36,357 bases of DNA from Candidatus Methylumidiphilus alinenensis (lineage in GTDB: Bacteria > Pseudomonadota > Gammaproteobacteria > Methylococcales > Methylococcaceae), in the NCBI GenBank assembly GCA_003242955.1, contig QJPH01000513.1, positions 1 through 36,357 on the forward strand, written 5' to 3'. Below the pieces are notes generated by a model, which had not been told where the DNA came from, did not search any database, and was given only the letters and a program-made list of their open reading frames with translations. This document shows positions 1 through 36,357 of this stretch, in pieces. The stretch's first letter is position 1, and each line of letters opens with the position of its first letter. The position numbers and the translations under genes were made by a program.

Positions 1-72
1 CTTTGTTAAGAAAAAATGCTGTACATAAATACAAACCGGGACTCCTTGCGATGTATTGGCATCTAGGCCATC

Positions 73-226
73 CAGATTAGGAAGATGTTTCAACAAAACC
101 CAGAACGTCGTCGTTCCGGCATGGATCGCCGGAACCTAGGCTCCATGGACGGCGGGGCTTTGGGCATCCATGCAATCTGAATTCCGGCGGTCCATGCCGG
201 AATAGCTGAAGGATATTCCTAATCAG
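73..226. mobile_element. MITE-like element beta, copy 1
   Basis: This is an inverted-repeat element of about 154 bp with ends CAGATTAG and CTAATCAG. Its core is two palindromic arms of the type TTCCGGCATGGATCGCCGGAA around a shared centre (CTAGGCTCCATGGACGGCGG). The whole unit matches 11613-11774 in inverted orientation, including the flanking segments outside the arms. It contains no reading frame. Two copies with the same ends argue for a mobile, non-autonomous element. The exact ends are inferred from the two-copy comparison, and no clear target duplication was seen. Confidence 0.6.
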
Positions 227-272
227 GTACATCTATGAAAAGAGTATGTGAGTAGGAATAAATCATTATGTA

Positions 273-391
273 CAGCGTTTTCATCTTTAAAATATACCTA
301 ATAAAGGATATTCAGTTAACGCTGCAAGTTAACTGAATATCTTGCCCTTTCATGCAAGTTATCAAGTAACTCTTTGATGTTGAAAACGCTG
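273..391. mobile_element. MITE-like element alpha, copy 1 (interrupts GIY-YIG gene)
   Basis: This 119-bp element starts with CAGCGTTTTCA and ends with TGAAAACGCTG, and has a TA on each side (271-272 and 392-393). That fits a TA target duplication, as made by IS630/Tc1-type transposases. It contains a perfect 14-bp inner hairpin (307-320 with 328-341, arm GATATTCAGTTAAC). It shares both ends with 13371-13490, while the middle differs. It lies inside the remnant of a GIY-YIG endonuclease gene. Confidence 0.72.
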
Positions 392-483
392 TATATCCGT
401 TGAATTAGATTGGAAGTGACTCCGACGTAAAGGGTTCCGAAGCGGTGGCTTGCGAGGATGTAGACGCAGGGGTGTTTCTCCAT
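316..483 (-). pseudogene. GIY-YIG endonuclease fragment, disrupted by element alpha
   Basis: The minus-strand frame starts at ATG 481-483. It reads MEKHPCVYILASHR, then FGTLYVGVTSNLIQRI, then a foreign tail. The first 30 residues are a typical N-terminus of the small GIY-YIG nuclease family: VYIL is the GIY-like strand, and LYVGVT the YIG-like strand with its following T/S-N-L-x-x-R. Family members normally run about 80-100 residues and carry a catalytic Arg, His and Glu further on. Here residue 31 onward is translated element alpha, with a stop after 55 residues. No remainder of the gene was seen beyond the element (positions 1-270), so the downstream part was probably lost or replaced by element beta. 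It is almost certainly non-functional. Confidence 0.75.
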
Positions 484-892
484 AGAGGTTGTTTTAGTGT
501 GGTTGGTTAGTTTTTTTGGATTTTGTACATTGGGAGAGTTACCATCTCTGGCCTGGATTTCGGCATCCCTGCCGAAATGACGGCTTTCCTAGCTTGGCTG
601 GAATGCGTATAACCACGGGGGTTGGGATATAACTTCCTTGCACAGTAGGCCGGAATAAGCCCGTTCACGGGCGTTTCCGGCATAACCCCGACAAGTTCGG
701 TCGGCGTGTCTTTGCTACATTTAGCTTCTTTCGGGAAATTATATTTGACCAAATCCTTGGAGCTTGGGAACAAGAAAAACGTGCGCCTAGCCCACCCTGC
801 GACTAGTTTTGGAAAAGTTGCCCGCGCAGTCGCTGCCATTCTTCTTGGCTGTAACCGGCTTCCGGGCCTAGGCTTGTCAATAGCATTGCCCC
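484..892. other. Gene-free repeat debris
   Basis: No credible gene is seen here. The stretch holds a gamma-like palindromic fragment at 536-583 (core CTGGATTTCGGCATCC followed by its complement). It also holds a REP-like hairpin at 649-681 (GCCGGAATAAGCCCG ... CGGGCGTTTCCGGC) of the type found again near 21035-21075, and a piece of the CTTGGGAAC repeat near 757-768. Open frames crossing this interval run through these repeats and were not accepted. Confidence 0.6.
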
Positions 893-1531
893 TCACCCTG
901 CCCTTTCCCGGAGACAGAGGGTTCTTTTGAGCCACATTATCCGCACAGGCCATCCTTGCTCCAAATACTCGTCCAACATCGCAGGGCGACCGGGCTGTCC
1001 ATGCAGTTCGCTGTCTAGCCATGCCGCGACGGCAAGCCGCAAGCATTCCCCCCGGTGGTCGGTCGGGGTTTCTTCCAGCAGCGCGTCCACGCCGCCCTCC
1101 GCCACCAAACCCAGACTCGCCAGCCTAGCCAGCGCGTCAGTGTCTTCAATGCAAAGGGAAAAAGCATCAATCCAGTTCCGTTCGGCACTATCCAACGAAG
1201 TCCATAACGGCACATCCAGCAGCGTGGTGACGGGAAGTTTGCGGTCTTGCGGGTTGAGTAATTGCCGCCGTAATGCTTGCAGAAAGGGCGAGGCAGGATG
1301 ATGGCTTGCCGCCAAAGCCAAGGCCAGCCCACGCAAGGCTTGCCGTAGCGCATCCAGCACGGCTTGCTGCAAATCGTGGTTGACAGGCAATCGCCCATCT
1401 TGCAACTTGGCGGCGAGCATTGCCTCCATTTGTTTCAAACCGCTGTCGGTGCGGTTGGAGAGGATGTTGGCGATCATGCTGCCCAAAAACGGGGCGAAGC
1501 CGTTGAAGCCAAGATAAGTGAGCAATTCCAT
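893..1531 (-). CDS. Hypothetical protein, probably truncated at its 3' end
   Basis: This 212-residue frame starts at ATG 1529-1531, with AGAGG about 10 bases upstream. The protein is Leu/Ala-rich and looks helical. It contains GLKQMEAMLAAKLQDG near residues 31-46, LPVNHDLQQAVLDALRQALR near 48-67, and FLQALRRQLLNPQD further on. Such helical N-terminal regions occur on large NTPases, but I cannot name the family. The last residues (about KRTLCLRERAG) are encoded by a dispersed repeat (CCTCACCCTGCCCTTTCCCGG on the plus strand) that also occurs near 8295 and 20825. The native 3' end therefore seems to have been replaced. Codon use is unbiased and GC-rich like the core genes. It is likely a gene remnant. 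Confidence 0.5.
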   Translation of the reverse strand: MELLTYLGFNGFAPFLGSMIANILSNRTDSGLKQMEAMLAAKLQDGRLPVNHDLQQAVLDALRQALRGLALALAASHHPASPFLQALRRQLLNPQDRKLPVTTLLDVPLWTSLDSAERNWIDAFSLCIEDTDALARLASLGLVAEGGVDALLEETPTDHRGECLRLAVAAWLDSELHGQPGRPAMLDEYLEQGWPVRIMWLKRTLCLRERAG

Positions 1532-1964
1532 CAGTGCGATGCCTCTTTAGGGGATTTCCAATAATGAAACTACCAAAACCGAAATGAATTATCCACAAAA
1601 TCAAGAACAATCACCTCGCCAAGCTGGTGCTTGGCGCTCCCGGAAGGAACGCCAAGCACCAGCTTGGCCTTTGGACGATGCCAAATCGAGTGCAAAAGAC
1701 TTTATCGGAAACCTATCTGTGGCCTTGTCGTTGCTGCATTAGTCAATGGTTTCCGATAAAGTCTAAACAGTCAATTAACCATGAAACCATCAGGCAAACA
1801 TTGAAATAGCCAGATCATTGATTATGTTGACTGAATTTTTTTCATGGCGAAAAAACAAGAAACCAAGCTATTCACTAGGTAAATCAGGCACTAGTCATTA
1901 TTCCTCTTTAGAAGTATTCTAGCGGCTTTAATTCTTCCAAACTTAGCTTACATGGAGAAATGCA
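1532..1964. other. Intergenic region with two long hairpins
   Basis: No credible gene is seen here. A 19-bp perfect inverted repeat (1618-1636 with 1650-1668, arm GCCAAGCTGGTGCTTGGCG) is followed by a 17-bp perfect inverted repeat (1697-1713 with 1748-1764, arm AGACTTTATCGGAAACC). The second has a 34-base spacer and resembles the paired ends of a very small element. The remainder, 1770-1964, is AT-rich and must hold the promoter of the nifJ operon, but no convincing -35/-10 pair could be assigned. GGAGAA at 1954-1959 is the likely ribosome binding site for the gene starting at 1965. Confidence 0.55.
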
Positions 1965-3608
1965 ATGATCAGTCCCAAGCCCAGTGATAAGACACGTCCT
2001 GCGGATTTGGTACAACATGGCAAAGGAACCGGCCCTGTTCGCACACAACGCCCGGTCTACCAAGACTTACTCCCCCCTTGCAATAACGCCTGTCCTGCGG
2101 GCGAAAATATCCAAGCATGGCTGTCCCTTGTCCAGGCTGGCCAATACGAACGGGCTTGGCAAACGCTGATGAGGGACAACCCGCTTCCCGCCGTCCACGG
2201 AAGGGTTTGCTACCATCCCTGCGAAACTAATTGCAACCGCAAGGAGGTGGATAGCTCGGTCAGCATCCACGCGGTGGAGCGGTTTTTGGGTGACAGTGCG
2301 TTGCGCGAAGGCTGGAAAGTCAAGATTGACGCAGCCCCCAGCGGTAAACGGATTCTAGTGGTTGGAGGCGGCCCTAGCGGTTTGTCCGCTGCCTATCATT
2401 TGACTCGTCTTGGACATACCGTCGAAATTCACGAGGCCGGACCCATGGCGGGTGGGATGATGCATTTCGGCATTCCGGCTTACCGTTTGCCGCGCCAAGA
2501 ACTGGATCAAGAAATTCGCCGGATCGAAGAAATGGGCGTAAAAATCTTCCTGAACCGTAAAGTTCAAGATGTTTTGGCGGAAAAGGAAACCGGGCGATTT
2601 GATGCCGTGTTCATTGCCATCGGCGCACATATCAGCAAGCGAGTCGATATTCCAGCGCGGGATGCCGGCAAGATTTTGGATGCCGTCAGCTTCTTGCGCG
2701 AGGCGGCAGCGGGCGAAGCCCCTCCCTTGTTAGGACGGCGTGTCGCCATCTATGGCGGCGGCAATACCGCGATGGATGCGGCGCGAACGGCCAAGCGCCT
2801 AGGTGCCGAGGAAGCCTTGATTATTTACCGGCGCGACCGGGAGCATATGCCAGCCCACTCCTTTGAAGCCGATGAGGCGATGGAAGAGGGTGTCAAAATC
2901 AATTGGCTACGCACCATCAAAGAAATCGACCAGACGCATATCCAAGTCGAGGTCATGACCATCAACGACGAAGGCTTTCCCGAGCCGACCGGCCAATTTG
3001 AGACTTTGGAAGCCGACGCTTTGATACTAGCCCTAGGCCAAGACACTGACACAGGGTTCCTGAAAAACGTGCCGGGAATCGAGTTCAAGCGCGATGGCAC
3101 GGTGTTAGTCGATGCCAATATGATGACCGGGCATCCCGGCGTTTTTGCCGGCGGTGACATGGTGCCCAGCGAAAGGACGGTGACTATTGCGGTGGGGCAT
3201 GGCAAAAAAGCCGCCCGACACATCGACGCTTTCTTGAACGATGGGCAATATGCCAAAGCGCCCAAGCACGATATCGTCGGTTTTGAAAAGCTGCACATTT
3301 GGTATGACACCGAAGCTCGGCAAACGCTCCAAGACTCCCTGGAATTGGACAAGCGGGCGTTTGGATTTGACGAAGTTGTCAAAGGGCTAGGCGAAGCCGA
3401 AGCTTTGTACGAGGCAAGGCGTTGCTTTTCGTGTGGCAACTGTTTTGAGTGCGACGGTTGTTACGGTGCGTGTCCCGAACAGGCCATCGTCAAATTAGGC
3501 CCAGGCAATCGTTACCGTTACGACTATGACCGCTGCACAGGCTGCGCCGTATGCTTTGAGCAGTGTCCCTGCCATGCCATCGAAATGAACCCGGAACCAG
3601 GAGTCTAA
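1965..3608 (+). CDS. GltD-like NAD(P)H:ferredoxin-type flavoprotein with C-terminal 2[4Fe-4S] ferredoxin domain
   Basis: This 547-residue protein has the glutamate-synthase small-subunit architecture. An N-terminal Fe-S domain has Cys39, Cys43, Cys82, Cys86 and Cys90. An FAD Rossmann motif VVGGGPSGLSAAYH lies at about 132-145. A second nucleotide-binding motif IYGGGNTAMDAAR is at about 262-274, and FAGGD is at 394-398. Unlike plain GltD, it ends in a ferredoxin module with CxxCxxCxxxCP sets at 493-504 and 524-535, preceded by Cys487 and Cys490. Four bases separate it from nifJ. The inferred role is to move electrons between NAD(P)H and ferredoxin (or directly with PFOR), rather than glutamate synthesis, since no GltB large subunit is present. 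Start ATG is supported by GGAGAA upstream. Domain assignment is secure; the physiological partner is inferred from the operon. Confidence 0.88.
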   Translation: MISPKPSDKTRPADLVQHGKGTGPVRTQRPVYQDLLPPCNNACPAGENIQAWLSLVQAGQYERAWQTLMRDNPLPAVHGRVCYHPCETNCNRKEVDSSVSIHAVERFLGDSALREGWKVKIDAAPSGKRILVVGGGPSGLSAAYHLTRLGHTVEIHEAGPMAGGMMHFGIPAYRLPRQELDQEIRRIEEMGVKIFLNRKVQDVLAEKETGRFDAVFIAIGAHISKRVDIPARDAGKILDAVSFLREAAAGEAPPLLGRRVAIYGGGNTAMDAARTAKRLGAEEALIIYRRDREHMPAHSFEADEAMEEGVKINWLRTIKEIDQTHIQVEVMTINDEGFPEPTGQFETLEADALILALGQDTDTGFLKNVPGIEFKRDGTVLVDANMMTGHPGVFAGGDMVPSERTVTIAVGHGKKAARHIDAFLNDGQYAKAPKHDIVGFEKLHIWYDTEARQTLQDSLELDKRAFGFDEVVKGLGEAEALYEARRCFSCGNCFECDGCYGACPEQAIVKLGPGNRYRYDYDRCTGCAVCFEQCPCHAIEMNPEPGV

Positions 3609-3611
3609 CCC

Positions 3612-6600
3612 ATGAAACCGTCACAGGTTACTACGCTTGAAGGCAATGAGGCCGTGGCGTACATCGCTTATCGCGTCAATGAAGTATGTGCCATTTACCC
3701 TATCACACCTTCATCGACCATGGCCGAATTGGCCGATCAATGGGCATCCGAGGGCAAAACCAATATTTGGGGCAATATTCCCCTAGTGGTTGAGATGCAA
3801 AGCGAGGGAGGCGCTGCCGGCACGGTGCATGGCGCTCTCCAGACGGGTGCCATGACCACCACGTTCACGGCTTCGCAAGGGCTGTTGTTAATGATCCCGA
3901 ACCTGTACAAAATGGCCGGGGAATTGACTTCGGCGGTGTTGCATGTGGCAGCGAGATCGTTGGCCGCTCAAGGGCTGTCGATTTTCGGCGACCATTCCGA
4001 TGTTGCCGCCGTGCGCCAAACGGGGTTTGCCCAACTGGCTTCCAGCACGGTGCAAGAGGGTCACGACATGGCGCTGTTGGCCCAAGCCAGTACTTTGGAG
4101 GGAAGGATACCCTTCATCCATTTTTTCGATGGCTTCCGAACCTCGCATGAAGTCAACAAGCTCACCCTCATCCCCGATGAAACGATCCGAATGATGATTG
4201 ATGCCGAGCAGGTTCGCGCCCACCGGGGCAGGGGATTAAACCCTGACCACCCTTTCATCCGTGGTACGGCACAAAACCCAGACATCTATTTTCAGGCAAG
4301 GGAAACGGTCAATCCGTTTTATGCCCAATTGCCGTCCATCGTTCAGCAAAAGATGGATGCATTTGCCGAACTGACGGGCAGAAGCTACCATCTCTTCGAT
4401 TATTTTGGACATCCCGAAGCGGAGCGGGTGGTGGTCATCATCGGTTCGGGTGCGCAAACCTTGATTGAAACCGTCACTTACCTGCAAACGCAGGGTGAAA
4501 AGGTCGGTGTGGTCAATGTGCGCCTCTGCCTGCCCTTCTCTGCCGAGCATTTCATCAAGGTTTTGCCGGCCACCGTGAAGGCCATCACCGTACTGGACCG
4601 CATCAAATCCCCAGGGGCCACTGGCGAACCCTTGTATGCTGATGTGGTCACCGTTTTGGCGGAAGCCTATGCCAACGGAACGCTGCCTACTCCCGCCATT
4701 CCGCGAATTACCGGGGGCCGTTACGGCTTGTCATCCAAAGAGTTTACCCCGGCTATGGCAAAATCAGTGCTGGACGAACTCAAGAAGGACAAGCCGAAAA
4801 ACCATTTCACCATCGGCATTGATGACGATGTGTCGCATAGCAGCTTGGAATACGATGCTGCCTTTGATATCGAACCGGATGAGGTTGTCCGCGCCTTGTT
4901 CATCGGCCTAGGTGCCGACGGTACTGTCGGTGCCAACAAAAATAGCATTAAAATCATTGGCGAATCGACACCCTTGTACGCCCAAGGCTATTTTGTCTAT
5001 GATTCGAAAAAATCGGGTTCGCGGACGGTTTCCCATGTGCGCTTTGGGCCGAATCCAATCAACTCGCCCTATTTAATTCATTCGGCCAGCTTTATCGGCT
5101 GCCACCAGTTCGTCTTCGCAGAAAAAATAGACGTATTGGAAAACGCCGGCCATGGCGCAACCTTTCTGTTGAATAGCCCCTATGGACCCGATGAGGTCTG
5201 GGACCGACTGCCCCGCAGCTTGCAGCAAGAGATCATCGACAAGGATATCCGGTTTTATGTGATTGATGCGTCCAAAGTGGCTTTGGATACGGGCATGGGC
5301 AACCGCACCAACACCATCATGCAAACCTGTTTTTTTGCCATTTCGGGCGTACTGCCTAGGGAAGAAGCCATCGCCAAAATCAAGGAGTCGATCAAAAAAA
5401 CCTATGGCAAGAAGGGCGAGGATGTCGTCAAGAAAAACTATATCGCGGTGGATCAAACCCTGGCCCGGCTGTATAAAATTGACGTGCCGAAAGAGGCCAA
5501 GGGCACTATCGACCTACCGCCGACGGTGTCCTCAAAAGCACCTGAATTCGTGCAACAGGTGACGGCGATGATGATGGCGGGCAAGGGCGACCAATTGCCA
5601 GTCTCCATGCTACCCATAGACGGCACCTATCCGAGCGGCACGACGCAATGGGAAAAGCGCAATATCTCTGCTTTTGTCCCGATTTGGGAGCCTGATATTT
5701 GCATCCAGTGTGGAAATTGTAGCTTTGTTTGTCCACACGGTGTCATCCGTTCCAAGTTCTATCCCGAAACGCGGCTGAAGAATGCGCCGGAAGCGTTCAA
5801 ATCCGCCCAGATCAATGCACGGGGCTTCCCTGACACGCGCTATACCCTGCAAGTCTATGTCGAGGATTGCACCGGTTGTAACTTGTGTGTGGAAGTATGC
5901 CCGGCCAAGAGCCTTCAGCAAAGCGGGGTCAAGGCCATCAACATGAAACCCAAAGAGCCTATTCTCAAACAAGAACTTGCCAATATCAGGTTCTTTGAAA
6001 GCATTCCATTCAATGACCGTTCCAAGGTGGATTTTTCCTCGGTCCGGGGCACCCAATTTCTGGAACCGTTGTTTGAGTTTTCCGGTGCCTGCGCGGGTTG
6101 CGGCGAAACGCCTTATGTCCGCTTGTTGTCACAATTGTTCGGCGACCGCCTGATCATGGCCAATGCCACCGGTTGCTCATCCATTTACGGCGGCAATTTG
6201 CCCACCACGCCTTGGACCAAAAATGCGGAGGGGCGCGGACCGGCATGGTCCAACTCGCTGTTTGAAGACAATGCCGAATTTGGCTTGGGTTTCCGCCTGA
6301 CTGCCGACAAGCATTTGGAAGTGGCAATTCAGCTAGCCTTGGAACTCAAGGGTGCGGTCAATCCGGCACTGGTCGATCAAATCATCGAAGCTCCGCAAGC
6401 CACCGAGTCGCAGATCCGCGACCAGCGCATCCGGGTTGCGGAATTGAAGGCGGCTTTGATCATTCTGGATACCGAGAAGGCCAAGGATTTGCTTTCCGTG
6501 GCCGACCATTTAGTCCATCGTAGCATCTGGATCATGGGCGGTGACGGTTGGGCTTATGACATTGGCTCGTCGGGTGTAGACCATGTGTTGGCCAGTGGCA

Positions 6601-7211
6601 GGAACATCAACATCCTCGTGCTGGATACCGAAGTTTATTCCAATACGGGTGGTCAGATGTCCAAATCCACCCCGATGGGCGCGGTGGCGAAGTTTGCCGC
6701 CGGGGGCAAACCAGTAGCCAAAAAAGACCTCGCCCTGCAAGCCATATCCTACGGTAGTGTTTATGTGGCCAGGATCGCCATGGGGGCCAATCCGCAGCAA
6801 ACTTTGCTTGCACTGCGCGAGGCGGAAGCCTATCCGGGTCCGTCCCTAGTGCTGGCTTACAGCCATTGCATCGCCCATGGCATCAACATGGAGCATGGGC
6901 TTAAACAGCAAGACCTAGCCGTGGCCTGCGGTCATTGGCCTTTGATTCGCTATAACCCGGCACTGCGCGAATCGGACAGGAATCCCTTCGTGCTCGACTC
7001 GCCGCGACCGGCCATTAAGTTGAAGGATTACGCCTTCAACGAACTGCGTTATAAGATGCTGTCCCGCAGCCATCCCGCCGAGAGCGAGGAACTGATGAAA
7101 TTGGCACAGCAGGTGGTCAATCAGAAATGGGAAATTTACGAAGAAATGGCAAGCGGAAGCGGTTCACGTTTTCATCCTGACGCAAGCGTCAAACAAAAAT
7201 CCAAAAAGTAA
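3612..7211 (+). CDS. nifJ: Pyruvate:ferredoxin (flavodoxin) oxidoreductase
   Basis: The 1199-residue length is normal for the single-chain PFOR family. It catalyses pyruvate + CoA + 2 oxidised ferredoxin to acetyl-CoA + CO2 + 2 reduced ferredoxin in the cytoplasm. Seen in order: the pyruvate-binding domain I with YPITPSS (29-35); the central domains; a bacterial-ferredoxin insert with CxxCxxCxxxCP at 697-708 and again at 753-764; and a TPP domain with CAGCGETPY at 827-835 (proximal cluster Cys827 and Cys830). GDGWAYDIG near 977 and NTGGQ near 1011 provide the Mg-TPP site. All expected cluster cysteines are present. It is the second gene of a three-gene operon, 4 bases after the flavoprotein and about 11 bases before the DHOD-like gene. 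The enzyme is usually oxygen-sensitive, suggesting use under low oxygen or for supplying low-potential electrons. Confidence 0.96.
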   Translation: MKPSQVTTLEGNEAVAYIAYRVNEVCAIYPITPSSTMAELADQWASEGKTNIWGNIPLVVEMQSEGGAAGTVHGALQTGAMTTTFTASQGLLLMIPNLYKMAGELTSAVLHVAARSLAAQGLSIFGDHSDVAAVRQTGFAQLASSTVQEGHDMALLAQASTLEGRIPFIHFFDGFRTSHEVNKLTLIPDETIRMMIDAEQVRAHRGRGLNPDHPFIRGTAQNPDIYFQARETVNPFYAQLPSIVQQKMDAFAELTGRSYHLFDYFGHPEAERVVVIIGSGAQTLIETVTYLQTQGEKVGVVNVRLCLPFSAEHFIKVLPATVKAITVLDRIKSPGATGEPLYADVVTVLAEAYANGTLPTPAIPRITGGRYGLSSKEFTPAMAKSVLDELKKDKPKNHFTIGIDDDVSHSSLEYDAAFDIEPDEVVRALFIGLGADGTVGANKNSIKIIGESTPLYAQGYFVYDSKKSGSRTVSHVRFGPNPINSPYLIHSASFIGCHQFVFAEKIDVLENAGHGATFLLNSPYGPDEVWDRLPRSLQQEIIDKDIRFYVIDASKVALDTGMGNRTNTIMQTCFFAISGVLPREEAIAKIKESIKKTYGKKGEDVVKKNYIAVDQTLARLYKIDVPKEAKGTIDLPPTVSSKAPEFVQQVTAMMMAGKGDQLPVSMLPIDGTYPSGTTQWEKRNISAFVPIWEPDICIQCGNCSFVCPHGVIRSKFYPETRLKNAPEAFKSAQINARGFPDTRYTLQVYVEDCTGCNLCVEVCPAKSLQQSGVKAINMKPKEPILKQELANIRFFESIPFNDRSKVDFSSVRGTQFLEPLFEFSGACAGCGETPYVRLLSQLFGDRLIMANATGCSSIYGGNLPTTPWTKNAEGRGPAWSNSLFEDNAEFGLGFRLTADKHLEVAIQLALELKGAVNPALVDQIIEAPQATESQIRDQRIRVAELKAALIILDTEKAKDLLSVADHLVHRSIWIMGGDGWAYDIGSSGVDHVLASGRNINILVLDTEVYSNTGGQMSKSTPMGAVAKFAAGGKPVAKKDLALQAISYGSVYVARIAMGANPQQTLLALREAEAYPGPSLVLAYSHCIAHGINMEHGLKQQDLAVACGHWPLIRYNPALRESDRNPFVLDSPRPAIKLKDYAFNELRYKMLSRSHPAESEELMKLAQQVVNQKWEIYEEMASGSGSRFHPDASVKQKSKK

Positions 7212-7222
7212 GGAGTTCTGTG

Positions 7223-8224
7223 ATGGACTTTACAACAAACTACATGGGGCTGAAACTGCTGCATCCCATCGTCGCTTCGGCTGGGCCTCTTTCCGGCACC
7301 TTGGACGGAATCAAACGGCTGGAAGATGGCGGCGCGGCGGCGGTCGTGATGTTTTCTTTGTTTGAAGAGAATATCCGGCACGAAAATGAGGCTTTTTCGC
7401 ACCTGATGGAATCGGGTACGCAAAGCTTCGCCGAATCACTCAGTTATTTTCCTGATGTCGATTCCTTTCATGTCGGACCGGACAGTTATCTCAATCTGCT
7501 AAGGCAAGCCTCGGAATCGGTCGAAGTGCCCGTCATCGCCAGCCTCAATTGTGTCACTGGCGAGGGGTGGATTGACTATGCCAAGCAGATGCAACAGGCT
7601 GGCGCTAGCGGGCTTGAATTAAATATTTATTCGGTCGAAGCCGATCTTGATGCCACTAGTGAAGAGGTCGAGCAGCGCTACCTGGATATTCTGGCGGCAG
7701 TTAAATCGACCGTCAACATACCGGTCGCACTCAAACTCAGTCCTTTCTTCAGCGCGATGGGGCATATGGCAAAACGTCTGGACCAAGCGGGGGCCGATGC
7801 ATTGGTGTTATTCAACCGTTTCTATCAGCCGGATATTGACATTCAAGCCTTGGAAGTCAAGCCTTCCTTGGGGTTAAGTTCCGCCGGCGAAATCCGCCTG
7901 CCGCTGCTTTGGATCGCCCTGCTGCACGGCAAGCTCAATGCCTCATTGGCCGCCACCCGTGGCGTGGAAAAGCCGGACGAAGTAATCAAATACCTGCTGG
8001 CCGGGGCCGATGTGGTGATGACCACATCCGCGCTATTGCGCCACGGCCCGTCTTACATGACTGTTTTGCTGGATGGCTTAAAGGCATGGATGGAGGCGCG
8101 GCGATTCTCCTCCGTCGCCCAGGTCAGGGGTGGCATGAGCCGCAGTAAAGTCGCCAACCCTGGTGCGTTCGAGCGGGCAAATTATATCCGCGAGTTGGAA
8201 AGTTTTCAGAGTGCATATATTTAA
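7223..8224 (+). CDS. Dihydroorotate dehydrogenase-like FMN protein (PreA-like)
   Basis: This 333-residue TIM-barrel flavoprotein of the class-1 DHOD superfamily begins MDFTTNYMGLKL. It shows the family order: PIVASAGPLSG near residue 16, VIASLNCVTGEGW near 97-109, LELNIYSVEAD near 124-134, and VALKLSPFFS near 163-172. ATG 7223 is chosen over GTG 7220 because AAGGAG (7210-7215) is then at ideal spacing. This protein type is often encoded directly beside nifJ, for example in cyanobacteria (from memory). Its substrate is unknown to me and it need not be part of pyrimidine synthesis. It probably exchanges electrons with the GltD-like protein or ferredoxin. It is the last gene of the operon and is followed by a strong palindrome at 8232-8260. 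Confidence 0.85.
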   Translation: MDFTTNYMGLKLLHPIVASAGPLSGTLDGIKRLEDGGAAAVVMFSLFEENIRHENEAFSHLMESGTQSFAESLSYFPDVDSFHVGPDSYLNLLRQASESVEVPVIASLNCVTGEGWIDYAKQMQQAGASGLELNIYSVEADLDATSEEVEQRYLDILAAVKSTVNIPVALKLSPFFSAMGHMAKRLDQAGADALVLFNRFYQPDIDIQALEVKPSLGLSSAGEIRLPLLWIALLHGKLNASLAATRGVEKPDEVIKYLLAGADVVMTTSALLRHGPSYMTVLLDGLKAWMEARRFSSVAQVRGGMSRSKVANPGAFERANYIRELESFQSAYI

Positions 8225-8231
8225 TCCCTGC

Positions 8232-8260
8232 TATATTTAATCCCTTCGGGATTAAATATA
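8232..8260. terminator. Palindrome after the nifJ operon, possible terminator
   Basis: A perfect 13-bp stem (8232-8244 with 8248-8260, arm TATATTTAATCCC) encloses a 3-base loop. The left arm sequence is also repeated directly just upstream (8216-8228), so a second copy overlaps the end of the gene. There is no clean T-tract after the stem, and the A/T-rich stem works equally in both directions, so termination is likely but unproven. Confidence 0.5.
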
Positions 8261-8294
8261 TATAGATGGGTGCGGAAAGAAAGGCAACATTAAA

Positions 8295-8404
8295 CTCCTT
8301 CTCCCTCTAGGAGAGGGTTGGGGTGAGGGCAAATCGAAAGTAGCACGGTTGTAAGTGTTCACCACCCCTATCTTTTGCTCGTTCCCAAGCTCCAGCTTGG
8401 GAAC
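8295..8404. repeat. REP-like palindromes
   Basis: Two dispersed repeat types lie side by side. One is CTCCCTCTAGGAGAGGGTTGG near 8301-8321 with a GTGAGGGC tail; relatives are at 893-925 and 20821-20900. The other is the near-perfect palindrome 8381-8404 (GTTCCCAAGCT, 2 bases, AGCTTGGGAAC). Relatives of the second type are at 10237-10262, 10322-10343 and, degenerate, at 33451-33490. No gene is present between 8225 and 8522. Confidence 0.6.
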
Positions 8405-8522
8405 GTGGTTTTGGAAGCCCCGGCTTCCTGTGTTAAAGCAAGCGAGAAATCGCAAGGCAAAAGTTTCCAAACTAGGGCTTGGGAACCAGTACAAACAGTG
8501 TATTCTCGCTTTTTATTAGGGT

Positions 8523-8987
8523 GTGAACGATGATTGCACAGAACAAAAAAATGTTCCTCACAATAAAATGGGATTCCCCAAGCACGGTGAAGCATCGACT
8601 TATTCCGACTTTTTCCAAGGCAAAACGACATCTAATGGCGATACTTACAATCACGAAAAATACACGGCGGCACTGCTGCCAAAATCTCGCTGGCACGCTC
8701 TGCATATGGGAACGCTGCTAAAGTTGACCTATCATGGGCGCAAAGTAGTCGTCAAAGTTAACGACCGAGGCGCAGGAAAAATTGTGGACGGGCATGCCGA
8801 TGGAAGCCGTGTGCTGGACTTAAGTCGTGCCGCCTATGCATATTTAATTGGAAAAAAAGTCACGGAGGTTACGGATGACAATGCTGGGGTGATACAACTT
8901 GATGATATCAAGATAGTGCCTCCGACAACCCGTTTAGGTCGCTGTATTGAGCCAGAAAAACCGATTACGCCAGTAAGATCGAAATGA
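8523..8987 (+). CDS. RlpA-like double-psi beta-barrel protein without signal peptide
   Basis: This 154-residue frame uses GTG 8523; ATG 8568 is an alternative. It contains the RlpA/expansin-like barrel: HGEASTYSDFFQGKTTSNGD at residues 21-40, VKVNDRGAGK at 77-86 with the family's conserved Asp, and VLDLSRAAYAYL at 97-108. RlpA proteins are exported septal or envelope lytic transglycosylases that act on denuded peptidoglycan. Here the barrel starts almost at the N-terminus, with no signal peptide, lipobox or SPOR domain. The DNA just upstream is repeat sequence (8381-8490), so the export signal may have been lost. The stop codon overlaps the next start (ATGA at 8984-8987), indicating coupling with the following exported protein. 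The family is clear; functionality is doubtful. Confidence 0.72.
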   Translation: MNDDCTEQKNVPHNKMGFPKHGEASTYSDFFQGKTTSNGDTYNHEKYTAALLPKSRWHALHMGTLLKLTYHGRKVVVKVNDRGAGKIVDGHADGSRVLDLSRAAYAYLIGKKVTEVTDDNAGVIQLDDIKIVPPTTRLGRCIEPEKPITPVRSK

Positions 8988-9556
8988 GCGACATCCGTCA
9001 CTTGTGGTTGGCCTGGACATTGTTTTTTGCATCTTTAGCTTGTGCAAATCCGCCCTTCCCAGCACACGGTTCGATTCTGGAAAAGATCGCATTCTCTCAC
9101 TTAGATGATTTGCAAATCATAGGGGCAGATACCGAAAACGACAAATACTGGCGTTGGGCTGCGTGGAGTGAATCCTCTGAGAACGGCCCGTCGGTCAAGC
9201 TGGCTCTCTTGAACCACAAAACAAAGAATGTGGATATAAAATGGTATTCGGATAAGCAAGATGCCTATGGACCCGTTATCACCCGCGTTGTCAATTGGCG
9301 GCATGGTCAGCACCCGATCTTGGTCTTGACCTACAGGCAGGGTGCGGAAGCACAGCAAGTGGAACTGTATGGCTTGGATGAGAAAAACCGGCCTTTGCTT
9401 CTTGACAAGCGGCTAGGCGAGCAAATTGAATGGCGTATCGGAATCCAAGGTGAGACAGTGTTGAGTATATACTCGAAACCCTATGGACATTTAGTGCCCG
9501 TGTGCTATGGTTGGCAAGACGAAAAAAAGCGATTGGAATCGCTTCTCTGTCCATAG
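8984..9556 (+). CDS. Putative exported protein of unknown function
   Basis: This 190-residue protein has a probable signal peptide: residues 7-21 are hydrophobic (LWLAWTLFFASLACA), with likely cleavage after ACA-N near residue 22. The mature part is rich in Trp and Tyr with alternating hydrophobic strands (for example VITRVVNWRHG, HPILVLTYRQG, IEWRIGIQGETVLSIY), suggesting an all-beta periplasmic domain. I do not recognise the family. It overlaps the RlpA-like gene by 4 bases, so the two are probably cotranslated and may act together in the envelope. Confidence 0.65.
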   Translation: MSDIRHLWLAWTLFFASLACANPPFPAHGSILEKIAFSHLDDLQIIGADTENDKYWRWAAWSESSENGPSVKLALLNHKTKNVDIKWYSDKQDAYGPVITRVVNWRHGQHPILVLTYRQGAEAQQVELYGLDEKNRPLLLDKRLGEQIEWRIGIQGETVLSIYSKPYGHLVPVCYGWQDEKKRLESLLCP

Positions 9557-9585
9557 GGACAGAGTTTTCAAACCGAAAGGGAAAA

Positions 9586-10176
9586 ATGATGAGATGTCTG
9601 CTAACTATAACACTAGGAATAACTTTCTTGGCATCCACATTCAATTGCTTTGCTTATGAATTAGCCAAATCCCCCGACACGTCAAGAATTATTGATACTA
9701 TAAAATCTTCACGCCACAGCTACACCTCTGCTGACAGACTTGCCGCGACATCTCTCAATAAAAGTGGCAATAAATCATATCGGCAGAAAAAATATGCTCT
9801 AGCGTTTCGTGCCTATTCCAATTCATATCCAAACTATCCAAATGCCTATTCGTATATTATGACAAGCGATTCCCATTGGCGCTCTATTGTTCAGTTTCAC
9901 TCCAAGCAGGTGTCTGTTAATAATGAATGCAAAATTGGCAATCAGTATTTTTCCCATGATATTGAAATGGATGTTTCTCAACACTTTGAGGTAGGATTTG
10001 AACTAGCCATTCTTGACCATGATACAAAATTGATTGAATCACAATTGTATAAACATGCGCGAGATATTGCCGATTGTTTACGCCAATTGGCTAATTTTTA
10101 TAAATCCACACCCTCAGAGACCTGTGTTGAATTGAACAAAGTCCAAGCCTGTTTAGGTGAACCCTTGATTAATTGA
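9586..10176 (+). CDS. Putative exported protein of unknown function
   Basis: This 196-residue protein starts at ATG 9586, preceded by AAAGGGA at good spacing. An upstream in-frame ATG at 9502 would overlap the previous gene and hide the signal peptide. Residues 4-23 (CLLTITLGITFLASTFNCFA) form a signal peptide. Residues 55-85 (SLNKSGNKSYRQKKYALAFRAYSNSYP) look like one TPR-type helical hairpin. Four Cys in the mature part could form disulfides. It uses more AT-rich codons than its neighbours. It lies 29 bases after the preceding exported protein and may belong to the same small operon. No function can be assigned. Confidence 0.62.
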   Translation: MMRCLLTITLGITFLASTFNCFAYELAKSPDTSRIIDTIKSSRHSYTSADRLAATSLNKSGNKSYRQKKYALAFRAYSNSYPNYPNAYSYIMTSDSHWRSIVQFHSKQVSVNNECKIGNQYFSHDIEMDVSQHFEVGFELAILDHDTKLIESQLYKHARDIADCLRQLANFYKSTPSETCVELNKVQACLGEPLIN

Positions 10177-10236
10177 GGTTGGTGGTGATGTTGCTTTCTT
10201 TTAAAATGAGGTCAGAGTGTGTGCAGAATTTTGGCT

Positions 10237-10343
10237 GGTTCCCAAGTTCAGGCTTGGGAACCCTTATCTTGCAAGCTCCTGCTTGGCCGTTCTTCGGGAA
10301 GCTGGAGCTTCAAAAACCCCATTCCCAAGCGGGAGCTTGGGAA
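10237..10343. repeat. Paired CCCAAG/CTTGGG palindromes
   Basis: Two copies of one palindrome family lie about 60 bases apart. 10237-10262 is GGTTCCCAAG, 6 bases, CTTGGGAACC. 10322-10343 is TTCCCAAGC, 4 bases, GCTTGGGAA. The spacer has further short inverted segments (GCAAGCTCCTGCTTGG and AAGCTGGAGCTT). This resembles the REP-doublet arrangement (BIME-like). No gene is present between 10177 and 10509. Confidence 0.6.
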
Positions 10344-10386
10344 CGAGCAAATTCCCCGGCAATCCCGCTGGCTTCCCCTCATCAAG

Positions 10387-10423
10387 CCAAACCGACTCGG
10401 TTTTTAAAACCGAGTCGGTTTGG
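10387..10423. terminator. Perfect 18-bp hairpin, probable bidirectional terminator
   Basis: The two 18-base arms (10387-10404 and 10406-10423, arm CCAAACCGACTCGGTTTT) are perfectly complementary around a single central T. The centre contains runs of T and A, so a shorter stem ACCGACTCGGT followed by TTTT could also terminate. It lies between the exported-protein gene and gcvR. It may equally be a dispersed palindrome, and no second copy was seen in this window. Confidence 0.5.
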
Positions 10424-10509
10424 TCACTGGCAGTGATGCTTCATAGGGGAAACTGGTTGCGGAAGATGTTAAACTTGTATTCATTTCCCATCCGAGATAA
10501 CAGAAAGTC

Positions 10510-11037
10510 ATGCAACTCGTCATTACTGTCGCAGGACAAGATCGACTCGAACTGATCGAAGAACTCACCCGAATCATCAAGGAATGCAAGTGCCATATTC
10601 TGGAAAGCCGAATGACCGAGTTGGGGACCGAATTCGGTGCCCATCTGTTGGTCGATGGCAATTGGAACCATATTGTCAAGCTGGAAACCGCCTTGGAAGT
10701 GATGGGCACTCGCAATCGCATCAAGGTCAATACCTTGCGTGCAAAAGAAAGCCACCCGGAAGATGAGGGTGTGATCCCTTATGGGGTGGATATCTTCGCC
10801 AATGACCAGATCGACAACATCTATGAACTCGTTTCTTTTTTCACCAAACGCGGCATTAAAATTCTTGATGTGAGCACTAGCCGCTATCCCGCCCCGTATA
10901 GCAACACACCACTGTTGGTCGCCCGCATGATTGTCAAGATTCCGATCGCAATCAGGATTGTATCATTGCGCGATGAGTTTCTTGAGTTCTGCGACCAGCA
11001 GAATCTCGATGCCATTTTGGAGCCTGTTAAACGCTAA
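10510..11037 (+). CDS. gcvR: Glycine cleavage system transcriptional repressor (tandem ACT domains)
   Basis: This 175-residue protein is the usual GcvR size. The first ACT domain spans about residues 1-75 (MQLVITVAGQDRLELIEELT; LESRMTELGTEFGAHLLVDG) and the second about 88-172 (VDIFANDQIDNIYELVSFF; TPLLVARMIVKIP). In E. coli, GcvR binds glycine and controls the activator GcvA in regulating gcvTHP. No DNA-binding domain is present, as expected. It is 24 bases upstream of bcp, the same gene order as in enterobacteria, which supports both assignments. There is no strong Shine-Dalgarno; AGATAACAGAAAG precedes the ATG. Whether it controls glycine cleavage genes here is inferred from the family. 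Confidence 0.85.
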   Translation: MQLVITVAGQDRLELIEELTRIIKECKCHILESRMTELGTEFGAHLLVDGNWNHIVKLETALEVMGTRNRIKVNTLRAKESHPEDEGVIPYGVDIFANDQIDNIYELVSFFTKRGIKILDVSTSRYPAPYSNTPLLVARMIVKIPIAIRIVSLRDEFLEFCDQQNLDAILEPVKR

Positions 11038-11061
11038 ACCTATCCCCTGGAGCCTCCACTC

Positions 11062-11544
11062 ATGACTGCCCCCGCCATCGGTCAAACAGTTCCCGATTTT
11101 ACCGCGCTAGCCACTTCCGGCAAGACGATCTCCCTCACCGACTTGAACGGTAGAAATTGGGTGATTTACTTTTACCCCAAAGACAGCACGCCAGGCTGTA
11201 CCCAAGAGGGGCAGGACTTTCGCGATTATTACGCCGAATTCGCGGAGCTTGGCACTGAAATCTTCGGGGTGTCACGCGATAGCCTGAAATCCCATGAGAA
11301 CTTTAAATGCAAGCAGGCGTTTCCGTTTGAATTGATTTCCGATGCCGACGAAACGCTGTGCGGGCTGTTCGACGTGATCAAACAGAAGAACATGTACGGC
11401 AAGCAGGTGCAAGGCATAGAACGCAGCACCTTCCTGATCGACAGCGAAGGCCGGCTGGTACGCGAATGGCGCAAGGTCAGCGTCAAAGGTCATGTCGAGA
11501 AGGTGCTGGAGGCAGTGCGCGACCAGCGTTTTCAACATGAATAG
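11062..11544 (+). CDS. bcp: Thioredoxin-dependent peroxiredoxin (BCP/PrxQ)
   Basis: This 160-residue peroxiredoxin reduces hydrogen and organic peroxides in the cytoplasm using thioredoxin. The active site is FYPKDSTPGCTQEG, with peroxidatic Cys46. The resolving Cys five residues on, as in E. coli Bcp, is absent (Gly50, Gln51). Cys83 lies in the helix where some PrxQ proteins have their resolving Cys, so an atypical 2-Cys mechanism through Cys46-Cys83 is likely. GGAG at 11048-11051 is the binding site. The last codons (QRFQH) are encoded by CAGCGTTTTCAACAT, identical to the end of element alpha. The C-terminus may therefore be element-derived. Confidence 0.93.
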   Translation: MTAPAIGQTVPDFTALATSGKTISLTDLNGRNWVIYFYPKDSTPGCTQEGQDFRDYYAEFAELGTEIFGVSRDSLKSHENFKCKQAFPFELISDADETLCGLFDVIKQKNMYGKQVQGIERSTFLIDSEGRLVREWRKVSVKGHVEKVLEAVRDQRFQHE

Positions 11545-11612
11545 ACTTGGAACAAATCGAAATCTCCGAACACGACAAAGTTTTTGAGATTGCAGCGTGA
11601 AATTCGTCCCGG

Positions 11613-11774
11613 CTGATTAAAAAGGTAATCCAGCTATCCCGTCATTCCGGCAGGGATCGCCGGAATCTAGGCTCCATGGACGGCGGAGTTTAGGGCATCC
11701 CTGCAATCTGGATTCCGGCGATCCCTGCCGGAATGACGGCGTTTTGGGCTTTGCTGAAACAACTTGCTAATCAG
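11613..11774. mobile_element. MITE-like element beta, copy 2
   Basis: This 162-bp element has ends CTGATTAA and CTAATCAG. It carries two palindromic arms (11642-11666 and 11711-11735: ATTCCGGCAGGGATCGCCGGAAT and its partner) around CTAGGCTCCATGGACGGCGG. It is the same unit as 73-226 in the opposite orientation. It lies downstream of bcp. Confidence 0.6.
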
Positions 11775-11779
11775 AAACC

Positions 11780-11835
11780 GGAATGTCGGGCGCAACGCTA
11801 AGAGACGCGCCGGACCTACTAGGCTAACCGTTGCA
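11780..11835. repeat. Dispersed repeat shared with 13300-13360
   Basis: The segment GGAATGTCGGGCGCAACGC and following bases recur at 13301-13319, with weaker similarity continuing for about 30 bases to CCGTT. It probably marks a third type of repeat. Nothing coding is seen here. Confidence 0.45.
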
Positions 11836-11910
11836 TTTTCTCGGGAAGTTGTAGTTTCAAAGCCCGTATTCCTAAGCTGGAATTCTCGCCGTAATAAACA
11901 AGTAGACCGA

Positions 11911-12080
11911 AGACCGTCATTCCTGCCGGGATGCCGGAATCCAGTCACAAGGATGTGAAACTACGGGCTGTCAGGACACTTGAATCGAGCAATTGTGCAA
12001 TCGGGAAGTTACCGTCCATGGCTCTGGATTCCGGCATCCCAGCCGGATTGACGGCACTTTAGCCAAAATGAGAATTGCTG
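11911..12080. mobile_element. Partial MITE-like element gamma
   Basis: The right end, 12064-12080 (CAAAATGAGAATTGCTG), is identical to the 17-bp terminal repeat of the gamma copy at 33251-33414. The interior (GTCATTCCTGCCGGGATGCC ... AAGTTACCGTCCATGG ... GGATTCCGGCATCC) matches the gamma copy at 25251-25454. No recognisable left terminal repeat was found, so this copy is decayed or truncated. Confidence 0.5.
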
Positions 12081-12132
12081 ATTCATGCTGCATACGTTTG
12101 CGATACGCCGTTTGTCCTGTTATCCTCCGAGA

Positions 12133-12168
12133 ATGAAGACCTACGCGTGGAATAATGAGAAAACTTGA
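12133..12168 (+). pseudogene. Toxin gene remnant (BrnT-like start), almost completely deleted
   Basis: ATG 12133 opens an 11-codon frame reading MKTYAWNNEKT and then stop. This resembles the first residues of BrnT-type toxins, which begin with a Y-x-W-N-P-E-K-type motif. It overlaps the start of the antitoxin fragment at 12155, exactly where a toxin gene would normally be about 80 or more codons long. The match is short and rests on position and pattern. Confidence 0.4.
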
Positions 12169-12364
12169 TTCAGAGGAGATGGAAATCCTTGAAGCATTTG
12201 AAAAAGGTGAACTTAAAAGGGTTGCAAATGCCATGCAGGAAATAGAACTGCACAAGGCAATTGCCGATGCCACATTTAAGCAAGATGTTGATGTCAATCC
12301 CTGCTTGGCAGTTGGGCATGACAGAAGAACCCCGAAGGGGTTCAAGCCGTTAGCCGGGGGTTGA
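12155..12364 (+). pseudogene. Truncated CopG-type antitoxin
   Basis: The frame starts MRKLDSEEMEILEAFEKGEL, then KRVANAMQEIELHKAIADATF, then KQDVDVN. This matches the N-terminal half of the CopG-family antitoxins that pair with BrnT-like toxins and normally continue into a ribbon-helix-helix segment (RINIRLSxxDLxxLxxRA...). Here, after residue 47, the frame runs into a palindromic repeat (12298-12625) and stops after 69 residues, so the DNA-binding part is missing. AGGAG-like sequence is absent and translation was probably coupled to the lost toxin. It is non-functional as an RHH repressor. Confidence 0.6.
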
Positions 12365-12625
12365 GCGTCAGCGACACCCCCGGTTAGTGAGCAATGGATC
12401 ATCGACCCTGGAGGGGTCGCAGTCTTTCTCGTCCGGCGCAGGATGCCATTTGCCAGAAAGAACCATTCGCACCGCTTTTGGGGAATGCCTAAATTTTTTG
12501 CTGCGTCGGATTGCTGCGACCCCTCTGGGGTCGAGGCTTTATATTTCGTATGTTCCGGGGGTGTCGCTTCGCTCAACCCCTGGCTAATAGCTGTCAACCC
12601 TCCGGGTTGCAGTAAACCGGCATCC
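12298..12625. repeat. Nested symmetric palindromic repeat (about 330 bp)
   Basis: Hairpin units are arranged in mirror order. On the left are AACCCCGAAGGGGTT (12328-12342), a CCGGGGGTTG ... ACACCCCCGG unit (12354-12383), and GACCCTGGAGGGGTCGC (12405-12421). On the right are TGCGACCCCTCTGGGGTCGA (12514-12533), a CCGGGGGTGTCGC ... CAACCCCTGG unit (12555-12583), and CAACCCTCCGGGTTG (12596-12610). It interrupts the antitoxin reading frame. No gene is seen inside. A minus-strand frame of over 300 codons crossing this region is a by-product of the repeats. Confidence 0.55.
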
Positions 12626-12706
12626 ATGCACTTATGAATAACGGTGAGTACCTGTGTGTGGGAACGATAGAAAATAAAAAATTGTTTGGCAGCATTAATA
12701 AAGAAC

Positions 12707-13255
12707 ATGGATAAACTTACATTTATATCTGAAATAATTAAAAGTCTCGCGTGGCCGCTTGTGGCTATCACCGGAATATGTGTATTTCGAAATGAAATTA
12801 AAAGACTTATTTCAAAAATAAAGAAAGGTAAAATTGGTACTTCTGAATTTGAATTTGAAAAAGAACTAGAAGTATTATCAGAAAAAACTTTCAAAACTGA
12901 GAATCCGCCCAAGATAACTGAGCGAGAAAAAGCACTTGCAGCATCAGACCCCAATGGAGCAATTATAAAAACATGGCTTGAAATTGAACATTCAGCAAGG
13001 AAAGTTTTTTACAAATTTGATATTCCTTATACAGGAACCCCGCATACTCCTTTCCTTTCATGTATCAAAAAATTAGAGGAAAAAGGAATCATTTCATTTG
13101 AAGAATCAATGCTCATCAGGGAATTGCAGATCATTCGAAATCGTGGCATACATGAGTTGTCATTTCGCCCATCTTCTGAATCAGCAGAAATATACATAGA
13201 ACTCGCTAAAAACTTGATAATTAAATTAGAGAATAGCTTGAGCACAAATAACTAG
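12707..13255 (+). CDS. Membrane-anchored HEPN-like (DUF4145-type) protein
   Basis: This 182-residue protein starts at ATG 12707, preceded by AAAG; the in-frame TTG at 12686 is less likely. Residues about 9-28 (EIIKSLAWPLVAITGICVF) form one membrane segment. They are followed by a basic/charged linker (RLISKIKKGKIG; EFEFEKELEVL) and a helical C-terminal domain. That domain contains WLEIEHSARKVFYKF (about 95-109) and IRELQIIRNRGIHELSF (about 138-154). RNRGIH fits the HEPN signature R-N-x3-H, which in active HEPN RNases is catalytic. The gene is AT-rich compared with its neighbours and flanked by repeats, suggesting horizontal origin. A role in stress or defence is an inference; DUF4145-type proteins are mostly uncharacterised. 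Confidence 0.7.
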   Translation: MDKLTFISEIIKSLAWPLVAITGICVFRNEIKRLISKIKKGKIGTSEFEFEKELEVLSEKTFKTENPPKITEREKALAASDPNGAIIKTWLEIEHSARKVFYKFDIPYTGTPHTPFLSCIKKLEEKGIISFEESMLIRELQIIRNRGIHELSFRPSSESAEIYIELAKNLIIKLENSLSTNN

Positions 13256-13269
13256 CCAGTCTTGTAGTC

Positions 13270-13290
13270 GGGCAACGGCTCCCGTTGCCC
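13270..13290. terminator. Hairpin after the HEPN-like gene
   Basis: A 9-bp GC-rich stem (GGGCAACGG with CCGTTGCCC) has a 3-base loop and lies 15 bases after the stop codon. No T-tract follows. It could be a terminator or part of the repeat cluster that continues to 13360 (GGAATGTCGGGCGCAACGC, shared with 11780). Confidence 0.4.
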
Positions 13291-13370
13291 AACAAATCGG
13301 AATGTCGGGCGCAACGCAGAGAAACACCCCCAATTACCCGGCTGGGTTTACCGTTAGGGGTTTCGAATTA

Positions 13371-13490
13371 CAGCGTTTTCATGCCCTAAAATAAATATAA
13401 TGTTAGGAGTCCATCCATGCCATTGATTTAAAATAACAATCGGCAACACAATGAAATATTTCTAGTAACAATTAGATGTTAAAAACGCTG
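13371..13490. mobile_element. MITE-like element alpha, copy 2 (abuts the PIN-PhoH start codon)
   Basis: This 120-bp element starts CAGCGTTTTCAT and ends ATGTTAAAAACGCTG, with TA on both sides (13369-13370 and 13491-13492). The last 28 bases match copy 1 well; the centre differs. The right TA overlaps the ATG at 13492, so the element sits directly in front of the gene and must provide its 5' untranslated sequence. Confidence 0.7.
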
Positions 13491-13491
13491 T

Positions 13492-14907
13492 ATGACCAAC
13501 GATAACAAGAATAAACTTTTCATCCTCGACACCAATGTGTTGATGCATGACCCATCTTCACTGTTCCGATTTCAGGAGCATGGCATATTTATTCCCATGA
13601 TCGTGCTAGAGGAGTTGGACAATTCCAAAAAGGGCTTTTCTGAAGTGGCCCGCAATGCCCGCCAAGCCAGCCGCTTCTTGGATGAATTGATCCAACACGC
13701 GGACATAGAGACCATCAACGAAGGCATTCCGCTGCCGCAACTCCAGTATGCGACCCGCATAGACGAGAAATGCACTGGACGCTTGTTTTTCCAAGTCAAG
13801 CGCATGTCTTATGTCTTGCCCGAATCCCTGCCCGGTGGCGTGGCCGACAACGCCATCCTCGCCACGGCACTGGCTTTGGCCGATGAAATGCCTGAAGTGC
13901 TGGTGACGTTGGTGTCCAAGGACATCAATATGCGCATCAAAGCCTCCGTGCTCGGCATCCATACGGAGGATTACCACAGCGACCAAGTCCTTGACGATAT
14001 CAACCTGCTGTACAGCGGCATGGAGGAATTGCCAGCGGATTTCTGGTCTACCCATGGCGACAAGATGAATTCCTGGCAGGATCATCGTGGCCACACCTTC
14101 TACAAGGTCACAGGTCCGTTGGTGAAAAACTGGCACAGCAATCAATTTCTATACTTGCCTGATGATTCTGCGTTTGAGTGCATCGTGCGTAGCCATGAAG
14201 GTGACACCGCCACCCTTGAATTGGCCCATGATTACCGTGAAGCCAAGCACAGCGTCTGGGGCATACAGGCGCGAAATCGCGAGCAAAACTTCGCCTTGAA
14301 TGTGTTGCTTGATCCCGAGATTGATTTTGTTTCCCTGCTGGGTCAAGCAGGGACCGGCAAGACTCTGTTGGCGTTGGCGGCGGGTCTGGCGCAGACTATG
14401 GACGACAAGCTCTACAGGGAAATTATCATGACCCGTGAAACGATTCCTTTGGGCGAGGACATAGGCTTCCTCCCTGGTACGGAAGAAGAGAAGATGGCCC
14501 CTTGGATGGGGGCCTTGCTGGATAATCTGGAACTGCTCGGTGGCGGTAGTACCGATGCCGGTGGGTGGGAAAAAGCCGCCACTAACAGCCTAATCAGTAA
14601 CCGCGTCAAAGTTCGTGCGCTTAATTTCATGCGCGGACGCACTTTTCTAAATCGCTACATCATCCTTGACGAGGCCCAGAACTTGACCCCGAAGCAGATG
14701 AAAACCCTGATTACCCGTGCCGGTCCCCAAACCAAGGTTATTTGCCTAGGCAATCTAGGTCAGATTGACACGCCTTATTTGACTGGGACGACATCGGGTT
14801 TGACCTATGTCATAGATCATTTCAAATCTTATTCCTTTGGTGCCCACCTTACTCTGCGGCGGGGGGAACGGTCCAGACTGGCGGATTTCGCAGCGGAAAC
14901 TTTATAA
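13492..14907 (+). CDS. phoH2: PIN-domain plus PhoH-like ATPase fusion protein
   Basis: This 471-residue protein is the standard PhoH2/YlaK-type architecture. The N-terminal PIN RNase domain (about 5-150) starts KLFILDTNVLMHDP with acidic Asp13, then VLEELD at 38-43 and VADNAILATAL near 117-127. The C-terminal PhoH NTPase domain (about 245-471) has Walker A GQAGTGKT at 284-291 and Walker B IILDEAQNLT with Asp393-Glu394. The family is thought to couple RNA unwinding to RNA cleavage. The start codon follows directly on element alpha, an in-frame TAA lies 12 bases upstream (13480-13482), and no Shine-Dalgarno is visible. Translation initiation must therefore be weak or use element sequence. metH follows after 15 bases, so its expression may depend on this arrangement. 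Confidence 0.92.
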   Translation: MTNDNKNKLFILDTNVLMHDPSSLFRFQEHGIFIPMIVLEELDNSKKGFSEVARNARQASRFLDELIQHADIETINEGIPLPQLQYATRIDEKCTGRLFFQVKRMSYVLPESLPGGVADNAILATALALADEMPEVLVTLVSKDINMRIKASVLGIHTEDYHSDQVLDDINLLYSGMEELPADFWSTHGDKMNSWQDHRGHTFYKVTGPLVKNWHSNQFLYLPDDSAFECIVRSHEGDTATLELAHDYREAKHSVWGIQARNREQNFALNVLLDPEIDFVSLLGQAGTGKTLLALAAGLAQTMDDKLYREIIMTRETIPLGEDIGFLPGTEEEKMAPWMGALLDNLELLGGGSTDAGGWEKAATNSLISNRVKVRALNFMRGRTFLNRYIILDEAQNLTPKQMKTLITRAGPQTKVICLGNLGQIDTPYLTGTTSGLTYVIDHFKSYSFGAHLTLRRGERSRLADFAAETL

Positions 14908-14922
14908 AGAGAAGAACCAGAT

Positions 14923-17900
14923 ATGAACGACCATACTCAACGCACCGAATTATTCAAACAACGTCTGGCGGAACGCATCTTATTCTTGGATGGGGCCATG
15001 GGCACCATGATCCAGACTTACAAACTGGAGGAAAAGGATTACCGGGGTGAGCGCTTTGCCGACTGGACGCGAGACCTCAAGGGTAACAACGATTTATTGT
15101 CGCTGACCCAACCGCACATCATCCAAGCCATTGAGCGGGCCTATTTGGATGCGGGTTCGGACATTCTGGAAACCAACACGTTTAATGCCACCCGCATTGC
15201 CATGGCCGATTACGGCATGGAAGAACTAGCCTATGAAATCAACGTCGCATCCGCCCGGTTGGCCCGACAAGTGGCCGACGAAGCCGAGGCTAAAAATCCC
15301 GCCAAACCGCGTTTTGTCGCCGGAGTCATCGGCCCGACCAACCGCACTGCGTCCATGTCTCCCGATGTCAACGATCCGGGGTTTCGCAACGTCAGCTTCG
15401 CCGAACTGGTTGAAGCGTATTATGAAGCCGCACGGGGTCTTGTCGATGGCGGGGCCAATATTCTGATGATCGAGACTATTTTCGACACCCTCAACGCCAA
15501 GGCGGCGATTTTCGCGGTGGAGAAATATTTCGACGATCACGGGTTTAAGTTGCCGGTGATGATTTCCGGCACGATCACCGACGCTTCGGGCCGCACGCTG
15601 TCAGGCCAGACCACCGGTGCTTTCTGGAATTCGCTGCGCCATGTCGAGCCGATTTCCTTTGGTTTCAACTGCGCCCTAGGCCCGGACAAGCTGCGCCAAT
15701 ATGTCGAAGAACTTTCCCGGATTGCCAATACTTATGTCTCGGCCCATCCCAATGCCGGGCTACCCAACGAATTCGGCGAATACGACCTGACCCCGGAGGC
15801 CATGGCGAAGGAAGTTGCCGATTGGGCGGAAAACGGCTATTTGAATATCATCGGCGGTTGTTGCGGTTCCTCGCCCCGCCACATCAAGGCCATCCACGAT
15901 GCCGTCGAGCATTTCCCGCCGCGCCGCATTCCTGACATCCAGCCACAATGCCGTTTGGCTGGGCTGGAGCCAATGAACATCGGGCCTGATTCGCTGTTCG
16001 TCAATATAGGGGAGCGCACCAATGTCACTGGCTCTGCCTTGTTCCGTCGTTTGATCCGGGAGGAGCAATACGAAAAGGCTTTGGACGTAGCTAGGCAACA
16101 AGTGGAAAACGGTGCGCAAATCATCGACATCAACATGGATGAAGGCATGTTGGATTCGAAAGCGGCGATGGTGCGCTTTCTTAGCTTGATTGCCTCCGAA
16201 CCCGATATCGCCCGTGTGCCGGTCATGTTGGATTCCTCCAAGTGGGAAATCCTCGAAGCCGGTTTGCAATGCATCCAGGGCAAGGGCATCGTCAATTCCA
16301 TTTCCATGAAGGAGGGCGAAGAGGCTTTCCTGCACCATGCCAAACTTGCCCGCCGCTATGGTGCGGCTGTGATCGTCATGGCTTTCGACGAACAGGGCCA
16401 AGCCGATACTGAAGATCGTAAAGTGGAAATCTGCACCCGGGCCTATCACCTTTTGACAGGCATTGGCTTTCCGGCTGAAGACATCATTTTCGACCCCAAT
16501 ATCTTCGCTGTTGCCACCGGCATTGAAGAGCACAATAATTACGGTGTGGACTTCATCGAAGCGACCCGCCGTATTAAAGCCACTTTGCCCCATGCATGGA
16601 TATCGGGCGGCGTATCCAATGTCTCGTTTTCCTTCCGTGGCAACGATCCGGTACGAGAGGCAATCCATGCGGTTTTCCTCTACCATGCCATCAAAGCGGG
16701 GATGTCGATGGGCATCGTCAACGCTGGACAATTGGCAATCTACGATGAAATCCCGCCGGCACTGCGCGAGGCGGTGGAGGATGTCATTCTCAATCGACGA
16801 CAGGATGGCACCGAACGCTTGTTGGCAATTGCGGACAATTACCGTGCAGGCGGCGGGCCAGCCGAGAAAAAAGAGGATTTGGCATGGCGGGATTGGCCCG
16901 TGGGCAAACGGCTTGAACATGCCTTGGTCAAAGGCATAGACGAATTTATCGAAACCGATACCGAAGCCGCCCGCCTTGAGGTCGAACGCCCCCTGCATGT
17001 GATCGAAGGCCCGCTGATGGACGGCATGAACGTCGTTGGCGATTTATTCGGGGCAGGCAAAATGTTCCTGCCGCAAGTCGTCAAATCTGCCCGCGTGATG
17101 AAAAAGGCGGTGGCTTTTCTGATGCCCTTCATGGAAGAGGAAAAAGCCTTGATTGGCGAGGTCCAGTCCAACGGCAAGATCATACTCGCCACGGTTAAAG
17201 GCGACGTGCATGACATAGGCAAAAACATCGTTGGCGTGGTATTGCAATGTAACGGCTTTGATGTAGTCGATTTAGGTGTGATGGTGTCTGCGGAAAAAAT
17301 CCTGCAAGCCGCCCGTGATGAGAATGCCGATATGATCGGCTTGAGCGGCCTTATCACGCCGTCATTAGATGAGATGGTCCATGTCGCCAAGGAAATGCAG
17401 CGACAAGGTTTCACCATGCCGTTGCTGATTGGCGGGGCCACGACCTCCCGCGCCCACACGGCGGTCAAAATCGAGCCTAACTATCAAGGCGCGGTGGTTT
17501 ATGTCACCGATGCCTCCCGCGCCGTCGGTGTGGCCGGTAGTTTGTTGAGTGAAGAATTGCGCGAGGAGTATGCTGCAAAAATCAAAAAGGAATACGCAGA
17601 AGTCCGCCTGCGCCACACCGGGCGCAAGCAACAGAACCCCATGCACAGCTTGGATGCCGCCCGTGACAACGCCTTTCATGGCGATTGGCAGGACTATACC
17701 CCGCCCGAGCCGACTTTTCTTGGCGTCAAAGTGTTTGATGGCTATCCCCTCGCCGAACTTGCCGAATGCATCGACTGGACGCCCTTCTTCCATACTTGGG
17801 AGTTAAGCGGCAGTTACCCGAAAATTCTTGACGATGCCCAAGTCGGCGAACATGCCCGCAATCTGTTCGATGATGCCAAAAGGATGCTCAAGCTCATCGT

Positions 17901-18618
17901 CGAACAAAACTGGCTACGGCCCCGTGCTGTGATTGGTTTCTTCGCAGCCAACCGGCAAGGCGACGACATAGTCCTTTACACCGATGACAGTCGCGATGAA
18001 GTATTGACGACTTTGCACCACCTGCGCCAGCAGCACATCAAGCCGCCTGGCCAGCCCAACTACTGCCTGTCCGACTTCGTCGGCTCTGAAGGAGTCGACG
18101 ATTATGTCGGCGGTTTTGCCGTGACAGCCGGTCAGGGTATTGAAGAACATTTGGCTCGTTTTGCCAAAGACCATGACGACTACAGCAGCATCATGCTCAA
18201 AGCCCTTGCCGACCGCCTCGCCGAAGCCCTTGCCGAGGTGATGCACAAACGGGTGCGCACGGAATTTTGGGGCTATGCGGCGGATGAGAATTTAACCACC
18301 CAGCAACTAATCCATGAGGAATACCGGGGCATCCGTCCGGCCCCTGGTTATCCGGCCTGCCCCGACCACACCGAGAAATCCGCGTTGTTTGCCTTGCTCG
18401 ACCCATTGGAAAATGCGGGTATCTTCTTGACGGAAAGCTTCGCCATGCACCCGGCTTCCTCGGTCAGCGGCTGGTATTTCTCCCACCCGGCGGCCAAGTA
18501 TTTCAACGTCGGCAAACTCAACCGCGACCAGGTGGATGATTATGCCAAGCGCAAGGGGATGAGCGTCAAGGAGGTTGAAAAGTGGTTGGGGCAGGTGTTG
18601 GCGTATGAGGCGGAATAA
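14923..18618 (+). CDS. metH: Cobalamin-dependent methionine synthase
   Basis: This 1231-residue protein matches E. coli MetH in length. It transfers a methyl group from 5-methyltetrahydrofolate via methylcobalamin to homocysteine. All four modules are present. The homocysteine domain (about 1-340) has zinc ligands Cys250 (FNCALG), Cys313 and Cys314 (GGCCGSS). The pterin domain (about 355-620) begins [11 protein letters not shown]. The cap and B12 domain (about 650-900) has DVHDIGKN at 761-768, in which His763 is the cobalt ligand, then [11 protein letters not shown] and [11 protein letters not shown]. The AdoMet reactivation domain (about 915-1231) includes [15 protein letters not shown]. It starts 15 bases after the PIN-PhoH gene with AGAGAAGAA as a weak binding site. 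I saw no cobalamin riboswitch upstream. No key residue is missing. Confidence 0.97.
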
Positions 18619-18630
18619 GTTTTATGAATG

Positions 18631-18655
18631 CAGCGTTTTCAACATCTGACAGTTC
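18631..18655. repeat. Solo end of element alpha downstream of metH
   Basis: CAGCGTTTTCAACATC is identical to one end of alpha copy 1, and the next bases (TGACAGTTCAATAC) partly follow it. No partner end was found within the next 200 bases, so this is a decayed remnant. Confidence 0.45.
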
Positions 18656-18703
18656 AATACCTTGCCAATCGGCATGAGTGATTTTGGGTTTTGTCATCAT
18701 CCG

Positions 18704-18752
18704 GCAAGGCTTGCCTTGCTGACTCTACACCCAATCCCAAGGCAAGCCTTGC
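18704..18752. terminator. Long inverted repeat after metH
   Basis: Perfect 15-bp arms (GCAAGGCTTGCCTTG at 18704-18718 and its complement at 18738-18752) are separated by 19 bases. Each arm is itself nearly self-complementary. No T-tract follows. It is either a factor-independent terminator for metH or a dispersed palindrome of the CAAGGC/GCCTTG type. Confidence 0.4.
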
Positions 18753-18797
18753 ACTCACGATGTTGGCAAGCCCTCAACCGATTTTCAAAGCCGAACG

Positions 18798-18824
18798 CTT
18801 GAAAAAACTCAAAACATCCCAATA
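18798..18824 (+). promoter_or_regulatory. Heat-shock sigma-32-type promoter of htpG
   Basis: CTTGAAA (18798-18804) fits the sigma-32 -35 consensus. After 12 bases comes TCCCAATA (18817-18824), close to the CCCCATnT -10 consensus. It lies about 100 bases before the htpG start, the class of gene such promoters serve. Confidence 0.6.
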
Positions 18825-18925
18825 ATGGGCCTTATGAATAGTAAAGTTGAACAATATCAACTTAAAATATCGGGCTGAATCGGCTTTATTTAAACCACTA
18901 TATTACAAGAGGATTTGCAAACGCC

Positions 18926-20821
18926 ATGTCTGTTGCGGAAAACAAAGTCACTTTAGGATTTGAAGCGGAAGTCAAGCAACTGCTTCATTTGATGATCCAT
19001 TCCTTGTACAGCAACAAGGAAATTTTTCTACGCGAACTGATCTCCAATGCTTCCGATGCCGCCGACAAGCTGCGCTTCAATGCGCTGAGCAACGAAAGCC
19101 TCTACGAAGGCGACAGCCAGTTGAAAATCCGCGTCGATTTCGACAAGGAAAATCGCACCATCACGATAGAGGATAACGGCATCGGCATGAACCGCGACGA
19201 AGTGCGCGAAAACATCGGCACCATTGCCCGTTCAGGCACTCGCCATTTCTTTGAATCGCTGACGGGCGACGAAACCAAGGACAGCCAACTCATTGGGCAG
19301 TTTGGCGTTGGTTTCTATTCTTCTTTCATCGTCGCCGACCGGGTGACTTTGGAAACCCGCGAGGCCGGCGGCGACCCTGAGGAAGGTGTGCGCTGGGAAT
19401 CGAAAGGGGAAGGGGAATTCACCTTGGAAACCATCCAAAAACTTGATCGCGGCACCAAAATCACCCTGCACCTGCGCGAGGGCGAGGACGAGTTCCTGGA
19501 AAACTGGAAGCTACGCACCATCATCCGTAAATTCTCCGACCATATTTCAATCCCCATTGAAATGAAAAAGGAAAACTACGGCGAGGACAAGGACGAAAAA
19601 CCGGTAGAGTATGAAACGGTCAACAGTGCCTCGGCGTTGTGGACCAAATCCAAGGACGAAATATCCGAAGAACAATACACCGAGTTTTTCAAGCATGTCT
19701 CCCATGATTTGAAAGAGCCGTTGGCCCGCGTCCACAGCCGCGTCGAGGGTAATAACGAGTATACCTTGCTGTTGTACATCCCGTCACATGCGCCTTTTGA
19801 CCTTTGGGATCGCGACCCCAAGCATGGGGTGAAGCTGTATGTTCGCAAAGTGTTCATCACCGACGATGCCGACAAGTTGATGCCGCGCTACCTGCGATTT
19901 ATTCGCGGTGTCATCGACTCCGATTCCTTGCCGTTGAACATTTCCCGCGAATTGCTCCAGGAAAATAAGCTGCTGGAAAAAATCCGTTCCGGCGCGGTGA
20001 AGAAGTTGCTCGGGTTGTTTGAAGATTTGGCCAATAACGAGCCGGAAAAATTCAAATCCTTCTGGAAAGAATTTGGCCAGGTGCTCAAGGAGGGCATCAT
20101 TGATGATTACAAGAACAAGGATCGCATCGCCAAACTATTGCGCTTCTCTTCCACCGAGACGGATACCCAAGAAGTTGGGCTAGACGACTATATCGGGCGC
20201 ATGAAAGAAGGCCAGGATAAGATTTATTACATCACCGCCGATAGTTTGTCAGCGGCCAAGAATAGCCCACACTTGGAAATTTTCCGCAAGAAAGGTGTAG
20301 AGGTATTGTTGTTGGGCGACCGCATCGACTCTTGGCTGACAGACCACCTGAGCGATTACGAAGGCAAGCATCTGCAATCCATCGCCCGCGGCGATCTGGA
20401 TTTGGGCAAGCTGGAAGAAGAGAAGGAAAAAGAAGAAATCAACAGTGTCGGCAAGGACTTTGAGGAAGTGATCGGAAAAATCAAGCAAGCCCTAGACGGC
20501 AAGGTTTCTGATGTACGCATTAGCCATCGCTTGACCGAATCCCCGGCCTGCCTAGTCAGCGAGGCTTATGGGATGAGCCGTACCATGGAGCGCATCCTGA
20601 AAGAAGCAGGACAAAACTTCCCGAGCAGCAAGCCGGTTTTCGAGATTAACCCGAACCATCCATTGATTGGCAAGCTCAAAAACGAGGCTGACGAAACCCG
20701 CTTTGCTGACTTGACCCTGATACTTTTCGATCAGGCTGTACTAAGCGAAGGCGGTCAGATTGACGATCCGGCGGCGTTCGTCCATAAACTCAATAGCTTG
20801 CTACAGCAATTCATGGCGTAG
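18926..20821 (+). CDS. htpG: Molecular chaperone HtpG (Hsp90)
   Basis: This 631-residue protein has the normal bacterial Hsp90 length. The GHKL ATPase domain has [18 protein letters not shown] (about 33-50), DNGIGM (near 82) and GQFGVGFYS (near 124-132), the ATP-binding N, G1 and G2 regions. The middle domain includes [16 protein letters not shown] near 330-345 with the conserved Arg. The C-terminal dimer domain ends [10 protein letters not shown] without a eukaryotic MEEVD tail, as expected. It is a cytoplasmic ATP-dependent dimeric chaperone that assists late protein folding with DnaK. GAGG at 18910-18913 is the binding site and a sigma-32-like promoter lies about 100 bases upstream. It appears monocistronic. 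Confidence 0.97.
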
Positions 20822-20946
20822 CACTCACCCCACCCTAACCCTCAATGCTGTTGACACACTCCTTCCCCCCACGGGGGAAGGTTGGGATGGGGCGACCAAA
20901 AGGCGGCGAAGTAGGGGTGGGGACCGAACCTGTCCCTACAGTTTTA
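20821..20946. repeat. REP-like repeat after htpG
   Basis: CCTTCCCCCCACGGGGGAAGG (near 20861-20881) is a perfect hairpin within a CTCACCCCACCCTAACCCT...GGTTGGGATGGGG context. It is related to 893-925 and 8295-8330. It may end htpG transcription. Element delta follows. Confidence 0.5.
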
Positions 20947-21173
20947 GTGGGGCATATGCATTAAAATGGGTGCGATTAGAAGTGATGCGTCCTAACCTCA
21001 GAGCAAGAAAATACAGGATCGCGGATTGAAAGTAGTCAGGAATAAGCCCGAGCTAGTGGGCATTTCCGGCAACCTGACTGGTAGAATGCAAAAAAACGGT
21101 CGCTGCACTACGCACGACCTTACTCCGACTTACGCCGAATCACTTTTAATCGCACCACATTAAAATATGCCAC
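20947..21173. mobile_element. MITE-like element delta
   Basis: Imperfect terminal inverted repeats of about 40 bases define this 227-bp element. The left begins GTGGGGCATATGCATTAAAA and continues to GTGCGATTAGAAGTGATGCG. The right, read on the minus strand, begins GTGGCATATTTTAATGTGGT and continues to GCGATTAAAAGTGATTCG. The interior holds a REP-like hairpin near 21035-21075 (AATAAGCCCG ... GGGCATTTCCGG). The arms have drifted, suggesting an old insertion. No gene is inside. Confidence 0.55.
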
Positions 21174-21203
21174 TTGACAACGGTGTACCGTAAGACTTAT
21201 TAT
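21174..21203 (+). promoter_or_regulatory. Sigma-70-type promoter for the membrane-protein cassette
   Basis: TTGACA (21174-21179), then 18 bases, then TATTAT (21198-21203). It lies immediately next to element delta and about 130 bases before the first gene. The leader contains a small hairpin (ATGCCTTTTCACAAGGCAT near 21211-21229). Confidence 0.5.
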
Positions 21204-21336
21204 CGCACTTGATGCCTTTTCACAAGGCATTGTAATTTCTTTAACAATCAAGAGTTGTTCCATTTGTGTCATTGGCTTAATTTTGTCAATGGCTTTTTGT
21301 GCTTAATCGTTTTATATACAGCATCGAGGAAAAAAA

Positions 21337-21696
21337 ATGATTGGAATAGGTAAACTGATCCCATATTTACCAATATTATTTGTTTTTTTTGGTACTTTTT
21401 TAGAATTAATATTAAATATATTTAATCCGCATCTTCTAGCAGGGAAAATATCATCAACAGCATTTACATTATATAATGGTCTATTGTTGAAAAATGTTAG
21501 TTCTGGATTGTTTGGTGCATATTCAGCGGATAATCAAGTAATATACATACTTATGGATATTATTTTAATAATTCTTTGGATATTATGCATGATTGTAGGT
21601 TCAAAGAGAAACAACCTAGGTTCTCTTCTAATGTTTATATTTAGTATTGCTCTTTCTTATACTTGTCTTCTTAACTCTATTAATCTTATAATTTAA
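21337..21696 (+). CDS. Small AT-rich integral membrane protein, unknown function
   Basis: This 119-residue protein has three predicted membrane segments: about 8-30 (LIPYLPILFVFFGTFLELIL), 67-87 (VIYILMDIILIILWILCMIV) and 95-116 (LGSLLMFIFSIALSYTCLL). GAGG lies 12 bases upstream of the ATG. Codon use is strongly A/T-biased compared with htpG and the glucan genes, suggesting acquisition. It is 15 bases before a second small membrane protein. Together they form a closed cassette with promoter and terminator. I recognise no family. Confidence 0.65.
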   Translation: MIGIGKLIPYLPILFVFFGTFLELILNIFNPHLLAGKISSTAFTLYNGLLLKNVSSGLFGAYSADNQVIYILMDIILIILWILCMIVGSKRNNLGSLLMFIFSIALSYTCLLNSINLII

Positions 21697-21711
21697 TTAC
21701 CGGAGGTTGCC

Positions 21712-22026
21712 ATGTTAACAGAACTACTCATTGGAAACTTAATTTCAATTATTCTAGGATCTGTTATGTGGGTTTATGCTAATAAACAGATAAACAACAA
21801 CATGGAAACCAGCCCCCATAAAATGATTTTATTAATCAGCGACTCCGTGTCGACCCTTATTAGGGCTACAGTGAAAATTATTCCGATCTGGTTGCTTATA
21901 TCGCTATTGGCTATAGTAGTAGCTGTAGCTATAGCTATGCCATCAATAAAGAGTTCCATCTTGTTTGTACTATCTTGTTTGATGGCCTTAGCTGCTATTG
22001 TTAGCAGTAAAATTGTAGCAAGATAA
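21712..22026 (+). CDS. Small integral membrane protein, unknown function
   Basis: This 104-residue protein has membrane segments at about 5-23 (LLIGNLISIILGSVMWVYA), 54-75 (KIIPIWLLISLLAIVVAVAI) and 81-100. The connecting region around NNNMETSPHK is polar. A strong GGAGG precedes the ATG at ideal spacing. It is the second gene of the cassette and is followed 40 bases later by a classic terminator. Function is unknown; co-expression with the preceding membrane protein is likely. Confidence 0.65.
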   Translation: MLTELLIGNLISIILGSVMWVYANKQINNNMETSPHKMILLISDSVSTLIRATVKIIPIWLLISLLAIVVAVAIAMPSIKSSILFVLSCLMALAAIVSSKIVAR

Positions 22027-22066
22027 AAAATACACAGATAACAGGTAAGTAATAGACAAATTAGTT

Positions 22067-22094
22067 AAGCCCGCCTCAGTGCGGGCTTTTTGTT
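22067..22094 (+). terminator. Rho-independent terminator
   Basis: An 8-bp stem AAGCCCGC / GCGGGCTT with loop CTCAGT is followed by TTTTTGTTGT. It ends the two-gene membrane-protein cassette. Confidence 0.85.
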
Positions 22095-22161
22095 GTATTT
22101 CGTAAAAAAATGTGAAAAATAGAGTCAGGTTTTACTTTTTGCCTTTATAAATTGGGCAGTT

Positions 22162-22315
22162 ACTCCCATTTCACTAAAATATTAGATAAAAATGTAAGTC
22201 TGGTTAGCGTAGCGTAACCCGACAAAAACACCATGGGTATGTTGTTTGCTTGGTTACGGTGCAAGCGCCTAACCCGACTTACAGCACATATATATTTTTA
22301 GAGTGAAATGGGAGT
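22162..22315. mobile_element. MITE-like element epsilon
   Basis: This 154-bp element has 14-bp perfect terminal inverted repeats (ACTCCCATTTCACT and AGTGAAATGGGAGT), extended by AAAATAT/ATATTTTTA. Inside is a palindromic pair of the widespread GTAAGTCTGGTTAGCG ... CCTAACCCGACTTAC type. Nothing coding is seen in it. The following 170 bases (22316-22487) also hold no recognisable gene. Confidence 0.6.
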
Positions 22316-22487
22316 AGTACCGGACGCAATAACTGCCCCCGCGTATTTCGCCGAATGGGAATACACCAAAATCCATACCACCACTGATCGACCGATCAAC
22401 GGGATGCGGGGTTACGCTTTGGCCTGTTTCCCTCTAGTTTTATCCGCCCGCGCCCCAATAAGTTCTGGCGTTCGTCCCCCACGCTGT

Positions 22488-22748
22488 CTATTTCAAAAGC
22501 GGATGGTCTTTGGGCAATTGGCGGGAAATCCATATCGCCAGTTTGTGTTTCATGTTGGGAATGTTCTCTTGGTCGACGGCAAGAGGCGTTATCAACTTGT
22601 CATTGACCAATAGGCGGTAACTGCATTCCACTTTCTCATTGGCCGTCGTAGTGGGCGGAAAACCAGCAAATCCTCGGTTCTTTGCATATTTTTCCGCGAC
22701 TTCCACGGCTTTCTTGAGAAGCTGGACTTCATTCTTTATTTTGGTCAT
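22488..22748 (-). CDS. Small hypothetical protein downstream of the GH17 gene
   Basis: This 86-residue protein starts at ATG 22746-22748 (MTKIKNEVQLLKKAVEVAEK). The frame extends upstream into the GH17 gene, but that part has no credible initiation. It is charged and helical at the N-terminus (KKAVEVAEKYAKNRGF), followed by a probable beta region (ECSYRLLVNDKLITPLAV) and KHKLAIWISRQLPKDHPLLK. It has no signal peptide or membrane segment. It lies 37 bases after the GH17 gene on the same strand, so it may be cotranscribed. No function can be assigned. Confidence 0.45.
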   Translation of the reverse strand: MTKIKNEVQLLKKAVEVAEKYAKNRGFAGFPPTTTANEKVECSYRLLVNDKLITPLAVDQENIPNMKHKLAIWISRQLPKDHPLLK

Positions 22749-22785
22749 GTGTTTGTATTGTTGGGAATAGGCGGCAGTTGCTGTT

Positions 22786-24543
22786 TTACGGGGTTTGCTG
22801 ACGATGGCGCGAACGCAGTTCGACGATTGCCGGGCCAAGCACCGATCCGGCCAGTAACAGGCATAATCCGGTCCATTCAAAGGCGTGTTGGTTTATCCCT
22901 CTGGCAAGCCCCCAAGGTTCGTCCGGCGATATGACCACATGCTCGAAGACCGTTATCCAAATTCCTGAAAAACCAATCCATCCGGCCAGGAAAACTTCTT
23001 CCAAGTCGGCTTGGTTTTTTCCGTTGACCCAAGACAACAGCGCTAAAAATAAAGCCGGGGCCGAGTAGAGTGCCAGAGGGTAATCGCGGTAGCGTGAATC
23101 GAAGACAAGAAGCATGCAAACCATGGCAGCGCCGAAGAGGAATGCGGCCCGCAAAGCGCCTGACCAGCGGGCAATGCTATCGAAGCTTTGATCGTTGCGC
23201 CTTACCCAGCGCAAACAATGGCTAACAGGAGCCAAGCTGGGTGTTGTACCCCCTAGCGAACAACAGGCGGCCAAAGGCCGGCCAAATAAAAATACGGCGG
23301 CTATCAGGAAGGCGAAATATAGGCTTGTGACTATCCATTCCAACGGTGTGCGGTTCGCCATCACCATCTCGCGCAAAAAACCGGTAGAAGCGCCGCCGCC
23401 TATGGCGCTGATGGCGAGCAAAGCCATGGCATGGACACTGTTCAGTCGTAACCGTTCAATCCAGGATGTCCTCGCACCCAGGGAGGAGTGAACGGTTACG
23501 GTCAATTTACGCCGTTCCAAGTAGGCAAACACGGCAAATACCAAACCCATCATGGCGAAAGCCACATAGCTCCACGACTGGGCTTCTGCCACGGGTCCGC
23601 GAAACGGAAACTTCGGGGTGTCGTAACTGTCATACAAACCCCAATAGCCGCCGACTGCACCCTCCAATTTTCGCTTCCAAGGCTGATCAAACGCCTCAAT
23701 GGCGTTGTAGTTTATTTTTTCCAGATTCGCACGCACAGAGAACTCACGAATGAAACGCGCTTGGTTGACCAGGCTAGGCACTGCACCTTGGCGCTGTCGG
23801 CCAAAGCTTGGCCAACCCGTTTCGCCAATCATCACCTCCTTGCCTTTCAGTTCATTTTTAACTTTTTGATAAATGTGGCTGACATGTCCGACGGCATTGC
23901 CAATGTCGACAGGGCGGTCTTCCCAATAAGGCAGGATGTGAACAGTGACAAAGGAGACGGCATCGGCTAGTTCCCTATTGCGTAGCCAGAATTCCCAAAC
24001 ATCGGCATACGTCACCTTGACACCGGGAACGGCAGACTTGACACGCTCGATATAGGCCCTTATCACTGATGCGGGTTGCTCCCCGCGCAACAGAACCTCG
24101 TTTCCGACTACAATGGCTCGGATGGTGGACGGATATTTACGGGCAATATCCACTGCGCGAGTCAGTTCCTTTTCATTATCGCTTTGACTTCGTCCGATCC
24201 ACATTCCTAGCAAAACTTTGATCCCCAGTTGTTGGGCGATCCTTGGCACTTCATGCAAACCCTGTCCTACGGAATAGATGCGCACACAATCGAAGCGTTG
24301 TGCCAAATTTTTCAAGTCAGCCTCGATTTGAGATGCCTCAATGTGCATGGATCTAACGAGCGGTGTTTGATGCGGTTTGTGGTAGGGTGAGTAGGACACG
24401 CAGCTAAGGCGGTCTGTCGGGGCATCCACAAGAATAATGGGTTGGCTTAAATTCCACCAATGCCAGATCGTCAGCAAGGAAGCCACTGCCAGGATGAAGG
24501 AAACGAACCAACGTTTCAATAGCATGTCAATCACACCATCCAC
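22786..24543 (-). CDS. GH17 family membrane protein (beta-1,3-glucan hydrolase/transferase)
   Basis: This 585-residue protein has an N-terminal anchor (about 11-27, WFVSFILAVASLLTIWHWW), a periplasmic GH17 domain (about 45-325), and about seven membrane segments at 330-575. The GH17 acid/base Glu149 lies in VVGNEVLLRG and the nucleophile Glu241 in MIGETGWPS. Other family marks are VRIYSVGQGL (87-96), ILPYWEDRP and NAIEAFDQPWK. GH17 enzymes act on beta-1,3-glucans, and bacterial versions often work as transglycosylases that branch or extend chains. The partner is probably the NdvB-like synthase at 25530, whose own N-terminal GH17 domain is clearly homologous. Start could be ATG 24543 or 24525. 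It is divergent from the small exported protein at 24678. Confidence 0.85.
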   Translation of the reverse strand: MDGVIDMLLKRWFVSFILAVASLLTIWHWWNLSQPIILVDAPTDRLSCVSYSPYHKPHQTPLVRSMHIEASQIEADLKNLAQRFDCVRIYSVGQGLHEVPRIAQQLGIKVLLGMWIGRSQSDNEKELTRAVDIARKYPSTIRAIVVGNEVLLRGEQPASVIRAYIERVKSAVPGVKVTYADVWEFWLRNRELADAVSFVTVHILPYWEDRPVDIGNAVGHVSHIYQKVKNELKGKEVMIGETGWPSFGRQRQGAVPSLVNQARFIREFSVRANLEKINYNAIEAFDQPWKRKLEGAVGGYWGLYDSYDTPKFPFRGPVAEAQSWSYVAFAMMGLVFAVFAYLERRKLTVTVHSSLGARTSWIERLRLNSVHAMALLAISAIGGGASTGFLREMVMANRTPLEWIVTSLYFAFLIAAVFLFGRPLAACCSLGGTTPSLAPVSHCLRWVRRNDQSFDSIARWSGALRAAFLFGAAMVCMLLVFDSRYRDYPLALYSAPALFLALLSWVNGKNQADLEEVFLAGWIGFSGIWITVFEHVVISPDEPWGLARGINQHAFEWTGLCLLLAGSVLGPAIVELRSRHRQQTP

Positions 24544-24677
24544 TTACAAGAATATTGTTAGATAATGTACCATAGACTCATAGATTCACATCCAGGGTTA
24601 TGCACAGCCCAAAGCTTACGCTGACCCATAGACTTAAAATAACAAACAATCATTACGAAAGAAAAAGGTCGCATTTT

Positions 24678-25220
24678 ATGAAATTCTGTAGTGTCACTAC
24701 CCTGCCCGTAAGCAAAGCCATCCCTAGTTTGGTAAAAATTGGGTTGGTCGTGCTGATGTTTATGCCAGCCTCCTTTGTTGTCGCTGATAATACGCCTAAC
24801 ACGACGGCACCGGCTGCGGCAAAGCCTGAGACAACCGCCACCAACCCGGTCAAGCCGGCCCCTGTGACCAAACCGGCTTCATCAATCCCCGTGGCCAATG
24901 TGGCATCCAATCAAACCAAAACATCCTCTGCGTCCAGACTCAAGGCAAAGCCGGAATGTGTCCGTACCGGGCAACGGGTGATTGCCGCCCTGGCAAGGGA
25001 AGATTCAGGCGCTGCCAGCCAGTTTCACACCTTCTACGCGGCGTTCAGTTGTTCACCTGCGCACTTGGCCCAGGCGTTCGGATGTTTAGTCAATCTACAG
25101 ACAGCCAATCCTGGATTATCAAATCCTACACCGGAACAAGTGACTGAATGCTGGGATGAACCCACGGTGATCCCAAAGATAATCAAAACGCCCTCCGACA
25201 AACCGGCCACGTCACCGTAA
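24678..25220 (+). CDS. Exported protein with Pro/Ala/Thr-rich linker, unknown function
   Basis: This 180-residue protein starts at ATG 24678, with AAAGG about 10 bases upstream. The signal peptide is about residues 15-35 (SLVKIGLVVLMFMPASFVVA, cleaved before DN). A low-complexity linker rich in Pro, Ala, Thr and Lys follows (about 37-85). The small C-terminal part has four Cys: PECVRTGQRV, FSCSPAHLAQAFGC and VTECWDE. This suggests a compact disulfide-stabilised periplasmic domain on a flexible, perhaps wall-associated, tether. It lies between the two GH17 genes and may assist glucan export or assembly. No family is recognised. Confidence 0.65.
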   Translation: MKFCSVTTLPVSKAIPSLVKIGLVVLMFMPASFVVADNTPNTTAPAAAKPETTATNPVKPAPVTKPASSIPVANVASNQTKTSSASRLKAKPECVRTGQRVIAALAREDSGAASQFHTFYAAFSCSPAHLAQAFGCLVNLQTANPGLSNPTPEQVTECWDEPTVIPKIIKTPSDKPATSP

Positions 25221-25250
25221 AGTGAACTGCTCAAGGGATGGTATTCTTTC

Positions 25251-25454
25251 CAGCAATTCTCAGTTTGGGCCGAAACGATGCAAGTTGCCCGTCATTCTGG
25301 CATGGATGCCAGAATCCAGCGTCCAAGGATGGCAATCTGGCGGATAATGAAGGGCTTGTTCAAGCATGTTAGCAGCGACAAGTTACCGTCCATGGCCTGG
25401 ATTTCGGCATCCATGCCGAAATGACGGGGTTTCGTGCCAAACTGAGAATTGATG
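25251..25454. mobile_element. MITE-like element gamma, copy 1, with target duplication
   Basis: This 204-bp element starts CAGCAATTCTCAGTTTGG and ends CCAAACTGAGAATTGATG. The flanks are TATTCTTTC (25242-25250) and CATTCTTTC (25455-25463), an 8 of 9 match that reads as a target duplication. The interior has two Y-shaped palindromes (GTCATTCTGGCATGGATGCC type and GGCATCCATGCCGAAATGAC type). It sits in the leader of the NdvB-like gene, whose start is about 75 bases downstream. Confidence 0.72.
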
Positions 25455-25529
25455 CATTCTTTCGCAGCTTGCCGCAAGGTTTCAGCACCATGATTCTTGA
25501 TACTTCCACCTTATAAACCGCTATTTACT

Positions 25530-28205
25530 ATGCGCCTAATCGTTTTGATTTCCACGCTGATTGCCGCTTTTGCACAATATGCCGTTTGGTATGTGGCGCA
25601 GCAAGTGGCCGAACCGCCCGATATTACCGGCAGGATCGCTTCTCTTTCGCTTGCCTATGAGCCTTCCCATCCTCCGTTTAAGGGGACCGAGAAAAGCATC
25701 GGGGAAATTGACCAAGATTTAAAAATGGTCGCTGATGTCGCCAAAAAAGTGCGAATTTACACGTCAATTGGCAGTGCGGCTGAAATTCCCAAGTTAGCCC
25801 AAAAATACAATCTCGATGTCAGTTTGGGGGTTTGGTTGAATGATGTGCGTGATGCCGTCGGCAATGTGGACCAAAACCTCAAGGAAGCCAACCAAAAAGA
25901 AATGGAATCGGCAATCAAGCTGGCGCGTGAAAACTGGAATGTCCGTGAATTAATCGTCGGCAACGAGGTTATGCTGCGGACGCGTATGGAATACCCTGAC
26001 GTGGCCGAGACCGAAGGGGGGAAATTAAAATTGTCCCCAGAGGCCCAGTTGCGTTTGAACGACTTGGTGGAATACATCCGTCAGGCCAAAACACAAAGTG
26101 CCAAACAGGTGACTACCAGCGAAGGCTGGAGCGAATGGGTGTTCATTCCCGAATTGGTCAAGGAGGTGGACTTCATCACCACCCACAACCTGCCATTCTG
26201 GGAAGAGATAGGCGCTGAAAACGCCGTCGATTATGCGCTGGAAAAATATGATTTGCTGCGTAAGATGTATCCTGGCAAACGAATTCTTATCGGTGAGTTC
26301 GGTTGGCCTAGCCAGGGTTATAACCGCTTGAAGGCGATTCCGAATCCATTGAAGCAAGCCGAGGTCGTGCGGGAATTCTTGCGTGAAGCCGGACGGCGTG
26401 GGATAGACTACAACATCGTCGAAGCTTTCGACCAGCCTTGGAAAAGTTTTGAAGGCAGTAATGCCGGACCCTATTGGGGGCTTTACGATGTCAACCGTAC
26501 ACCTAAGTTCCCATTAAGCGGTCCGGTTAATCAGACTCGAATCGAGTTGGCATACGGCGGCATCTTAATCGGGACGATTATTGCCGCGTGGGGATTGAGA
26601 CGGAGGCGTCCAACGTTCGGACATGCATTAGCCTACGCCTTGGCTGCCAACGCGCTGGGAGCGGGCTTAATCTCCGCTGCGTTTTATCCATTGGATTATT
26701 ACCTGAATCCTGGCTTGTGGGTCATGTGGGGCATCGGTTTCTTGATGATGCTGCCATTGGCTGTCATCACCTTGGCGAAGGTTAATGAAATCGCCGAGGT
26801 GATGCTAGGCCACGAGCCTGTTCGGCTGATTGAGCTTGGAAAAAACTACCAGGTTTTACCCTACCCTGCACCGTTGGTCTCCATCCATGTGCCGGCTTAC
26901 AAGGAACAACCGGATATGTACATGGCGACCTTGGACAGCATGGCCGCTTTGGATTATCCGAACTTCGAGGTTCTAGCCATTGTCAACAACACCCCGGAGG
27001 AGCATTTCTGGAAACCCATCGAAGAACATTGTCGAAAGCTGGGGCCGCGATTTAAGTTTGTCTACCTGCCCAAAGTGTCTGGCTTTAAGGCGGGTGCGCT
27101 GAATCTGGCACTCAAGGACATGGACCCCGATGCGGCGGTTATTGCAGCCGTCGATGCCGATTACCAAGTGGACCCCGATTGGCTTAAAGATTTGGTGCCT
27201 TGGTTCAACGACCCTCAAGTGGCGATTATCCAAGCACCGCAAGACCATCGCGATGGCCACGAAAACCTGCTAAAAACCATCATGAACGCGGAATATGCCG
27301 GCTTTTTCGACATCGGCATGGTGCAGCGCAACGAGGACAACGCCATCATCGCCCATGGCACCATGCTGATGGTGAAGCGTTCTGCCTTCGACGAGGCGGG
27401 CGGCTGGGCCACCGACACCATTGTGGAAGACACCGAACTGGGCTTACGCCTGCTGACCCGTGGCTTTCACGCCCATTACACCCGCAAGCGTTATGGATGG
27501 GGCTTGCTTCCAGATACCTTCCTGGCCTTCAAAACCCAACGCCACCGTTGGGCTTACGGGGCGATGCAAATCATCCGCAAGCATTGGCGTCACATGCTGC
27601 CAAAATCCAAGACATTGACGCCGCAGCAGAAGTACCATTTCGTCACGGGTTGGGCCTATTGGTTTTCCGATTGCGTAGGCACGGCTGTTTCGTTTTTGAA
27701 CCTCATATGGGTTCCATTGATCATCCAGTTCGATCTGGCTTATCCGGCGGTCGCGCTGACCGTGCCGGTGCTGACCGCTGTGTTCGTGAACATTGTCCAC
27801 GCCTGGATGTTGTATAGCCGAAGGGTGCAAATCCCCAAGAAACAAATCATCGGCGCGGCATTGGCTGCGATGAGCTTGCAATTCACCGTGTCAAAGGCTG
27901 TGGTCGAAGGCATGATCCGTGACGGTTTGGCTTTCAAGCGCACGGAAAAGGGTGGCCTAGTCAAAAAGAAAAAAGCCGACCGGCCCGCGCAGACAGAAAC
28001 CATCATGGGCATCTTACTCTTGTCCGGTGCGGTATGGTTGTGGATGGCGAATAAGTTCGATGTCTACGAACAGAACCTGTTTGCGTTGACGGTGTTGATT
28101 CAAAGCATCCCCTTCCTTTGCACCACCGCAATGAGCTTGATCGAAGAAATCCAGAATTGGAAGGCTGCCCGTGCGGAGTCGGTGGATGGCAAAGTTGAAA
28201 AATAA
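25530..28205 (+). CDS. ndvB: NdvB-like beta-glucan synthase: GH17 domain fused to GT2 glycosyltransferase
   Basis: This 891-residue inner-membrane protein starts at ATG 25530; TTG 25497 opens the same frame but is unlikely. A signal anchor (1-20) is followed by a GH17 domain (about 35-330) with catalytic Glu146 in IVGNEVMLR and Glu256 in LIGEFGWPS. Membrane segments lie at about 340-357, 367-386 and 396-416. The cytoplasmic GT2 domain (about 448-700) has VPAYKEQ, VDADY (541-545), the IVEDTELG base (631-638) and QRHRW (670-674), as in processive synthases. At least four more membrane segments follow. NdvB-type proteins polymerise UDP-glucose into beta-1,3-linked, often cyclic or branched, periplasmic glucans. 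The separate GH17 protein at 22786 likely modifies the product. No strong Shine-Dalgarno is visible, and element gamma lies in the upstream region. Confidence 0.88.
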   Translation: MRLIVLISTLIAAFAQYAVWYVAQQVAEPPDITGRIASLSLAYEPSHPPFKGTEKSIGEIDQDLKMVADVAKKVRIYTSIGSAAEIPKLAQKYNLDVSLGVWLNDVRDAVGNVDQNLKEANQKEMESAIKLARENWNVRELIVGNEVMLRTRMEYPDVAETEGGKLKLSPEAQLRLNDLVEYIRQAKTQSAKQVTTSEGWSEWVFIPELVKEVDFITTHNLPFWEEIGAENAVDYALEKYDLLRKMYPGKRILIGEFGWPSQGYNRLKAIPNPLKQAEVVREFLREAGRRGIDYNIVEAFDQPWKSFEGSNAGPYWGLYDVNRTPKFPLSGPVNQTRIELAYGGILIGTIIAAWGLRRRRPTFGHALAYALAANALGAGLISAAFYPLDYYLNPGLWVMWGIGFLMMLPLAVITLAKVNEIAEVMLGHEPVRLIELGKNYQVLPYPAPLVSIHVPAYKEQPDMYMATLDSMAALDYPNFEVLAIVNNTPEEHFWKPIEEHCRKLGPRFKFVYLPKVSGFKAGALNLALKDMDPDAAVIAAVDADYQVDPDWLKDLVPWFNDPQVAIIQAPQDHRDGHENLLKTIMNAEYAGFFDIGMVQRNEDNAIIAHGTMLMVKRSAFDEAGGWATDTIVEDTELGLRLLTRGFHAHYTRKRYGWGLLPDTFLAFKTQRHRWAYGAMQIIRKHWRHMLPKSKTLTPQQKYHFVTGWAYWFSDCVGTAVSFLNLIWVPLIIQFDLAYPAVALTVPVLTAVFVNIVHAWMLYSRRVQIPKKQIIGAALAAMSLQFTVSKAVVEGMIRDGLAFKRTEKGGLVKKKKADRPAQTETIMGILLLSGAVWLWMANKFDVYEQNLFALTVLIQSIPFLCTTAMSLIEEIQNWKAARAESVDGKVEK

Positions 28206-28719
28206 ACATATCATGGCTTTACCAGCCAGCTTGCCGTGGGGTAAGCTTGGAGTTTAACCATTCAGGGGCAGCGCCGCAAAATCCCCAAATTGCCACCTGA
28301 TGAGGAAGGCTTTTCAGCTAAACCGAATTGTGCGATTGCGACTAGGTGTTACGATATCGATGAACAATCTTGTTAATCAGGATGTTCAATGGGGAAGATG
28401 TCACTGACTAAATTGGTCGAAAACTTCCCCATAGCTTGCTTATCGAAATCGGCTAATCGCGGACTGCTGCGTTACCGTTGTGAGTGACAGCACTAAAATG
28501 GATAGCTGCCTGCCTGACAGTTTAGCTATGTATGCTTGGTTACAAGACCTGACCCTGTGCTGTGGTCTGAAGGTTTGTAATATTGCATTAATTAATTCCG
28601 TGGAGGCAGTAATTTTGCGATGATTAGAAAGGGTCATTGGGTGTATTGGGTTGCAAAATGCGGCAATCCAGTTTACGCTGATGTGGTTGATTTTTTTATT
28701 TTATAAACACATTATATCT
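28206..28719. other. Gene-free interval before the AT-rich island
   Basis: No gene is supported here. A weak inverted repeat, ATGGGGAAG ... CTTCCCCAT, with a long spacer lies near 28389-28431. The composition changes from GC-balanced to AT-rich around 28680-28720, marking the left edge of the island. An open frame from TTG 28651 extends the next gene upstream through a hydrophobic stretch, but ATG 28720 fits its family better. Confidence 0.5.
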
Positions 28720-29169
28720 ATGGAAGACTTCGCAGGTGCTTATTTAGCAAGAAAAAAAGATATTTTTGCGTTACCTAATGATCAAAATCATACAATTGCT
28801 ATTTTTCATTTGGGCGGGATAGCGGTTGAATGTCGCCTAAAATCGTTATTGCTTGATTATCATAAAATTAACAAATTTGCTGAAATCAGCAACCGTCCTA
28901 AAGACCCAATGTATAACCAACTCGTTATTAATCCAGGTCATGGATTATCGATAGCTCTCAAACGCATGTCTGATTTTTACAAAAAAGCAAAATCAGACTC
29001 TCAGTTATTAAAACATCTTCAAACTATCCTTTACCCGTTAGGTTCAACTGAGGTTGATTACATTAGCTTACGCTATATTCCACAAACTACTCAATCACAA
29101 GAAGATTGGCAAAAAAGTTTTGATTATGTGTGTGGTTGGCTAGAAAAAAACGAGAAAACAATCGTATGA
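28720..29169 (+). CDS. HEPN-like protein, first gene of a candidate conflict system
   Basis: This 149-residue protein (MEDFAGAYLARKKDIF) has HLGGIAVECRLKSLLL at about 34-49, close to the AVECxLKA helix of HEPN nucleotidyltransferase-associated proteins. SLRYIP near 116 and the final helix SQEDWQKSFDYVCGWLEK match the end of that fold. I see no R-x4-6-H catalytic motif, so it may be a non-nuclease HEPN, perhaps an inhibitory or scaffolding partner. The stop overlaps the next ATG (ATGA, 29166-29169), implying fixed stoichiometry with the large NTPase. It is strongly AT-rich. An alternative upstream start (28681) would add a hydrophobic segment. The fold is inferred from pattern only. Confidence 0.6.
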   Translation: MEDFAGAYLARKKDIFALPNDQNHTIAIFHLGGIAVECRLKSLLLDYHKINKFAEISNRPKDPMYNQLVINPGHGLSIALKRMSDFYKKAKSDSQLLKHLQTILYPLGSTEVDYISLRYIPQTTQSQEDWQKSFDYVCGWLEKNEKTIV

Positions 29170-31838
29170 AAGCCGCTATACAATTACGCAAAGCATTAAA
29201 TCAAAAGTTCCCTAAACAATTTGAATTGGATATTGGTGAAGGCAGTTTTGTTTTACTAACCATTATTTCAAATCAATTTGAAAAATTGACTCGAAAAGAA
29301 CGCTTAGAACAAGTTGAACCATTAATTAATAACGCAGGTTTAACCCCAGGCATTATTGAGCTTTATACACCTGAAGAAGCTACTAACGAAGGCGTTACTC
29401 TTCAAACAAAAGATGATACATTTCCTTTATCATGGCAAGATGCTGCGGCAATGTTATCTGCGGGAAAAACCTCATTCGCTAAACCCCCTAAACATCCTAT
29501 TAAGCGCATAGTATTTTACTCTTATAAAGGTGGCGTTGGACGGACGACCGCGTTAATTCAAACGGCTTTTCAATTGGCAAGACAAGGTAAGCGCGTTGTT
29601 TTAGTGGATATGGATGTAGAAGCCCCTGGATTACAAGCTTTATTACCATCTATAGGTAAACCGGTTGATGAAGGTTTGATTGATTATTTATGGGAGCGTC
29701 AAACGTGTTTTTTTGATGAACATCATCAGCCTAAAATTGAATTAACCAACATTATTTATAGTATTAAAGATAGCCAATCACGCCGTGATTTATTTATTGT
29801 CCCTGCCGGAAAAATAGGGCAACGCTATCTTCAACGTTTATCTATTTTATCTACTACGCATTTATTTTCTGAAACTACCGACCCTTGGTATCAATTTGAA
29901 GAGGAGCTTTGGAATCAATATCAACCAGATATTATGCTAATTGATGCACGAACAGGGCTTAATGAATGGGGAGGATTGTCTTTATTACGACTCGCTGAGG
30001 AAGCTTTTTTCGTTTTATACCCAAGCCAACAAAATGCAGAAGGTGTCTGTTTTATAAGGGATATATTAAAAGAGCTAAATGGTGTTCAAGCTAAACTGGT
30101 GCTATCTTCTATTCCAGAAGGTGCTATTGGACGTTCTTTAGTAGAAAAAATTGAACCTTATTTAAATCTTGACGTAATAATATCAGAAGGAGAGGAAATC
30201 AAAGAAGATGTAATTAGAATTCCTTATCTTCCTGATATTGCAGCCAGCTATCAGTTTCCAGTTGAGAATGCTCTAACTTGGTATACACCCTTAGTCAATG
30301 TTTTGCTTGAAGTCAGTGGCATTGAAAAAATAAAAGAGGTGTTGGCTGAATCTGACCGTTTAGAGCTTATTAGATCATTAAACTTTCCAGAACGTAACGC
30401 AGCCAGTATTTTAGACACGGATTTTGACGCAATTTTTCAAAAAACAGCCGATTTTGACCGCTGTTTAGAAGACCAAGTATGGGTTATTCGCGGAAGAAAA
30501 GGTACTGGTAAATCAACTCTCTACACTTTATTTACGCAACACAGAGAAAATGCCGAAAAACGCTCGCGTGGTCGCTTGGTTAATGTGGAGATTATTTCAG
30601 GGCATGGCGTTAGCAATAGCTTTAAACCTAATGCGGATGTTTTTTCAGATATTCAAAAAAAAATTAATGCCGATGATACAGATTGGTTATCGCTATGGCG
30701 TGCTTATGCAGTTATTCGACTGTATCAATCTTGTCCTGAATTTAGCGATATTATCAAAAAAGCAAAATTATCTGGCTTATACTCTCGCTTACAATACAAC
30801 TTTAATACCACTGAATACACCGTATGGGAATCTAAACATACTGCTAAATTATTAGAATTTGTAACTGATATAAAACTCAATGGCTTGTGTCGAGATGCTA
30901 TCACACATTTAAATAGCAACTTAAAAACGAAAAATCAAAAAATATGGCTGCTTTATGATGATTTAGACCAAGATATTAAAGAAAATACACCTTGGCAAAA
31001 AGAAGCACTCGGTGGATTGATGCGTTTAATTTATGACACCAACAATAACAGTTTGTATCAAATCCGTTTTAAAGTTTTTTTGCGCGAAGATATTTGGAGT
31101 AATTTAATTTTCACGAACAAAAGTCATTTTGGTGATGCAAGAACGTTGCTTTTACAATGGGGAACTGAAGATTTTTTCCGATTAGCTTATCGTTTAGCGA
31201 TTGGAGGGTCGGAAAAATTTAGAAGTCTTGCTAATCGAATGGCTCCTTTAGTCGAGAACACATTAGATGAAAGTAATGAAGAATCCTTGCGTCAACTCTT
31301 ATCTCCCTTATGGGGCTTACGTCGTCAAAAAATTCAAAATGCTTACGTTTCAACATGGGTTTATTCTCGCTTAACAGATTCAAGTGGAAATACTTATCCA
31401 CGTTCATTAACTATATTATTAAGTAGAGCTAAAGAAGTTGAGTTACAACAACCTCAAGGAAAGTCAGCACCTAATGACCATTTACTACGTTGGAACTCTC
31501 TTACCAAGGGTTTAGAAGCTGCTTCCATAGAACGGTGTGATGCTATTAAAAATGAATATCCTGAGTTATCTGAATTTTTTAATAACATTGGTGATTTGGG
31601 GTCTTTATTTAGCGAGAAGCAATTAAAAGATTTTTGGCAAAAATCAACGCAATTGCACACACAATTTGATGCTTTTGATACGTTTTTGAAGCGCTTAAAA
31701 GATATTGGTATGCTACAAGATAAAAAATACTCTCAAAAATATAATTACGCCATTGCCAATATTTACATAGATGGCTTTAATATAAGGACAATGGGGCAAA
31801 AAAATAACAGCGCGCAAGTTCCGATTAGCGATGCGTAA
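29166..31838 (+). CDS. Large fusion NTPase: BolA-like N-terminus, ParA-type KGGVGRT ATPase, second P-loop NTPase
   Basis: This 890-residue protein begins at ATG 29166. Residues 1-75 resemble a BolA/KH-type alpha-beta fold (VLLTIISNQFEKLTRKERLE, ending GIIELYTPEEA). Residues 113-385 are a ParA/MinD-like (SIMIBI) ATPase: deviant Walker A YSYKGGVGRTT (118-128, signature Lys121), VLVDMDVEAPG (145-155), IMLIDARTGLNEWGG (257-270). Residues 405-760 hold a second NTPase: Walker A RGRKGTGKST (442-451), Walker B WLLYDDLDQD (594-603), VFLREDIW (637-644), YPRSLTILLSRA (744-755). The C-terminus looks like a winged helix. It is coupled to the HEPN-like gene by a 4-base overlap. The last ten or so codons lie in DNA of different composition, so the native C-terminus may be altered. 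KGGVGRT ATPases recur in predicted bacterial conflict systems. The function here is unknown to me; defence is inferred. Confidence 0.8.
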   Translation: MKAAIQLRKALNQKFPKQFELDIGEGSFVLLTIISNQFEKLTRKERLEQVEPLINNAGLTPGIIELYTPEEATNEGVTLQTKDDTFPLSWQDAAAMLSAGKTSFAKPPKHPIKRIVFYSYKGGVGRTTALIQTAFQLARQGKRVVLVDMDVEAPGLQALLPSIGKPVDEGLIDYLWERQTCFFDEHHQPKIELTNIIYSIKDSQSRRDLFIVPAGKIGQRYLQRLSILSTTHLFSETTDPWYQFEEELWNQYQPDIMLIDARTGLNEWGGLSLLRLAEEAFFVLYPSQQNAEGVCFIRDILKELNGVQAKLVLSSIPEGAIGRSLVEKIEPYLNLDVIISEGEEIKEDVIRIPYLPDIAASYQFPVENALTWYTPLVNVLLEVSGIEKIKEVLAESDRLELIRSLNFPERNAASILDTDFDAIFQKTADFDRCLEDQVWVIRGRKGTGKSTLYTLFTQHRENAEKRSRGRLVNVEIISGHGVSNSFKPNADVFSDIQKKINADDTDWLSLWRAYAVIRLYQSCPEFSDIIKKAKLSGLYSRLQYNFNTTEYTVWESKHTAKLLEFVTDIKLNGLCRDAITHLNSNLKTKNQKIWLLYDDLDQDIKENTPWQKEALGGLMRLIYDTNNNSLYQIRFKVFLREDIWSNLIFTNKSHFGDARTLLLQWGTEDFFRLAYRLAIGGSEKFRSLANRMAPLVENTLDESNEESLRQLLSPLWGLRRQKIQNAYVSTWVYSRLTDSSGNTYPRSLTILLSRAKEVELQQPQGKSAPNDHLLRWNSLTKGLEAASIERCDAIKNEYPELSEFFNNIGDLGSLFSEKQLKDFWQKSTQLHTQFDAFDTFLKRLKDIGMLQDKKYSQKYNYAIANIYIDGFNIRTMGQKNNSAQVPISDA

Positions 31839-32028
31839 CTGAGGAATGCTGACTTTGAAATGTGAGGTTATGCAAGCTAATTGCACCGCAGCAGGTTCTT
31901 GGTCCGCCGATAAGTCCTTAAAGCGCATTCGTAAGGAGCAATAGCGGTTCCGCAGCGTATAGCGCAGTATGTTGAAACCGACTTTGGTGAACGAAATTGG
32001 GCTTTGAATCATTCGGCGCAATACGGTG
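31839..32028. other. Right edge of the AT-rich island, REP-like junction
   Basis: GC content rises abruptly near 31800. CCGATTAGCGATGCGTAAC (31822-31840), which includes the last codons of the NTPase, resembles the GGTTAGCG...GTAACC repeat type seen inside element epsilon. No gene is supported. A minus-strand frame here reads across the junction and into the NTPase gene, and was rejected. Confidence 0.45.
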
Positions 32029-33153
32029 TTACGTCATAACGATTTCGTAGCCACTGCTCCTCCCGCCCTTGCCAGTCGGCTTGAGGCAAGCTTTTTCAAC
32101 TAATTCAGAAAGTTCCCGGTAAGCTGTGGAACGGCTGGTTTTGGTCAGGCTCATGTACTTGCGTGTGTTGATACCGCCTTTAAAGCCATCCAGACCGGCA
32201 TCAAGCATGCGGTTTAACACTTTGCGCTGGCGTTCGTTAAGGTCCGTAGCCTGATGCCGCAGCCAGAATCGAGCCTTCGCCAAAGTGTCGTCCACCGTCT
32301 TTTCCGCCGCCGTAGCCGAGGCTGTGACTTGTGCCAAAAACCACGCCAGCCAGGCGGTGACATCCATGCCACCGCGTTGTGTGCGTTCAAGAATGTTGTA
32401 GTAACTCTCCCGCTCACGCAGGATTTGTGCTGACAGGCTGAAAAAGCGCAACGGTTGACGCTCATCTTGAGACAGGGCCATGTCGGTGATGGCGCGGGCC
32501 AGCCGTCCGTTGCCGTCTTCAAAAGGATGGAGCGTCACGAACCATAAGTGCGCAATACCCGCACGGATTAACCCGTTCAAGTCAGTCGGCGATGCATTGA
32601 ACCAAGCCAGGAAGCGATCCAGTCCTTCTTCAAGCCCTTCACGCGGCGGCGAGGTGAAATGGACATGTTCGTGGCCGATGCGCCCAGAAACGACCTGCAT
32701 CGGTTCCTCGCCGCGCAGAGTGCCGATCAAAATCTTATGCAATCCCGAGTAGCCCGTGGGAAATAAGCTTGCCTGCCAGCCAAACAAGCGTTCTGCCGTC
32801 AGCGGCGAGTCGTATTGGCGGGTGGCATCCAGAAGAACCTCGACCAAGCCATCGACAGCGCGTGGCGGGTCAGGCAGGCCAGTGGAAGGCAAACCGAGAT
32901 GGCGTGCCACCGATGACCGAACCGCATCGAAGTCCAATCGCTCGCCCTCAATCGCGCTGGTGGTAACCCCGTTCTCCGCCAAAATGGTGGCGACGGCCTC
33001 CAAAGACAGTTTGGCATCAAGCAGTTGGGTGACACCGAGAACCTTCCCTTGGGCCAGCCGCGCACACGCTAGTGCCTGGGCAAGCACACCCTGGTCCCAG
33101 CGGAAATGCGGCCAGTCAGATTGTTGCCAGACCCACGTTTTAGGCAATTGCAT
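32029..33153 (-). CDS. Fic family protein (DUF4172-type N-terminus), putative AMP transferase
   Basis: This 374-residue protein has an intact Fic active site HPFEDGNGRLAR at 209-220 (catalytic His209, Asp212, Arg217/Arg220). The upstream inhibitory motif TSAIEG (65-70) fits [S/T]xxxE[G/N], placing it in the class with an N-terminal autoinhibitory helix. The flap region (about 155-170: SGRIGHEHVHFTSPP) is typical. The N-terminal region (WVWQQSDWPHFRWD) is the DUF4172 start. A C-terminal winged helix (about 310-374) could bind DNA. Fic enzymes modify target proteins, usually by AMPylation, with roles as toxins or regulators; the target is unknown. It has GC-rich codon use unlike the adjacent AT-rich island, and the opposite strand. 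Genes of this kind are often found near defence loci. Confidence 0.9.
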   Translation of the reverse strand: MQLPKTWVWQQSDWPHFRWDQGVLAQALACARLAQGKVLGVTQLLDAKLSLEAVATILAENGVTTSAIEGERLDFDAVRSSVARHLGLPSTGLPDPPRAVDGLVEVLLDATRQYDSPLTAERLFGWQASLFPTGYSGLHKILIGTLRGEEPMQVVSGRIGHEHVHFTSPPREGLEEGLDRFLAWFNASPTDLNGLIRAGIAHLWFVTLHPFEDGNGRLARAITDMALSQDERQPLRFFSLSAQILRERESYYNILERTQRGGMDVTAWLAWFLAQVTASATAAEKTVDDTLAKARFWLRHQATDLNERQRKVLNRMLDAGLDGFKGGINTRKYMSLTKTSRSTAYRELSELVEKACLKPTGKGGRSSGYEIVMT

Positions 33154-33250
33154 GTCTTATACGCTCTAAATTATGAAGCGATTATGGCTGTTAAACGCTC
33201 CAACTGCAAGCTCTGACATTTCGTCCAGTGTTGCTGGGTCAGAAGCATGA

Positions 33251-33414
33251 CAGCAATTCTCATTTTGGCAAAGTTTGTAAGGCGGGTTTGGAACCCGCCC
33301 CTACGTAGGTAATTTAATCTTGAATTATCAATGCATTATGAGCAGGATGCGGAATGTCGATTCGTAGTGGCGGGTTCCAAACCCGCCCGGTTTTCTTCAA
33401 AATGAGAATTGCTG
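33251..33414. mobile_element. MITE-like element gamma, copy 2, with 9-bp target duplication
   Basis: This 164-bp element has perfect 17-bp terminal inverted repeats (33251-33267 CAGCAATTCTCATTTTG; 33398-33414 its complement). It is flanked by a perfect 9-bp direct repeat, GAAGCATGA (33242-33250 and 33415-33423). The inside holds an inverted pair of GGCGGGTTTGGAACCCGCC-type palindromes (33281-33300 and 33368-33388). No coding sequence is present. The ends are shared with gamma copy 1 and with 12064-12080, but the interior differs from copy 1. The interval from here to 33639 also holds a degenerate GTTCCCAAGG repeat (33450-33490) and no credible gene. Confidence 0.85.
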
Positions 33415-33639
33415 GAAGCATGAACCAAATCACCAAAGTCATTTAAGCTGGTTCCCAAGGCTTGGAAGCTCTTGCTTCTGGGTTCCCATGAAAGTGCTGG
33501 CTTATCACCCCCGTAGGTCAGCAACCCTTTGCCGACTCCCAAGCTCCGCTTGAAAACGTGCGAAACTCAAGCCGCTCGGACTAGGCGCGAAGCCAGCGGA
33601 ACCGGCTCCCCTTGCTCGAGGATTCCAGTGGACGGGCAG

Positions 33640-35262
33640 TCACTTCCGCCCAAAACCACAGGTAATCGGATAACGCCGATCACGCCCAAAAGCCCTGCGG
33701 GTAATTTTCACCCCTGGCGGTGCTTGGCGGCGTTTGTATTCGTTTATATCCACCAGCCGTGCCACTCTAAGTACATCAGACTCGGCGAATCCGGCAGCTA
33801 CGATCTCCTCCACCGATTGGTCCCATTCCACATAACGCTCCAAAATCGGGTCGAGTACGGCATAGGGCGGTAGTGAATCCTGGTCTTTTTGGTCGGGTGC
33901 CAATTCAGCCGAGGGTGGTCGTTCGAGCACCCGTAGCGGGATGACGGGGCTTATGGCATTGCGGTATTCGCAGAGTTTATAAACCAATAGTTTGGGCACA
34001 TCCTTCAAGGGTGCAAAGCCTCCCGCCATGTCTCCGTAAAGGGTCGCATAACCCACGCTCATCTCGCTTTTGTTGCCGGTGGTGAGCAATATCTTGCGCT
34101 TTTTGTTGGATAAGGCCATCAGTAACACCCCCCGGCAGCGGGCTTGGATATTCTCTTCCGTCGTATCCCTTGGCAGTCCGTCAAAGGCATCCGCCAACAA
34201 GCCGGTGAACGCTTGGAAAGCCGGTTCAATGGGGATTACATGATGCTCCACACCTAGGGCTTCGGCTTCTAACCGGGCATCCTCGACACTCATGTCCGCC
34301 GTGTAGCGGGAGGGCATCATCACCGCCTCGATTTTCTCAGCACCCAAGGCATCAACTGCCAGGGCTAGAGTCAACGCCGAGTCTATGCCGCCGGACAAAC
34401 CCAGCACAGCCCCGTGGAAGCCGTTCTTGAGCACATAATCGCGTATGCCTAGCACGAGTGCCTTGTAGACACTGGCAACCTCGCCCTCTGGCTCTGCCTT
34501 ATGGCCGGTCAAGGCCACCAAGTCATTGCCTTGGCGCTCAAATTCTGCCAACGTCAATACTTCTTCAAATTCTCTGGCTTGGAGGACTACCTCACCCCTC
34601 GCATCCATCACAAAAGACGCTCCGTCGAACACCAACTCGTCCTGCCCACCGACCAAATTGACATAAACAAACGGGATTTCAGTGGCAGCTACCCGCTCAC
34701 GCACGGCGTGTTCCCGTTGTCTAGTTTTGTCGGACTGATAGGGTGATGCATTGAGGTTGAGCATCAGTCGGGCACCGGCTGCCGCCGCTTGCTCAACGGC
34801 ACCGGGTAGCCACACGTCTTCACAAATCGTGATGCCCACAGTCACACCCTCCAAGTCAAATACACTGGGCTTGTTCCCAGGGTGAAAATAGCGCCTTTCG
34901 TCGAAGACGCCGTAATTGGGCAATTCCTGCTTTCGGTAAATCGTCTGTACGGACCCGTTTTGCAGAACTGCCGCGCTGTTGTAAAGCACACCGTTATGGC
35001 GTTCAGGAAAACCCAAAACGACAGTAATGCCGGTCGACTGTTTCGCCACTTCATCCAGGGCGAGTTCGATTTGTTGCAGGAAATGCGGCTTGTACACCAA
35101 GTCTTCCGGTGGATACCCGCTGAGGGTCAGTTCTGGAAATACCACGGCATGGGCTTTAAGTGCGTCCTTGGCGCGGGAGGTGGATTCCAAGACACGGCGA
35201 ACATTGCCGGCGATGTCGCCGACGAGAAGATTGATTTGGGCGATGGCGATGCGTAGAGGCAT
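33640..35262 (-). CDS. nadE: Glutamine-dependent NAD+ synthetase
   Basis: This 540-residue bifunctional enzyme catalyses the last step of NAD synthesis: deamido-NAD + ATP + glutamine to NAD. The N-terminal nitrilase-type glutaminase domain (about 1-255) has the catalytic triad Glu44 (FPELTLSGYPPEDL), Lys111 (YRKQELPNY) and Cys147 (ITICEDVW). The C-terminal synthetase domain has the PP-loop LSGGIDSA (289-296), then TTGNKSEMSVGYATLYGDMAG and RPPSAELAPDQKDQDSLPPY. The length and both active sites are intact. It is divergent from truD, with only 56 bases between the starts. Confidence 0.96.
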   Translation of the reverse strand: MPLRIAIAQINLLVGDIAGNVRRVLESTSRAKDALKAHAVVFPELTLSGYPPEDLVYKPHFLQQIELALDEVAKQSTGITVVLGFPERHNGVLYNSAAVLQNGSVQTIYRKQELPNYGVFDERRYFHPGNKPSVFDLEGVTVGITICEDVWLPGAVEQAAAAGARLMLNLNASPYQSDKTRQREHAVRERVAATEIPFVYVNLVGGQDELVFDGASFVMDARGEVVLQAREFEEVLTLAEFERQGNDLVALTGHKAEPEGEVASVYKALVLGIRDYVLKNGFHGAVLGLSGGIDSALTLALAVDALGAEKIEAVMMPSRYTADMSVEDARLEAEALGVEHHVIPIEPAFQAFTGLLADAFDGLPRDTTEENIQARCRGVLLMALSNKKRKILLTTGNKSEMSVGYATLYGDMAGGFAPLKDVPKLLVYKLCEYRNAISPVIPLRVLERPPSAELAPDQKDQDSLPPYAVLDPILERYVEWDQSVEEIVAAGFAESDVLRVARLVDINEYKRRQAPPGVKITRRAFGRDRRYPITCGFGRK

Positions 35263-35318
35263 GGTGTATTCTCGCTAGTTATTTTATCCCAGAATACCCT
35301 AACTTTGATCTAACAGCC

Positions 35319-36347
35319 ATGTCATTTACACTACCCTACGCCTTCGGTGGCCCCCCCGCAACCGGCAAAATCAAAGCCCAGCCGGAAGATTTCATTGTCG
35401 AGGAAAACCTTGGCTTTGAACTAACCGGTGAAGGCGAGCACATCTTCCTTAAGATTCAAAAGCGCGGTGAGAACACCGATTATCTCGCACGCCAGATTGC
35501 CAAATACGCGGGACTGCCTAAAATGGCGGTCAGCTATGCTGGCATGAAAGACCGCTTCGGTTTTACTACTCAATGGTTTAGCGTCCATATTCCCGGCAAG
35601 CGCGAGGTGGACTGGAGCGGCTTGGAATCGCAGTCCGTAGCCGTGCTGGAAGCCACCCGGCACAATCGCAAGTTGAAAAAAGGTGCGCTGAGGGGCAACC
35701 GCTTCGAGATTACCGTTCGGGAATTGGATGGCGACAACCGTCTGATCGAGCAAAGGCTCACACAGGTGAAATCATCGGGCGTACCCAATTATTTCGGCCC
35801 ACAGCGCTTTGGCAGGGAAGGCTATAATCTAATCCAAGCCGAAGCACTGTTCAAAGGGGAGTTACGCCTGCGGGACCGCAATTTGGAAGGCATTTATCTT
35901 TCCGCCGCCCGATCCGCAATCTTCAACCAGGTTTTGTCACAACGGGTTGAGTCCCACAACTGGAATCAAGCCATAATAGGTGATGTCTTCATGTTCGCCG
36001 ATTCCCACAGTTTTTTTCGCGCCGAACTGACTCCTGAAACCCTAGCCCGGGTCGCCGCGTTGGAAATCCATCCCAGCGGCCCACTGTGGGGTAAGTGCGA
36101 ACTCGCCACCACAGGGGAAGCTTTAGCGCTTGAAGCGACGGCCGCAAACGCATTGCTCGTGCTCAGCGAGGGTCTTGAACGAATTGGCATGGAAACCTCC
36201 CGCCGCCCTTTGCGTTTGCTGGTTGGCGACTTGGATTGGGCGTTTTGTGAACAAAACGCCTTGCGTTTACGCTTTACGCTGCCCGCCGGGGCTTATGCCA
36301 CCGTGGTGTTGCGGGAGATGGTAGCTTTTGAGGGGTCGGTTGATTAA
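35319..36347 (+). CDS. truD: tRNA pseudouridine(13) synthase TruD
   Basis: This 342-residue protein isomerises U13 of tRNA (for example tRNA-Glu) to pseudouridine. The nucleophile Asp78 is in YAGMKDRFGFTTQW (73-86), and the family marks KAQPEDFIVEE (19-29), GNRFEITVRE and VPNYFGPQRFG follow. The latter part has the TRUD insertion domain and ends LRFTLPAGAYATVVLREMV, a usual TruD C-terminus. It appears complete. The stop codon overlaps an ATG (TAATG at 36345-36349), suggesting a coupled downstream gene. Confidence 0.96.
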   Translation: MSFTLPYAFGGPPATGKIKAQPEDFIVEENLGFELTGEGEHIFLKIQKRGENTDYLARQIAKYAGLPKMAVSYAGMKDRFGFTTQWFSVHIPGKREVDWSGLESQSVAVLEATRHNRKLKKGALRGNRFEITVRELDGDNRLIEQRLTQVKSSGVPNYFGPQRFGREGYNLIQAEALFKGELRLRDRNLEGIYLSAARSAIFNQVLSQRVESHNWNQAIIGDVFMFADSHSFFRAELTPETLARVAALEIHPSGPLWGKCELATTGEALALEATAANALLVLSEGLERIGMETSRRPLRLLVGDLDWAFCEQNALRLRFTLPAGAYATVVLREMVAFEGSVD

Positions 36348-36357
36348 TGCAAGACAA
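36347..36357 (+). CDS. Possible start of the next gene (partial)
   Basis: ATG 36347 overlaps the truD stop codon by one base (TAATG) and opens ATG CAA GAC before the window ends. In many gammaproteobacteria surE follows truD, but three codons cannot identify the gene. Confidence 0.25.

Follow-up and report, generated by a model that had tools for sequence, protein, structure and literature searches.

A horizontally moving gene pair in Candidatus Methylumidiphilus alinenensis that looks like a fused form of the defence candidate PDC-M28, with a BolA-like start on its ATPase

In 2013, a HEPN protein of the MAE_18760 family and a ParA/Soj-like ATPase were predicted to form a toxin-antitoxin dyad, as given in the accessible part of PMC3710099. 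The same part describes an alternative HEPN active site, in which the R is retained, an H has been inserted and Ex3[KR] is present. PADLOC-DB 2023 contains another candidate, PDC-M28, with A, B and C models; the PDCs of PADLOC are unvalidated candidates (PMC12988326, accessible part). In the literature searched, we found no mention of PDC-M28 by name and no report of a BolA module in such a system.

We analysed a stretch of 36,357 nucleotides from Candidatus Methylumidiphilus alinenensis (hereafter, the window). A small gene of 149 aa (28720..29169) and a large gene of 890 aa (29166..31838), both running from ATG to stop on the forward strand, share an ATGA stop/start overlap at 29166..29169. 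The GC content of the gene pair was 0.356 vs 0.512 for the remaining window, and the lowest value outside the pair was 0.441 among 134 overlapping stretches of the pair's length. These frames and this composition bear out the sequence-only reading, which had reported two AT-rich genes overlapping by ATGA.

We found that PDC-M28B (E 3e-31) and then PDC-M28C (E 3e-25) both match the large protein, in that order. PDC-M28A matches the small protein weakly (E 0.0012), and it matches 61 of the 66 partner proteins listed (best E 5.2e-12). Thus, the A-, B- and C-type proteins are all encoded together in the window. However, the PDC-M28 models imply separate B and C genes, whereas the window has one frame of 890 aa, to which the PDC-M28B profile aligns only from profile position 124. 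Separate B and C frames do exist in the relatives L026 and L146-L152. The gene pair therefore looks like the fused form of PDC-M28, and it is not wholly undescribed. To call the system undescribed goes too far on two grounds, the PDC-M28 A, B and C models and the HEPN-ParA/Soj dyad (PMC3710099, accessible part). On balance, we favour a system triggered by infection, whose ATPase would act as a sensor and would restrain a HEPN effector.

The 80 genome loci used for comparison were the best 80 of at least 545 matches to the patterns FYS[YF]KGGV and VD[MF]D[VL]EAP, and conservation inside these words is partly by construction; R126 of the large protein and H74, R118 and Y119 of the small protein lie outside them. 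A partner gene was located directly upstream of the ATPase gene in 77 of the 83 loci listed, and 66 of these partners built the partner profile. No partner was detected in the other 6. The starts of the large proteins were chosen by a rule that prefers positions near the stop of the partner gene.

The large protein begins with a BolA-like domain (residues 1-75; 29166..29390, forward strand) with the order helix-strand-strand-helix-strand-helix. Its profile was compared with that of real BolA proteins and gave an hhalign probability of 96.7 (E 3.5e-10), vs 0.1 for a control profile. Pfam PF01722 (BolA) matched 31 of the 51 N-terminal domains listed at E 1 (best 4.5e-4), and the window's own domain alone had no Pfam match. 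In a fold search with the whole large protein, ParA-domain matches filled the list and no BolA structure was seen. The name BolA-like thus comes from sequence profiles and the order of helices and strands. The histidines of the RH and IHA motifs, invariant in the 11 cellular BolA proteins compared (set A6), are lost here, since H was found at position 47 in 1 and at position 60 in 2 of the 51 domains listed; H occurs at position 58 in 12 of the 51. A BolA-like start was present in 74 of the 83 fused-type loci listed, 51 of which built the profile, and in 0 of the 8 unfused loci examined.

The second module is a ParA/MinD-like (SIMIBI) NTPase core of the KGGVGR type (residues 113-297; 29502..30056, forward strand). 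It scored 163 bits against NCBIfam NF047398 (curated cut-off 90) and was matched to MinD in the fold search (Z 23.6, rmsd 2.7, 234 residues). The canonical P-loop of ParA and MinD is KGGxGK[ST]. Here the motif is K121-GGVGR-T127, and the P-loop lysine is replaced by R126 in all 64 aligned sequences listed; the first lysine of the motif is K in 56 of them and R in 8. The third module is an Sll1717-type P-loop ATPase (residues 417-863, or 429-875 of a 902-aa frame; 30414..31754, forward strand), with 139.6 bits against NCBIfam NF047389 (curated cut-off 75), a Walker A motif G443-RKGTGK-S450 (443-450) and a Walker B motif D598-D-L-D601 (598-601). As regards a STAND-type NTPase with a winged helix, the matches of this ATPase to PDB sequences were mainly P-loop proteins and were weak, the best being an ORC/Cdc6-type chain (E 0.0053). 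No nucleotidyltransferase (MNT) was found among the matches of the large protein, and no nuclease domain was recognised in it. These results uphold the BolA-like start, the SIMIBI/ParA domain and the second P-loop NTPase of the sequence-only reading, and KGGVGRT, GRKGTGKST and DDLD lie where it had placed them; the profile scores of the modules exceed what chance would give.

The small protein was modelled with a HEPN fold at a pLDDT of 95.7. The 20 top re-aligned chains had Z scores of 6.5-10.6 against this model and the next row had 5.6; 17 of the 20 are HEPN by label or by their papers, and the other 3 have no telling label. The best HEPN match of the model in Foldseek was not significant (E 0.47), and nothing significant for HEPN came up when PDB sequences were searched with a profile (4nqf, E 0.72, with REV1 chains ranked above it at E 0.12-0.19). 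Pfam HEPN PF05168 matched 22 of the 66 partners listed at E 0.1 (best 3.6e-8) and AbiV matched 6 of the 66, and the window's own small protein received no HEPN match from Pfam. The modelled fold places the small protein in the HEPN superfamily. This agrees with the earlier proposal of a HEPN-type partner that lacks R-x4-6-H and carries AVECRLKSL, which indeed occupies residues 35-43.

H74, R118 and Y119 occur in 66 of the 66 aligned partners listed, in an alignment with a mean column identity of 25%. E37 and K41 also occur in 66 of 66, partly by construction, since E and K were part of the motif rule that first selected the partners; both residues are likewise present in partners identified only by HMM. 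In 11 further fused-type partners, E37 and K41 were present in 11, H74 in 10 and R118-Y119 in 9; the frames that lack them (L079, L087) are cut or split. Because all partners beyond the 66 were fitted into an alignment that was kept fixed, a gap at H74 could be a placement error. H74 is less general in the unfused relatives: of 7 compared, 3 have H at its position, 1 has N and 3 have a gap. The R-x4-6-H motif is absent at the end of helix 3 in the window protein; R118, the putative motif R, has no later H, and the model puts it into a short helix (116-119) that comes after helix 94-104, which counts against equating the two. The spacing was found at the conserved R in 1 of the 66 partners listed (L088) and anywhere in the sequence in 43 of the 66. 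Many cyanobacterial partners have an R-x5-H before helix 2; this is not the catalytic place, and it is absent from the window protein.

It may be proposed that the HEPN protein is a non-enzymatic adaptor that binds nucleotides or RNA, while the ATPase fusion acts on invading DNA in a manner like plasmid exclusion or partition. The missing R-x4-6-H of the window protein, with L088 as the only one of the 66 partners listed that has H at this spacing after the conserved R, is consistent with an adaptor, as is the incomplete retention of H74 in unfused relatives. The top fold match of the small protein is the HEPN domain of sacsin (Z 10.6), a nucleotide-binding domain, and DNA binders occur among ParA/MinD-like and BolA-like folds. 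However, a catalytic site would better fit the invariance of H74, R118 and Y119 in the 66 aligned fused-type partners, and a nuclease domain, as noted above, was not recognised in the large protein. We regard an adaptor as quite improbable.

For the HEPN effector that we favour, E37-K41, H74 and R118 form a pattern resembling the "alternative histidine" arrangement of HEPN-T (PF05168, AF0298 type) and AbiV, with a retained R, a missing motif H, an H between helices 2 and 3 and Ex3K, as far as the accessible part of PMC3710099 describes it. Because H74, R118 and E37 resemble this published site, the absence of R-x4-6-H need not mean that the partner is inactive. However, HEPN-T and AbiV go with MNT or stand as lone genes, whereas the window partner is tied to a large ATPase; likewise, the MNT partner of HEPN-MNT toxin-antitoxin systems is absent from the window pair.

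DNA homology with 7 of 7 relatives was confined to the gene pair, and the surroundings differed. With L036, its closest relative, the window shares a cassette of 84% DNA identity (28449..31887, forward strand), which includes about 270 bases 5' of the small gene. The distances of partners and ATPases were highly correlated (r = 0.967, 58 pairs), and none of 1000 permutations was as high. Moreover, one supported group of the tree mixes Gammaproteobacteria, Gallionella, Desulfobulbaceae and Cyanobacteria. The gene pair thus travels as a unit, moving horizontally between distantly related bacteria. No flanking pair of direct or inverted repeats was found in 28100-32200 as mobile-element ends, and there was no match among 50,697 phage records.

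The occurrence of the pair bears on whether it has an ordinary chromosomal function in housekeeping or partition. The ParA/MinD fold would suit such a function, and metabolic genes are among the nearest neighbours of the relatives. However, at E 1e-40 and apart from the window's genome, one of 60 relatives and none of 368 class genomes had a full-length relative. At E 1e-5, 18 of 299 genomes of the phylum and none of 14 control genomes carried a gene of the PDC-M28A type. The PDC-M28A counts overstate the system because one match (G000, C132) turned out to come from another HEPN gene that has no adjacent ATPase. This patchy occurrence, together with one cassette in differing surroundings, speaks against a housekeeping role, which was rejected on the patchiness and which we consider highly improbable. 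Absence of the folds and homologues of housekeeping type had been named beforehand as refuting the sequence-only reading; neither occurred. Its observation was confirmed and its interpretation partly supported.

The window flanks consist of cell-surface and housekeeping genes and a Fic gene (32029-33153). The Fic gene had been taken as evidence of an island, which proved weak, since its GC content is normal and the homology with L036 ends at 31887, before Fic; it was rejected as a member of the system. L088, a distant relative, also has a Fic-like neighbour, which we treat as coincidence. Some relatives, all of them more distant, are embedded in defence operons: one lies between HsdS and HsdR of type I restriction (L100), one between PglXI-like and BrxHI-like genes of a BREX-like operon (L070), and an unfused one, L147, has a DUF1156 methylase on one side and a PLD-helicase on the other. 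Only L070 among them has the BolA-like domain. Because some relatives sit inside defence operons, the putative antiphage role becomes more likely. PADLOC models matched at E 1e-10 numbered 201 among 105 nearest neighbours vs 54 among 92 distant ones (the 105 are from 126 listed, with partners, near-duplicates and size outliers left out); we give this enrichment little weight because the unit counted is the model and not the protein, and a single helicase or HsdS is matched by many of them. In L153, from the same genus, a KGGVGR-variant ATPase of the same family follows two TIR genes, likely effectors, in place of HEPN. It has no BolA-like match, and its C-terminal half matches AAA_22 weakly, below the cut-off.

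The pair could also serve toxin-antitoxin addiction without an infection sensor, in which a HEPN toxin is neutralised by the ATPase fusion through nucleotide-dependent binding or modification, with only the upkeep of the cassette as its function. The overlapping or closely spaced genes, the co-inheritance and the mobility fit this explanation, but the position of some relatives inside restriction and BREX-like operons argues against it. Usual antitoxins are far smaller than a three-domain protein of 890 aa with two NTPases. The toxin-antitoxin proposal for the MAE_18760 dyad, in which HEPN is likewise paired with an adjacent SIMIBI ParA-like ATPase, lends it support (PMC3710099, accessible part). 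However, by the table in that part, the MAE_18760 family keeps R-x4-6-H, whereas the window partner lacks it and shows the alternative-histidine pattern; unlike the ATPase of that dyad, as described there, the window ATPase also carries BolA-like and Sll1717 parts. Addiction therefore seems unlikely to us.

For the infection-triggered system, the data show the gene pair, its domains, the fold model, the conserved residues, joint inheritance, mobility and the few relatives embedded in defence operons; we infer sensing, restraint, RNase activity and phage protection, with the large protein as a nucleotide-controlled sensor and switch. A cue, either nucleic acid or protein, would probably be bound by the BolA-like domain; the dimer state of the KGGVGR ParA/MinD-like domain would probably change with the bound nucleotide, and the Sll1717 ATPase would probably drive or gate assembly. 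The large protein would keep the HEPN partner in check and, on sensing infection or invading DNA, free or activate it; with E37/K41/H74/R118 as its alternative site, the partner would then probably work as an RNase and stop growth. Several results weigh against this reading: the HEPN matches in Foldseek and in the PDB sequence search are not significant, H74 is not kept throughout the unfused relatives, L100 and L147 lack the BolA-like domain, metabolic genes occur next to relatives, the window's flanks hold cell-surface and housekeeping genes besides Fic, 6 of the 83 loci listed have no detected partner, and the phage records gave no match. More tentatively, the histidine-stripped BolA-like (class II KH) domain might have been recruited by an immune ATPase as its sensing end, with an alternative-histidine HEPN RNase under the control of that ATPase, a possibility to which we give modest credence. 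To our knowledge, no immune role of the BolA fold was known earlier.

If the favoured reading holds, a candidate known only by its model number would become a concrete system of two proteins, for which candidate active-site residues are named and the cassette is delimited, small enough for direct cloning and testing. The system would also put to the test the idea, put forward in 2013, that a HEPN protein can still be an RNase when R-x4-6-H is missing. A BolA-type module would join the domains of bacterial immunity, and, if the domain is indeed the sensing end, it would be a new type of sensor in bacterial defence.

The small gene (28720-29169, forward strand, 149 aa) and the large gene (29166-31838, forward strand, 890 aa) overlap by ATGA. 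GC content was 0.356 in the pair versus 0.512 in the remaining window, and the lowest value outside the pair among 134 equally long stretches was 0.441. Upstream the pair is flanked by a GT2 glycosyltransferase gene, and downstream, on the opposite strand, by a DUF4172-Fic gene and a NAD synthase gene, then TruD; the genome assembly comprises 6.57 Mb in 597 contigs. The stretch 28449-28719, about 270 bases ahead of the small gene, is conserved in the related locus L036, has an intermediate GC content (0.417) and probably serves as the promoter region of the cassette itself. Just outside it lies an inverted repeat (28389-28402 and 28419-28432). Farther upstream, two genes on opposite strands (22786-24543 and 25497-28205) gave glycosyl hydrolase 17-type matches; that of the latter, which is fused to a GT2 synthase, was below the cut-off.

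The sequence-only reading had taken the pair for a candidate undescribed conflict system. We found that the PDC-M28A, B and C models of PADLOC-DB 2023 fit it. PDC is a term for putative genes (PMC11514479), and PDCs come from a guilt-by-embedding screen and are called unvalidated (PMC12988326). The pair is a new variant of the existing candidate system PDC-M28, and a candidate only; as a variant it is fused, bears a BolA-like domain and has an alternative-histidine HEPN protein. A dyad of HEPN (MAE_18760) and ParA/Soj has been proposed as a toxin-antitoxin (PMC3710099), and MinD/ParA-like domains, predicted to be inactive, occur in other conflict systems (PMC7159879). Neither BolA nor SIMIBI occurs as a whole word in the text of PMC8195603, PMC10853773 and PMC12839542, the first two being bacterial-conflict papers among the matches for BolA with HEPN and ParA. 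The term 'BolA domain' was absent from the matches listed by a full-text literature search that combined it with phage defense and ATPase, and a full-text search for KGGVGR, PDC-M28 and Sll1717, with most subscription papers and preprints outside its scope, found no paper.

Residues are numbered here by the 890-aa protein; the first domain scans, including NCBIfam, used a frame 12 residues longer. Two ATPase domains were recognized by NCBIfam: the KGGVGR-motif variant ATPase NF047398 at residues 113-297 (163 bits; cut-off 90) and the Sll1717 family P-loop ATPase NF047389 at residues 417-863 (139.6 bits; cut-off 75). The AlphaFold2 model of the large protein had a mean pLDDT of 86.5 and a pTM of 0.67, and structural re-alignment placed MinD on its middle domain (Z 23.6, rmsd 2.7, 234 residues). 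We then compared 64 large proteins, those of the window and 63 genome-contig loci, leaving out L010, L024, L066 and L104, which also exceed 800 aa. R126 replaces the ParA/MinD P-loop lysine in all 64, and D260, R262 and G264 are also kept in all; at the position of the first lysine of the KGGVGR motif, 56 proteins have K and 8 have R. K445 and D598 do not vary in the second ATPase, where K449 is found in 63. Replacement of the P-loop lysine, as by R126 here, would point to altered hydrolysis and a nucleotide-bound switch.

Residues 1-75 of the model form a helix, two strands, a helix, a strand and a helix. The window's own N-terminal domain gave no Pfam match when scanned alone. Among 51 such domains scanned singly (Pfam, E 1), 31 matched BolA (PF01722; best 4.5e-4); every other family was matched by one domain at most. 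A profile of the 51 domains, searched against all PDB sequences, found the mouse BolA-like protein 1v9j first (E 7.1e-6), and 11 of 19 rows carried a BolA label. By hhalign it matched an alignment of 11 BolA proteins from relatives, taken from 11 of 30 loci, with a probability of 96.7 (E 3.5e-10, 56 columns); the control with the HEPN alignment gave 0.1. Two histidines invariant in these 11 proteins are nearly absent (H in 1/51 domains at position 47 and in 2/51 at position 60), while position 58 is H in 12/51. Given the profile matches and this near-absence, the N-terminal domain is, as judged from sequence, BolA-like but lacks the histidines that are usual in this family.

The small protein of the window has no Pfam match. 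A motif rule detected 70 partners, of which we aligned 66, excluding L010, L024, L066 and the short L087. Among the 66, HEPN (PF05168) was matched by 22 (best 3.6e-8), AbiV-HEPN by 6 and PDC-M28A by 61. The model of the small protein had a pLDDT of 95.7. The top three Foldseek rows were HEPN proteins with poor E-values (0.47 at best), and re-alignment gave sacsin HEPN a Z of 10.6 (rmsd 2.8, 119 residues). Among the top 20 re-aligned rows, 12 carried a HEPN or MntA-HepT-type toxin-antitoxin label, a further row (5yep, SO_3166-SO_3165) is HEPN-MNT (PMC4621449), four (1wwp, 2q00, 2jpu, 1ylm) count as HEPN either from PMC3710099 or by being the same protein, and three had no telling label; the next row was unrelated (Z 5.6). 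Since such Z values can come from helical bundles, we accept the HEPN fold because the HEPN rows come in a run.

H74, R118 and Y119 were found in all 66 partners at a mean column identity of 25%; so were E37 and K41, which the partner-picking rule itself contains as E and K. All of 11 further fused-type partners found by HMM keep E37 and K41; 10 keep H74 and 9 keep R118-Y119, and the exceptions have a split (L079) or cut (L087) frame. In the partners of the unfused type, in which the ATPase parts are separate frames, E, K, R and Y are retained in 7/7 but H74 in only 3/7. In the model, H74 follows the long helix 22-47 and precedes the next helices, and R118 is part of the short helix 116-119. 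An Ex3[KR] motif is described in HEPN proteins (PMC3710099). The H of R-x4-6-H is missing from AF0298-like HEPN-T proteins and from AbiV, which retain the R; in the insert between helices 2 and 3 they have another conserved H, which could form an alternative RNase site (PMC3710099). The small protein agrees with this pattern by sequence. We infer that its E, K, H and R residues would meet in space and that it may cut RNA.

One genome-contig scan gave at least 545 related stretches, and the best 80 of the 545, with the window, L010 and L024, made 83 loci. By the partner HMM, a partner lies directly upstream of the ATPase in 77 (66 of which built the HMM). The six others are L069 and L077, whose ATPase frames are at a contig edge, L076, L090, L095 and L104; read by eye, L104 keeps a partner-like remnant and L090 has an acyltransferase-like gene at the partner position. 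In L095, a GNAT-like acetyltransferase gene (7296-7739, by eye) occupies the usual HEPN position upstream of the BolA-KGGVGR protein and may be another effector swap. The BolA-like HMM matched 74 of the 83 fused-type loci (51 of the 74 built it), the exceptions being L069 (cut at a contig edge), L079, L084, L089, L092, L097, L098, L100 and L101; it matched none of the 8 unfused loci (L026, L146-L152).

Partner and ATPase distance matrices were highly correlated (r = 0.967, 58 pairs; none of 1000 permutations reached this value). Homology of the 36-kb window with seven relatives (blastn, E 1e-8) did not extend beyond the pair and its edges: L036 at 28449-31887 (84%), L027, L028, L035, L054 and L029 within 28684-31812, and L154 in three short segments of the large gene; the L027 sequence reaches only about 100 bases upstream of its match, and that of L054 stops within the large gene. 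The nearest relatives among the best 80 of 545 are Methylococcaceae, so the host probably belongs to this family as well. In a quick-method tree the window groups first with Methylococcaceae and next with Gallionella, and Electrothrix and two Spirulina join at the level of a supported set of 7. Labels of seven phyla change 13 times on this tree versus a least possible 6, a count to which paralogy and binning errors could add. In G017, a genome of the same family, the version present is only 49% identical, versus 70% in Gallionella. Occurrence is patchy, with a full-length match in 1/60 relatives besides the window's genome and in 0/368 other class genomes (E 1e-40). A PDC-M28A-type gene was found in 18/299 phylum genomes and 0/14 controls; because the match in the window's own genome was a different HEPN gene and not the pair, not every one of the 18 represents this system. 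In that genome a 135-aa HEPN-like gene matching PDC-M28A (L160, 1462-2252) overlaps an unrelated-looking 134-aa gene, and no ATPase partner was seen within 3.3 kb. Plasmid-borne relatives occur in Nostoc (L024, fused) and Enterobacter (L026, unfused). Phage records gave no match, and six viral contigs (L107-L112) have an Sll1717-like ATPase part and matched neither HEPN nor BolA. Some copies look broken (large-gene frame interrupted in L028, HEPN frame split in L079, HEPN remnant only in L104), a pattern that a module undergoing gain and loss would be expected to show.

A few relatives are embedded among defence-type genes. In L100 (Spirochaetales) HsdS lies 50 bases before the pair and HsdR 18 bases after it; in L070 (Anaerolineales) a PglXI-like gene precedes the pair and a BrxHI-like helicase overlaps its end; in L147, from the window's own family, a DUF1156 methylase and a PLD-helicase enclose an unfused set of HEPN, B and C. 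L148 resembles L147 in sequence. Of L100, L070 and L147, only L070 has the BolA-like domain. L088 has Fic-like and PglX-like neighbours, and L095, which lacks HEPN, has IetA. However, the Pfam matches of nearest neighbours include metabolic genes (seen among the 25 families listed of 179), which counts against a defence context. Six of 10 chosen neighbours had no PADLOC match (E 1e-20) and one of the four matches was only a subtilase; in another scan, 2 of 10 proteins had no match (E 1e-10).

In L153 (1243-5479), from the genome G001 of the same genus, two TIR genes (E 1.7e-19 and 1.6e-11) are directly followed by an 881-aa KGGVGR ATPase. Because TIR genes precede this ATPase, the family is found beside different likely effectors. 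Two more proteins of the window's own genome exceed the KGGVGR cut-off (L143 and L144, frames of 1699 and 990 aa); a gene near L143 has weak TIR_2/DUF4062 matches below the cut-off, and a large gene beside L144 is ATPase-like by eye.

The gene pair, the folds, the conserved site, the mobility and a few embedded relatives form the established part of our account; a putative trigger, restraint, RNase activity and protection form its proposed part. In the best-supported account that we can propose, the large protein would be a sensor and switch ATPase restraining the HEPN effector, and infection would be the trigger of the system.
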